A program made the position numbers and the translations under genes. The notes under the pieces were generated by a model that saw only the letters and a program-made list of their open reading frames with translations, made no database searches and was not told the DNA's origin. This document shows, piece by piece, positions 1 to 64,000 of a DNA stretch of 64,000 nucleotides. Where the stretch lies: the NCBI RefSeq assembly GCF_905475395.1, contig NC_058338.1, forward strand, positions 77,139,435-77,203,434, given 5' to 3'. The DNA is from Chrysoperla carnea (taxonomy: Eukaryota; Arthropoda; Insecta; Neuroptera; Chrysopidae). How positions within the stretch are numbered: the first letter of the stretch is position 1; the number at the start of each line of letters is the position of its first letter.

Positions 1-535
1 TACTTTCAAACATCAGAGAAATAATCTAAATAATTCAATTAAACTAATGTCACCATATTTCTATCACAACTTTTTATTTTTTACTAAGTACGACTTATAC
101 TCTGGAAAGTGCACAAGTTTCCAAAGTTAATATTTTTAGCACTTTTACTCTCGTTATGAGAGAAATTCTCACAGTTTCACTTGAAAAACATATATTTTAA
201 AAAAAACTGTAGATTGGTTGAAATAATCTGAAAAATTCGAAAATAGATATAATTATATAAAAACAAAAAAAATTTCAACCACATATACCATCGATATTTC
301 CTATTACACTTATTTAAAGCGAGCTATCCCAAATTATATGATTTAGGAATAAAATCATAAATATCTTTGCAAATATAAGACATACATAACACTGGAGTAG
401 ATGATAAATTTGTAATAAAAATCATTTTCGACAAGTTTATAATAAATGATAAATATTTCGATTTTATTTTTAACAACCGAGAAATTCCAAATATAATTAA
501 AAAAATTACTACCTTTCCATTTTATCGCCTTTTTG

Positions 536-1625
536 TTAATAGACCTTTTTCATGAAAAACAGAAATGCTTTTTTTGAATTTTTTATGAAAATATAGGTCG
601 AGTAGAGCCTGTAACTTGAAAATTACGCATTTTTAAAAATAATAAACTATGAAAAAAATTGTAAAAAATTCACAATATTTGAAATAATTTAAATCGATTT
701 TTTTTTTGCTCCACCGCACACGTGATCTGTGACGTCAGTTCGGCAAGCAATGACAATAAAACAGTGAGTCGTAATAATATATCATTAATATCAACTTTAG
801 AGGGGTATTGTTTATATCATTTCTGAAAGTGAAGAATAAAATGCCAAAAATCGACCCAGGATTTTCAAAGATAGATCAAAGAAATCTATCGAAAAACTAT
901 TTTTATGATATGGGAGTTTTTAGTGCAAGATGACAGGTTCAAAGCACCCGAAGTTCGTGAAGTAAAAGCAACTTTATGATTACTAATTTTAATAAGAAAA
1001 TGCGTAACATTCTAGAAAAAAATGTGATTAATATAATTTCATAATAAAATTGTCTTCGAGGGAGAGCTATGGGGACTTTTGTAACATATATAGTAAAAGA
1101 AAATGTTCATCATGGCAATGATAATATTCGTACTGTACTTACTACAAAATGATCTTCGCAACAATAATAATTAGATTTTCCAATCGGACCCTTGCGATGA
1201 GTACGAACAAACCACTTTTTTCTAATAGCCATATCTATTGGAAACGGAAAAATAAAGTTTTTCTGGCTTTTTTATAGTAGTATTTGGCCACAAAGGCACA
1301 AATCACGCCCGATATATTTATATGCGCAATTTTTCATCGTCAATATTGAGCGATTTATCTGTCATTGCCGGTTTATATCATTCGCAATTCGTATATTTAT
1401 GATAATTAATAAAAGTCATCTGACAAATTGACGCCACAACGCCATTCGTATAACTTCGTGTGTTTCCGGATCGTTTTCACCAATTTGAATTTTAATGATT
1501 TTCATTGTCTGTTTTCTCGGTCACATGGCTCCAAAAAAATCAGGGAAAAAATTAGCCCATTTATCAAGACATTTACTTTCATTTAAAAAGAAAAAAAGAA
1601 AAAAAATGTGAAAAAGGTCTATTAA
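536..1625. mobile_element. Candidate non-autonomous DNA transposon with 17 bp terminal inverted repeats
   Basis: Positions 536-552 (TTAATAGACCTTTTTCA) are repeated as a perfect inverted copy at 1609-1625. The repeats enclose about 1.09 kb with no reading frame of note. The outermost four bases are TTAA on both sides, so the target duplication could be TTAA (piggyBac-like) or TA (Tc1/mariner-like). The termini do not clearly match either superfamily. A CRE-type octamer TGACGTCA lies inside at 730-737. No transposase is visible, so this would be a MITE or a deletion derivative. Confidence 0.5.
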
Positions 1626-1868
1626 TTTCTTTAAAATATTAGCATGCATCAATTTAAATAAGCCACCCAGTATATTTATGCAATCGAATTATTACTCCTA
1701 TGAGTATATGGAATTAATTTAAACACATTTCGAATATAGGTGATTAAAACTTGATGTCATCGACGCGACAGATGCCACAATTAATTTATAGAATAATTGT
1801 ATTGTTAAACTTCGAAAATTGAATCAATAATCATATAGTTTGGATTCAAATTTAGTAACAAAACAAAT

Positions 1869-2355
1869 GAAAACAAACAATTGATTGAGTTAATTGTTGA
1901 AATACCATACATAGACTGTGTTGATTACTCTATCACATTACACATACATACATGTCACACATATCTAACTGATATTCCCATATACAATTTACACTTAATT
2001 TACGCCCTCACGGGTACATATTGATGTTTACGAAAAAATGTTTCAGGCAAAAGTTGGTTATTTGTTTATAAGGAATATTTTTTACATTTAAACTTTTGTT
2101 CTATCTCTAACGGTTTACAAGATGAGTCCTACGGATCCAAGATCCCATTGACCTATGTTGCTCATTTACGAGCTCGACCCCACTTTTGACGTCTTGAGTA
2201 CGCTGTTAAAATTTCAGGAAGGACGGATCGACTAATTAGGTGATTTTATGAACACCTATACCAAAATTTTGTTCTTAACATCAATATTTTTAAGCTTTAC
2301 AAATTTGGCATTAAACTTAGTATACCTTGATATATTACATATATGCATGGTATAA
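1869..2355 (-). repeat. Dispersed repeat family R1, near full-length copy
   Basis: This copy reads in the opposite direction to those at 17361 and 39113. It begins with the AACAATTGA/AGTTAATTGTT hairpin and runs through the 'ACGATAACTC...GATATCAAGCTGAAATTT' type core (here degenerate). It ends in the TATACCATGCATATAT terminal motif. R1 has no coding capacity and recurs at least eight times in this window. It is probably a non-autonomous element of unknown class. Confidence 0.75.
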
Positions 2356-5300
2356 TAATACCAGCCAAGAATATTCATCGAAAAAAGTTTTAAAAAAATG
2401 GTGTTACCTTTGCCAATCGATTGATTATATCAATATTATTTCGCATGTAGTTATTTTGCAATTTATTAAAAGTGATTTCAAAAAATCACTAGTTTGTAGG
2501 TTTATTAAATTAAATCCCTTATTTCAAAAGCCGCAAATGTCATATTCCAAACAAGTATTAGGCTATATTGATTTTATTATCAAATTACTAGCAAACAAAA
2601 TGTCAAAATTTGCGGGGTGAAACATTAGTGACGGTTTTGCGTCGAGTGTTAAAAATTATTATATCTTCATTATGGTAGCGCAAAGAAATAAAACCATTTT
2701 CTCTTACTCTTCCCGACACTTCTTGATCAATTCGTAACTTTCGTAAAGTGGGTGTTATTTCTATTTTAGGAAAACTAGCGTATGCGTAACTATGAGAAAG
2801 TTAAAGAAATGAAGCCTTGTCAACACCTAGCAGAAACACTTAGAAATTAATTTCACTTAGAGTAAGTGTAATGAATTCCACAAATTTTCTTATGAATTCA
2901 CTTACACTTTTTGTTAAGGTAGTACCTACACGAAAGTGATATTCCAAGAATTTCTCAAAACTCAGAATATAAAATATTTAATTCATAATACACTTGCTGT
3001 TAAAATTAGAAGATGATTTACCATGCCATACATGAGATATTAGCAATTAAAAGTGACGCTATTTGTACGTGTACATGGGAGAAGTGTATAAAAATACACA
3101 AATTTACAAATATTATATTTATTTACCAATGAATGACGTCCACCATCTCTATGAAAAACTAATATAATGTAGAATACTATATTTAGAAAATATATAAATA
3201 AAAATAAAAATTATTTACCATATAGTTTCGATAAAAAACTTAAATAAATAACTCGTTTTAGCGATAATTTTTGTGGAAAGCATATAAAAACTAATGGTAA
3301 AGGTATATATCAAAGTATGTGTGTGTATACGTATAGAATATATAATAGTGAGTAACTACAGTCTTGTGAAAATAATATATGGTATATGTATAATAGTCAT
3401 AGCACAGTTAATGCACTGAATGATAGTATTAGTCCAAAACTTTTTGACTGGACGGTCGCGGAGGAATTACCTTAACAAGAATAGAATAAAAAATAGGCTA
3501 GAGAAATAATATTAAAATATAATTTTGTTATCTGACATTTTATTCATTACGTAATTTGTATATCATATCTGTAATGAAATTGCCTATAAATAAAAATAAA
3601 GTAAATTACTATCGATATTATATTATTTCAAAAGTCTGTTTTTAGCCACGGGTACCGCAATGCGAAATTTCGCACGGATCGAGCTAGTAATAAATATAGG
3701 TAATTGACAAAAAGATTAATAATTTAACATTTATTTCGGCATAGAAACAGTGAATATGATGACAATTAGCCAAATGGTAAACAATTTTTAAATGTCATGT
3801 AAAAATAAAAAGTTCAAAATGAAAAACTAAACGATAAACAATTTCTCTCATAAAAATTCTATCCAAATATTTTACAAACACACATGAATATTGTATATAT
3901 ACCAAAAAACTGTTAAAACTGTGGAGAATAAAACTGATTAATATTCAAGAGATGGGTATGTTTTTTTGTACGCGTAGAGGAAAAGGTCATCTAGAAAAGT
4001 TTATGTTTTTTTGTGTAGCACTCACTCTAAATTCTGTTGCCATAATATGAAAATTTTTTTCCAATACGAAAAGTGTTATTATAAACTGCAGGTTTGCTCT
4101 AATAATAAACACTGAGTTTTTAAAAACTACGTTACCTTTTAATATTCGATAAGCACTTAGAATGAGAATAAACTTTGACAAGTTCAAGAAATTTTTATTT
4201 TTCTTTATAAATAGTTGGTATAGCATCTTTAGAAAATGTCACCGAAGTTTATTAATTAAATTCCAAGTTTTCACCTGGTGTTCAAGCATACTCAAACTAA
4301 GAAACAGTTTATGAAGAAGGAAAATGCGTATATGAAGAGTCTACCAGGTGACAATAAAAATACTTTATTGATTCGATAGGATAGATCTATGAGACAGAAA
4401 ATTACAAGAGGGCAAGCAACCGAGATAATGGATTTCCTTACACTTTTCTTTTCAAGTAAAAAATAATAATAAAATTACCTTCTACCTAGATCACTGCACA
4501 TTGGTGGGTAATTTGTGACGTCATATTTAAGTTTTAAACATAGAATGTTGAGAGTTTGGAAAATGCTACATAATGTACCTTTGATCAAAACAACGATCTG
4601 TTTTAACCTTCAATGTAAAATAAAATTAATGTTTAAATTTTATATTTATAATGAATTTTCGTTAATTATCGATCGAATCAACACAAAATAGGCTTTTTTG
4701 ATAGGCCAACATGCTATGTATCTTCAATCAATACTTAGTTGAAGTTATGTTACTTGGCGCTCATAGTAACGGATGATGATTATTGATTATGAAGAGAAAG
4801 TTATCGGTTTTCAATATTTCACTTACAAAAAAGCAGCACTCCGAATACAACCGGTAAAGGTGATCAAAGGTACAGTAGGGTGGTAAATTACGATATTGTA
4901 CTTTTAGATTATTAAATTATAAACATAGTTTAATAATTTTTATCAGTAGTTAGTATTAAACTTAAAAGCTCAAAAAGAGCTTCTATGTAACTGGTCCTTA
5001 AATCTGCTACTACAAAGTATTAAAGTGTGTTATTTTATTTATCGATTTTAAGACTCAATAAAACTGTGATAGTTAAAAACCCAAACTCTCTTTTTAAATC
5101 TTGAGCTTTGTATTGATATTTCAGCTTGACAGCTCTTTTCGTTTACGAACAGATAAACGGAAATGGACTTATTAGGAAAAAAAACAATCGAATTTTTTGC
5201 TGAGCGTAACACTCTTTAGGATGTACGAGCACCAAAGCAATTTTGGATAAAATATTTGATTTTTTTTATATGAAGTTGGACTAAGTTAAAATCAATTTAG

Positions 5301-6034
5301 GGGTGGTTGCCAGATTATTTAAATGACTTGACAATATAAAACGGAAAGTAAAATTTTTCGATATGTGGAGTAATTTTCCAAAAAGTATCCAAAATTGAAA
5401 ATTTTGTTTAATTATTTAGTTTTCGATATTTCGAAAACTAAAGCAGATATCGAAAAATTGTAATATTATTATTCGTCTACATTCATGAAGTTATAACAAA
5501 ATTCATCATCAAAGTTGAAAATAAGGTATCAATAATTTCAACCACAAATCTCACCTAGCCTTGGCGCTCGTACTACCTTAATTAGAATACTTTTTAAATA
5601 CCGTGTATCCATAGATATAGATACATGTACGTTCTAGGTATTAAATAACTTAAAATGTAAATTTTTTCATTGGTTTTATCTCTCTCATTTTTACTATATA
5701 AACTAAAATGAATAATCAATAATTTAATAATAAATTCAATACCTGTCGTAATATTTTTTTATAAAAGTTTGTCTAATATTTTTTGTCTCTTTTATTTGTT
5801 TTCTATGGAGGAACAGAACAGGGCGATAAAATTTATTATTATTAAATAGAAAAAGTAGGTATCATCTAAATTTCGAACAACAAATAGATCGTTTAGATAA
5901 ATTAAAAGGTCAATGGTCGCAAAAGTTTTCGAATTAAAATATAGCCAGAATGTCTCTAACTATCAATTTAAAATATTGGTTTATATGTTGGGAATACAAT
6001 TTTCTTAATAATTGTCAAATTTTAATAGTTGTCA
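2356..6034. other. Gene-free A+T-rich stretch
   Basis: No exon, RNA gene or convincing regulatory site was recognised on either strand. The 79-codon minus-strand frame at 3987-4226 has no family resemblance and is taken as chance. A perfect CRE octamer TGACGTCA is at 4516-4523. A pair of short inverted matches (about 15 bp) near 4576-4590 and 4859-4872 may be the ends of a small degraded MITE. The stretch may belong to the first intron or downstream part of the minus-strand convertase gene whose first exon is at 9406-9594. Confidence 0.4.
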
Positions 6035-6606
6035 AGAAACCCGGCTTGTCAAAATAAGCTCATCAAGAGCAACAAAAAAACTCTTTTTCAAATTTTGAGT
6101 CCTAATTTGGGAGATACGGGTATGGCAAAAATTGATATATTTGTTCATTGACTGACTATATAATTCGATAACCAGTAGCCAATGATAATCTGTTGATATT
6201 AGTAAATTTCACTTAATAATAGAAGGGCCTTTTTAAAAAGTATAAAATTATTTAATTAGATCTGTGATATTTTTGTGAGAAAACAATAACAATTGTGTTT
6301 TAATATTATATCATTGTTGCGTAATTTGTTTGTTTACTAATAATCTAATGTTTATTCGCAAAAATATAATAAAAATATAAAAAGTGGGATTTGACCCAAT
6401 CCAATTAAATAATTTTATACTTTTTTTTTAAATCCCTTCCATTATTAAGTGAAATTTACTAATATTTGCTGATTATCATTGGCTACTGGTTATCGAATGA
6501 TAATCAGTGAATGAACAAATTTTTCAATATTTGCCATACCCGTATCTCTTAAATTAGGCCTGAGATCCAAATTTGGAAAAGCTTATTTTGGTAAGCCGGG
6601 TTTCTG
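6035..6606. repeat. Inverted-repeat (foldback/MITE-like) element, about 570 bp
   Basis: The left arm, about 6035-6260, is repeated in inverted orientation at about 6399-6606, with roughly 85-90% identity by eye and small indels. Shared landmarks are CCCGGCTT / AAGCCGGG at the outer ends and TAGCCAATGATAATC / GATTATCATTGGCTA inside. The 140 bp A+T-rich centre is unique. There is no coding capacity and no clear target duplication. Confidence 0.7.
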
Positions 6607-9405
6607 CAGTCAATAACAGAACACGGTAGATACCTTTTAATAATTTTATAGAAGTTCCTAACGAGTAAAATAAACTCAATGTTCTGCTCTGAGTTTAATC
6701 AAGTTCGTAATAATATACAGTAATACCCCCAACTTGTTCTAACTAGGTTGAATTCGCGTAAGTCGAAGTTTGTTTGATATTACATACTAACGATTATTTT
6801 AGAAAAAAATGTTTCATAAAATCATGATTATCTTATATAAAATTTGAAAATCGCGTAAGCCGAAGTATTACTGTACTAACTATATTTAATATTAATATTC
6901 CGTTTTATCCCCCACGAATAATGTTGATCTAGTTTAAATATTTGTTTTAAAGAAAGCTCCTTGAAAAAGTTTAACTTAAAGGATAAGATAAGTTTAAGAA
7001 TTTTAATTTAACTTCTTCGGATACTCCTTTTGCATCACTTTTCTTTTTAAGATATAGAAAATAATTCATATTTAAACAACATTAAATTTATGGAAAATAG
7101 TTCCGAGCAGTAAATCTCTGAAAAACATCTTTAAAGACGTTTGAAAAGATTCGATCCTAATTCTCAAGTGCAAGAGCTAATTTTACCAAAATATGTTTTG
7201 TTATTAAACAATTTGGAGTTGTGGGAAATGAACAAAACAGATAAAATTTATTATAATCATCTTCTTTTGATTACTCTCGGCTCTCGACTTAAGCGCAGTC
7301 TTCATTTTTCGTAGTCGAAATACAAGAAAGCAATATATTTAAAAAACCGGAAAATCCGTTGAATTAAATGTACTATTAAGCATGTAATTTTTATTTTTCG
7401 AAAAAAGATTTTGTTTCACACCTTTTTTAAAGACTCGTCTGATTATCAAATCTAAGTAGTGCCAAAGCTCAAGCTGTTCTGACCCTTAAATTTTCGTGAA
7501 AGCACATAATTGACGTTCTAAAAATCGTATTTAACTTATTGGGAAAATTATTGATGACGTCAAGCAGTACTAAATCGGCTTAAATATTTATTAAAAAAAA
7601 AGAAAAAAAACAGCAAGTGGTTTACGGAATGACTAGACCAATAAAAAAGTGGACTATTTTTTATTCGACAGTTCGTTCATACATTTTAACAGTTTTTTAT
7701 AAATTACTATGGTTTCTTCATATCTTTCTAAATATTCAATGTCTGGTGAAACCTAGTTTAACCTTATATCGTAGTTCTTTTCTATACTACCGGTTGTCGC
7801 ATGGGAAAATTATTTTTCCATTAGTAATATATTTTTTTATAATTACGGCTCAACAACTTAATAAAAGTATGGGAAAACGAAACTTAAAAAAAAAAAGCAA
7901 TTTTAAATTTAAAATACCAACTTCAAACAATTTCGAATAAACAAAATCATCTACAAGCTGTTTTTTTTTTTTAATATTTTAAAAAAAAAGTTAATGTTTT
8001 TTTATTTCCCAAAAGTCTTAACCTTGGAAAAATATACAAGATGATTTAGTTTTATACCCATGAGATAATTCGAGAATACTTTATATTTTATAGTAATATA
8101 ATCATTGGAATCAATTTTAGTCACATAAATTAAATTTTAGACTTTGCTAAATATAAACATTACGTAACCGATAAATTTTGGTGATAAATATTATATTGAA
8201 ACATTTATAAAACGTTTATGAAATTGTTTTAATAAATAAAAAAACTCGCAAACAAGCACACCATTTTAAAAGAGGTTCTTTTAAGCTTTTAAAGTTATAA
8301 TAGCTTCACAATAGTCCTTTGGTATATATAGGATATTGATACCTATAGTCGATTCACAACATTCTACAAAATTGAAAATTCAATCCATCAAGTGTCTCAT
8401 GTTTTTATTGAAAATAAAATGAAGAAAATTAAATGAAAAATGATATTTCAATTAAGATAATTTAATTTTACCAATTAAATCTAATCAAATTTATAGACCG
8501 TGAATACTTAATGAACAGAAATTTCCATGATTATTATGATCTGCCTTTTTGAAGGATTTATTAACGTAAGTTAAGTAATAAATGGATAGTCAGTTTTAGC
8601 TTTATTCTCAAATTTATGGAAATTGTACTTTTTTCACTTTTCCTGTTGTCATTAACTTTATTTTAACGTATATGGCGGAAAAAAAACTCGATTTTCATAA
8701 GTTCGACATTTGAACCACAATTAAAACTTCTATATGTATACCTTTATTAATTTTTAAAAAAAGCAGGAAGAAATGAGCATGGAAAATTCACTTCGTTATG
8801 AGCTCACGGTATATCTAATATCAAAATTATTCGATTTTAAATAAAAATTGTTAAATTTTCGTTTTTTAATTGTTTACTGATATATTAAACATCAGTTAAT
8901 GATTTTTCATTTTAAAATTTTTTTTAAAGACAATTTTCTATAAATTTTTTAAACTTATACATTTATATATTTTCTAAATATTGTTTCCTTTCAATCTTTG
9001 AAAAAAATTATTAATAAAATAATTATTGTCTATTCGATTATAAAGTAATTTCTGATATTTGTCATAGCCTCAGGTCCCGTGTTAAAAAATAGATAGTTGA
9101 CAGTTTTTGTCTCGTAAACTAAAAATCAAAATTGGCCCTTATTTTAGTATATTGTGAATTATATTTTATATATTTTTTTAAATAAAATACCTAAAAAACG
9201 TTCATTTATCTTTCAATTCTTCTAGTACAACAAACATTTTAAATCTACAAAATTTATTCTGAGTTTGTTCGATTATTAAATAAAAATAAGCCTACAAAAT
9301 GTACAAAAAATCGACCACAGAAATTCCAACATCAAAAATATTTTATGAAAAAATAAATAAAATAATACTTAAATGAATTATAATAATAAAAAATAATTTA
9401 CTTAC
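6607..9405. other. Gene-free stretch downstream of the convertase first exon; presumptive intron 1
   Basis: The minus-strand exon at 9406-9594 ends in a canonical donor (GTAAGT), so this sequence is presumably the beginning of its first intron. I looked for a second propeptide exon with dibasic cleavage sites on the minus strand and did not find one. That exon probably lies outside the window, or is too short to recognise by eye. The plus-strand frame at 7617-7940 lacks recognisable features. A CRE octamer lies at 7555-7562. Confidence 0.4.
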
Positions 9406-9594
9406 CGGTCCCAAATTAACAAATCCATTACGATTGGCAACATTATGCGCTAAATTATTGTCAACACCTTGACGAAATTTCACAAGAAAGCTATTTGTAA
9501 ACAACTCCTTGGTGTAAACGACATGACAACTTTTGAATAATACAAATAATATCAGGCATACTGCCCCAAAGAGCTGTCCATGTCTAGTCGGCAT
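9406..9594 (-). CDS. amon: Neuroendocrine convertase 2 (PC2/amontillado-like), first coding exon only
   Basis: This is the first coding exon of a prohormone convertase of the PC2 class, a subtilisin-like protease that matures neuropeptides in secretory granules. The ATG at 9594 opens 63 codons ending in phase 0 at a GTAAGT donor (9405-9404). Residues 1-7 are polar. Residues 8-26 form a hydrophobic signal peptide (AVCLILFVLF core) ending near SCHVV. Residues 28-63 (YTKELFTNSFLVKFRQGV..., ending GFVNLGP) match the beginning of the PC2 propeptide, typically TNxFLVxxxxGxDxxAHxVAxxxGF. A longer frame begins at an upstream TTG, but the ATG gives the better signal peptide. The remaining exons must lie further left on the minus strand and were not found. 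Assignment to PC2 rather than PC1/3 or furin rests on the FTNSFLVKF...AHNVANRNGF pattern. Confidence 0.8.
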
Positions 9595-9846
9595 TAGACA
9601 GCTGGTTGACAAAGAATTTGAATCAAATATGGAATGATTCTTCTATATGTTCTATTTTGTTGCGTTATCAATTCGATCTCGAAATATGATGTTGTTATCA
9701 ACGTGTATGAAATAATACTAACAAATTTTTTTTTTTGTATTCTTTTATAATTCTTCAACGGCGGCAAATGCCACTCTGGCAATATGTTTATATGTAATGG
9801 TAAAGTATACCCGCTTCTATCGTATAGTCACCGCGCCGCGCCGTTT

Positions 9847-9854
9847 GTGACGTC
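9847..9854. promoter_or_regulatory. Palindromic CRE (TGACGTCA) upstream of the PC2 exon
   Basis: A perfect cAMP-response-element octamer lies 253 bp upstream of the convertase ATG, next to a locally G+C-rich patch (9826-9846, containing CCGCGCCGCGCCG) in otherwise A+T-rich DNA. That setting suggests a promoter. Vertebrate convertase promoters respond to CREB/ATF factors; whether this one does is inference. The same octamer occurs at several gene-free places in the window, so by itself it is weak evidence. Confidence 0.35.
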
Positions 9855-12240
9855 AATTCGCATTGATTTTACGAGAGACATAGTTACCAGACCGGCGCAC
9901 CTGATATCTTTACTAAAATATTATCACAATAATAGTAGAGATACAAATTATATGATCCAAATATCAACGACTATTAAATTTAAGTGTAGAATTATACCCA
10001 TATAATATTTTACAACGTTCTATACAATAAGTTTTAGTCGTTAATCATGATGAGTAGGTAATAGGTACTATTATTCTATATTTCTTAAATATAGTAGCAA
10101 TATAGAGGTTATATTTTCCACTTGAACATTCAATGTTGAATTTTCCACCTATCTTTAAATTCTAGTATCCTGTTTCAAGACTTTCTTTTATAGCCATTTT
10201 ATAGCCAGTCTATATGAATCTTACGAAATTGCTCACTTTAAAAAGACCTAGATGAAGCTCAACCGGAAGTGAAGCTTTTTGAGCTAACTTTTTGATTTTT
10301 TTTAAAATGCCGCTAGAATATTTTTTAAAAGTATCTTCTTTCTTTTGGTTCTTCTTTTCAAAGAAAAATTTGAAAATGTTTTTAATTGTTTTTTCATGTA
10401 ATTTTACAATTGAAAATGGTTTTTCTAAACTATAAATTCAAACGGCAGTGACGTCAACATATCGTTTTTAACAACGCTACCGCATGGTGAAATGATAAAA
10501 TAACATTCAAAATGGTATGTTTCTAAACTTGCTTTCAATATATTATAACGTAATTTTCCATAGAAACAATCTGTAAAATAAAAATTTAGCGTGATTCCGA
10601 TTGGCTCACTGCCCCAACTGGTGTAAAAACGTCACTACCGTTTCTTTTATTCAAAAATATACCTTTTTTTTTTAATAATAATTAATAAAAAAAATGGAAT
10701 TGTTAATTTTAGAAAAAGTTACTTAAATATACTTTAGATGAATTATTCTTTCAGGTATATATATATGAATTTGTGACAAAAAAATTAATGCAAGTTTTCT
10801 ATTCGACTTTAAATTTATTAACTTTATAAAAATGTTTCTTCTAGACCACCTAAAAAATAGATATGAATAGAGACGCAGCTTGATGGATACGTAAATTCGT
10901 CAAATGCCTTCTTTGCACATAGTCAAGACATACGCGTTTTAGCATTGTTTTACTAATACTGAAATAAGACGGCATTAATGAACATAGATGAATTTGAAAA
11001 TAATTTCTTTTAATAAAATAGATGCCTGTCAACATATGTTAGCATTGACAAATGCATTTTTATACTTGATTGATTATCAGCATAACAACTTTTATTTCTT
11101 ATAAACTTATCGCAAGCTGTTATCGCAAAAATTATTATATAAGAAGAAGATATCTGAATGAAATATTTAATATTTACTTTGACCAACATCCGAAAAAAAC
11201 GTGTCTGATATACGACACAACAAAAAACTCAGTTTTTCAGCCGTCATACATAGCTACATGATTCAATATTTAGTCTAAATAAAGAAAAAAATAAAAAAAT
11301 AATAATAAAAGTTAAAAAATTTTAAGTGTTCTACTAAAATGAAAATTTTCCATCCGTCTAATTGATCCATATAATGTTAGACGAGTAATTACAATACCAC
11401 TTGATAATTGTCACATAGACTATTCGCTCCGTACAAGTAGGAAATCGAAAATTACTCATAACAGCCTCCTGTATCGCCGAAATTATCCACTGGAAGCGCT
11501 GGCGTCATTCTGATTCTCCCTGCCATAGCTATACGTACGGAGTCAATATATATTCTATTTAGGGTTTAATCTTTTCTCAAAACGAGTACTTTATTTTCCT
11601 TAGAGGATAATAATTTTTACGACTAACAAAACTTCGCATATTTTTCACAGCGCTTCCATCTTTTTTTATAAAATTTCAATACCCTATGTCTACAAAAGGA
11701 CGATTTCCCGGCTAAAAATATATTGAGAAATTGTAATTATTTTCAAATACATTATCTACCATTTGATAAATACCCCGTATTTATAAAAATCTAAAAATAC
11801 TTGGAGTTCATTTAATATAAAAAATAAACTATAAACCTAAGATCTAGAAATTTCTACATAATAGACTATCGTATACAAAGAAAGATTAAAAAAAAAAAAC
11901 ATCAGAAATGTTTCTTTTACTACATGAAAATTGTATCTCATCTACAAATGAATTTTATTTAACAATGACGAATAATTGAATCCAATTAAATTAAGTATTT
12001 GTTTGTACTGATGTAGAATTGATAATCAGATTGTTATAGTTAGTAGTGACTAGTGAGTAGAATTTCTATTACAACAGCTTCTAGTACTAAATTTAGAAAG
12101 ATTGTTCCGTCATGTTCAACTTTATCATTACTGTATTTATATAGTGAAGTATACGTGCAGTATAAAGAGATTTCGTAAAATATTGAAGTTAAAAACTCCT
12201 ATTTTATTGAACTATGAACAGACAATACTCTTCTGTAAAA
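9855..12240. other. Gene-free stretch upstream of PC2
   Basis: No supported coding region was found. The only structure noticed is a pair of inverted 14-15 bp motifs, AAACGGCAGTGACGT near 10439-10453 and ACGTCACTACCGTTT near 10630-10644. They could be the termini of a roughly 200 bp MITE with CRE-like ends. The small frames at 10850-11035 and 11070-11261 show no family resemblance. Confidence 0.4.
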
Positions 12241-12244
12241 AATA

Positions 12245-12385
12245 CTCTTACAAAAATAACCCCGCAATATTCTCCTAGAAAAATATCCCGAGTAAAAAAT
12301 ATCTTTGTTGAAAATATTCCCACAAAAATATTCCCGCAAAAATATCCCTACAAAAATAGTCGCGCAATAATATTCCCATAAGGAG
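12245..12385. repeat. Degenerate short tandem repeat (about 15-17 bp unit)
   Basis: The motif AAAAATATTCCCGC and its variants (AAAATAACCCCGC, AAAAATATCCCGAG, AAAATATTCCCAC, AAAATATCCCTAC) repeat about eight times with slightly varying spacing. It is a diverged minisatellite. It lies just left of the duplicated segment that starts near 12393. Confidence 0.6.
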
Positions 12386-12392
12386 TAAGCAT

Positions 12393-12850
12393 TGTTATGA
12401 AATAAATAATAGTTTAAAAAAAATACAAAAGCTGCACGCTTTTGTAACTAACTGAACTAAATAGTAGAGAATTATTTCTATGAATTTAAATTATTGTAGA
12501 TATTTTATTGATAGATGTTGGTAAAATTAAAGTCCTTATAAAGTATTCTGCTTATAGAAAGTATTTTCTACTTTTTAGTTCCGCTAGTTATAATTTAAAC
12601 TATTATTTATTAATATTATGGAATGTTATCTGCGCTTCCACCATAATTATTTGAATTATTTATATTATAAAATTGTTAATCCTAAAGATCCTAGTTAGGG
12701 CACACTATTACTATTGAATTATTGCACAGTCATCGATTCATGATATGAGTGCGACTTCATTCTGATGTTTTGAAGTGGGTGAAAATCACGTTCAAGGTTA
12801 CAACCACGTTCCGTTACATACCAAGCTAATAAAAGCGCGTTAAAAAAAGC
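12393..12850 (+). repeat. Diverged direct repeat, copy 1 (partner 14655-15830)
   Basis: Both copies begin with AATAATAGTTTAAAAAAA. They share GAACTAAATAGTAGA-like, TATTATTTATTAATATTAT, TTATCTGCGCT and CATACCAAGCTAATAAAAG blocks in the same order and orientation. Copy 2 is longer because a different repeat (about 14930-15545) lies inside it. Function unknown; probably an old transposon family. Confidence 0.6.
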
Positions 12851-13404
12851 GAGACCCTATGATCCACAAGATGGCTCTGCCTTCAGCAGAATCGAGTAGC
12901 TTGTTGGATATTAGGATTTAAATCGATCTCCTTAATTATTCTAAAATATCTTATTAGCTAAAACATGCGTGGTTTATTCTTAAAGAAGCTTTTTAAAATA
13001 GGCATCTTGATTTGAGTTTGTAACATTACGTAGATATTTCACTTATAGATAGGATCATGTTATAAGACTTTATTTAACTTTCAATGTTTGTATGTATGTT
13101 CTGGTCAAATCTTGCAATTGAATTTAAAAGCAATTATCCTTAACCGATTAAGCTGAAATTTTGCATAAACGTTTAATTTTGATGGCAATGCATGGTTAGC
13201 TAAGTGGCGTCATTCTAATAGACGAACAAGATAGCTGACTAGTTATTTTTTATATTAATCAGATCGCAATACATTTTTATGTATGAAATGATTTAGTTTG
13301 AAATCATTTTCCCATCGCTTCCGCCATATTTCATATAAATACCTTTTTTAGTTTTAAATAATAATACTTTTTTGAGGACAAGCTTTTATTTTAGTAAAAA
13401 GTTA

Positions 13405-13511
13405 ATAATAATTATTGTTGAGTCACACACACATAGTACTTGTAAAAGCTTCAGGCACTCCTTCAGAGCTTACAAATAGTCTTGTGCGAGTGACTCATAG
13501 CAATCATTATA
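13405..13511. other. Long imperfect hairpin, candidate small-RNA precursor or mini-foldback
   Basis: The left arm (13405-13450) and right arm (13467-13511) can pair along most of their length. TGAGTCAC at 13419-13426 pairs with GTGACTCA at 13490-13497. TTGTAA with AGCT pairs with AGCTTACAA. The apical loop is about 15-18 nt (CAGGCACTCCTTCAG region). The A+T-rich outer flanks also pair partly. The size and shape resemble an insect microRNA precursor, but I recognise no mature microRNA. A small inverted-repeat transposon remnant is equally possible. Confidence 0.35.
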
Positions 13512-14654
13512 TTCTACTTTTTAGTACAATTAAAGCTTGTCATTCAAAAATTATTTTTTATTTAAATTTATGCCTCTCAATAATAGACTAGGTTTTTTTT
13601 TATTCAGTGTCAAATGCAATATTTTATTTTAAACAGGTTATTACGTTTCTATCAAGGACGCTTACTTTTGCGACACTTTGTATTTTTATTCTTGAAGTTA
13701 TTCCATCTTGGAAATTTAACAGCCTACCATTATTCGTATATATCATTATTATGAGTATCTTTGTTAAGTGTTTTTTTAAAAGTACTTATACAAAAAATTT
13801 TTGTTAAACTGTCATGCGTAGACTATAATTTTCTACTAAAAAAATAATTGGCAAAACAACATTTATTTTACTATTTCAAAAAAGTAAATATAATAATTTT
13901 TAATCAGAAAAAAAAAACAAAATTATTATGATTGAGGTTTCTCGCTTTATCTACGACCCAAACAGAGGATCGTTATAAGTTTGAAACAGTTTTACAAAAC
14001 TGATTTACTAGACTTCAATTGAAGCCAGATTTAAGCGAAAATATTTCAAATAAATACGATAAAGATCTGGAATTTTTTGGAATGGAGGCTGGGCAATAAA
14101 AAGTGCTCGATCGATCGACCGTCCGGCACCTTTTTTACAGCTTATTATTTTGAAATATTGAAAGTGATCTTGTGGTTACGGTGCCCGCTCCTCACGTGGA
14201 AAGTCTTCAAGTTAAAGCCCATCTACATCAATGAATTTAAAAAAATCAATAATACATAAATTATAGTGAAGAGAATGTAGTTCTTACCAAGTGTCCCACG
14301 ACACCTCTCGCTTTGTTTCATATGAATGGGATCGCTGCTCATTGCATTCAGCATATCTATATTTGAACGTATCTAAATATAATTATATCGGCCTACGTCG
14401 TAATAATTATATTTATTAACTGTGTAAGCACATGAATAGATTTTGTAATCTCTTCTTAATGCTTCGGAAAATTATTATCGGAATTTAACATCTACACAAA
14501 TCTTATAAAACACCTAAGAAAGCGGTAGGCAGGAAAATTGTATATTTTTATTATTATTTTAACTATCCTTTACTTTCTCTATAGCATACATGCTATCGTT
14601 ACCGTGGGTAAAAGCTACGAAAACTTAATTTAGCTCTTTTTTGTATTCTAAACA

Positions 14655-15830
14655 TAATGAAAATAAATAATAGTTTAAAAAAATAAAAAAACACCCATTT
14701 ATAACTTGTTGAACTAAAAAGTAGAAAATAATTTCTGTAAGTGCAAAAAAAAAGTGAAAACAGTGATTACGAAAAAAATTATTTAATCGTAAAGAAACTT
14801 GAAGTGTTGAATTTCAGTCATTGTAAATATTTACAGATATTGGTAGAAGGAAGGCCATTATCAAATATCTTAAAATGGATTCCACGCTTTTTAACGATAA
14901 ATTTTTTTTTTTTTCTCACTACCATTTATCTTCTTTTTTTGTGAATATTTTTATTTTTATTCGAGTTATTTAACGATAAAGAAATTTTTTTGTATTTTTC
15001 GAAAAATTTTTTTGCATTTATATTGCAATATTTACAAAAAATATATATCCGAAAAAATATATAAATAAAGTAAAATGAAAAGCGACAAGCATTAATTTTA
15101 GTTAACGTGGTAAAATCAGTTTTAATGCTGAATATAACATGAAAAGAAAGGTACGAAAAACTTTGTTTTCATTATAACTCAGTTAATTTTCAGGCAAATG
15201 GATTGAAACTTTTTCCATTTTCATGATATTTTATAGTACTTTAAAAGTGCACCATGTACTTTCTTCTAAAACTTTAAATTTTTCAGTTATTTGACGTTAA
15301 ATACTCCGAATTTAAATCGCCAATAACTCGGAAAGTTTTGACTTTTCGAAATATACTCAAGGATTTTTTTTCGATTCGATTTCATTTTTAACATAAACTT
15401 ATCCACCCTCTGGGCAAGCTCGCACAAATTTTTTTTTCTAACTTCTTTAAGTAGGTAACCTTTAAACAATGCAGTCGAACAGGTTCTATAAAGATTCATT
15501 GACTATCCCTGGATTCCGAGCTTTTAACATTTTTATACCTTACGGATCTCTGTTATTAGTTATTTAAAGTATTATTTATTAATATTATTGAATATTATCT
15601 GCGCTCACACCATCAAAAATTTTTTAGAAAATTGTAATCCAGAAGATTCTGATCAAGATAATAGGACAAAGCTATGAAACTGTATGTGTTATGGGTCGTT
15701 GATAAGTGTGCAGTTATGAAATGGATGAAAATTACGTTCAAAAGTTCCATTATATAGATACATAGATACATACCAAGCTAATAAAAGTGTGTTTATAAAA
15801 GTGGATAGGCTTACGACTTATGAAAAAAAG
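14655..15830 (+). repeat. Diverged direct repeat, copy 2 (partner 12393-12850), interrupted
   Basis: The ends match copy 1 (AATAATAGTTTAAAAAAA at the start; TATTATTTATTAATATTAT, TTATCTGCGCT and CATACCAAGCTAATAAAAG blocks towards the end). The middle, roughly 14930-15545, is unrelated to copy 1 but matches one half of the foldback element at 19028-20229. It therefore appears to be a later insertion. Confidence 0.55.
14930..15545 (+). repeat. Half-copy of the 19028-20229 foldback family
   Basis: The sequence is colinear with about 19560-20229. Both contain the ATATATATCC block, ATGAAAAGCGACAAGCA-like sequence, TATTTTATAGTACTTTAAAA, CCATGTACTTTCTTC, GACTTTTCGAAATATAC, and the closing TTCATTGACTATCC...GGATTCC...CTTACGGATCTCTGTTA. 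Only one arm of the foldback is present here. Confidence 0.6.
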
Positions 15831-16077
15831 CTGTAGTTGCAGAGCTGAAAATAGTTACCATAGAATAATAAGAATAATACGTATTTAATCAAACATGAAT
15901 GAAATACGATATATTCACTGATACGATACATTTTTCACGTGTTTTAGATGTACCTACGTAACTTTGTTGAAATGTCGAAATTTATTAAAATAAAAAATTC
16001 GACTATTCTATTATTCAAATAAATTTTATTTGTTGAAACATATTGTTATATACTCCAATCATCTTAGGGTTTCACCT

Positions 16078-17003
16078 CGAAATCTAACGAAATAAGCTGA
16101 TTTTTTGTACAAACCTTTATTTTGATAGGACAAATGTTGTAAATTCACATATGGTAACGCGTTCGCACCCCTAGATATTCAAGGTCAAAAGTTTCGAAAA
16201 TCATTTTTATACCATGCATATATGTAATATGCAAGGTATACTAAGTTTAGTCCCAAGTTTGTAACGCTTAAAAATATTGATGCTACCCACAAAATGTTTC
16301 TTATAAAAAAATAAACAACTTTTGTTTGAAACATTTTTTCGTAAACATCACTGTTTATCCGTGAGGGCGCAAATTAGGCGGAAATTTTATAGTATGTTCT
16401 ATACTTGATTATCAGGTATGTATGTGTCACATGTATGTATGTGTTATGTATAAAGAAATCAACACTGACTATGCATGGTATTTCAACAATTTACTCAATC
16501 AATTGTTTGTTTTCACTTGTTTTTGTTAATATCTCGTTTCTTTTGCGTTCAATCGTATTAACATTCATTATAAAAGTTGAGAGGATAAAATTTTCTACAA
16601 ATTTTGTCTGAAAGTTTTCTTTTGTATGCTGAACCGTCTTTGTAATAGAGGGCGCATACTACTTAAAAAATAATTTAATACCTTATATTTATAAATATTG
16701 ACCCAGCACTGAAGTACGTTAAGCTGAGCGCACCATGTATTTCAAAAACGGTTCAGCATTCAAAAGAAAACTTTCAGACAAAATTTTATCCTCTATATAA
16801 CTTTTATAATGAATTAATACGATTGAAGGCAAAAGAAACGAGATATTAACAAAAAAAAAACTGGTTTTCGAGATCTTTGACCTTGAATATCTAACGACGC
16901 GAACGCGTTACCATATGTGACTTTTGAGACAACATTTGTCCTATCAAAATAAAGTTTTGTACAAAAATAGAGCTTATTCCGTTAGATTCCGAGGTTGACC
17001 ACT
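16078..17003. repeat. Large foldback element with an R1 copy inserted in its left arm
   Basis: The right arm (about 16740-17003) is the inverted complement of two left segments, about 16078-16211 and 16521-16640. Landmarks are CATATGGTAACGCGTTCG / CGAACGCGTTACCATATG, GATATTCAAGGTCAAA / TTTGACCTTGAATATC and CAAAATTTTATCCTC / its complement. The two left segments are separated by a complete but internally deleted R1 element. The uninterrupted right arm therefore acts as an empty-site record of the R1 insertion. Confidence 0.75.
16204..16520 (+). repeat. R1 copy, internally deleted
   Basis: It starts with TTTTTATACCATGCATATAT and the TTTAGTCCCAAGTTTGTAACG block. It then jumps from the 'ATTGATGCTACC' position directly to the 'ATAAACAACTTTTGTTTG' block, losing the central few hundred bases. 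It ends with TCAATCAATTGTTTGTTTTC. It is inserted in the left arm of the foldback at 16078-17003. Confidence 0.75.
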
Positions 17004-17360
17004 AATTTTAACTAAGATGATCGGGTTAATAATCTTTTTTTCATATGTATCCAAGTAAATCTATATTTTAAAAAAGTGTCAATACTCTTCGGTCGATTTT
17101 GATTGAATTTTTTGCAATCTCGTTCATATATCATGTATGTACATATCTGTCTATATCCAGATTATATATGACTGTCTGCCATTCGAATTCACCCATGGAT
17201 TATCAAATTCAGTTTTTCCAATAATAAATCAAATAATACAATATTCGAAATATAAGTGTGTATTTGAAAACTATATTTGAAAAATATAATTATACAAGAA
17301 ATACAGCGAACAATAGTGTTAATTGTTTAAATAGTCTGCATATACTAGATAGATAACAAT

Positions 17361-17915
17361 TTTTATACCATGAAATATACATAGTATATTAAGATTAGTC
17401 CCAAGTTTGTAACGCTTAAAAATATCGATGGTACGAACAAAATTTTGGTATAAGTGTTCATCAAATCACCTAATTAGTCCATTTTCGGTTGTCTGTCCGT
17501 CTGTCTGTCAAGACGATAACTCAAAAACGAAACATGATATCAAGCTGAAATTTTTATAGCGCGCTCAGGGCATAAAAAATGAGGTCGAGTTCGTAAATGG
17601 GCAACATAGGTCAAATGGGTCTTGGGTCCGTAGGACCCATTTTGTAAACCGTTTGAGATAGAACAAAAGTTTAAATGTAAAAAATGTTCCATAAAAAAAT
17701 AAACAATTTTTGTTTGAAACATTTTTTCATAAACATCAGTGTTTATACCCGTAAGAGCGCAAATTAGGCGCAACTTATATAGTATGTATTATATGGGAAT
17801 ATCAGTTATATATGTGTGACATGTATGTATATGTAATGTGACAGTGTAATCAACACAGTCTATACATGGTATTTTAAGAATCAACTCAGTCAATTGTTTG
17901 TTTTCACTTGTTTGA
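17361..17915 (+). repeat. R1 copy, full length
   Basis: This is the most complete plus-orientation copy. It has, in order: the TATACCATG terminal motif, TTAGTCCCAAGTTTGTAACG, the GTCTGTCCGTCTGTCTGTC run, ACGATAACTCAAAAACGAAA, GATATCAAGCTGAAATTT, TTGGGTCCGTAGGACCCA (itself a small palindrome), AAACATTTTTTCATAAACATC, and the terminal CAACTCAGTCAATTGTTTG hairpin. There is no reading frame. Its class is uncertain (no classical TIRs; the ends are small hairpins). Confidence 0.75.
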
Positions 17916-19027
17916 ATTAAAATTGTAAGAAGTCTTGTCTCGTCACTCGTCAGCTTATCTAACATACCAGGCCCATGTGGCATTTAAGGCAGAAAAAGCT
18001 CACCGCTGTTTAAAAAAATCCCATATTGTATGCTTATTTTCTGCTCCGTAGTGTAGTTTATGACCTTTAGTTTTTCTTACAAGCATATAAATAGTTAATA
18101 GTAATTATTATTTTCATTGCAAATATTAAGGTAAAATATTCTACCGCGGTAATAATGTACCATGTAAAATCAAACAGTTTCTTGAAAGATGCTACTATCT
18201 ACGAAACAGCATTTCTATGACAACCAAGTTTAGTTACCAGGAGGAAAGCAATTGAGGAAATGAATATCCATGCGTTTTTGAATTCAAGTAAAACAGAAAT
18301 TTTTTTACTATTTTTTACTTTTTATTAATTTAATTTATTTATTTTCAAGGTTTTTGTTCTGTTTTTTTTTTCGAATTTTCCATACAGAAGTTTTTCCATA
18401 CAGTTTAGATAAAAACGGACTGAAAGGTTTTACTCAAAATTGTTTTTTCCTATCAAAATTGTTTATTCGTATAATTGGTTCTGCGAAATCTAGGCACTCG
18501 AAAAAAAAAATTTCCAATAAATCCAATACAAGCGATTTGTTTTTCTATAAAAACGATTTTTGTTCAAATTGAATGAACAAACACTGAGCTTGATTATTGT
18601 TATCTATTACTGTCAAACTATTCGATTTACAAAAAAAAATGTTTCAAACAACAAATGTTTGCATAGTTATAAAGAACAACTTTCTAATTTAAAGCGTTTA
18701 TCTACTGTTTGTCAGTTATGAATTAGAGAGAGGCTTGTATTGAACCTGATAATTTAGCTTGAATATAAGATGTGTGATTTTATCGTAAACCATACAAAGA
18801 ATCGACTTGAAATTTATACAGAAGGTGTATTAAATACTCATTTATTGGTACACAAAATTTCAGAATTTTGGTAACACTTTCGTTTTGGTATCGAAACACA
18901 TTAACTTCCCAGTATAGGAAAGTTCCTGTAATCCGATCGAAAATCCAAAACACAATTTTCAGCATAATATCTTTACGTTTCCATATAATAATATTTATTT
19001 ATTGTTAAATCATTTCAAAATCTCATA
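17916..19027. other. Gene-free stretch
   Basis: No exon or RNA gene was recognised. The frame at 18354-18572 is a low-complexity, Phe- and Lys-rich translation of A+T-rich DNA with no family resemblance. Confidence 0.4.
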
Positions 19028-20229
19028 TTAGTGGAGAGCTGTTAGATTTTTACTTCGGAATCCAGAGATAGTCCATGAATCTTTATAACTGCCTTTATGA
19101 CTGCCTTGTTAAAAGTGGACATTAAAAAGTGAAAGACAAAAAATTGTGCGATCTTTTTCAGGAGGTGGAGAGCACCCCTTCTCGAGGGTGGAAAAAATTA
19201 TGCTAAAAATGACAATGGTAATCGATTAAGGAATGAATTTTAAGCAAAAACTGTGATTGAAACATATTTCGAACCTATTGGCGATTAAAATTCGTAGTAT
19301 TTAACGCCAAATAACTGCAAAATTAGAAAAAAAAATTGCTCGTACCGCTTTTTTATTTTTTATTCATCACAAAAAAAAAGATGTATTTACCGCGGTAGAT
19401 AAAATTAATGCTTGCCGCTTTGCAATTTATTTCGAAAAAATAAAAACCAAAAATGTCTTTATCGTTAAATAACTCAAAAAATAATAAACTTACAAAAAAA
19501 ATCTCGGGGACAAAAATTGAGCTCTTTTTTCGCAAAATATTTTACCTTCCAGGCCTTTTTTTGGAATTTTAATATTTTTCATGTTATTTAAGGATAAAGA
19601 CATTTATTGTTAGTTTTTTCGATAAATTTTTTTTTTGTTATATTTAAAAAAATATATATCCAAAACTGCTAGAACTTTTTGAGCATGTTACCAGTACCTA
19701 AAAAAGTAAATTGAAAAGCGGCAAGCAATAATTTTAGTTCCCATGGTAAATTCATCAGTCTTTGTGCTGAATATAACATAAAAAGAAAGGTACGAAAAAC
19801 TTTTTTGTCATTATAACTCCGTCAATTTTCATGCAAATGACTTTAAAATTTTTGCATTTTCATGGTGTTTTATAGTACTTTAAAAAGTGTGCCATGTACT
19901 TTCTTCAAATAACTTCAATTACCATTAATTAAATTATTCGAATTTCAATTACCCATAGCTCGGAAAATATTGACTTTTCGAAATATACTTAAATGACTTT
20001 TTTTGCTTAGAATTCATCCTTCTATCGATTCCCGTTCTTATTTTTAACATTAACTTTTCCACCCCCAAGAAGGGGTGGAAACCTTGGACAAGATCGCATA
20101 AATTTTTGTTTTTAACTTCTTTAAGTAAGATTTAAACAACGCATTCGAACAGTTTTTATAAACATTCATTGACTATCCTTGGATTCCAAGCTTTTAACAT
20201 ATTTATTAGACCTTACGGATCTCTGTTAT
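19028..20229. repeat. Foldback element, about 1.2 kb
   Basis: The left outer arm (about 19040-19250: GGAATCCAGAGATAGTCCATGAATC..., GGGTGGAAAA...) is the inverted complement of the right outer arm (about 20020-20215: GATTCAT-like...GACTATCCTTGGATTCC, GAAGGGGTGGAAA). Inner segments also pair (GGTACGAAAAACTT..., CCGCGGTA...). A half-copy lies at 14930-15545, so this is a dispersed family. It has no coding capacity. Confidence 0.6.
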
Positions 20230-21222
20230 ATATTTAAATTTTAATTATGATCATAGGTACAGCACTATCCCTTAGTACAAAAACAATGCCTGAAACGATT
20301 TATTGTTTATACCATAAAGGTAGTATTTGAATAAAAAATTTATTCTTTACCATCATAAATACAATAGAGTAAAAATGGTTTTACCTTAAGGCTATCAGAA
20401 AACTGTATATAATCTATTTCTTATTTATTTTGAATTAAGTTTAATCGTATACAATGTAACAAATAGAGAAAATAGGTTTAAGGGGACTTTCTAGTTTAAA
20501 ATTTTCAAAAGATCAATTTTTACATAAATATGTTCCTTGGTATCATTGAAATATTCTCCTAAAATTTTATGAATAAATTCCAAGTAGAAAAAAAGTTATA
20601 GCTATATACGTGAAACGATACCAGCGTTAATTCGAACCGGTTTCTATATACAGAGGAAGTCGCCACACTACAACTTTAAACGTGTTTTTTAAGAACCAAA
20701 AGGTTTCTGATTTGTTATAATGAAACCTAGACAATAGTCCTCTAAACAGTTAGAATACTACCCCTCCCTATTTCTGTATAAGGGTACATTTACCCCAAAA
20801 AATAGTGTCTTTTTGAAATCTTTAGAAAAACGTGTATAAAAACGATAAAAATGCTCAAATGCACTTCTTGAAAGAAGTTGCCTGTAGCGGAAAAACTGGA
20901 CCAAAAGGGTCATAAATTTGTTTTTTAATTAAAACATGTATTAAGTAAATAACTTACAAAAAAACAGGGACAGATCGTCAATTTGTGGGGTCCTAGGCTG
21001 ATATATACTACTTAGGGACCTGCCTTTTTACTCAATTAATTTCCATATTGTTTTCAAAAACTGTTTTCTATAGTAACGTAGTTTTACTTCTCACTTCCTA
21101 AATAAACTTATAAAGGCAAACGAAAAACCTCTTTACCAAATTTTGATCTGAGACTTATTTTCCGAGATATTTAACCAAATCAATTAAAAAATTTATCCAA
21201 CGACAGAATACTGGGTGAGGTT
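20230..21222. other. Gene-free stretch with probable old repeat DNA
   Basis: No gene is supported. About 20490-20960 has the texture of a degraded dispersed repeat (runs such as CCCTCCCTATTTCTG and regularly spaced A+T tracts). I see no second copy in the window and no termini. Confidence 0.35.
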
Positions 21223-21351
21223 TGGTAAAAATTTAAAAAAGTGAGATAGATAATTTGATAATTAAATTCAACGATAAAGACAGCAATAATTGTTGGCTTT
21301 ATCGTTGCATTTAATTACCAAATTATTCAACTCACTTTTAAATTTTTATTC
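21223..21351. repeat. Small inverted repeat (about 57 bp arms)
   Basis: The left arm 21223-21280 and right arm 21296-21351 are imperfect inverted complements (AACGATAAAGAC / GGCTTTATCGTT at the centre, AAATTTAAAAAAGTGAG / CTCACTTTTAAATTT outside). The spacer is about 15 nt. It sits just left of the large palindrome. Confidence 0.6.
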
Positions 21352-21485
21352 AAGCCCACTCAATAATTACCATGGTATATAATAATACACATAGGATATC
21401 GGGTTGGATACTGGGTCGGGGTTTATTTAGCAAGTGAAGAGTTCTGTAGTCAAATATAGAACACCTTGTATAATATGACCTAGAG

Positions 21486-23859
21486 TTTGTATACAGAATG
21501 TTCAATTTACATCTAGGCATATAAATATCACGAGTATGACAGAGTACATGCGTTAAGCAATGCATCTAAGTTAGTATTATAGGTGTTATATGAAATTGCA
21601 AAAGTGACTTGTATCGTGGCTTATTACTGGAGTAAATCTAAGCAAAAAAAGGCTGTTATATGGATTAAAAGTTCGAGCAGCGAAACTTTGGGGTTTTTCT
21701 TTTCACATCAAAATAAGTATTTTTTGAAATTTTTTACTTTCCCGGAGTGGTGCAACATGTTTAAAAAACAAAATGGCGTCAAAAATGGAATTTTTTTCAG
21801 AAATTTTATCATTTTTATTTTATATTCGCAAAAGGAGACATCGGTGCATATCCAAATTTGGTAGGTTTGTAGTCAATGTTAAGAACTACTCCTCATAATT
21901 TTTTAGTGGGGTTTCGTCCCTTCCCCTCCCAGTTATATATATATGTATACATACATATGGTAAAACAGTTCATTTGACTGTAACTTGAAAAATATTCGAT
22001 TGATTTTAATGAAACTAATATCAATAGTAGGTTTTATTACTTACAACTTTCGGTTAAAATTTTAGCGAAATCCGTTAAATAGTTCGGCCAAAATTTCCAA
22101 TTTAGGGAATTATTTAAAATGGCTGCCATTTTATGCCATTTTGTCCTACGAGGTTAAATTTTTTTTTAAATTGTAGCATTTTTTATTATCTTTCGATTTT
22201 ATAATAAGTAACTTACCCGTAAAATGACTCCTTGATCCATATTTTTGCGAAAAACGGAAAATTTAACACTTTCTGGAAATAATTGTTTGGGGGGTGTATG
22301 GACTGGCTTTGGGGGGTGTTTTTTGCTTTGGCATGAGAAAACTATTTTTAAAAGAGGTCTTTATGGTTTAAAGCAAAATTTTTAAGTTTTAACCCCCGCG
22401 CTGTAAGGGGGAAGGGGCGTATGAAATAAATGTATCTTAAAAGATTTTAAAAAGAGGTCAAAATGGTTTAAAATGCTAAAGTAACCCAAAATTTTAGCTG
22501 TTTATATTAATATAGCACTTTTTACAACATCCACCCCTTCCACTCCCGCTTTCATATTTTTTGCAAATTCAAAATTTTTAGGACGTATAAAGGGGTTTTT
22601 GGGGTCGCTGATCTCGAATTTTGCAATAGATTATCAAAAACAATTGTAATATTTTTAGGGGGTGTACTTATTTGGGCCAAAAGTTCGAGATCAGCGACCC
22701 TCAAAACCCCTTCATACATCTTAAAAATTTTGAATTTGCAAAAAATATGAAAGCGGGAGCGGAAGGGGTGGATGTTGTAAAAAGTGCTATATTAATATAA
22801 ACAGCTAAAATTTTGGGTTACTTTAGCATTTTAAACCATTTTGACCTGTTTTTAAAATCTTTTAAGATACATTTATTTCATACACCCCTTCCCCCTTACA
22901 GCGCGGGGGTTAAAACTTAAAAATTTTGCTTTAAACCATAAAGACCTCTTTTAAAAATAGTTTTCTCATGCCAAAGCAAAAAACACCCCCCAAAGCCAGT
23001 CCATACACCCCCCAAACAATTATTTCCAGAAAGTGTTAAATTTTCCGTTTTTCGCAAAAATATGGATCAAGGAGTCATTTTACGGGTAAGTCACTTATTA
23101 TAAAATCGAAAGATAATAAAAAATGCTACAATTTAAAAAAAAATTTAACCTCGTAGGACAAAATGGCATAAAATGGCAGCCATTTTAAACAATTCCCTAA
23201 ATTGGAAATTTTGGCCGAACTATTTAACGGATTTCGCTAAAATTTTAACCGAAAGTTGTAAGTAATAAAACCTACTATTGATATTAGTTTCATTAAAATC
23301 AATCGAATATTTTTCAAGTTACAGTCAAATGAACTGTTTTACCATATGTATGTATACATATATATATAACTGGGAGGGGAAGGGACGAAACCCCACTAAA
23401 AAATTATGAGGAGTAGTTCTTAACATTGACTACAAACCTACCAAATTTGGATATGCACCGATGTCTCCTTTTGCGAATATAAAATAAAAATGATAAAATT
23501 TCTGAAAAAAATTCCATTTTTGACGCCATTTTGTTTTTTAAACATGTTGCACCACTCCGGGAAAGTAAAAAATTTCAAAAAATACTTATTTTGATGTGAA
23601 AAGAAAAACCCCAAAGTTTCACTGCTCGAACTTTTAATCCATACACAAGGCGTAATTTCACTCTACTATATCTGTAGTTCATCTATTCAATTGAAAAACT
23701 CCCACTCTCCAAGTGTCTTACTACTATCTCAACGCATATCGAAGCTTCAACACATGTATAAAATACCTCTCACTTAGATGCATTGCTTAACGCATGTATT
23801 CTGTCATACTCGTGATATTTATATGCCTAGATGTAAATGGAACATTCTGTATACAAACA
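21486..23859. repeat. 2.4 kb near-perfect palindrome with arms of about 960 bp
   Basis: The main left arm 21659-22621 is repeated in inverted orientation at about 22681-23642, separated by only about 59 bp. Scanning by eye I see only a handful of single-base differences (for example GCAGCGAAAC versus GCAGTGAAAC, and GGGGCGTATG versus GGGGTGTATG), implying roughly 98-99% identity. Beyond a non-matching gap, the outer flanks pair again: 21486-21573 with 23773-23859 (TTTGTATACAGAATGTTC... and AACGCATGT...CATGCGTT blocks). No open reading frame longer than chance is present. It may be a recent foldback transposon, an inverted duplication or an assembly artefact. Confidence 0.85.
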
Positions 23860-25080
23860 GTAACTGTATGATTTGATTGCAAAAGAATGCCCCTCTGCTA
23901 ACCAGATTGATCACAGTTTTGCCAACCTTATGATCGGTTTTTTTTTTTAATATTTTTTTTACAATATCGTCTTTGTTTAATGGAGACTGGGATCCTTTTG
24001 TATGCACGGCGCCCTGGAGAGTAACCGAAAAAATCCTTAAGTAAATCCACCCCTGTAAAAGGGCTCACATTTTTTTCTTTTTTAATTTTTAAAAAATGTT
24101 TCTGTTTTTTAATGCTAAATAAGAAAGTTCCCTTAATTCTATTATCGTTTAAAACTACATAAGAAGTATATGAGTTACAATTGCAAATTATGCATCTCAA
24201 TTTCAAATGATATATATAGTTCACTAACGCTTACATTGCTTCTACTAACGATTCACAAACGCTTGCATTATTAAGTCATGCCAAGTATATATACTAGCAG
24301 CGACTAAAAAATTGATACTGATAGGAGCTATTTATATTTCCCAAATTTGATCTGGAATGAAAATTTGAAAAATGTGATTGAAATTTAATTGAATTAAATA
24401 ATTGGTTTATTAAAATTGGCAAAAAATTGTGGATTATTTTTTTCACTCGAATTTTTTAATAGAATATTTTCTGTATTCGGGCGAGTGACTGTCTATATTA
24501 ACTCGATCGAGGGCGAGTGGGATAGTCCTGTTCAATTACTCGTTTGATGTAGACATAGAAATTATATTGTTCATGTAAAACATGCAAAAAAAAAACGAGT
24601 TAAAAAAGCAGTTTTTCTGCCATTTAGAGGATTAATAACGATAAATTTAGTAATCAAGAAAAATGAAGTTTCAATCTTGGCTCGAGTGTCGGATTTTTGG
24701 AAATCGAGCTTTTTATTTTGCAAATGTCAAAAGTATTGTCAAATCGTTTCCAAAAATCAAAAAGTTACCCTTCATTTTTTAACTCCTTCGACGGTTGAAA
24801 ATATCCTTCTATTGGTTTCAACGTATTATACTCTCAAGAACTTTCTTTAAACATAAACGGGAGGTAAAATACATCGTCGAAAGACACAAAAATTGAAGCA
24901 TAAAATTCGACACTAAAGCCACGGTCAAATAACTTCATTTTTCGTTATTACAAAAAATTTGTTTATCAATCTTCCAGACAGCAGAAAAAAGAATCATAGA
25001 AACTTCGATTCATTAGAGACTAACGGCAAGTAGTTCAGGAAGAGGGGGCAAGAAGGTGGACAGACAAAATTTATAGATGT
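23860..25080. other. Gene-free stretch
   Basis: The two overlapping minus-strand frames at 23819-24224 are Lys/Phe-rich translations of A+T-rich DNA without recognisable domains. No RNA gene or clear repeat boundary was identified. Confidence 0.4.
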
Positions 25081-25082
25081 AA

Positions 25083-26009
25083 AATTTAGAACAAAACAAG
25101 TGAAAAGAAACAATTGACTGAGTTAATTGTTGAAATACCATGCATAGTCAGTGTTGATTTCTTTATCACATAACACATACAAAAATGTGTAGACAGTGTT
25201 GATGCGCAATCGTTTGTTTTTTTGACGTCACGTAAATAACAAAAGATAGATATTCCTATATTAATACATACTACAGTGCAACCTCGATATAACGAATCTG
25301 AAGGGAACCAGTAAATATTCGTTATATCAAGTAATTCGTTGAACTGAGGTTCGTTATGTTGAGGTTAGATTGGTCTAAAATTCGTTATAAAGAGGTAAAA
25401 GAATAGTTTTATTCACCTCAATATGTATTACGTACTTATACTAATAAATGATAACACATTTTTATCAAATTACTACATATGTATATGTGTTTGCTATGTA
25501 TTTATACTATTTCTTGATAGTTGAAAATTCGTTATATAGAGGTTGTACGCAAAGAATATTCGTAAAGTAGAGGTATATTTTATATTGACTCTTATGGACA
25601 ATTCAAGGGGATTACGAAAAATTCGTTAAATCGAGGAAATCGTTATATTGAGGTTCGTTATATTAAGGTTGCACTGTATAAAATTTGCACCTAATTAACG
25701 CCCTCGTGGGTAAATAGTGATGTTTACAAAAAAATGTTTCAAACAAAAGTTTTTTATTTTTTTATAAGGAACATTTTTACATTTAAACTTTTGTTCTATC
25801 TCTAACGGTTTACAAGATGGGTCCTACGGACCCAAGACCCAATTGACCTATTATCCTCATTTACGAACTTGACCTCACTTTTTACGTCCTGAGTACGCTG
25901 TAAATATTTCAGCTCGATATCTTTTTTCGTTTTTGAGTTATCGTGTCCACAGACGGACGGACGGACAACCGGAAATGGACTAATTAGGTGATTTTATGAA
26001 CAGCTATGA
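25083..26009 (-). repeat. R1 copy, left part, interrupted by a MITE and by the BEL element
   Basis: It starts with the terminal AACAATTGACTGAGTTAATT hairpin and continues through GTTTACAAAAAAATGTTTC, TACGGACCCAAGACCC and TTTCGTTTTTGAGTTATCG. The copy is broken twice: by a pogo-like MITE at 25274-25676 and by the LTR retrotransposon that begins at 26010. The R1 sequence resumes at 32879 after the retrotransposon. Confidence 0.8.
25274..25676. mobile_element. pogo/Tigger-like MITE, 403 bp
   Basis: The left terminus CAGTGCAACCTCGATATAAC and the right terminus (reading inwards from 25676) CAGTGCAACCTTAATATAAC form terminal inverted repeats of at least 25 bp with few mismatches. The element is flanked by TA on both sides (25272-25273 and 25677-25678). 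CAGTG-start repeats of the form ACCTCGATATAACGAA are characteristic of the pogo/Tigger branch of Tc1/mariner. There is no transposase, so it is non-autonomous. It sits inside an R1 copy and is therefore younger than that copy. Confidence 0.85.
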
Positions 26010-26553
26010 TGTTGGATTTTCCGCCAACTTCTTGAATTGAGTGGACTGAATCTACTACTATTTTTGAGATGACGATTGTCCAACATAAATAAATAAGTTT
26101 TGTTGATGTAATTAAATGTTAATACAAATTCATTAAAATAAGTTAATGGAACTTACCCGTTGAAACTGGATCCCATGTGGTACGAGTCCATGTGGTACGG
26201 AGGAAAATTTTTGGGATACCAGGATAAGGAATCGCACTTCACAACTTTGAAATAAGGACCCGTTTTAACGAGAGAATTTATAAAACAGTTCAATAAACAC
26301 CAACTTTTACAATGATTTTATTATAGAGATAAATAACTTTGCTTTTGCGGTAACGTTACGGAACGATATTAACTATTAGCAAAAAAAACTACTACTGATT
26401 ACCAAAAAAAAATATCTTATTATTACATAAATATTTACGGCTTGTATGTAACATTTATGTACAAAAAAAATAAAATATAGTTTGTCTACACAAAACATGA
26501 TGCGACGCCATAAAATAAAATAATAAATTTGGAAACTAACTGCGGCCTCAACA
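26010..26553 (-). repeat. 3' LTR of the BEL/Pao element (intact, 544 bp)
   Basis: This LTR lies at the left because the element is on the minus strand. On that strand it starts TGTTGAGGCCGCAGTTAG and ends GGCGGAAAATCCAACA. Its two ends are matched by the other LTR at 32492-32878. It appears undisturbed and can serve as the reference for the normal LTR structure of the family. Confidence 0.85.
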
Positions 26554-26566
26554 TCCCCCCCACCCT
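26554..26566 (-). promoter_or_regulatory. Polypurine tract of the BEL/Pao element
   Basis: On the minus strand AGGGTGGGGGGGA immediately precedes the 3' LTR (TGTTGAGG). This is the expected position and composition of the plus-strand priming site of an LTR retrotransposon. Confidence 0.75.
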
Positions 26567-26760
26567 GAAATATTGTTTCAGAAATCAAGCAAACCAAGTT
26601 TACCAAATTTTAATGTAAAGGGGACATAAAGGGACATATATAGGAAACTAAAATGCTAAACCATAAGGTTCTAAAATCAAAAAAATCAAATTCTAATTAA
26701 GTGAATATTATATTAAACTAAAACAATGCTACTCTACTAAAATACGTAAAAAAAAAAAGG

Positions 26761-29700
26761 TTATTGTGAGGGAAGCGGGCAAACTTTAACCGTGGGCCTT
26801 TTGAACAGCCCTTGTTTGGTTCGAACAGAGACAACTCTAATTACACCGTCTTTACTAGGGAAGATTTCTTCGATAACACCAAGAGGCCACCTTAAAGGCG
26901 GAATGCCATCTTGTTTTAAAATGACAACCATACCGGGTACGATTGGAACAGAGGGGGTGTTCCATTTTTCCCTGACTTGCAAGGTTGTTAGATATTCCAA
27001 TCTCCAGCGATGCCAATAGTCTTGAACCATTCTATCAATCAATTGAAAACGATCCAGCCGATTGATTGGTTCAGCACTTAAATCTGGTGCGGGAATATTT
27101 TGGAGCGGAGTTAGCGTCAAAAAATGTGCCGGAGTCAACGCGGTGGGTGCGGTTGGATCAGAACTAAGAACGCATAGCGGACGTGAGTTAAGTAATGCTT
27201 CAATTTGAGCTAACAACGTTGTTAATTCTTCATAAGACAATAGTTGGGAATTGAGACCTTTATATAAATGGGTTTTTACGGAGCGCACGTTGCGCTCCCA
27301 AATACCTCCGAAGTGCGGAGAGTTTGGTACGTTGAATTTCCAAGCTATTTTCCTTGAGGCGAGCTCATCTCCAATAAGTTCATTGTACTCTTTGGATATT
27401 ACAAGTTTGTACAACTCGTCTAAATTCGATTTAGCTCCCACGAAATTCGTACCTTGATCGGAATAAAGGCAGGCGCATAAACCACGGCGAGATAAAAACC
27501 TTTTGAAGGCTTGTAAAAAATGTTGCGTTGACAATGAACTTACTAGCTCTAAATGCACAGCTTTAACGCTTAGGCAAACGAAAAGGCAAATATAAGCCTT
27601 TTGCGACAGTGTACCACGTTTACGGTGAAGAGTGATACTTACAGGTCCTAAATAGTCAACTCCAGTGTGAAGAAAGGGTTTAGCTTGCTGAATTCTATAA
27701 GCAGGCAGGTCGGCCATCAAAGGAAATGTAGGTTTGGGTTTAAATTTATAACAATAGTTGCAAGATTGGATACGATTACGAATCACTCCACGACCCGCCA
27801 TGATCCAATATTTTTGGCGGATAAGTGCAGAAACTAAGTATGGTCCAGTATGTAAATTCTTACGATGATAGTAATCTATTAAGAGGTTTACTAGCGGATC
27901 CTTCTTTGGTAAAAGCAAGGGATGCTGCTGATCATAAGTGAGTTCAGCTGAGTTTGACAAACGACCCCCCACCCTGAGAAGGCCATCCCTCAAAAAAGGT
28001 CTGAGTTTTCGTAAATAAGGAGAACATTCCTTATTAGAAGCTAAAAGTGACATATCTTCCTCGAAATGTACCCTTTGTACTACTCTAATCATTGTTAGCT
28101 CAGCCTTTTCCAATTGTTCAGCGAGTATATAATTTTGTCGCGGTAAAATACGAAGAAATCGCAATACGTATATAGTAGCCCGAATTAGTTTCCACCATGT
28201 TGAAATTCGGGTCACTAATAGATATAGTGAATTTGCTCCTTTATCAACGAGCGGAAGCGCTATTAACTTTTGTTCAATAGTGGTCGAACTTACACCACTA
28301 TCAAATGGTTGAATAGGCCATTGATTTCTGTAATTAGATAACCAAGATGGCCCAGTTAACCAGAGCGGGTGTTCTAATAATTCGGAAGGAGTTAAACCAC
28401 GTGAAATGCAATCAGCGGGGTTAGATTGGCTATCAATATGGAACCAATTTTCTTTGGAAACCAACTGCGTGACCTTTGTAACGCGATTTGCCACAAATGT
28501 CGCCCATCTTGAAGGAGAAGAATTTAGCCAACTTAAAACTACGGTGCTATCAGAAAATGCAAGTAGGTCGATTATAGGAATCCGGGATCCATATGTATCT
28601 AATACAAAATGAACTAATTTTGAAACTAAATGTGCGGCGCATAATTCTAATCTGGGAATAGAAATTGTTTTTGTTGGCGAGACTTTCGATTTAGAACACA
28701 GCAATGTGACTTTGATTTGTTTGTTTGGAGTTAAGGTTTGGAGGTAAACTACTCCTCCATAGGCCTTTTCACTGGCATCAGCGAAAGCTACTAAAATTGT
28801 GGGACTATTTTTGAAAACAGACACATGTCGCGGAACTTGAAAATTATTCAACAACGATAGTTCATCAATGAATAATAACCATTTTTTTAATATGTTAGGC
28901 GGTGGCGTATCATCCCATTGAAGTGCAAGACTCCATAAATCTTTAATAATTAATTTAGCGTAAAGAATAACGGGAGATAAAAGACCTAAAGGATCATAAC
29001 AGCGTGCAATGGTGGATAAAATTATGCGTTTTGAACAGGTTTGTCTAGTTGAGTTAACCTGAAATGATAAAATATCTGCATGCGGGTTCCATTGAAGGCC
29101 AAGCACCTTCAATGTATCACTTTCAAATTGTAGCAGGTCAACAAGATGAATTTCCGGTGGAATAATGTCGAGAAGTTGTTTACTATTAGAGGACCACTTG
29201 ACCAATTCAAATCCTCCTGATTTAAACAAACCCACCGATTCCTCATACAACAATTTGGCATCATCAATACTATCGACACTAGAGACAAGGTCGTCTATGT
29301 ATAGATCTCTTAAAACAACTTGTGCAGCATTCGGATATGTTTTGGATTCATCTTTAGCCAATTGTTGGACAACTCTTAGAGCCAAATAAGGAGATGATTT
29401 GATTCCAAATGAAACTGTGTTCAATTGAAGTTTTGTAACTAGTCTCTCAGGTGAGAAACGCCATAGTAGTCTTTGATAACGTCTATGCGATTCAGCAACA
29501 ATAATTTGTCTGTACATTTGTCGTATGTCTGCACACATGGCAATGGAAAATAAGCGAAAATTCAATAATATAGTGCGAATATCTATCTGCAATTTTGGTC
29601 CCGCATATAAAATGTCATTTAAAGATAATGAAGAAGTACTTTTCATACTGGCATCGAAAACTGCGCGAACTGGTGTTGATGAACTAGCTTTGAATATGGG

Positions 29701-31938
29701 ATGATGAGGTATATAATAGGTCGTTGAGTCGGAATCGTTTTCTTCGACTATACTCATGTGACCTTGATTTAGATAATCTTGAATAATTTTGTCGTATTCA
29801 AGTTTTAACTCTGGAGAAGCCTTTAGTCTCCGTTCCAATGAAAGATATCGTTTATAGGCAAATGAATATGAATCACCTAAATTTGAAGGGTGATTTTTAA
29901 AGGGCAATGATACAATATATCTCCCAGTAGGATCTCTATCAACCGTTGAAACGAATAAATTTTCGCAATATTCATCTTCAGGGTCCATTGCCACAGATAC
30001 TGAGACCTCTTCTAATTCCCAAAAACGTTTTAAAATATTTTCTATGGGTGGTTCATCCATTGTAGTGCAAAAGATCTGAGTTTGATCGGTTGAAGACAAA
30101 AGAGGTGCGCAACCCATAACCACATAGCCTAAGCTACTCTCAACTGCAATAGGTGATGATTTGGAGGTGGTTACTCTACCAGTGTAAAACAAATGCGGGA
30201 ATAATTGAGCACCAATTATTCCGTCTATAGGACCCGGTTGATGGTATTTTTCATCTGCAAGGGGTAAATTCTTAAAACAGGACATGGATTCCGTGTTTAT
30301 TGGTGACGTTGGTAATTGATTCGTTATTTTGTTGACTACTAAGACATTTATATTGTATGATTTTAAGGGATCATATCGCGAGAAAAATGTTAAGTTCGAT
30401 TGTCCATGGGCTGGGTTGGAATTTGATCCGATTCCACTAATTGAATTGTAAACTTTGGACATTGGTAGTCCAAGGCGTTTGCGACAATTTGCGGTTAATA
30501 AATGAGCTTGAGATGCACTATCCAAAATAAAACGAGCTTGTTGCTTTTCTCCATTACAATCTTGAATATAAACAATAGCGGTAGCTAAGAGCACTGTTGA
30601 GTTTTGTTGAGGACTATTACACGATGTCGTTGAGCACAAACTATGCGAGGGCGAAATACTTTCTAAACTATGGTTTTCTTTCGGCGGTGATTTTGACTCA
30701 ACGGCAATAGGTCCAGTTTGCGGTATTGTAACCCTAGTTTGGTCAAAATGCAATAATGAATGATGTTTCAAGTTGCAAGTTGAACAAGTTGATTTTGAAT
30801 TACAATTTGCTATAAGGTGACGATCGCTTAAGCAATTCAAACATAAATGTTTTTGAATGGCGCAAGTGTATCTTTCCTTTGGGGAAAGCCTTATAAATTG
30901 GCTACAACGGTAAACTATATTGTGGTCAGTCTGATGGCACATTGGGCATTTGTTATTTGATGAGCCATTTTTAATCATAAATGAAGACATGGTTTTGGAC
31001 TTATTGTGGCTAGCGTTATTAATTTGGCTGGATTTAATGCTATTAGCATAAGTAACATGAGGACGTGAGCGCGATAAAATTTTAGTTTGTTCTTTCACAA
31101 ACTCAATAATATCTTCGTAATTTGGGATAGAATCTTTTCTTTTATAATTTTCGAACAAACGTGATGTTTCGGGATCAAGTTTAGATAAAGCTAAATAAGA
31201 AAAAATGAAATTTGATAAATTAGGGATATCTAATTTTTGTAGGGCAACTACAGCGGTATCAAATTTTTCGACGAATGAATTGAGCTGGGACTCAGAGTTT
31301 AATGATTTAAATTCAAAAATTTGTTTCAGATAAGAGCTAGCTAGTACGCGTTTATCCTGGTATTTATCAGTAAGTGATTTCCAAATTATTGGATAATTTT
31401 CGGAAATTGGAGGTATTCCAGAACAAATATTTAAGGCGTTTCCTTTTAGCTGTCCAATTAGATAATGTATTCTATCCGTGTCATTTAATTCACAATTATC
31501 ATGAATCATGCTTTTGAAACACTGGTAAAAGATGGGCCACTGAGAAATATCCCCTGAAAATGTAGGCAATTCTAATTTAGGAAGTCGCGGTAAAGATCTA
31601 TGGGGTTGTGAATTTTGTATTGTCGATGAGGTTGCCTTTTCTCTATCAGCTACTTGCCTAGCTACAAAGCGAATATGATCACGTAGGTCCTCGAAACTGT
31701 TTAAACATTGGTAATCAGGAACAAAAGTTTTGTCTAGTTTTAATTCAAGGAGGTTTATGGAATCGATTGTTTCCGTAAATAATAAACTGGTTTGCTCGAA
31801 CCCCTCGTATTTAATTTTGAAAATACGAAGATTTTCTGAAGTTGCAATATTATTGCTTGCATCGTAGATACCTTGAATTCGACGAAAAAGATTCTCCTTT
31901 TTTGCCGTTAAAACTCTCAATTGTTGTTCAGTTGCCAT
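26761..31938 (-). CDS. BEL/Pao Gag-Pol polyprotein, 1,725 residues
   Basis: This single uninterrupted frame encodes the structural and replication polyprotein of a BEL/Pao retrotransposon. The ATG at 31938 (ATGGCAACTGAACAACAA) is preferred over an in-frame upstream TTG. The order of domains is typical. A Gag DUF1759-type region spans roughly residues 100-300. Cys/His knuckles lie around 335-395 (CPMCHQTDHNIVYRC, CLNCLSDRHLIANC, CSTCNLKHH). The aspartic protease has LDSASQ near residue 473. Reverse transcriptase has its YIDD box near 879. RNase H (LVAFADASEKAYGG) is near 1050. The integrase has an HHCC zinc finger followed by catalytic D (HTGVDYLGP), D (YSDQGTNF) and E (IWERNVRS) near 1428, 1493 and 1547. 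The protease motif DSA rather than DSG/DTG is common in this clade. There is no env-like frame. Every catalytic motif is present, so the copy may be competent apart from its 5' LTR. Confidence 0.95.
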   Translation of the reverse strand: MATEQQLRVLTAKKENLFRRIQGIYDASNNIATSENLRIFKIKYEGFEQTSLLFTETIDSINLLELKLDKTFVPDYQCLNSFEDLRDHIRFVARQVADREKATSSTIQNSQPHRSLPRLPKLELPTFSGDISQWPIFYQCFKSMIHDNCELNDTDRIHYLIGQLKGNALNICSGIPPISENYPIIWKSLTDKYQDKRVLASSYLKQIFEFKSLNSESQLNSFVEKFDTAVVALQKLDIPNLSNFIFSYLALSKLDPETSRLFENYKRKDSIPNYEDIIEFVKEQTKILSRSRPHVTYANSIKSSQINNASHNKSKTMSSFMIKNGSSNNKCPMCHQTDHNIVYRCSQFIRLSPKERYTCAIQKHLCLNCLSDRHLIANCNSKSTCSTCNLKHHSLLHFDQTRVTIPQTGPIAVESKSPPKENHSLESISPSHSLCSTTSCNSPQQNSTVLLATAIVYIQDCNGEKQQARFILDSASQAHLLTANCRKRLGLPMSKVYNSISGIGSNSNPAHGQSNLTFFSRYDPLKSYNINVLVVNKITNQLPTSPINTESMSCFKNLPLADEKYHQPGPIDGIIGAQLFPHLFYTGRVTTSKSSPIAVESSLGYVVMGCAPLLSSTDQTQIFCTTMDEPPIENILKRFWELEEVSVSVAMDPEDEYCENLFVSTVDRDPTGRYIVSLPFKNHPSNLGDSYSFAYKRYLSLERRLKASPELKLEYDKIIQDYLNQGHMSIVEENDSDSTTYYIPHHPIFKASSSTPVRAVFDASMKSTSSLSLNDILYAGPKLQIDIRTILLNFRLFSIAMCADIRQMYRQIIVAESHRRYQRLLWRFSPERLVTKLQLNTVSFGIKSSPYLALRVVQQLAKDESKTYPNAAQVVLRDLYIDDLVSSVDSIDDAKLLYEESVGLFKSGGFELVKWSSNSKQLLDIIPPEIHLVDLLQFESDTLKVLGLQWNPHADILSFQVNSTRQTCSKRIILSTIARCYDPLGLLSPVILYAKLIIKDLWSLALQWDDTPPPNILKKWLLFIDELSLLNNFQVPRHVSVFKNSPTILVAFADASEKAYGGVVYLQTLTPNKQIKVTLLCSKSKVSPTKTISIPRLELCAAHLVSKLVHFVLDTYGSRIPIIDLLAFSDSTVVLSWLNSSPSRWATFVANRVTKVTQLVSKENWFHIDSQSNPADCISRGLTPSELLEHPLWLTGPSWLSNYRNQWPIQPFDSGVSSTTIEQKLIALPLVDKGANSLYLLVTRISTWWKLIRATIYVLRFLRILPRQNYILAEQLEKAELTMIRVVQRVHFEEDMSLLASNKECSPYLRKLRPFLRDGLLRVGGRLSNSAELTYDQQHPLLLPKKDPLVNLLIDYYHRKNLHTGPYLVSALIRQKYWIMAGRGVIRNRIQSCNYCYKFKPKPTFPLMADLPAYRIQQAKPFLHTGVDYLGPVSITLHRKRGTLSQKAYICLFVCLSVKAVHLELVSSLSTQHFLQAFKRFLSRRGLCACLYSDQGTNFVGAKSNLDELYKLVISKEYNELIGDELASRKIAWKFNVPNSPHFGGIWERNVRSVKTHLYKGLNSQLLSYEELTTLLAQIEALLNSRPLCVLSSDPTAPTALTPAHFLTLTPLQNIPAPDLSAEPINRLDRFQLIDRMVQDYWHRWRLEYLTTLQVREKWNTPSVPIVPGMVVILKQDGIPPLRWPLGVIEEIFPSKDGVIRVVSVRTKQGLFKRPTVKVCPLPSQ

Positions 31939-32327
31939 TATGATAGCCGTTAACAATTAATTTTTAATAACAAACAATGAATAAAGATACAAAAAAAAAT
32001 TTCTAAAATGTTCCAAAAAAAAAATCCCAACAAATGAATTTAAGTATTGTTTAAACAATTCTTGAATGTTCAATAGATGTTTATTGAATGTTCAATAAAT
32101 GTAGCGAAGCAAATTCAAATGAGTTTAGAAAGCTAAATTAAATTCAAACTATTTCAATAAATGATTGCTATGGCGGAGCAGCAATTTTGTTTGAGACAAA
32201 CTATAATAAAGTACGAAATAATTTTTAAATTTTTATTTTCTATTTTCGAAATTAATAAGTAATTAAATAATCTTGATTCGCAAAATGGTTTTAATTATTA
32301 TCTCGAATTTAATTAGAAAATTAAATA

Positions 32328-32702
32328 AAACTATTTAAAGCGGTTTCAAAACTAAAAAAAAAAAAAAAAACAAAAAAACAAAGTATCAATGGCGATTTCA
32401 AAACTACAATAACAAAATTTATGGCGGTTACTACTAAACTAACAAAAAAAATTGAAAAGGTTTTCCATCCGGTTCGTATGGACCAAATATATGTTGGATT
32501 TTCCGCCAACTTCTTGAATTGAGTGGACTGAATCTACTACTATTTGGTCCATACGAACCGGATGGAAAACCTTTTCAATTTTTTTTGTTAGTTTAGTAGT
32601 AACCGCCATAAATTTTGTTATTGTAGTTTTGAAATCGCCATTGATACTTTGTTTTTTTGTTTTTTTTTTTTTTTTTAGTTTTGAAACCGCTTTAAATAGT
32701 TT
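32328..32702. repeat. Perfect inverted duplication A/A' spanning leader and 5' LTR
   Basis: Arm A (32328-32489, retrotransposon leader including the primer-binding site) is repeated inverted as A' (32541-32702), about 162 bp per arm, with a 51 bp loop made of the LTR end. By eye the arms appear identical. The left junction of A' lies at a TATTTGGTCC match to the primer-binding-site region. The right junction is at an AAACTA-type microhomology. Confidence 0.85.
32467..32485 (-). promoter_or_regulatory. Putative tRNA primer-binding site of the BEL/Pao element
   Basis: Reading the minus strand, TGGTCCATACGAACCGGAT begins 6 nt after the LTR end. TGG complements the universal tRNA CCA tail, and the following GAACCGGAT resembles the complement of an insect tRNA-Tyr 3' end, with mismatches in the acceptor stem. 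The tRNA identity is tentative. The inverted duplication in the 5' LTR starts at this site. Confidence 0.5.
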
Positions 32703-32878
32703 CCAAATTTATTATTTTATTTTATGGCGTCGCATCATGTTTTGTGTAGACAAACTATATTTTATTTTTTTTGTAACATTTATGTACAAAAAAAATAAAA
32801 TATAGTTTGTCTACACAAAACATGATGCGACGCCATAAAATAAAATAATAAATTTGGAAACTAACTGCGGCCTCAACA
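32492..32878 (-). repeat. 5' LTR of the BEL/Pao element, rearranged (387 bp)
   Basis: About 50 bp at the left end (from TGTTGGATTTTCC to CTACTACTATT) and about 100 bp at the right end (AACATTTATGTAC...CCTCAACA) match the intact LTR at 26010-26553. The roughly 390 bp in between has been replaced by inverted copies of neighbouring sequence. The copied sources are the element's own 5' leader and the LTR right end. The LTR promoter region is probably altered. Confidence 0.85.
32700..32861. repeat. Perfect inverted duplication B'/B inside the 5' LTR
   Basis: B (32786-32861, the normal LTR end: ACAAAAAAAATAAAATATAG...AATTTGGAAAC) is preceded by its inverted copy B' (32700-32774), separated by an 11 nt loop (AACATTTATGT). 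Together with A/A' this forms two back-to-back palindromes. Confidence 0.85.
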
Positions 32879-32982
32879 GCTATGACAAAATTTTTTTCCT
32901 AGCATCATTAGTTTTAAGCGTTACAAACTTGGGACTAAACTTAATATACTATGTATATTTCATATATGCATGGTATAAAAAC
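32879..32982 (-). repeat. R1 copy, right remainder after the BEL insertion
   Basis: This continues the R1 copy broken at 26009: GCTATGACAAAATTT..., GTTTTAAGCGTTACAAACTT, then the TATTTCATATATGCATGGTA terminus. Removing the retrotransposon and one GCTATGA restores the normal R1 order. Confidence 0.8.
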
Positions 32983-32983
32983 C

Positions 32984-33216
32984 TATGTTGCTCATTTACG
33001 AACTCAACCTCACTTTTTACGTCCTGAGATCGCTACAAATTCAGCTTGATATCTCTTTTTGTTTTTCAGTTATCATGTTGACGGATAATTTGGTGATTTT
33101 AAGAACACCTAGGATACCAAAATTTTATTGGTAGCATCAATATTTTTAAGCGTTACAAACTTAGGACTGAACTTTGTATACCTTTGATATACTTCATATA
33201 TGCATGGTATAAAAAT
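32984..33216 (-). repeat. R1 partial copy, adjacent in tandem
   Basis: It begins abruptly at CTATGTTGCTCATTTACGAAC, in the middle of the R1 consensus. It runs to the terminal TACTTCATATATGCATGGTA. It follows directly on the end of the previous R1 copy in the same orientation, as a truncated tandem duplicate. Confidence 0.7.
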
Positions 33217-33794
33217 CTGGCATTTGTTTAAAATTTTTTAAGCATTTAGCCGGCTCTGAAAGCCCAGGTAAATGTTTCCTCTTTTTTGATGACATTCTTG
33301 GCCTAGAGTCTATAAAACCTCCTAAGGAATAAATAAACCTAAATATCCCTGAGTTACTATACAAGGTTGATATAATTCACAATAGGTATAATAGACGGGT
33401 TGATACTTTACACATACTTCACTTGCATTGTCACTTCTCTATTATATGGCATGGATGGTAAAGATTTATATCCGTAAAGTACAATGTTATAAGAAAATAA
33501 TACTAGTCTCTATATAATAAAACAAAAAGGTCAAAGGTTATGGGGGTGAAATTATGTAAAATGTCTTACAATATAAAATATGGTGTTTTTAACGCATTCT
33601 TTGAAAGTACAACATTGTTCAATCAAAAATTTTATTCAAATAAATCCGATTTTCATAATTTTTAGGTCAAAATTACCTTAGTTAAGACAGTTCACTCGTG
33701 AAATGGATTTTCTCAGGAATTCAATGAAATCGAAATAAATGATCAGTAAAAGTATCTATGTATTCTCTATTTAATAAAAAAAAAAAAAATTGAA

Positions 33795-33970
33795 AACAAA
33801 CAATTGACTCAGTTAACTATTGAAATACCATGTATGAACAGTGTTGATTTACTCGTTACTCTTACACACATAGTAATAAGAGAATCTTTCTTTTACGGGT
33901 AAACAGTGATGTTTACGAGAAATGTTTCAAACAAAAGTTAGTTCTTTTTTTATAAAGGAATTTTTTTCCA
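33795..33970 (-). repeat. R1 partial copy
   Basis: It begins with GAAAACAAACAATTGACTC and the AATACCATGTATGAACAGTG block. It then has GGGTAAACAGTGATGTTTAC and AATGTTTCAAACAAAAGTTA, and is truncated after about 180 bp. Confidence 0.65.
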
Positions 33971-35414
33971 TCTGTCATCGCTCAGTCGCAAATTCGCTCT
34001 GTTTTTTGTGCCTGTGGGTTATAAAGAGAAATTAGCTCCGAAACTCATCGTTCAATCACAAAATTTACAAAATATTTGTGCTTCGGGATAATAGTATCAA
34101 ACAACATAAAAATTCAGCTTATTTAGCGACACACAAAAATTTTGTTGTTTTTCTCGATTTTTTTGAAGGGATTTTTTTTATCAGAAAAGTCTCTTTCCCC
34201 CAATTTGGATAAAAATCATTTTTATGAGAAGGTAATTTTTATTCGGAAAAATACAAAAAAGAGTCCATTTAACGATTGGGCGAGTATAATTTCTGAAATA
34301 TTTCTTAAAATCGTACACGAAAGATATCGTTATCATTGAATTTCAAAAAAAAGCTTTTCGTACTCTTACAAATAAACAAAAGATACAATGTAAGTCAAAG
34401 AAACAATCTAAAAATTAAACTCGAAAAATGTTGAAAAGTTCAAATTTGATAAAGCGCAAAAAAAAATTTTGGGCGGTTTTGAAAATTATACGATAGTGTA
34501 AATTATATTGTTGAAATTAAACAAATAATCAATAATAAAACATATTTTTTAATTAGTTTAAATTTATTTTAATAACATATTCTATCTAAAAAAAATTTTT
34601 TAACATTGATCTGATTGTCAGTCATTTATTTTAAAATCATAAGTGGCAGCACTTATCAGTTTCATTTACAGAATTTTAATAAATAACAAGTGATGCACTC
34701 TATTATCTGCTTTTATAAGTACTCAATTTAAAATTTAGTTTCACATAATCAATTATACAAATGTTTATTGAAATCAATTTATTTATACGATTATAATGTG
34801 AAACTACCCTACATATTAGAAAAGTACGTCATATTTCATAATTCAAATCAAATTAAATCCGAAATAAATAGATTTTTAATTTAGTAAAGATCTGCGTAGG
34901 CATATTAGAATGATGCCTGTGAACTGATCTTTATATTTCATTGGTGGAATAACGTGACATTTTTAATACATTATTATTTTGTTGTGTATTGTGGTCAGTG
35001 TGAAAAATTTCAAACAAACTTTCAAGCACAAATTTTCATTGACCAATTAATATATTTAAATGAGCATAAATGCCGACTAATATATTATCAATGTTCTGGT
35101 AAGTTGTTTTTCACAATACGCCCTATATCAAATTACGTGTTTTGTACACAATTTGACAATGGATGTCACCATACATTGACATTTCACGCAGAACTGTCAA
35201 ATAAACAAAAATCGTTTATTTTTAAAGTGAACAAAAGTCATTAGTAAATTCATTGGCACCCCAATTCATTAAATTTAGCATATCTTACGAAAATGTAACA
35301 AAAAAATTGAAATTAATTGTATTTTAAGTCATATTCATTGTTAATTGTGTATCTAAATTCTATAACTGAAGGGTAAGTTTGATTTTATTTTATTTTTAAT
35401 ATAACTAGGCCGTT
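33971..35414. other. Intergenic region upstream of RabGAP1; no gene seen
   Basis: No exon is supported in the first kilobase. The last part is expected to hold the RabGAP1 promoter and 5' UTR. AAGGGTAAGTTTG at about 35370-35380 looks like a splice donor and AACTAG at 35403-35408 like an acceptor, but they would enclose only 36 nt. I therefore do not call a 5' UTR intron with confidence. The 96-codon frame at 34954-35244 has no recognisable features. Confidence 0.4.
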
Positions 35415-38400
35415 ATGGAGGATAGCTTAAGTGTAAAATCCAATGATTCAACAGCTACCAGTGACGATTTCGATTTTGTTTCTGACAAACCAGGTCCTAG
35501 CAAAACACCAACATTAGATATAAAGGACGGTAATTTGTGTGATCTGCAAAAAGTTTTGGACGAGGTGTTAAACGAACCAAGTTGTAGAATGGAGGACCCG
35601 TTACATAATGTTATTAATGGTGGCACAACAGACAAGGATAATCAAAATATTTATACGAATGATGACAACAAAGATGCTGCAACAAAAAGTAGTTCAGGAT
35701 CTCCGACTATTGAAAAACATGACGAAATGAAACCAGAATACAGTGAGGAGAGCGAAGAAGAAGGTAAAGGTATATTGTATCTGCACAATTTTTAGTTTTA
35801 TTTTTAGATTTAAACACTTTAAATAGCGTAATTATTATTTTTCACCCTGTATTTCACACCTATTTAGTTTTGCTTTAATTAATCGGTAGGTAACAATGTT
35901 TCTCCGCATCTACCAATTTCTCCTCGAAAAAAATGTGGAGATGCTCCATATATTAGTGTAGAATAGTTAAATTTGATATCTGGCAAATTTGAAGATTTAA
36001 ATACCTTGCTAAACATAAGCTAATTCAGCAAAAAAAATTTCAGATGTAACTATTTTTTGTAATAATTTATGGCTTTGATTCATTTTTCACTACTTTGATC
36101 AAAAACTGGCCCACAGACATTTTTGCCGCTACATTTACCTAAAAAAAAGTATTTGTGGTATGTAATAAGTTGTACAGGACGTAACTGAACGAAATATGTT
36201 TTCCAATTTTCTGTTACTAACAGAAAGTTTCGTTTGTGAGTATAAGTGGGGTGTATGAATACAAATAATAAACTCTTCTGCAGACGGATATTGGTAACAA
36301 TATCATTGTAAAATATCTTCTTCTGCCTATCCGAATATACCCAAAAAAAATTTCTACAAGAAAGTTTCATATTTACCGATATTTTGGATTTGCACACTTC
36401 GTATGCAAGAAAAACATTATAAAGATTCAAATGTCAAATAAAATGTATTAATTCAGCTTCCGAACTATTTAAAAATAATCAAGAAACATTTAAAACATTT
36501 TAATATAACCTGACCGTGTCAAATCCAAAATTAAACAAAACTTCTATAAACATTTCGGAAATGATTTTGATTATATTAATATTTTGATAAGGAAATTAAC
36601 AAAAGTATTATAATTTTGATAAGGAAATTAACAAAAGTTAAATGTTACAGCACACACCATAATTTAGTTTCAAAAGTCGTTTCCAGAATTTAGATATATA
36701 CGCAATAACTCGAAATTAAGATTCTTAGTGTGAACTAGGCATTATATTATATTTAGCCTTAATTTACAAAAATTTTATGTCATTGGCATTATATGTTAAA
36801 ATTAAAAATTTGTAAAAAATACTTAAATTTGTGCACTAAATTAACCGTGAAAATTGTTTAATTAAATTTATTTAAACCTAAAATTTTCAACAAAAATATT
36901 TAATATTTCTTACAAAAGAATCAAATGCGAGTGAAAGTGGAAAATTTACGAAATCAACCACCTCTCCTCCCATAAATGTGATTTTTCCTTGTAGTTTCCT
37001 CCAAAGTGAACCAGTTTTCTTATAACATATACCTTTCAAACAACAACAAAAATCAAAATTGGTTCATCCATTTAGGAGCTACGATGCAAATTATAACATC
37101 CTTCTTTTTAAGTCTCGGGTTAATAAAAATCTCAATTTTTCGATTTAAATAAAATAATCAGTACCATAATTTAAAAATATTAAGGTTCCTTTAGAAGCCG
37201 TCATAGATCATTTCGTCAATGGAGGCGATTCTAAACAAGTAGTATAATTTTATTGATCATTTGTAAATGTATCTGACCCTTGTTGCATGGGTTTGTATCT
37301 TTTCCTCACAATCTAGAGTTCTCTTTTTGAATCATTTCTTGAATGCTCATTAAGATCACACTTTCAAGAATAATACCCCTTCCTCCATTCGCTTTTCACT
37401 CAAGTTAAATAAATAAAAAGATTAAAATTAAAAATAGTTACCTTGTATCCATTGGAGGAATCCGATAAGCGCATTATCATACGAAAGAATTACTTCCTAA
37501 AAACAACTGATAATTCTAGAAATACACTCAAATCAAAACATTATGTATCCAATACTGTGCAATGGAATATCGATTGAGTAATATTATTATTTTGTGATAA
37601 AAATTCAATATTTTTCGGATAATTATAATAAAAATAAATTCCCAAATGTTGATTTTGCTGAAGTTATTTAGTAAAAACGAAATAAAATTTAAAAAAATCA
37701 AATAACCCGACTGCTTTAAATAAAAAGTAAAAGAAAAGAACAAGTCCAGTAGCTTACATAGCGACTTTAACGCCGGGGCCCATCATTGGAAAGAATTGAG
37801 CCGATCTAGATTTTAATAGGTCCCGAGTGTTCAAGTCGCTATGTAAGCTACTGGACTTTTTCTTTTCAGTTTTTATTTAAAGCAATCGGGTTTTTTGATT
37901 TTATTTTGTTTAGTTAGGATTTTCAAATACCTATTCAATAATATTCCACTTAACATAGTGCGTCAATTTCAATTTTCAGCCTATGTATGTATCTTTGGTC
38001 TTTTATGGAGCTCTAGAGCCAAAAAAGGAAAATATTTTGCACATATTTTGGCTTATTTATTTCGAGGAAAGCTTGTTGAAAAGTAGCGGCATCAATTGTT
38101 TAAAACATGATGATTGCATGACTAAATAATTTTCAGAAAATTTAACATATTAGAAAAGAAGGCCATATCGCTCTTTTGGGGTCGATTAAGATTTTCACAT
38201 GTTTTTCCCAAAGTTTCAAAAAAAAAAATCAGCCCTGAAATCAAAACACAAACTCGTGTCGAAAAAACAAAACTGCAACTTTTTACAAACTTTTTGAAGG
38301 ATGGCAATGTAATGGCCATTAGTGATTAAGTTTTGTTTTTCAACAAAAACTCAACTGTTCGTCTAGTGGAAAACCAGCTTAAAAATTGCATGAAATTCTT

Positions 38401-41400
38401 TCTGTCTATTAGACGAAAAAGAATTTGAAAGTAACTAATAGAAGTAAACATCCAGAACCTCTGGTAGAATAAAATCTTTCAAGCATATATTTAGCACCAT
38501 CCAATAAATAAAAATGTACAGGAGCATTTTTATTTATTGGACGAAAAGAGGAAACATGTAAAAAGATAGAGTATCAACTTGAAAATGGGCTGCGCTCCGG
38601 TTTTATAAAAACTCTCAACACAAAATTTAATGATTATTTTCCAAAATTAGTAACTCAACTTTTTCCATAATGTGTACTGCTTATTCGTGGGTTTGTTAAA
38701 CATGTAGTATACTCTATATTTACAATATTTGTACCAACAAAAACGGCGCTTATCAAATCAAACAGCACGTGTATGTTATGCTCATTTATCAAATAATGTT
38801 TGTCATGCCTCCAAACAAATAAAAATTTAATGTATTAAAAGTTTTGCTTTGAGAAAGTATTTGAGTCAAATTTCAGTAGTTCTTCAATAATCACAATGAC
38901 CAGACGTAAGTGTGATTTTCTTCTCTGTTGCATTTAATTAATTTTTTTAAATTGTTTAATTAAATAATATCTTCATTTCATTATCTCGACTAAATAGTTA
39001 TAACAGTATTTTTCTTACGTTAATGTTTACTCACCGTATTTAATTTACGTCAGTGATGTGCAATTATTATTGTTTAATAATGTGTCGGTTGTTTGCGTTG
39101 TTAGAGAAAATTTGTATACCATGTAAATATGAAATGTACATAGTATATTTAGTTTAGTCCCAAGTTTGTAACGATTAAAAATGTTAATGCTACGAAAAAA
39201 AATTTGGTATAGGTGCTCATTTAATCACCTAATTAGTCCATTTCCGGTTGTCTGTACGTTTGTCCGCCTGTCTGTCAACACGATAACTCCAAAACGAAAA
39301 GAGATATCAAAAGTCAAAAGTAAGGTCGAGTTCGTAAATGAGCAATATAGGTCAATTGGGTCTTGGGTCCGTAGGAACCATCTTGTAAACCGTTAGAAAT
39401 AGAACAAAAGGTCAAAAGTAAAAAATGTTCCTTATAAAGAAATAAACAACTTTTGTTCAAAACATTTTTTTGTAAACATCACTGTTTACCCACGAGGGCG
39501 CTAATAATGTGAAAATTTGTAATTTGTATTAATTTGGGAGTATCAGTTATGTGTGTGTGTTTATTTAAAAGCGGATATCTTTTTATATTTACGTGACGTC
39601 AAAAAACAAACGATTGCGTCATCAACACTGTCTATACATGGTATTCCAACAATTAACTCAGTCAATTGTTTGTTTTCATTTGTTTAATTTTATTTTTATT
39701 GTTAGAGAAATATTGTTTTTGTGTACTAAACTTTAAATATGATATAATATCAAGAATCTTTTCAATTAAAAAAATAATATTTATGTTAATGAAACAAATA
39801 GCGTGCACCACTTAGACAAATACATGTCAAATTAATTTTAATTATCAGATAATCGTACCTCTTGTCTAATTTAACAAACTTCAACTTTTGAATTCAAGTT
39901 TGTCATTAAATTGAATGACATATATATCTGATCATAAAACAGCTGATCGAGTAGTTGAGACGCTTATGGGGATTCAAAGTAATTCTTGATTTTTACCCAA
40001 AGTTATTCATATTTATATATATGTACTAGCTTGCTACCCGCCGCGTTGATTGGGCTTTAAACTAAAGACCATCGCGTTATAGCTTCCATCTCTCTTGCTC
40101 TAACTTATCCCCTTCCATAACACTCGAGTAGAGATAGGGGTAGGGATTGTCTTACACTGGTAAAATATATATACAGAATTCAATTTTTTTTAAAATTTCA
40201 TAGTCTTAATTCATTGAGTGTATCAGAACAGGTGGCCATGAATTGTATATCGTCCACAATTTTACAGAAATCTTTAATTTATTTAAAATGTCATAGACTA
40301 AATTTAATTTTTTTTAAATAATTAAATACATCTATAAATTATAGCTCATGTATTAGTCTGATGTATGAGCTATGCTATTAAACAATTCCATTCGCTTATT
40401 ATTATACAGTTTTTACGTGAAAACGAATCAAACAAACATCCTTACTTTCACATTTATAATATATAGGGATTGATAAAATCACTAATGGGACGTCAAGCAG
40501 TCACTATGGTAGCCATAAGCAGGCTTCAATCTTAAAAAAAACTAAGTTGCAAATATTTTAACATCATTGTTTTAAATTGCAGTTTAATCATGTTATCGTA
40601 GTTCTATTTTAAGCCACTGCATGCCGCACATAGAAAACTAAATTCCCAATACTCAAATATCAACATTTTTTTTTATCTTTTCAAGATTTGATTTAATTCA
40701 ATTTCAATTTTGATTTAATCGAGTATCGTATGTATTTGGCGTTATTTTTTTTCATTTTGACTCCAATCACTTTAAACCATGTTATACGGCGATTTTCATT
40801 GAAAGGGGCAAATAAGTGCTAAGATATATTTTTATCAGATTATTCGTAGTATTATTTTCACAGGCTCAATCTCCTTTAAATATAGACACTTTAAATAAAA
40901 AATATAAAGAAAATGACCAAACTAGTATACAATGCAGAATTAAGCTGTTCTGGGCAAAGAAACTCTGTTGAAACTATTTTGCTTTAAAAATCTTTGAATA
41001 CAATAGAATATTTTCGGACAAAAATTTATCTTCATTGAAAAAAAAAAAAAACTCCGTGCCATTATTTGTAATAAATGATAATTGCATGTTAATTAATGAC
41101 AACAAAAAATGGTGACATTTTCCAATTATATGGTTTTTAGTTGGAAAATGACAAAATTTCCATATAGAATGCAATTTGATCTGAAACCGGTACTGCTACT
41201 TTAGAAAAGTAGTTTATTACGACATCAAATTAGTGAGATTGTAAAAGACGGTAATAAAATTTATTTTTACTAATACAATATTGCAATTAGTTTCATCTAC
41301 GTAACCGATTTGTTTCCAAATTCAGTTGCACGTGTATTGTAAGCGTGTTACCGAGGCCAGCTTTCACAATGTATGTCGTAATTTTCTGATAAGTTTATTT

Positions 41401-44400
41401 GCACCTGTATATGTGTAGTACAGTTCTACGGTTTATGGCTAATTTACTTTCCATGCAATATTAAGCGATAACAACTTAAAACACATTTCTTTATAATATT
41501 AAAATATAAAAGACGTGTGTTTAAAGATATTCTAAAAAAACTTGAATGATTTTGCCATTTTTAATCGCAATGTGATCACCCTCACTGGAATTCACTAAAA
41601 TTTATACAAACGCAAAAATTCGAAACACTGCCTATTATTTCTCAAACAGTATAAGCCAAAGATAACAAATCAATGGTGCACGGAACAGTATCTTGGGACG
41701 ACATTGAAAACAAAGTTCACTGTGAAGTATTACGAATGAACGCAAGTGATCTTACGAACGCGCGCACGTTTGTTATTGAATTTTTATTGTGGACTACAAT
41801 TAGCATTTTGAAACAAATCTATGGGTCAAAACCGCGAACCAGACAAAAGGAGTTAATTGCCAGTGTAATAAAAGGCAGAAATATACAGTCGACGTCTATG
41901 ATCAAATATCATCAAAAATACTCCTCGACCTAGAAACACATGTATCTGACTCCTTCTATATCGCTTGGTCTTGATAAAAGCACTGACGTCACTAAACTTG
42001 CACATTTAGCAGTTTTTGCTCGATATTACTAAAAAATTGACATTTGAACTTCGCTCTTGCTCTATCTAGACGAAAACACTGATGTAACTAGAATTGCGCG
42101 TTAGCTGTTTTTGCTCGATATTGCGTAGAAAACGTTATTAAGAGAGAATTAATTGCGAATCACGAAAATCTCAATGATCATTTTAGGCCCGTGCCTAAAA
42201 AGCTTTGTAATTACTTCACTTTTGTTGAACAAAGTCGCATCTCTTTTCGTGCATTTCGTTAATGACAATATGACCACAGAGGAGAGAACGAATACTTTCT
42301 GTTTTAATCATAAACTTCAAAAATGAATTTGAATTTTAGTTATGAGAGGATTTAAAAGTGAAGTAAATAAAAATTCTCTGTGATGTGAATTTGGAAATCA
42401 TTTGTCATTGAATTTTCACAAAAAATATAAAAGTTCATCATTCGGACCATATATAATAAAAATTTTCTCTTCGGTAAAAAGTGATATCAATTTCTGAATT
42501 CGAGATTATAGAGAAAGTGTTCAAATTTCAATGTCTTTCGTCCATATCCAGAAAGCTATGATCGACTTGATGTTCGTTTCGTGTGTAATACCCATACCTA
42601 CGCTCCTTTCCCAAACATATAGTCCTGCTTACAATAATTGATTTTAAAGTGTAAAAGATATGTACAAAGTTGGGTCGCTCAATCATATTTTTCAACCTTT
42701 CAAGGTTGTTATGAAATTTCTACATAAGCCGCTCAACTATGTAATGGTCATAATTAAATAAAGCATGCAAAATTTTACTTATGTAAACGTATTTGACATG
42801 TGGTTATTTTACAACTTACTGATAAGTTCTTTTATTTTCATTTTAGTTTCACTATCAAGGTTAAAAAAATCGATTAATATTTTATTGATAATTCATAAAT
42901 AATAATTTATAAACTGTCACAAACATTTTTGAAACACATCCTGTGTTTTTTTCATATTTTGTATCGAGATTAATTGTTTTTATTGAAATTTACATAAGTT
43001 TATTTGTTTATATAATACAATGCATCATTTTACCTTGCGAAAAGTATAAAATTGCTTAGAGTAGATTCAAACCCGGAATTACCTGGGAATATGATTGACC
43101 GAAAATTATTACAGAAAGTTGGAAAATCTAAGAAATATCCAAACGAATCTTTGAAACGATCTAGTAATAAAATACATTTTTATAGTTATTGAAATAAATA
43201 CCACGATACTATATTTTTATGTTTTTTTGAGCTTTAATTACCTTAAGCAATGTTTTTTGTTCAAATTACAAATAAATTTTTGGTGATTTTTCAATTTTGC
43301 CGATTAGAATTTTATCGGTTTGCTTAAAGAGAAAGATACCGAATTATTTTTAATCTCTTTTGGAATATATAGGTAAAAAAAGACCCAAAAAGAACAAAAT
43401 TTCATTTTATTTGAAGATTAGATATGTAGTTCTCGAAATACTGCCAAAAAAAAATCCCAAAATAGAGTTTCACATACGATTTCGGACGATTTATAAAAAT
43501 ATTTGACTAATTATCAAATAAACACATTTTTTGTTTACAATCCTTTAGGGTTACTCTCCTTAAGAAAAATTTCAATAATACTAACTACATAAGGTAATTT
43601 CAACCCAAAACAAGCTGTGGATAGGGTCTGATGCGGCCTTTGATACCTACGAATACCTTCCCAGCATAAAAAAAAAAAAAAACTCGATCGATTAGGGAAA
43701 TACTCGACGGAATGTTATTTTCCGATCATATTGCCGTTAGTACGCTTCGATCGACACCTCATCGAGAAGTCGAAATCATTTTTTGTTCACGCGATTTCGA
43801 TCAGGAAAAAATTTTAAAAAAACGCACCCTGTTCGAAACGGTTCGACCAATGTTATGAAAAATATTTTCGGATCATATTGCCGTGAATACGCTTCGATCG
43901 ATACCTCAACGAAGTCGATATCATTTTTATCCGCGCGATATTGATGACGAAAAAAATGACAACGAATGTTCGTACACACACACACACATACTTCTTCTCC
44001 AAGTTGATATTAATGCCTTGTCCAGACCATGAAACGTAAAGGTATGTTGAAAATTTCGATTTCGAAAATCGTACCCAACTTTCTATACTGGAAAGTTTAA
44101 AATTCAAAAATTGGGTTTATTTAATGAAAGGATGCATAGTTTCTGAGATATCGTCCAAAATCCCATACGGAAAGTACTCTGCTTGAAATATAAACCAGTG
44201 GCGTAGATGTTTAAGTGATGGTTATGCAATGATTGTAATTGCGATTAACTTTAGTTTCAGATATTGATCAAGAATGTACAATATTCAGTGGTGTCACATA
44301 TTTAGGTGCAGCACAAATAAATGCACCTAAATCTGAAACAGAAATACAACGGAATATGGCCATTTTAAATGAACAACATCAACATTCAGAACAAGGAATC

Positions 44401-47400
44401 AAAGTTTCAGTTTCAGTACCCAGTTTTTCGACTGGAATTGTCGTGTAAGTTTTTATTTATTACCTTCAAAAGACCTTTATAATATAACAGTTTTTGTTAA
44501 TTACAGTTTGTACGATGCAAATACACATTCAGTTATTGCTCGTTACGAAATTCAAAGTATACTATTTTATGCGCGTGGAGTTGCAGACACTAAAGAGGGT
44601 AGTTGTTTTGCGTTTACATGGTCACATGGCGAAACACAAGAATCAGCTATATTTCAATGTCATGTATTCCGATGTGACATTCCAGAAGCTGTGTCACAAG
44701 TATCAGGTAACATTCAATTTTTAAAAATATTTTACTTACCCAGATATAACGTTAAGAGGGTGTCCTGGTTTAGGAGCCTCAATTGTAGGCACTTTTCAAA
44801 CTAAGAAAATGAAAATCATTTATGGAGTCATTTTTTATATGATAATTATTGACATTTTTAAAAGACAAAATGCAAATTGTAAAAAATAAATAAAAATTGA
44901 AGTCAGGCCTACAAAAAAAACACGGTACCCTGGTTGACACGATTCCAGCCTTTGTAGTGACCTGAATCAAAAAAATTTTAAAAATTTTAAATTAGTAACG
45001 GTGTCGTTGTCGTCTGAATCTCGGTAAAAAAACTAACAAAAAGGGGTGTAAGGAAGATTACCACCAAATTTCAAAGAAATCGGTATAGTAGAATTTGATA
45101 TATCATGCACACCACCTCCAAAAATGTAGTTTCAACAAAAACGCATGGTAAGTTGGAGAGACAATTCCAATAATAATATTACTCACCGTACATTGGTCCT
45201 TCTTCTACTTCATATGCAATGTCTGGCAAAGTTATTTATAAGCAGTAGAAGCTCGCAGTACAGAGCGATCAATTCAAACCTCGTTACCAGAAAATCTGCT
45301 ATATCTTCGAAAATAATTCGAATTTTGAAAACCCGTTTAAAGACATATTCTTAAGGATCTTACCTTTAAAAATATGCAAAAAAGTAATCGATTTTGACAA
45401 ATTTTTAAACTAATTTAAGTTAATCATTAAATTTGTTTCTAGGATGTTTTTCAAAAGCATTCCAACGAGCCCCACGATCAATGACCAATTCCGTAGCATC
45501 AGTTACTGACATGTCAAGTTCAGCATGTACATTACCTGATATACAACAGAGGACTTTAGTCTGTGTTTTTGAATTATCTTTAGAAATTAAAGAAGACGAT
45601 GGCCGAGTAAGTTTCTTTAGAAATTGAAGACAATTTTTTTTAAAATTTTAATTAAATTGTAACTTTTAGGGTGGATTTTCTTCGGTATACAAAGATAGAT
45701 CTGGTTTTAAACTACGTTCGAAATTAGTCAAACAAATCTGGATCAGCATGAAACAAGTGACAGATCAAGCTGTTTCAGATGGACCACACCTTCATATAGA
45801 ACGATGTTTTGGTATTCTAGTAGCACCTGGGCGACATGTTAAACATTCTGACATGCAGTTATTAGAAATGGTAAATTTCAATTGCTTCTATCATACATTT
45901 AGAACCTCGAAAGCAGGCAATTTGTCTGTATAATAAATTTATAAATTGTAAAACAATTAATTTTATAATAGAGAGCTATTTATCCATATTCTTTCGATGA
46001 AGTATTGCTAGTGATTTAAAAATTGCTTCGCAAATTGAATTTTGGGTAGATTTATTTTCGGAATTTAAAATTATACCTCCGATTTTTATGAAACCAGGCC
46101 AAACTGTTCGTATGAGGGTGTAGAAAAAAGTCAGTTTGGTCAGAAAGTGTGATCTTTAAAGGAGAACTTTTGATCAGAATGATCCAAAGAACATTTTAGG
46201 GTGCGTTAGAAAAAGTTTCACAGAAAACCATTTTCCTATCTAATCTTGCGGAATCTTTTACGCGTTTAAATGTACTGGAACGCGCTTGAAAGTTCGTAAT
46301 AGCCAACTGCTGAAAATTAATGAAAAAAACTATTGGATCTCATTTTTTGTCCTTTGGCATATTTCCTAAGCCTCGCCGTTTCCAAAAAATTCGTTATTTT
46401 TACGGAAACGTTATTTTTGTTATATGATTTTTGCACCTTACCTCGCCCTTTTCTAGATGTCGATAGTTTGATTTTATATTTTTACACAAAGATTAATACC
46501 CCAATAGTTCCTAACTAAGCCGGCCATAACTGCATACCTACCCCTTCCTTTCCTTTTCCTTATCTCTTTTTGTGGTTCTATACACTGTAAATATTGTTTA
46601 AAAAAAGAATGCGTAAATTGAATCGAATATGCATGAATGACCTATATTTTGTAAGATAACTTTTAAAGTCCAGTAAATTTTTAATATACTCAATATTAGT
46701 TACAAATAGACACATTTAAAAAAATATTGAATGCTTTCAATTAAGTTGAGGCTGTAATTATACCATAAAATTTTAACCGAATTACAGGTACCTATGGGAA
46801 CAACAACAACAAATAATACTTGTGAAAGTTATGTAATATCAGGTCATTGGGATCCATCAGACGCAGCATTTGCACCATTAAATACTGAAACACCAAAAGA
46901 AATAACACAATACATAACGATTGCTGCTGATCTTGTAATACGCGGTGTTCCAGAACCAGTACGATTTTTAGTTGAGACACCTGTTAAAGTATTTTCTCAA
47001 AACGAACGTTTTTGGTATTTCACTAAACGGCCATTAGTACAACAGTTTATATTAAATTTGAAAGAAGTATTATCACCAGATACTGGTGATATTATATACG
47101 AAGTATCCAATTTAGAAAGTACTGGTGATCTAGATCGTAACCGTTTAAGTCTAATGTTAAATATATCAAGTTTAATACGAACACCAAGTATTACGTCAAT
47201 CGACACGTTAACACCAAAAGAAGAGTATCATTCTGATGGCGATGAACCACTTTTAAGTGGAACTGGTTGGGTATCCAAAGATTGTCCTGAAGCAGTTTTG
47301 GATAGTTGGGCAGAAGTATTAAGTAGATGGGAACCAGGTGAAGCACGACCACGTGGCTTAGCTGGTTTAGTGAAGATGGGTATACCAGAAGCGTTACGTG

Positions 47401-50400
47401 GCGAAGTATGGTTAAGATTAGCAAATGCCGATCATGATCAGCAAATGATGGAAACATATCGTATTTTAATAACAAAGGAAAGTGGCTGTGAAAATGTTAT
47501 TCAACGGGATATTAATCGTACATTTCCTGCACATGACTTCTTTCGTGAAGCTGGTGGTCTTGGTCAAGATTCATTGTATAAAATTAGTAAGGCTTATGCA
47601 GTTTACGATCAAGAAGTTGGTTATTGTCAGGGTTTAAGTTTTCTGGCAGCTACGCTATTATTACATGTAAGTTAATGAAGTTTAAAATTCATTCGTGCAA
47701 ACTTTTCAAATTATAAATTCCCGTCACTTTTTTTCTGAACGAAAAAGTGCTTACAAAATTAATCGTTACTTTTTTTTAGATGCCCGAAGAACAAGCATTT
47801 TGTGTCCTAGTTAAATTAATGTACGATTATGGTTTACGAGATTTGTATAAAGATGGTTTTGAAAATTTGTACTTACGACTTCACCAATTAACCAGATTAA
47901 TTCAGGTTAGGTTTTTTATTGATAATTTATTTTATATTTATTGTCCTCTCATATATATACGAAAATCACTGTACATCATTATCAATTTGTAAAAAAAACA
48001 CAATTATTATTGAAAATAATCAATTTTTATCAGTTTATATTTAACAATGAACTTTAATAATCATTTCAAGTTACTACAATCGTGGAAACCCTTTTTATAG
48101 GGATTCTAAGTGTGGGAAACAAGGATACACCTTGTGGGAGTAAAAATATCAACTTAATGGTCTTGATCCCAAACGGTTTTAAATATTTGTTTCGATTTTT
48201 CGAGACTCTTTAAGGAAATATTCTGGTCTAGAAGCCTAAATTGTGATAAAAAAATTAAAATTTTTTCGAATTACAGGCTGGTGAAGTGGGACTTCAAAAA
48301 AATTCGTCACCCTGGTTGACACAATTCCAACCCTTGTAATGATCCGAAACAAAAAAATTAAAAAAATTCTTAATTAGTAAAAATGGTCTAATTCTTAGCC
48401 AAAAGCCAAAAAAAAATCACAAAATAGCGTCGAAATGAATAGAAAAATTTTTTAGATCTTTTTAATTTTTTTTTTAAATCCAAAGTTCAGACGATCGAGA
48501 AATTTATAAAGAAGACTTACCATGTTTTAAAAGAATCAATCGACTAAAACTTTAGATATCATGTCAACCACCTCGAAAAATGTATGTTCAAGAAAAACGC
48601 GTTTTAATTTGAGAGACTTCCAGCAGAGTAATTCGGAAAATAATATTACTTACTTTGGATTCATTAAGGGTCTAACCTATAAAAATATGCGAATATTGAT
48701 TTGTAGCTTCCTTTCACTTTATGAGTCAGAGATAATTCTCAATACCAAATTTTATCCTTTCGTAATATCTCTTTGGTTTCTATGTGGCGTCACATTCTAA
48801 AATGGTCCTTTTTTTTGCAGGAACAATTACCACCCTTAGGACAACATTTCGCCGAACATAACATTGAAACGCATATGTTTGCATCTCAATGGTTTTTAAC
48901 ATTATTCACAGCACGATTTCCCCTATATTTTGTGTTTCATATTATTGATGTGGTACTTTTACAGGGCATAGAAACTTTGTTTCAAGTTGCTTTAGCACTT
49001 CTAACTGTAAGAGATTATAAAATTAAATTAAGTGATTATTATTATTACACTTTAGTCTTATTTAATTAAAAAACTTACTTAAATTTATTACAGATGTGTA
49101 AAAAAGATTTGTTACAATTAGATTTTGAAGGCATTCTTAAGTATTTTCGTGTATCGTTACCCCGCCGTTGTTTAACTGAAGAGGTTTCCCGTGGTGTTAT
49201 GAAATTAGCTTGTAGTATAAAAGTAAAAAAATTGAAAAAGTACGAACAGGAGTTAATTGATCACAAAGGTAAGCCTTTTTTCCCAGTATTTCAATAAATT
49301 TCTCTCTATCACATTTTGTACGTCATTTTATTTCGAAACGGCTAACATCTAAATTTAAACTTCCACAAACCTAAAATCAAACGTTTATAATAAATAAATT
49401 TCGAAGTATACGTTGAATATTTTATATTGTTAATAAATTTTTTAGAATCACAAGAAAATGCTGAAAATTATTCAAATGAATTAGCACGACTTAAAATGGC
49501 AGCTTTAAAACATGAAGAACAAAAACAATTATTAATTGAAGAAAATTCGAAATTAAGAGTTGCAATTAAAGATTTAACATCACGACATGAGTTAGAAACA
49601 TCAAGAAATGCAGCAATTATTGCCGAGTATAAACAGATTTGTAAGCGATTAGATGAACAAAGTACGCAATCAAAAATTGCGTTGAATGAAATTCGGGTAA
49701 CTTATTGAAAATTGTTAAAGATTATTCGTAATTGAAAAATAATTTGTATTTTTATGTTTTATAGGAAAAAGTCAGCGGTTGTGAAAAATGTCGTGTAGCA
49801 ATGTCCAATGTACCTACATCACCAGCGGGACAAATAAGTTCTGGTGATCATCCACTTGCACCAAAACATTTAAAACAGCAACAACAATTAAATGAAGAAC
49901 AAGCACAGGTTTACGAACGTGTTCACGAATTGGAATTAGAATTAGCACAAGCTAAGTTAGCCCAAGTAGAAGCAGAATGCAGAAATCAGGTAATTTTATT
50001 TATTTTTTACTTGATTCCTAATAAAATTTCTAGTTCCCATAAATAGCTCGAGCTTTATCATAATATATGGTAAAATGAATCGAAAAAAATAAAATTGAAT
50101 TTATTTAACGATTCCCATATATCCAAGCGATTTCTAGTATTCCTTTTTAAAACTCATCCAATAAATGAATTAAAATTTTGAGTTTTCATTACTCTAGAGC
50201 AGGGATGTTTTGGGCACACCACCAATGACAAAGTTCACTATGAAGTATTTATATTACGAATAAACGCAAGTGATCCTATAAACAAAAAATTTCGTTGGAA
50301 AAATTTCATACGGCACGTCTATGGCCTCATTAAATATTTCTTTTGGGAAAATGGTACGTTGATACATAAAGGTTTACCACCCTTGCTCTAGAGAATCCAA

Positions 50401-51018
50401 AAATGTTGCTTTTTATTTCTTGTTATTTTTTAAGGATAACGATAACTCACAAATAAGTGTTTTACAATTTTCCGAACTAATTTTTTTATTTAACTTGTAC
50501 AGGGTCCTTTCACATTAAATTTTATCTTAAACTTAATTTCAAATACGAAAATAGTAATTAATAACTTCATTAAAAGTTGTCTTAAAATAATGGTGGGCAT
50601 CACCTGTTGATATCACCAAGTGAAGCCACACTCATATTTCCAAATAATTACCAGTCTTTGTAAAAAATATTTTATTGTTTTATAGGCCCTAACACATAAA
50701 CTAAATGCAACAATAACCGAATTACAAACTGCCAGAAATTCATGGCCGCCATGGTTAAGTAAAACATTAAGTTCAATAAAAGAAGTGACAAATAAAAAAG
50801 ACATTCCAACATTAAATTCATTTAATCATCAAACATCACAACAACAACAGAATAATCCAACATCAGTGGCATTTACAGCTCATATGGGATTATTGCGACG
50901 TGAAAGCGCACCACATAAACAGGAAATTCTCTCCAATAATGATATTAGTAGACGTGAGTCCGCCCCTATTATTAAAGACTCTCAAAGTTATAATAGTTTT
51001 AGAACAATGAATAATTAA
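35415..51018 (+). CDS. RabGAP1: RabGAP1 (GAPCenA-type Rab GTPase-activating protein), complete, 12 coding exons
   Basis: The product stimulates GTP hydrolysis by Rab GTPases on endosomal/Golgi membranes. Exons: 35415-35763, 44261-44444, 44507-44706, 45443-45606, 45670-45870, 46788-47666, 47780-47905, 48821-49006, 49094-49268, 49446-49696, 49765-49989, 50686-51018. All junctions are GT-AG and phases agree throughout, giving 3,273 nt or 1,090 residues (the human protein is about 1,070). The order is as follows. An acidic N-terminus (1-116) is followed by a PTB domain (about 120-290: TYLGAAQINAP, HVFRCDIPEAVSQ) and a RabGAP1-specific middle region (about 296-455). The TBC domain (about 555-770) has both catalytic fingers, Arg610 in QRDINRTFPAHD and Gln647 in YCQGLSFLAA. 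A C-terminal coiled coil (about 800-1020) ends in a Ser/Thr-rich tail. Intron 1 is 8.5 kb; three other introns exceed 700 bp. No defect was seen, so it is presumably functional. Confidence 0.94.
37681..37908. repeat. Inverted-repeat element, 228 bp, in RabGAP1 intron 1
   Basis: The arms 37681-37766 and 37834-37908 are inverted complements, with the 25 bp inner part perfect (AGTCCAGTAGCTTACATAGC and its complement). The outer parts are slightly diverged (AACCCGACTGCTTTAAATAA / TTATTTAAAGCAATCGGGTT). The 67 bp spacer is relatively G+C-rich (GCCGGGGCCCATC). It is MITE-like; the target duplication is not evident. Confidence 0.7.
38499..38541. repeat. Perfect short hairpin
   Basis: CCAATAAATAAAAATG and CATTTTTATTTATTGG flank a loop of about 8 nt (TACAGGAG). 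It is isolated, with no U-tract or gene context, and is probably a remnant of an inverted-repeat element. Confidence 0.5.
39113..39688 (+). repeat. R1 copy, full length, in RabGAP1 intron 1
   Basis: All R1 landmarks are present in order from ATACCATGTAAATATGAAAT to the TCAATTGTTTGTTTTCATT end. It includes an extra block with GTGACGTCAAAAAACAAACG (about 39593-39612) that is also present, inverted, in the copy at 25083. Confidence 0.75.
40025..40170 (+). repeat. Probable 3' scrap of a non-autonomous retroelement or Helitron-like repeat
   Basis: The segment starts with ACTAGCTTGCTACCCGCCGC, resembling the 'ACTAGCTG-TACCCGC' start that recurs in many insect dispersed repeats. It continues with a locally G+C-richer tract (CTCTTGCTCTAACTTATCCC). 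No second copy is in the window, so the call is by resemblance only. Confidence 0.3.
41673..42290 (+). pseudogene. hAT-type transposase relic in RabGAP1 intron 1
   Basis: An 86-codon frame (41673-41933) is followed by short frames in shifted registers that read LGLDKSTDVTKLAHLAVFAR (about 41964-42023) and YLDENTDVTRIAR (about 42063-42101). They resemble the LDESTDVxDxAQLAVFxR segment around the first catalytic Asp of ZBED/GTF2IRD2-like hAT transposases. Downstream, pieces such as LIANHENL and RPVPKKLCNYFTF suggest later parts. Stops and frameshifts are frequent and no ends were found. The catalytic-Asp segment occurs twice within 100 bp, as though locally duplicated. Confidence 0.5.
43722..43955 (+). 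repeat. Two-copy tandem duplication (about 135-140 bp unit)
   Basis: TCATATTGCCGTTAGTACGC...TCGATCGACACCTCATCGAG at 43726-43765 recurs as TCATATTGCCGTGAATACGC...TCGATCGATACCTCAACGAAG at about 43873-43916. Each copy is followed by a related GCGATTTCGATCAGG / GCGATATTGATGACG stretch. The sequence is enriched in CG dinucleotides relative to its surroundings. Confidence 0.55.
43973..43988. repeat. (CA)n microsatellite
   Basis: About eight CA units follow the tandem duplication in RabGAP1 intron 1. Confidence 0.7.
44757..45360 (+). repeat. Dispersed repeat family R2, copy 1 (RabGAP1 intron 3)
   Basis: It shares with the copies at 48220 and 51505 a 'CTGGT-TAG-AGCCT-AATTGTAGGCA' start, the ACCCTGGTTGACACGATTCC block, a CACCACCTCCAAAAATGTAG-like block and the AACCCGTTTAAAGACATATT end. 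All three copies have the same orientation as the gene. No reading frame. Confidence 0.7.
48220..48690 (+). repeat. Repeat family R2, copy 2 (RabGAP1 intron 7)
   Basis: It contains TATTCTGGTCTAGAAGCCTA, CACCCTGGTTGACACAATTC, ACCACCTCGAAAAATGTATG and GAGACTTCCAGCAGAGTAAT, in the same order as copies 1 and 3. It is slightly shorter at the right end. Confidence 0.7.
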
Positions 51019-51504
51019 TTTTTCATGTTTTTTTATTTTATTTTGTTCTCGTTAAACTTGATACAAACGCTTTTTTCGATTATATTTTTATCCCATGTAA
51101 GAAATTTTACGAGTACAAAATGAAAATTTTTTTGTTTTTGATAATATTTATATCGATGTTGCGATTTTTTGGTTCTTTATTAAAAAGAATATCTTTACCA
51201 TCATCGATTAAATGTTTTTAGTAAGTTAAGGAACGGCTAAATATTTTAAAGAATTTTGTTTAGAAATTATTATCGTTTAAAATATTGATGAACTTACTTT
51301 ACTCGTTAAGCGATTCAAGTTTTCTGTTGTCTCCTGTTCGAACGCATTCAGGATAATTAAAGGATTCATCAAAGATGATTATTGTTTATTAATGGAATTA
51401 AATCGTAAAACTACATCGATTATTTCATTGTACAGCCATATGCCATTCTGTTAAAATAATATTCAAAAATAATTTAATAATACAAACAATTTTCATTTAG
51501 GGGA

Positions 51505-52290
51505 TATATTCTAGTCTAGAAACCTAAATTGTAGGCATTTTTCAAAGTAAGTTTATAAAAAAATGAAAAACATTTTTGTAGCCATTTTTTTCATATGATA
51601 TTTCTTGGCATTTATAAAAATATAATAAAAAAATTGTGAAGAACAGAATTTAAAATTGTTCGAAGTGGGGGCTCCGAAAGAAAGACGGCACCCTGGTTGA
51701 CCGAAGTAGTGATCCGAAACAAAAAGTTTGAAAAATTGTTAATTAATAAAGATGTGGGTATCGTCCTGACCTTTTTTTGGCCTTTTCGAATTTTTAAAAA
51801 ATATTCAAAATGAATTTTTTTTAAATCTTGGATTTCAGCCAATAGTGAGATTTATAAATAATATATAATTCCCACCAAATTTCAAAAGAATCCGTCGAGT
51901 AGAACTTGAGATATCCACCTCGAAAAATGTGGCTTCAAAAAAATTGCGTTTTAAGTTCGAGAGACAATTCCAGCAGAGTATCTCGGATAATAATGGTACT
52001 GACTGTGGATTAATCGGCGATCCCAGATCCGTACATTGGGCCTTTTTCTATTTCATATGCAATGTCTTGCAAAGTTATTTCTGCTTACCGTGCTGTTTTG
52101 CCTTCTTTAGAAGCAGCAGTTATTTGTAGTACACAGCGATCAATTCAAATTTCGTTACCAGAAAATTCGTTGTATCTCCAAAAATAATTCGAATTTTGAA
52201 AAATTCGTTTCAAGAGATATTCTTAAGGATCCAGCCTTTAAAAATATGCAAAGAAAAAAAATCAATTTCTTCAAATTTCTAGACCAGAAT
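51505..52290 (+). repeat. Repeat family R2, copy 3 (downstream of the RabGAP1 stop)
   Basis: This is the longest copy: TATTCTAGTCTAGAAACCTA, GCACCCTGGTTGACCGAAGT, ACCTCGAAAAATGTGGCTTC, GAGAGACAATTCCAGCAGAG, CATATGCAATGTCTTGCAAA, AATTCGTTTCAAGAGATATT. It begins about 490 bp after the stop codon and may be transcribed as part of the 3' UTR if polyadenylation is distal (an AATAAA lies at 52773-52778). Confidence 0.65.
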
Positions 52291-52299
52291 ATTGCCTTA

Positions 52300-53292
52300 A
52301 ATTTTTTCGCTACCACTTAATATTTATTTATTAGATTGGTGAAGTCTAAAGTTCGTTTCAATCCTTAATTTTCTAAAAATTAAAAAAAAAAAAAAAACCT
52401 CCGATTCGTTTATTTCATTTGGGTTTGGTTACATTTGGTTTCAATTTTTATTTATTATATATACACAAGGGTACGTTCAAATCTCGTAAACTCTCTATTA
52501 TAAAATTAAGTCGAATACTGAGATACCTTCGAACAAATTCGTTATACGTAATTATGTGTTTGTTATTTTTTTTTCAATTCGAACGCACCCAAATTTGTTT
52601 AAAAAATATAGTACAACGTGTGCCATTCCAATATATATTATTAATTGTTAATTTGTTTTACCCTGGTGCTAATTTATTTCCAATAATATAATCGAATCAA
52701 GCTAAACGTCTATTGTCCCGTTAACGAACTATTATTATTAAACCCAATTTATGAATTATTAGTGATATACAAAATAAATACATTAGTGTATTTATTAATT
52801 TAATTATAAGAAAAATTTAAAGAATTAACCATTTATTTAATTATATTCAAATTAAAAATATATATTATATATTATTATAAAAAAAAGACCGAATATTAAG
52901 TACTGTTTTATTTTGCTCGAAAACATTTCGTTTAATTTTTCTAGAAGTGAAACTTCTGTGTACAGTGAGATACATACATTTAGTTTGTAAGAGACCGAAT
53001 CACAATCATGACATTAATCTTAATAAATTACTTGGGTCTAAAAATTATTGTTTTATTTCAACACCAACATATTTTTATTAAAACTTAACCAAAGGTTTAT
53101 GTATACTTTACTTAGGTTATTTTTATTAGCAATTATTGATAGCAAGGAAGACAATCTCTGTCAAATATAGCGTGTATCGATTATAAAATAAAACATAAAT
53201 TTAACCATCAATTTTTGACATCAACACAATTTTTGTTAGTGACTTTGCGAGCCCTCGATTTACCTCAACGTTTAGTTCCTTCAACGAATTCT
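52300..53292. other. Gene-free stretch downstream of RabGAP1
   Basis: A+T-rich DNA with no recognised gene. The 90-codon frame at 52419-52691 is unsupported. A possible distal polyadenylation hexamer for RabGAP1 is at 52773-52778. Confidence 0.35.
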
Positions 53293-53830
53293 TATACCAT
53301 GTATATATGAAATATATCAAGGTATACAAAGATTAGCCCCAAGTATGTAACGCTTTAAAATATTGATGCTACGAACAAAATTTTGGTATAGGTGTTCATA
53401 AATTAACCTAATTAGTCCATTTTCAGTTGTCTGTCTGCCTGTCTATAGAAACGATAACTCAAAAAGGAAAAGAGATATCAAGCTGAAATTTTTATAGCGT
53501 GTTCAGGACGTAAAAAATTGCGGTTGAGTTCGTTAATGAGCACCATAAGTTTAAATAAGCAACTAGAAAAAAAATAAACAACTTTTCTTAGAAACTTTTT
53601 TTCCTAAACGTCACTCATTTACCCGTAAGGGCGCAAATTACGCTAGAAACATATGGTATATACACAGATAACTATTGTATTTATTTTAAATTTATACGTT
53701 AACTATATTAGGTATTTGTTTGTTTATTTATTACTAATCCACTGAGGAAGTGAGAGGAAAGATACTTTTATTACTTTGTGTGTAAGAGTGGTATTTCAAC
53801 AATTATCTCACTCTCAGCAATTTTTCGTTT
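53293..53830 (+). repeat. R1 copy, 3' part diverged
   Basis: It starts ATACCATGTATATATGAAAT and includes CAGTTGTCTGTCTGCCTGTC, AACGATAACTCAAAAAGGAA, GATATCAAGCTGAAATTT and AACATCACT-like CGTCACTCATTTACCCG. The last 150 bp are diverged and probably carry deletions and insertions. Confidence 0.7.
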
Positions 53831-54059
53831 CGGGGAAAAAATTCAGGTAGGGCCAAATCTAGGGAATACGTTGATGAGTTTTCTCACACTAAGGCCAAAT
53901 ACCAACCACAATTATCAAAGAAAACAATGGTCATCACTTTGACTATTATTCGATTTTTATGTGAGTTTTTGGCCATCCTCATAAGCCTTAGAAATAATTA
54001 TAAACAGAAGTATTATTTTCTTTAAAATATAGAAAGAAGGTGATTGAAATACCCATAAG

Positions 54060-54219
54060 AGTTATTGAAATAAATATCAAAATACTCGAAATAAAATTGT
54101 ATATTAAGATATTATATTTAGAAAATTATTGTATTAAAAATCATACAATTTTATTATTTAAATAGAATTTCTTAATATACAATTTTAATTCGAGTATTGT
54201 GGTATTTATTTCAATAACT
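54060..54219. repeat. Short MITE-like element, 160 bp, 49 bp inverted repeats
   Basis: The arms 54060-54108 and 54171-54219 are inverted complements with a few mismatches (AGTTATTGAAATAAATA... and ...TATTTATTTCAATAACT; inner ends TATATTAAG / CTTAATATA). The spacer is 62 bp of A+T-rich sequence. There is no coding capacity. Confidence 0.7.
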
Positions 54220-55285
54220 TTGTCTCAACTCGAAGTCAACAAAAATTCATCCTTATACCCATAAGGGGCTTAGAATTTTAGACGCCCGTCTTGAAACCAC
54301 GAAATCCAAGGCTCTTTATGGTTTTTCTGTAATTTTTTTTAAGTACTTATAAACCTTAAATAATTAAAATCTATCACTAAGGTCTGACTACAGTATTATT
54401 AACCCAAGAAACACAAAATGGTTGTTTTGAAATTCTTGCCTCAAATAGCCATTAACTGCTTAAAATATATCATGAGCACTATTATCTTTCGGAAGTTTCA
54501 TTTCTATTTTGTGATATTTCTGGAATAGTTTTTTTTTTTTTTTTTTAAATAAAATCATTTACTTTTGAATATTTCAAAATATAAAATTTTGTAGCAATAA
54601 TTAACTAGTTTCTTAAATCAACCTTTGGACTCCAGCTTTATAGTGTAATATTTTTCCAGGACATATCAGTCAGCAATAAACCGCCATTTTTATTGAATAT
54701 TCAAAAGTAATGATATATAACTATAATTTTCGAAAGCGCTTAAAAATCTACAAGATAATTTTAAAATGATCAATGTATTTCACACATCCCAAGTAGAATT
54801 CTGCAAAAAAAGTGTGTGTTATTGTGAACCGTTTTCAATCCCGAAAATACACCTTATTGGTTAGCATTCACAAGTATAAAACTGTACTTATTAATTACTA
54901 GTCTTGATTTAAGAATCTTTTGGAGATGATTTTCAATCGATGAGTCTCTGATAAAAATAAAGCACACCACGCGCTATCTTTGTTCAAACAAATTACACAC
55001 TACACAGAAAAAAGCTTTACAAAGTGTGTTTTTATTATTATTTTTATTAATTTTTATTTCATATTAACATAAAAAAAATTGAAAAACTTAATGTTATTAT
55101 ATTATATATATTCTTGTATGCTATTTATTTTATATATATTATTACCTCAAAAATATATATTTATCTTTGTAAAATTTTTTTAAAACAATATTTTGTAAAA
55201 AACGAAGAAAAAAAAATGAAAAGAAAAATTTTGAAAAATACCTGGAAAAGTCTGTGCAAGTAAAAAAAAATTGTTGTGAATAAAA
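54220..55285. other. Gene-free A+T-rich stretch
   Basis: Nothing was recognised other than homopolymer runs. Confidence 0.4.
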
Positions 55286-55803
55286 TCTGTCAGCAGGGCC
55301 GTCTTAACCATATTGGGCGCTAGGGTGCGAAAATAAAAAAATTAAAAACTTCATTTTTGTGTTTATTTGGTTATATAACACTTACTCTAATTAAATACAT
55401 TTTTAAACATTAAATTAAATTTTTCTAGCTTTTAAGCTGGCAAACTTTTTTTATTGATATCGTCTGTTTTGAAATCTACTTTTGATTCGATATTTATTAT
55501 GGCCAAATTTGTCAATCTCTCTTGGGGTATGGTTGATCGTAAGTAGTTTTTGATTAATTTCAATTTCGAAAAGGATGTTCACCTTCTGCTATTGCCACAG
55601 AAAATGTTTAATATATACATAAAGATGTTGAAGCATTTGCAACTCTAATGAATGTTTGTTAAGTACTTTCCAAAAATTGATTGATTGTGTACACAATCAA
55701 TATGTATAGTTATAAGGCCATCGGTTGCCCCGCTCCTCCAGATCCTGCGCTTGGTTGCCACACAAACCTTGCACCCTCGAATAAACACGGCCCTGTCTGA
55801 CAG
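55286..55803. mobile_element. hAT element, internally deleted (502 bp) with 8 bp target duplication
   Basis: The element proper is 55294-55795. It starts CAGGGCCGTCTTAACCA and ends CACGGCCCTG, short imperfect terminal inverted repeats of the CAGGGCCG type. It is flanked by TCTGTCAG (55286-55293) and TCTGACAG (55796-55803), an 8 bp target duplication with one mismatch, the hAT hallmark. A C-terminal piece of transposase remains inside on the minus strand. The element is a deletion derivative that has lost most of its coding region. Confidence 0.85.
55432..55580 (-). pseudogene. hAT transposase C-terminal fragment
   Basis: On the minus strand the frame reads SFSKLKLIKNYLRST, then IPQERLTNLAIINIES, KVDFKTDDIN and a stop at 55434-55432. 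This is the conserved C-terminal dimerisation motif of hAT transposases (SFSKLKLIKNYLRSTMxxERLxxLAxxxIE). The usual upstream AERSF part is disrupted by a frameshift/stop. It lies inside the hAT element at 55294-55795. Confidence 0.8.
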
Positions 55804-56812
55804 ATAGAATTGATATTTTCATTTTTTTAATATTTTTTACACTGCTTTTAATTATTTCATAAGTTAAGACAACCAAATTCGGTGATAGGCCTGTCCAATT
55901 TTAACAGTTCTGCGCCTGAGAACTAAAGCATAAATGGTTTTTGTGCTGGTTGAAAAAATTGAAGCCCGCCATGCCTGTTATAAGCCAACATTACAAGTGT
56001 AGCCTGAAAAGTTTCCAGCATAATTCAAAAATTCCTTAAAATTCCGCTTTATTAATCAGCATAGTCTTCTCTCCCTTTCATCTGTAAAAAACCCGTCCAA
56101 AAATATGATTGGCATATTTCAATTTTTTCTTCACTTGCGGTTGTTTTATTTTATTTTTACCTTCATCTTGTCAAATAATGATGAGAAAAAGAAATCTTAA
56201 TCATAAATATAATTTTAAGTAGTGTATTTAATATTAAACTCAGCATATACAAAATACACACACAGTTTGGCAATCTATTATTTAATTTTAATTATAAATA
56301 GGCCAACATACTTTAGTCTTTAATAAAACTAATTTCATAACTATAATAAATAATTGCCTTTATTGTTTTCAAAAATTGTTACACAAACGTTACTCGAATT
56401 CGAATTCTTGCATATTCGATTGAATTTACCAAATGATGTATGGGGTAGCGCCGGGCGTTCCCAAGCACAAAGGAATACTTTTCAAACATATTTTGTTAAG
56501 AACTGACAGCTACGTGCTAAAAAAGACATAATAATTCAATCGTTAATTCCTGCTAATTGGATTGTTTCAATACACAGTTACCATAGTTACCCGATAAAAC
56601 AGAGTCCTCGCCAACTTATATATCGATAATCAATCGGTAAAAAGCTGGGGTTTCACGACCGAACTCTTTTTTTTCAACTAATCATGGCCATAATCAACAT
56701 TTTGAAATACCTCGAAACATAAAAAAAATATTCAAAAACTTTTATCATACGTGTAACAATTTTTTATACTAACATAGTAATTTTTTGGTTGAGAAAAAAA
56801 AAAAATTACGCC

Positions 56813-57118
56813 ACACTTGCGCAAAAGATGTGATTAAAATTAGTAAAATACTTTTTAGATAATTTTAATTATGTAATAATTAACACGCTTATTTCTTGAC
56901 AAGCAGATAATATCGTTAAAATTTAGTAAGATCTTAAAATTTTCATTTCCATTGATCTAAAAATTATTTTAGATAATCTTTATAGTAAGACTGTTTTCAA
57001 GTCAAATATATCACTTAATCTATTAAAATAGAAAGATAACTGACCAAATTTTACTGCCCCGTTTTAATCGATAGAAATTTATTATTGAAATATTAATAAT
57101 AAGCTTTTGCGCAAGTGT
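56813..57118. repeat. MITE-like element with 15 bp perfect inverted ends
   Basis: ACACTTGCGCAAAAG at 56813-56827 is mirrored by CTTTTGCGCAAGTGT at 57104-57118. The 276 bp interior is A+T-rich and non-coding. No unambiguous target duplication. Confidence 0.5.
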
Positions 57119-57371
57119 CTTTGAAATTAAAAAAAATTAATACAAAAATCAGTATTTAAAAATCATTTTATTTAACTTCGAAATGCATAATGTTTTTGTA
57201 CAATTAAATGTGTAGAGTTAAAACACATGTCTCTAGTAGCCATATTATTGATTTTATTATATAATTTATAATCCATTTCAGTTAAAAATATAAAAAATTA
57301 TTAATTTGACTCGAAAGTTTTATTATTTGTTAAGTGTCTCCATGGGGGCGAATGAAATTAATGAGGGATTA

Positions 57372-57721
57372 ATACTTGAAATTTTGTGAGTGGCTTCCTT
57401 TTGACGAATCAACCAAGCTTTCTCTCTACGACTTTTTTTAAATGAGGATGATAACGTCATATTTAAGCTATCGGTCTGACAAAACGCAACAGGGTATTTT
57501 TGCCGGACACTATGGCCACTTTATATCATTCATAATTATAAAAAAAAATAATAATATTTTGTCCGAAAAAAATTCTGCTCCGAAGAACTTGCCTACCACC
57601 TCGAATTAATGTTACTAAGTGATCATAGTGTGCGACAAATTCCCTGTTGCATTTTTTCATTTTTTAGAGAGAAAGTTTGTTAGAATCGTCAAAAGAAAGC
57701 CACTCACGAAGTTTCAATTGT
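57372..57721. repeat. Inverted-repeat element just downstream of the KYAT-like gene
   Basis: The arms 57372-57427 and 57666-57721 are inverted complements with about 85% identity (GTGAGTGGCTTCCTTTTGAC / GTCAAAAGAAAGCCACTCAC). The 238 bp between them are non-coding. Confidence 0.65.
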
Positions 57722-57901
57722 GTAATGATCATTTAACAAAAAGAGTGTTGCCATGCGGACTAAAACTGATAATATTCCGTCAAAGTTATCTCAAAATTAT
57801 CATTATAGTTGTTTCAAAATAGTACCCTTTTCTGCCACCAGCCAATAGTAAATCTTCCAATAATTGTAATATATTTTAATCAACAAATAATCGCAAACTT
57901 T

Positions 57902-60900
57902 TCAAAACTTCGTTGGTATTTGTGATTGAAGTCGGCTTCCTGCTAATTGGATTGTTTCAAGTTTCTGAAAGAAAAAATTTATATAACATAGTTTATGATT
58001 AATAGTTCGCTCAATATTTACTTGTGCAAATGAAAAACAAAAGAAAATGGATTTGTTTTCATTTCCATAGTTTATTATTGGCACTCCGAGTATTCCATAC
58101 GGTGATGTTAAACATTCCGTGGCATAATCGTTGGATACGTCTAAAAATACATCAAAATGAGTATTATTATGTCGGTATTATAAAATTTATATGTATTTAA
58201 ACCTTGATGATTTTGTTTGAAATTAATTTCCACTACAATATAATATCCACCTTCTGGATTGATGATATTTCGAAAACCACATTTTTTTAAATACTTTAAC
58301 AATAAATCACGATTGTCAGCGTAATTACTTTGAAAATATTCAAATCCATATTTTTCAATAGTTCTGGCTAAAGTTTCCTAAAACATTTTTCTCAATTTTT
58401 ATAAAGATAATAATTTTTATTTAAAATATACGTGAGGTGTTTCGGTTAGAATTACCATGACTGAATTCAATTTTTCTGTTTTCAAATATACAAACAAGAA
58501 GCCTTTCAATGTTACTCTGTAACTTTTGTTACCTGAACTGGTGTAAAAGAACTAAATGACAGTTGATGAACAACTTTTATCCTATTAACTAATTTTTCAG
58601 GACCATACACCCATGCAACTTTCCAACCTGTACGTCCATAAGTAACTCCACTGCCTCCTATTGTTAATGTTCTATTCCACGTCTCAGAAAGCGTTGCTGA
58701 AAGTAAATTTTTCGAATTAAATAAAAAAGCTCAAAAGATAAAAAATTTTCTCCATACCCATGCGAATATGTTTATTATGAACTACCGTTGAATCTAAGCA
58801 TTCATCAACTACGCATAGAACATTCCATTTTTTACATAAATTTGTAATAAATTCTAATTCATTTTTGGTATACACTTTTCCCAATAAGTAATTTGGATTA
58901 CTAAATATTATTAATTTGGTTTTATTATTAAATAAATTTTTCAAACATTCAAAATCAATAATCCAATTCATTGAAGATTGATTTTGCTCATTTTGATCTT
59001 CCTAAAATTGATAAAAAAATATAGATTGAATTTGGAAAATATTCAGGACTCAATTTTTTCCTCAGCTAACATATTTATTTGTTAATTTTCCTTTATAACT
59101 CCAAATTTTATCTTGTAAGTGTCAATATTTTATTAAATTAGAGGCAATACAAAGATCAAAATATAAAAAATTTACGGTAAAATATTTGTGTTCAAGTTTT
59201 TTTTTCGATCTAACATTGAATAAGTAAATATTTTAAAAGTTCATAGATTAGTTCAATAAAAATTGAGCGCGCTTTATTATGAGTGAAATTTTCAATGCCA
59301 TCTATATCGTTGTAATATAAGTAACGCTATTTACATTTTTCGTAAATTATAGTTTTTAACAGCTTTTAAACATTTTACTTACTTTCGGTTTCTTTGAAAA
59401 TTACAAAAAAATTAGATAAAACTATGAGTTCATCTCGACCTCGTATAAGAAAACGGTTAAGCGGCGCTGCGAATAGGAAAAGAGCAGCAGAAAAATTGAA
59501 AAAGGTAGAAGAAGTTATGTCAAAAACTGCTAAGCTTACAACTTTTTTCGAGAAAAAAGAAGAGGTGCAGTCTTATGAATCGAATTATTTCGGTCACAAA
59601 CAGGAAGGTAATTATTAAATTGCATGAATATATTTTATTTTATTTTAACTTAAATTCTACGAACTTAATTGTGCATTAAGAATTTTATAAAACTCTTAAC
59701 CTAAATGAAGAAATGAAACAAAAGTATAGGTTATTGTTAGATTAAAAAGCCTTTAAACCTCTTTTTTGAGCATCGTAAAAGTAAATCAATGAAAAAACAC
59801 GAAATTACTGATTCTCAATAGCACACAATAAAATCGTCATAAATGCATTTTTAGATAACTATATCCATGTTTCCAAATCACCTACTAAATTAAAGGACGT
59901 GAATACTTACGACAAACTTTAAAGGACATTCATGGACAATTCCACCATACATTAGCACAAGAGGTTTACAATTGTGATAAACTGGAGTAATCAGAATGAC
60001 TTCATCACCTTTATCAATAAATCCAGATATGCATATATATATAGCTTCTGTTAAACCCATTGTAATCACTAAGTTATTATCAGGACAAATTTGTCGATCT
60101 AATAAAGTCCTATAATATTTCGCCAAAAGATCTGCCAAACGTGCATGACCCTACAAAACTCAAACATAGTTCAAAAAAGTTTTTATTTCCCATATAGTCA
60201 CGCTCATTTAGTGTAATTTGTCCATTTCATGAAGAGTATATCCATCCGTACTTTTCATTTTCATCTATTTTGTAAAGAGGAGAGATGATTGGAATTTAAC
60301 CACCAAAACAGGCCCTAATATAATTAACCAAATCCAATTTTTGAATTGATTGGTATTGATATATGCTGGGGGGCCTTTTTTGTATAATAATTTGACCCGT
60401 AAAGATATGTCATAGAAAGGACATACGTTTCATGCAATATTCAATTTCACTAAGTGAACACGACAAATATTTACGTACAAAATCTCTCGTATATTGATTA
60501 AATAATTTTGTTTTATCAAGAACAACATCTGCTAAAATATTATTCATTTCTGGATTTGGACAAAAATCTATAAAGTGCCTACGCAAATCTATTGGTTTCA
60601 ATTCATTGCTTAAATTCACATCAGATGACCTAAAATTTTATAAATATTTTTATCCAAAATTTTATTAGAAGTATAAATTTTTAACCTTATATGAGAAACT
60701 TTTTAAAAAAACAGTCTAGACACATCATTGTTGTAAGCGAGGATTTTAACTACTGAACTCTAACACATGGAGTAAAAGCAAAGTTCAAAGCAATTTTTTT
60801 AGCTAGGTGTGCTTATTTTGAGCCATACTGTACGTTTGTGTTTTTATATGATCCACAGTGTGGTGTACATATAGGACCACTTTTGCATTTCAATAAAAGA

Positions 60901-60987
60901 TAAAACTTATCAGACTTACCAAAATTGATGCAAATTATTGCTACCTTCTTGGATACTTTTTAAAAACACTAATTTTCTATTATCCAT
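57902..60987 (-). CDS. Kynurenine aminotransferase-like pseudoenzyme, 8 exons, 407 residues
   Basis: This is a fold-type-I aminotransferase related to KYAT1/KYAT3. Exons, in transcript order: 60987-60920, 60629-60479, 60150-59911, 59001-58758, 58696-58533, 58377-58203, 58140-58022, 57964-57902. All introns are GT-AG, phases agree and no stop interrupts 407 codons. Family landmarks remain: NQYTR (64-68), DKGDEVILITPVY, LGKVYTKNEL, CKKWNVLCVVDE (209-220), RTGWKVAWVYGPEKL, GGYYIVVEINF and IFFCFSFA. By eye alignment the active site is gone. The Schiff-base Lys in the usual SAGKTF box is Val252 (GSGVTY). The NPHNP Asn is Tyr191, the cofactor Tyr after DEV is Leu222, the carboxylate Arg of YIRFCF is Phe380, and the GQG loop is Arg39-Arg40-His41. 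The gene is head to head with an intact paralogue at 62680 (35% identity in exon 2, identical exon length and phases). It is either a pseudoenzyme with a new role or a young pseudogene still without stops. Confidence 0.87.
59002..59910. other. Intron 3 of the KYAT-like gene, carrying a transposase-derived fragment
   Basis: The intron separates the 240 nt and 244 nt exons (phase 0). At 909 bp it is the largest intron of the gene. It contains a plus-strand open exon resembling the N-terminus of a hAT-type protein (59424-59607), antisense to the host gene. Confidence 0.7.
59424..59607 (+). pseudogene. hAT/ZMYM1-like N-terminal exon fragment, antisense in KYAT-like intron 3
   Basis: The ATG at 59424 opens a basic, Lys/Arg/Ala-rich peptide (RPRIRKRLSGAANRKRAAEK, then LKKVEEVMSKTAKLTTFFEK). 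This resembles the 'KRKLSGAxKRKxxxExxxxxxxLTxFF' N-terminus that precedes the TTF zinc finger in hAT-derived ZMYM1-like proteins. The frame ends at a plausible donor (GGAAG|GTAATT, 59607/59608) and a stop follows at 59616. No later exon, terminal repeat or target duplication was found nearby, so it is probably a stranded first exon. Confidence 0.5.
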
Positions 60988-62679
60988 ATTTTTAACTCTT
61001 GATAAATGTTAAATTTCCTCAATTAAAAGTATATTATTAAATAAAAGATTAACATAAACGTTTTAAAATTCAAATTCAATAATTAATCAATTCTTTTAGA
61101 GTGTGAATATTTCTAAAACTAAAAAAGAAATTAGAATAAAATAGAAATTATTTGAGCTTGGGTTTCTTAAATGACACCATGTAATATGTAGTAAGTATTG
61201 GTGTAAGTTGATGAAATCATGTTGTGATATTATCAGACATAGTTTCTGTTCCTATAGTCAATACTGACCTATGGTTAGCATGCTGGATTAATTTCAGAAC
61301 ACACTTATACTATGCTTCTGTTCGTAAAGAGATGTTACGTTTGAGAGCATCATGATATTATATCATCACTGAAAAATACACATTTAGAGAAAACCAACGC
61401 AACAGAAATAGTCGCGTTTACCAGTTTTTGAATGTATGTAAAAGAAACTTTTAAACACCTACTAGTCGAGTTGTTACACAATAAGGTGGACGAAAATATT
61501 AACTAACTTTATGTATAAATTATTCTTCTTTCGAATACAACAATTCTCCTCATGGATATATTACCCAAAGGCGTGAATTATTTCGTGTGCTTGAATTTCA
61601 ACTACCCCCTCCCCCCCTAACTTACTCAAATATCTCTTACTTTTAAGACTTTGTATGCATAGTTTCAAAAATTTTGCTGAAAGCCATTTCTAATAATGAA
61701 AATGCGAAGTACTTTCAGTGACTACGTGAAACGAGTTTGTTATAAATCCCACCTAATTAATAACAGATAAAACGAAAATCGGGAAAATTAATTACGATTT
61801 TTTTTAAAGAAAATACCTTATTTACTGACATTGTTATATCTGAACTTGGAAAATATCCCACATCACAGTTTTCATTTATATGTACCTTAATTATGTATGA
61901 TAAGGATTGTTTGTTTAAAAAAAACTTACTTTTATTAATATTTGCATATAAAATTCAATAAATTTGCATATAATTCAAAGTGGTTTATTAATTAAGCATA
62001 TCGCACTAACAATTTTTGAATTATCATTCAAAACTAGAGTTTTGTTGGTTTGATTATTAATAAAGCTATCAACAACCTGTATTGTAATTAAAACAATTAA
62101 TTCAACCTGTGATAAAATTAGTTGTAATGCAACAAAAGATAAAATGATACCAAATATTTAAAATAAATGCGCTAGCAAAAAGATAAGTTTAAAAAAAAAA
62201 TACTCGAAAATAATAAAAAAATCAGTTGTGGAAAATTTTAAAAAAGCAATTTTATATTTTGTTACAAATACGTTTTAATTAGGCTAGTTAAGGTTTTATA
62301 TGATTCAATTGATTTGATTTTAAATAAATAGTTCTAAACTTTCAAAGTAGTTTCAGTAAAATTTTTGTATTTTAAGGAAGTTTATTAATAATATTTGTTA
62401 AATATAGAAAATATAATAAATGTATGTATGTATAAAATTAGCATAATGTGTAATCATGTACTTTAGTCAAATTTTGTATTTGGATTATCATCATTAATTT
62501 GTTTTTAATTAATGTTTGATAAGAAAAATATTTAAGAGATGATTATTAATTTAGAGGTTAATAGGGAAATATACTTTGTATGATCTCTCTATTCTTTATC
62601 TCATTTAAAAATATTTAAAGCATTGTCATGCTATATTAATATATTATCTCCCATAAAAAATAAAGATAATTATCAAAAA
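60988..62679. promoter_or_regulatory. Bidirectional intergenic region between the KYAT paralogues
   Basis: These 1.7 kb separate the start codons of the divergent genes and should contain both promoters. No coding exon was seen. No CRE octamer or strong TATA cluster stands out from the A+T background. A C-rich run CCCCCTCCCCCCC at 61606-61618 is the only marked compositional feature. Confidence 0.5.
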
Positions 62680-64000
62680 ATGATTTCAAACAGTTTTAAA
62701 CAGTTGTGTAACAACCGTCGAGTAATTCAATCTACTATTTCTTGTCTATCAGCCGCAATGTCAACAAGTACTCAAAAAGGTGATGCCAATAAATTTAAAC
62801 TACCGAAACGATATGAAGGAAGTGAAAAAAGTGTTTGGTAAGTTTAATTATGTTTATATTTTGTTTTATCTCAAAATTTTGATATTTTCAATGTAATTAT
62901 AATAGATAAGCTAACCGTACTATACATTGAACATTAATTAACTTTGTTAAATTTGTAAAAATAATGTTTTGAGGGGTTTTCAATATAAAAATATATTTGA
63001 TCCAATATTGTTTCCATAAATCGGTGTATCAAAAATAAGTTTTTGGCTGAAAGTCAAGAATCAACAGCTGTTTTACATGTCAAAAATTATAGGTTTATTT
63101 GGATATCTAACCATAGACTAATATTAAATATAGACCACAAAGGCACAAAAGCAAGCTTTCTGTACTTGCTTTCAAACGACAACTGTCGTTATCGCTGTGT
63201 GATGGTACAGTTAAAATAATTCGATAGATATGCAGATGTTCCTTTCATCACATAAACATCACCGTCTGTATTAAGCTTGATGACTTTACCCAAGTGTAAT
63301 GATAACGATGCTCGTCGTTAATTTGGCTACTGATCGTTAACTAAACTTGTAAAACTTTAGACGATAAAAGCGGTTGAATTGAACATTTGGGATTGTTTTT
63401 GATAAATTCGTAATTATTTATATTTAATAAACATTTGGATATGGGGAAACAGTACAATGGTGCTTTATGTTGCGAAATCATTTAAATGAATAGATTTGGG
63501 TTAATGAGTAGCTTTCTTGTTCCTTTTTTTTTTATATAGACAATCGTAGTTGTTGATCCTTTTTTGTGCTAAGGTTGCTAAATATTTATTTTGTTAAGGT
63601 ACTAATGTAATTTTGAATTCAGGGTTGAATATATTCAGCTAGCTTTAGACCATAAACCACTCAATCTTGGACAAGGATTTGCTGATTTTGCTCCACCAGA
63701 TTACATCTCAAAAGCTTTAGCTGAAGTATCCACTGGAGAGAATGTTTTGTATCATCAATATACTCGAGGATTTGTACGTTAAGATAATCTAAAAGCAGTG
63801 ATGTCACAGATGCATATTTTTCGATATCTAGTACCTACTTGAGGGAACTCTATCTTTCCTTGATTTACGAAGGATTGAATTCTACTAAACCCAAGGTTGT
63901 CGAAATTTTTTCATCAAATACATTTTACCGTATCCGTACATCACTGCTGTAAATATAACCGAAAGCTTTTTTTTGATTTTTGAATTATTGTTTTATAGGG
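62680..64000 (+). CDS. KYAT: Kynurenine aminotransferase (KYAT), first exons; continues past the window
   Basis: This is a PLP-dependent aminotransferase predicted to convert kynurenine to kynurenic acid and to transaminate other amino acids such as glutamine (cysteine-conjugate beta-lyase family). Exon 1 is 62680-62837 and ends in phase 2 (TG|GTAAGT). Exon 2 is 63623-63773 (151 nt). The TTTTATAG acceptor at the window end places the first two bases (GG) of exon 3 at 63999. Exons 1-2 encode KRYEGSEKSVW, then VEYIQLALDHKPLNLGQGFA, DFAPPDYISKAL and YHQYTRGF, with the GQG substrate loop and NQYTR-type motif intact (here HQYTR). The ATG at 62680 adds a basic, Ser-rich leader (MISNSFKQLCNNRRVIQST) resembling a mitochondrial targeting peptide. 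A second in-frame ATG at 62758 would give a cytosolic form. The catalytic Lys exon lies outside the window. Confidence 0.88.

Follow-up and report, generated by a model that had tools for sequence, protein, structure and literature searches.

The 64,000-nucleotide window analysed here, from the genome of the lacewing Chrysoperla carnea (PMC10116181), contains a minus-strand gene (60987..57902) whose product is identified as a kynurenine aminotransferase (KYAT) paralogue by its Pfam domain and by comparison with solved structures. This paralogue lacks the Schiff-base lysine. With a probability of roughly 0.55, it is a folded KYAT-derived pseudoenzyme on a fold-type I PLP scaffold, which would serve as a non-catalytic subunit, in a hetero- or homodimer, or as a binder of KYAT ligands. 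A first-pass annotation had proposed an intact gene in which all catalytic and cofactor residues were replaced under selection for a non-enzymatic role. The gene is real and the loss of all residues was overstated, while a selected non-enzymatic role is the interpretation that fits best.

The gene has eight exons totalling 1224 nt (407 codons plus stop, with zero internal stops) and seven GT-AG introns whose phases match in a splicing check, which bears out the eight-exon, 407-residue open frame first described. All exons lie on the minus strand, and replaced residues are given in human KAT1 numbering, transferred to the lacewing protein by alignment. Exon 1 (60920..60987) encodes residues 1-23, begins with the ATG at 60987 and is followed by a GTAAGT donor in phase 2, as in a canonical-looking neighbour. 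In exon 2 (60479..60629) the N-L-GQG stretch has given way to D37 and R39-R40-H41 (H41 standing for G36), and QYTR and Y69 are kept. In exon 3 (59911..60150), T107 replaces Y101 and Y131 replaces F125. Exon 4 (58758..59001) has S187, Y191 and L192 for N181, N185 and P186 and L222 for Y216, keeps D219-E220, and includes Met164, where the NCBI model discussed below begins. In exon 5 (58533..58696), G249 and V252 replace S244 and the Schiff-base K247, and K260 is kept. Exon 6 (58203..58377) is followed by an unusual donor, GTTTAA, at a junction that is identical in the NCBI model. Exon 7 (58022..58140) covers the Arg398 position, which aligns to F380 by eye or to C382 with MAFFT and is not Arg in either case. 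Exon 8 with the stop (57902..57964) was aligned together with exon 7; the last 60 residues, taken jointly, score 39-46 against the C-termini of three KYATs, compared with shuffled maxima of 23-29. Translation agrees with every residue that had been named, namely R39-R40-H41 (CGT AGG CAC), Y191 (TAC), D219-E220, L222 (TTA), V252 (GTT) and F380 (TTC).

The 407-residue protein has the conserved domain PF00155 (E-value: 4.6e-29). The closest solved structure is the Aedes KYAT 1yiy (E-value: 4.3e-74, query residues 20-398), and alignment to insect KYATs and solved structures, a check that had been suggested at the outset, confirms the replacement of Lys by Val252. Median identity of the paralogue to insect KYATs is 36%, compared with 62% among the insect KYATs themselves. 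Four ligand-site positions are kept: W18 (W23), Y63' (Y69, which reaches from the partner subunit), D213 (D219) and K255 (K260). We take D213 to be the Asp at the pyridine nitrogen and K255 the phosphate-side Lys, and we count N181, Y216, S244 and G36 as ligand-site residues. W18, Y63, Y101, F125, N185, K247 and R398 have been described as active-site residues, with Asn185 and Arg398 contacting the substrate carboxylate (PMC4926479). The earlier claim that every ligand-contacting position was lost fails at the four kept positions, and Y131 corresponds to the Tyr of mouse KAT3 at the F125 position (PMC4926479), which is also present in 12 of 175 canonical relatives.

What stands of the claim is a heavy and concentrated loss. 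Across 149 insect-type KYATs, conservation reaches 97% or more at 95 columns, of which the lacewing protein keeps 59 and has lost 36. For 175 canonical KYATs, 91 columns reach this 97% level; with lacewing gaps scored as lost, 8 of the 10 cis-ligand sites among them were lost and 2 kept, against 25 lost and 56 kept elsewhere (Fisher p 0.0039). This ligand list goes beyond the residues described in PMC4926479 and was compiled after the losses were known, and the W18 (kept) and F125 (Tyr) columns fall below 97% and so outside the 10. A sequencing error at codon 252 (58646-58644) is ruled out, because GTT is three base changes away from AAA or AAG and because 8 of those 10 ligand sites have changed. 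The hypothesis that partner-side residues were kept and own-side residues lost was dropped as evidence, since only Y63' fits it. Human KAT1 F278 and H279 align to Tyr-Thr in P0133 and in Aedes KYAT, and the lacewing protein has a one-residue deletion there. Tyr-Leu at N185-P186, as in the lacewing, is also seen in a KYAT of the horseshoe crab Tachypleus tridentatus (P0061), which retains the Lys.

Considered as a catalytic KYAT, the protein has aminotransferase-domain homology and D219 for Asp213, and it lacks the equivalents of K247, Asn185 and Arg398. The missing Lys means that no internal aldimine can form, and with the Asn and Arg gone nothing holds the substrate carboxylate. Loss of these three residues excludes classic transamination with fair confidence. 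An active enzyme with altered chemistry, using the fold without an internal aldimine in the manner of some PMP-using dehydratases that have His in place of the Lys, might still bind some PLP or PMP through the kept equivalents of D213 and K255. Such an enzyme is very improbable here, however, as Val supplies no base at the Lys position and the equivalents of N181, N185, Y216 and Arg398 are gone. For a pseudoenzyme, the mechanism considered first, by analogy with LCB1 and prozyme (below), would be a mixed dimer with a live KYAT, and the second a lone ligand binder. The parts retained for such a role would be the scaffold, which is that of a dimeric protein, the partner-reaching Y63', the pyridine-nitrogen Asp D213 and the phosphate-side Lys K255.

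An intact reading frame, the loss of catalytic residues and a history of constraint, which together mark a PLP-fold pseudoenzyme, are all found in this gene. The constraint was assessed by simulating neutral change in a single canonical KYAT, using the local base composition (400 runs). At 90% identity the runs contained a mean of 3.8 stops and 2% of the 400 were stop-free; at 80% identity none of the 400 was stop-free, and runs taken down to 55% averaged 16.5 stops. Set against these runs, an open frame at the divergence of the lacewing gene indicates that the divergence accumulated under frame constraint. Retention of canonical residues, relative to canonical proteins, would be flat across conservation classes under neutral change; in order of increasing conservation it was 0.48, 0.26, 0.42, 0.44, 0.61 and 0.65. 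Both tests inform on past constraint rather than on the gene's current condition. GC content at the three codon positions is 0.396, 0.310 and 0.199, against 0.266 in the gene's own introns, which is also counted in favour of this reading.

The spliced protein finds its best database match in P0001, an NCBI protein of 244 aa from C. carnea (100% identity, 60% of the query). Although exons 2-3 are clearly homologous to KYAT, this model, which has one member sequence, comprises only exons 4-8, and full-length transcription is therefore doubtful. The predicted fold of P0001 (pLDDT 82.6, pTM 0.78) best matches Aedes KYAT (E-value: 2.8e-13, TM 0.62 over the query, rmsd 5.8); this is mild evidence that the exon 4-8 half would fold, since its alignment consists nearly entirely of other KYATs. 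Among the matches listed (best 120 of 2063), there was neither a transcript source for the paralogue nor an orthologue from another lacewing, the next best match standing at 39%, and so no sister-species protein with the Lys-to-Val change for which a search had been advised. Likewise, a separately annotated N-terminal half (candidates of ~148-470 aa) was not among the best 120 of 173 matches. The canonical C. carnea KYAT was also missing from these 120 of 173, where an identical protein should rank first, so the absence of an orthologue and of an N-terminal half carries little weight.

A formerly constrained paralogue that lost its function recently, with its frame and splice sites intact by recency and perhaps a truncated exon 4-8 transcript, is a possible but less probable explanation. 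It would account for the start of the NCBI model within exon 4, and it draws further support from the very long lacewing branch (5.3 to 10 changes per column), the unusual intron 6 donor and G+C at codon positions 1 and 2 that is below that of a RabGAP exon in the window (0.505 and 0.410). However, catalysis was lost long ago, since V252 needs three base changes and several catalytic sites have changed multiply. In that time no stop has appeared, where neutral runs already acquire several at 90% identity, and retention still follows conservation. The selected non-enzymatic role proposed at first is thus upheld by frame, retention and ligand-site enrichment, and it is tempered by the ligand positions that were not lost and by the exon 4-8 model.

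A 24-nt stretch of exon 8 (57937-57960) recurs perfectly, in the same orientation, at 56547-56570, 1390 bases downstream. This copy shows local rearrangement and is counted against the pseudoenzyme reading. Just downstream of the paralogue there is also a 53-nt inverted repeat (57376-57428 and 57665-57717, 87% alike), perhaps a small mobile element. The 909-nt intron 3 (59910-59002) contains a basic 82-codon stop-to-stop stretch on the opposite, plus strand (59370-59618), which has no Pfam match. A transposon in this intron was considered and rejected, as a search for transposon ends found a short palindrome only, with no inverted repeat pair, and the opposite-strand frame matched nothing in Pfam. 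Elsewhere, the window holds a BEL/Pao retrotransposon (26761-31956, minus strand) with an intact single ORF of 1731 aa (Peptidase_A17, DUF1759 and DUF5641) and the large exon of the RabGAP/TBC gene (46758-47675, plus strand; PF00566 and PF12473).

The Lys-less paralogue sits head-to-head with a canonical-looking KYAT, of which exon 1 (62680..62837) and exon 2 (63623..63773, LNLGQGF ... QYTRGF) were recognized by homology on the plus strand, with borders set by eye. This gene extends past the window end, and its Lys position lies outside the window. By eye, the first two intron positions are common to both genes: one falls between TG and G of a Trp codon and the other after YTR-x-F, each in the same phase in the two genes. 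The matching intron places and phases make DNA duplication with introns kept the most likely route, and the paralogue probably arose by an inverted duplication at the DNA level, next to the canonical gene. A processed pseudogene is ruled out by the seven introns, the first two placed as in the neighbour, and by the absence of a stop.

The first-pass annotation knew of no described insect pseudoenzyme of this type, but the lacewing gene is not a one-off, as fireflies have a clade with comparable Lys-less KYATs. A search of open-licence PubMed Central for kynurenine aminotransferase with pseudoenzyme found nothing; a Lys-less KYAT copy was not found in the part of the firefly kynurenine aminotransferase literature covered there, and the one match for a firefly aminotransferase pseudoenzyme concerned streptococci. 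The relatives compared numbered 298 (120 of 2063, 120 of 173 and 105 matches, overlaps counted once and P0001 excluded). In their Schiff-base column 286 have Lys, eight have a gap and four have another residue. These four form one clade (100/100): P0060, P0226 from Abscondita terminalis, P0246 from Photinus pyralis, and P0235. The contigs that carry P0060 and P0235, of 1493 and 1643 bases, resemble transcripts in that most of each is taken up by the reading frame. K247 is replaced by T, S, T and N in the four proteins; N181, N185 and Y216 are lost; Y63' and K255 are kept in all four, as are the equivalents of Arg398, S244 and G36, and D213 is lost in two. Their signatures are W-[KR]-G-C and FFLKGWK, and at seven columns at least 97% conserved they share W, C, S, H, D, K and V.

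Identity within two firefly pairs rises with canonical conservation (0.46, 0.68, 0.74, 0.88 and 0.40, 0.67, 0.72, 0.88). Together with the seven shared residues, this is the pattern expected if purifying selection had acted on a new function. The ligand-site test gave p values of 0.12, 0.015, 0.48 and 0.49 in the four proteins, so that enrichment is clear in one only. P0060 has a predicted fold with a pLDDT of 92.8, mild evidence because its alignment is mostly of canonical proteins. Taken together, the firefly sequences suggest that a KYAT can be retained without its Lys.

When the lacewing row and the fragment P0074 are left out, the sister of the firefly clade (99/93) is a click-beetle paralogue, P0227 of Ignelater luminosus, in which the residues tested, Lys included, are all kept and the seven signature columns are canonical. 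P0227 (ILUMI_21995) is numbered three from P0128 (ILUMI_21998), a KYAT whose model is without the Lys region; given the nearby gene numbers and contigs of equal length, the two are probably close neighbours. P0074, from Lamprigera yunnana, is a very divergent firefly KYAT copy (282 aa) in which the Lys is kept (SAGKVFLVTGWR); its long branch falls close to the Lys-less clade.

On the sequences compared, the Lys losses in lacewing and firefly look independent of each other. One ancient Lys-less clade predating the Neuropterida-Coleoptera split would agree with a tree holding the lacewing and the four firefly proteins together, which is not rejected (AU p 0.597, lnL 2.4 higher), but the lacewing branch is so long that this topology test has little power, and the program warned of long branches in each tree. 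In one tree both long rows were unplaced within insects. Support for the grouping of the firefly clade with P0227 is lower once long rows are included: the set that also takes in P0074 has 94/83 in the tree of all rows, and a quick tree that includes the lacewing but omits P0074 gives 84. An ancient clade would also fit the overlap in lost columns, as the lacewing has lost 13 of the 18 near-invariant columns lost in all four firefly proteins, against 20 of 73 others (p 0.0007). In addition, it and P0060 both depart from the conserved residue at 20 columns of 95% conservation or more, and at 6 of these they agree with each other. If the losses were independent, the overlap suggests release of the same functional surface, the PLP pocket, in both groups. 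VYTKNEL was ruled out as a shared derived motif, since it is common to the lacewing and P0060 and absent from P0226, P0246 and P0235.

Against a single origin, the Lys-bearing sister P0227 would put the firefly loss within beetles, and the replacements differ (V as opposed to T/S/T/N, R-R-H as opposed to W-K/R-G). With the Arg398 equivalent also kept in the firefly proteins, independent losses are the simpler account and one ancient clade is unlikely. Insects thus seem, as far as these proteins tell, to have turned KYAT into a non-enzyme more than once. The wider proposal that they repeatedly made a tandem KYAT copy a conserved PLP-less partner of the live KYAT, separately in lacewings and fireflies and acting in mixed dimers or by ligand binding, is a tentative one. 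If it is true, a repeated KYAT pseudoenzyme beside a live gene would form a natural series from metabolic to regulatory dimer, in which the PLP-less partner would tune kynurenine and glutamine/cysteine-conjugate metabolism. The firefly clade, with its transcript-like contigs and Lys-bearing sister, makes the question testable now in obtainable species.

Few PLP-fold pseudoenzymes are known to have a proven role, and LCB1 is the model case. LCB1/SPTLC1 belongs to another PLP family, and the trypanosome prozyme has a fold unrelated to that of the lacewing protein. LCB1/SPTLC1 is a paralogue without the PLP Lys that forms a heterodimer with the Lys-bearing LCB2 in serine palmitoyltransferase (PMC3794620); the partner is proven there, whereas for the lacewing protein it is only supposed. 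Prozyme, a dead AdoMetDC paralogue, forms a heterodimer with its live counterpart and thereby activates it, a mechanism established by structure (PMC5201418). Yeast Alt2 is an alanine aminotransferase paralogue in which activity was not detected, and loss of the Lys was not found in the available part of its account (PMC3458083). The Lys-less firefly paralogues are like the lacewing protein in their KYAT scaffold, in the loss of K247, N181, N185 and Y216 and in keeping Y63' and K255, and differ from it in keeping Arg398, S244 and G36, in the loss of D213 in two of four and in their own signatures. With the enzymes KYAT1-KYAT3 (KAT I and III; Aedes 1yiy, human 3fvs), the lacewing protein shares homology over residues 20-398, PF00155 and the predicted fold of its C-terminal part, and it differs from them in having no Schiff-base Lys and in the replacement of N181, N185, Y216, S244, Y101, G36 and the Arg398 equivalent.
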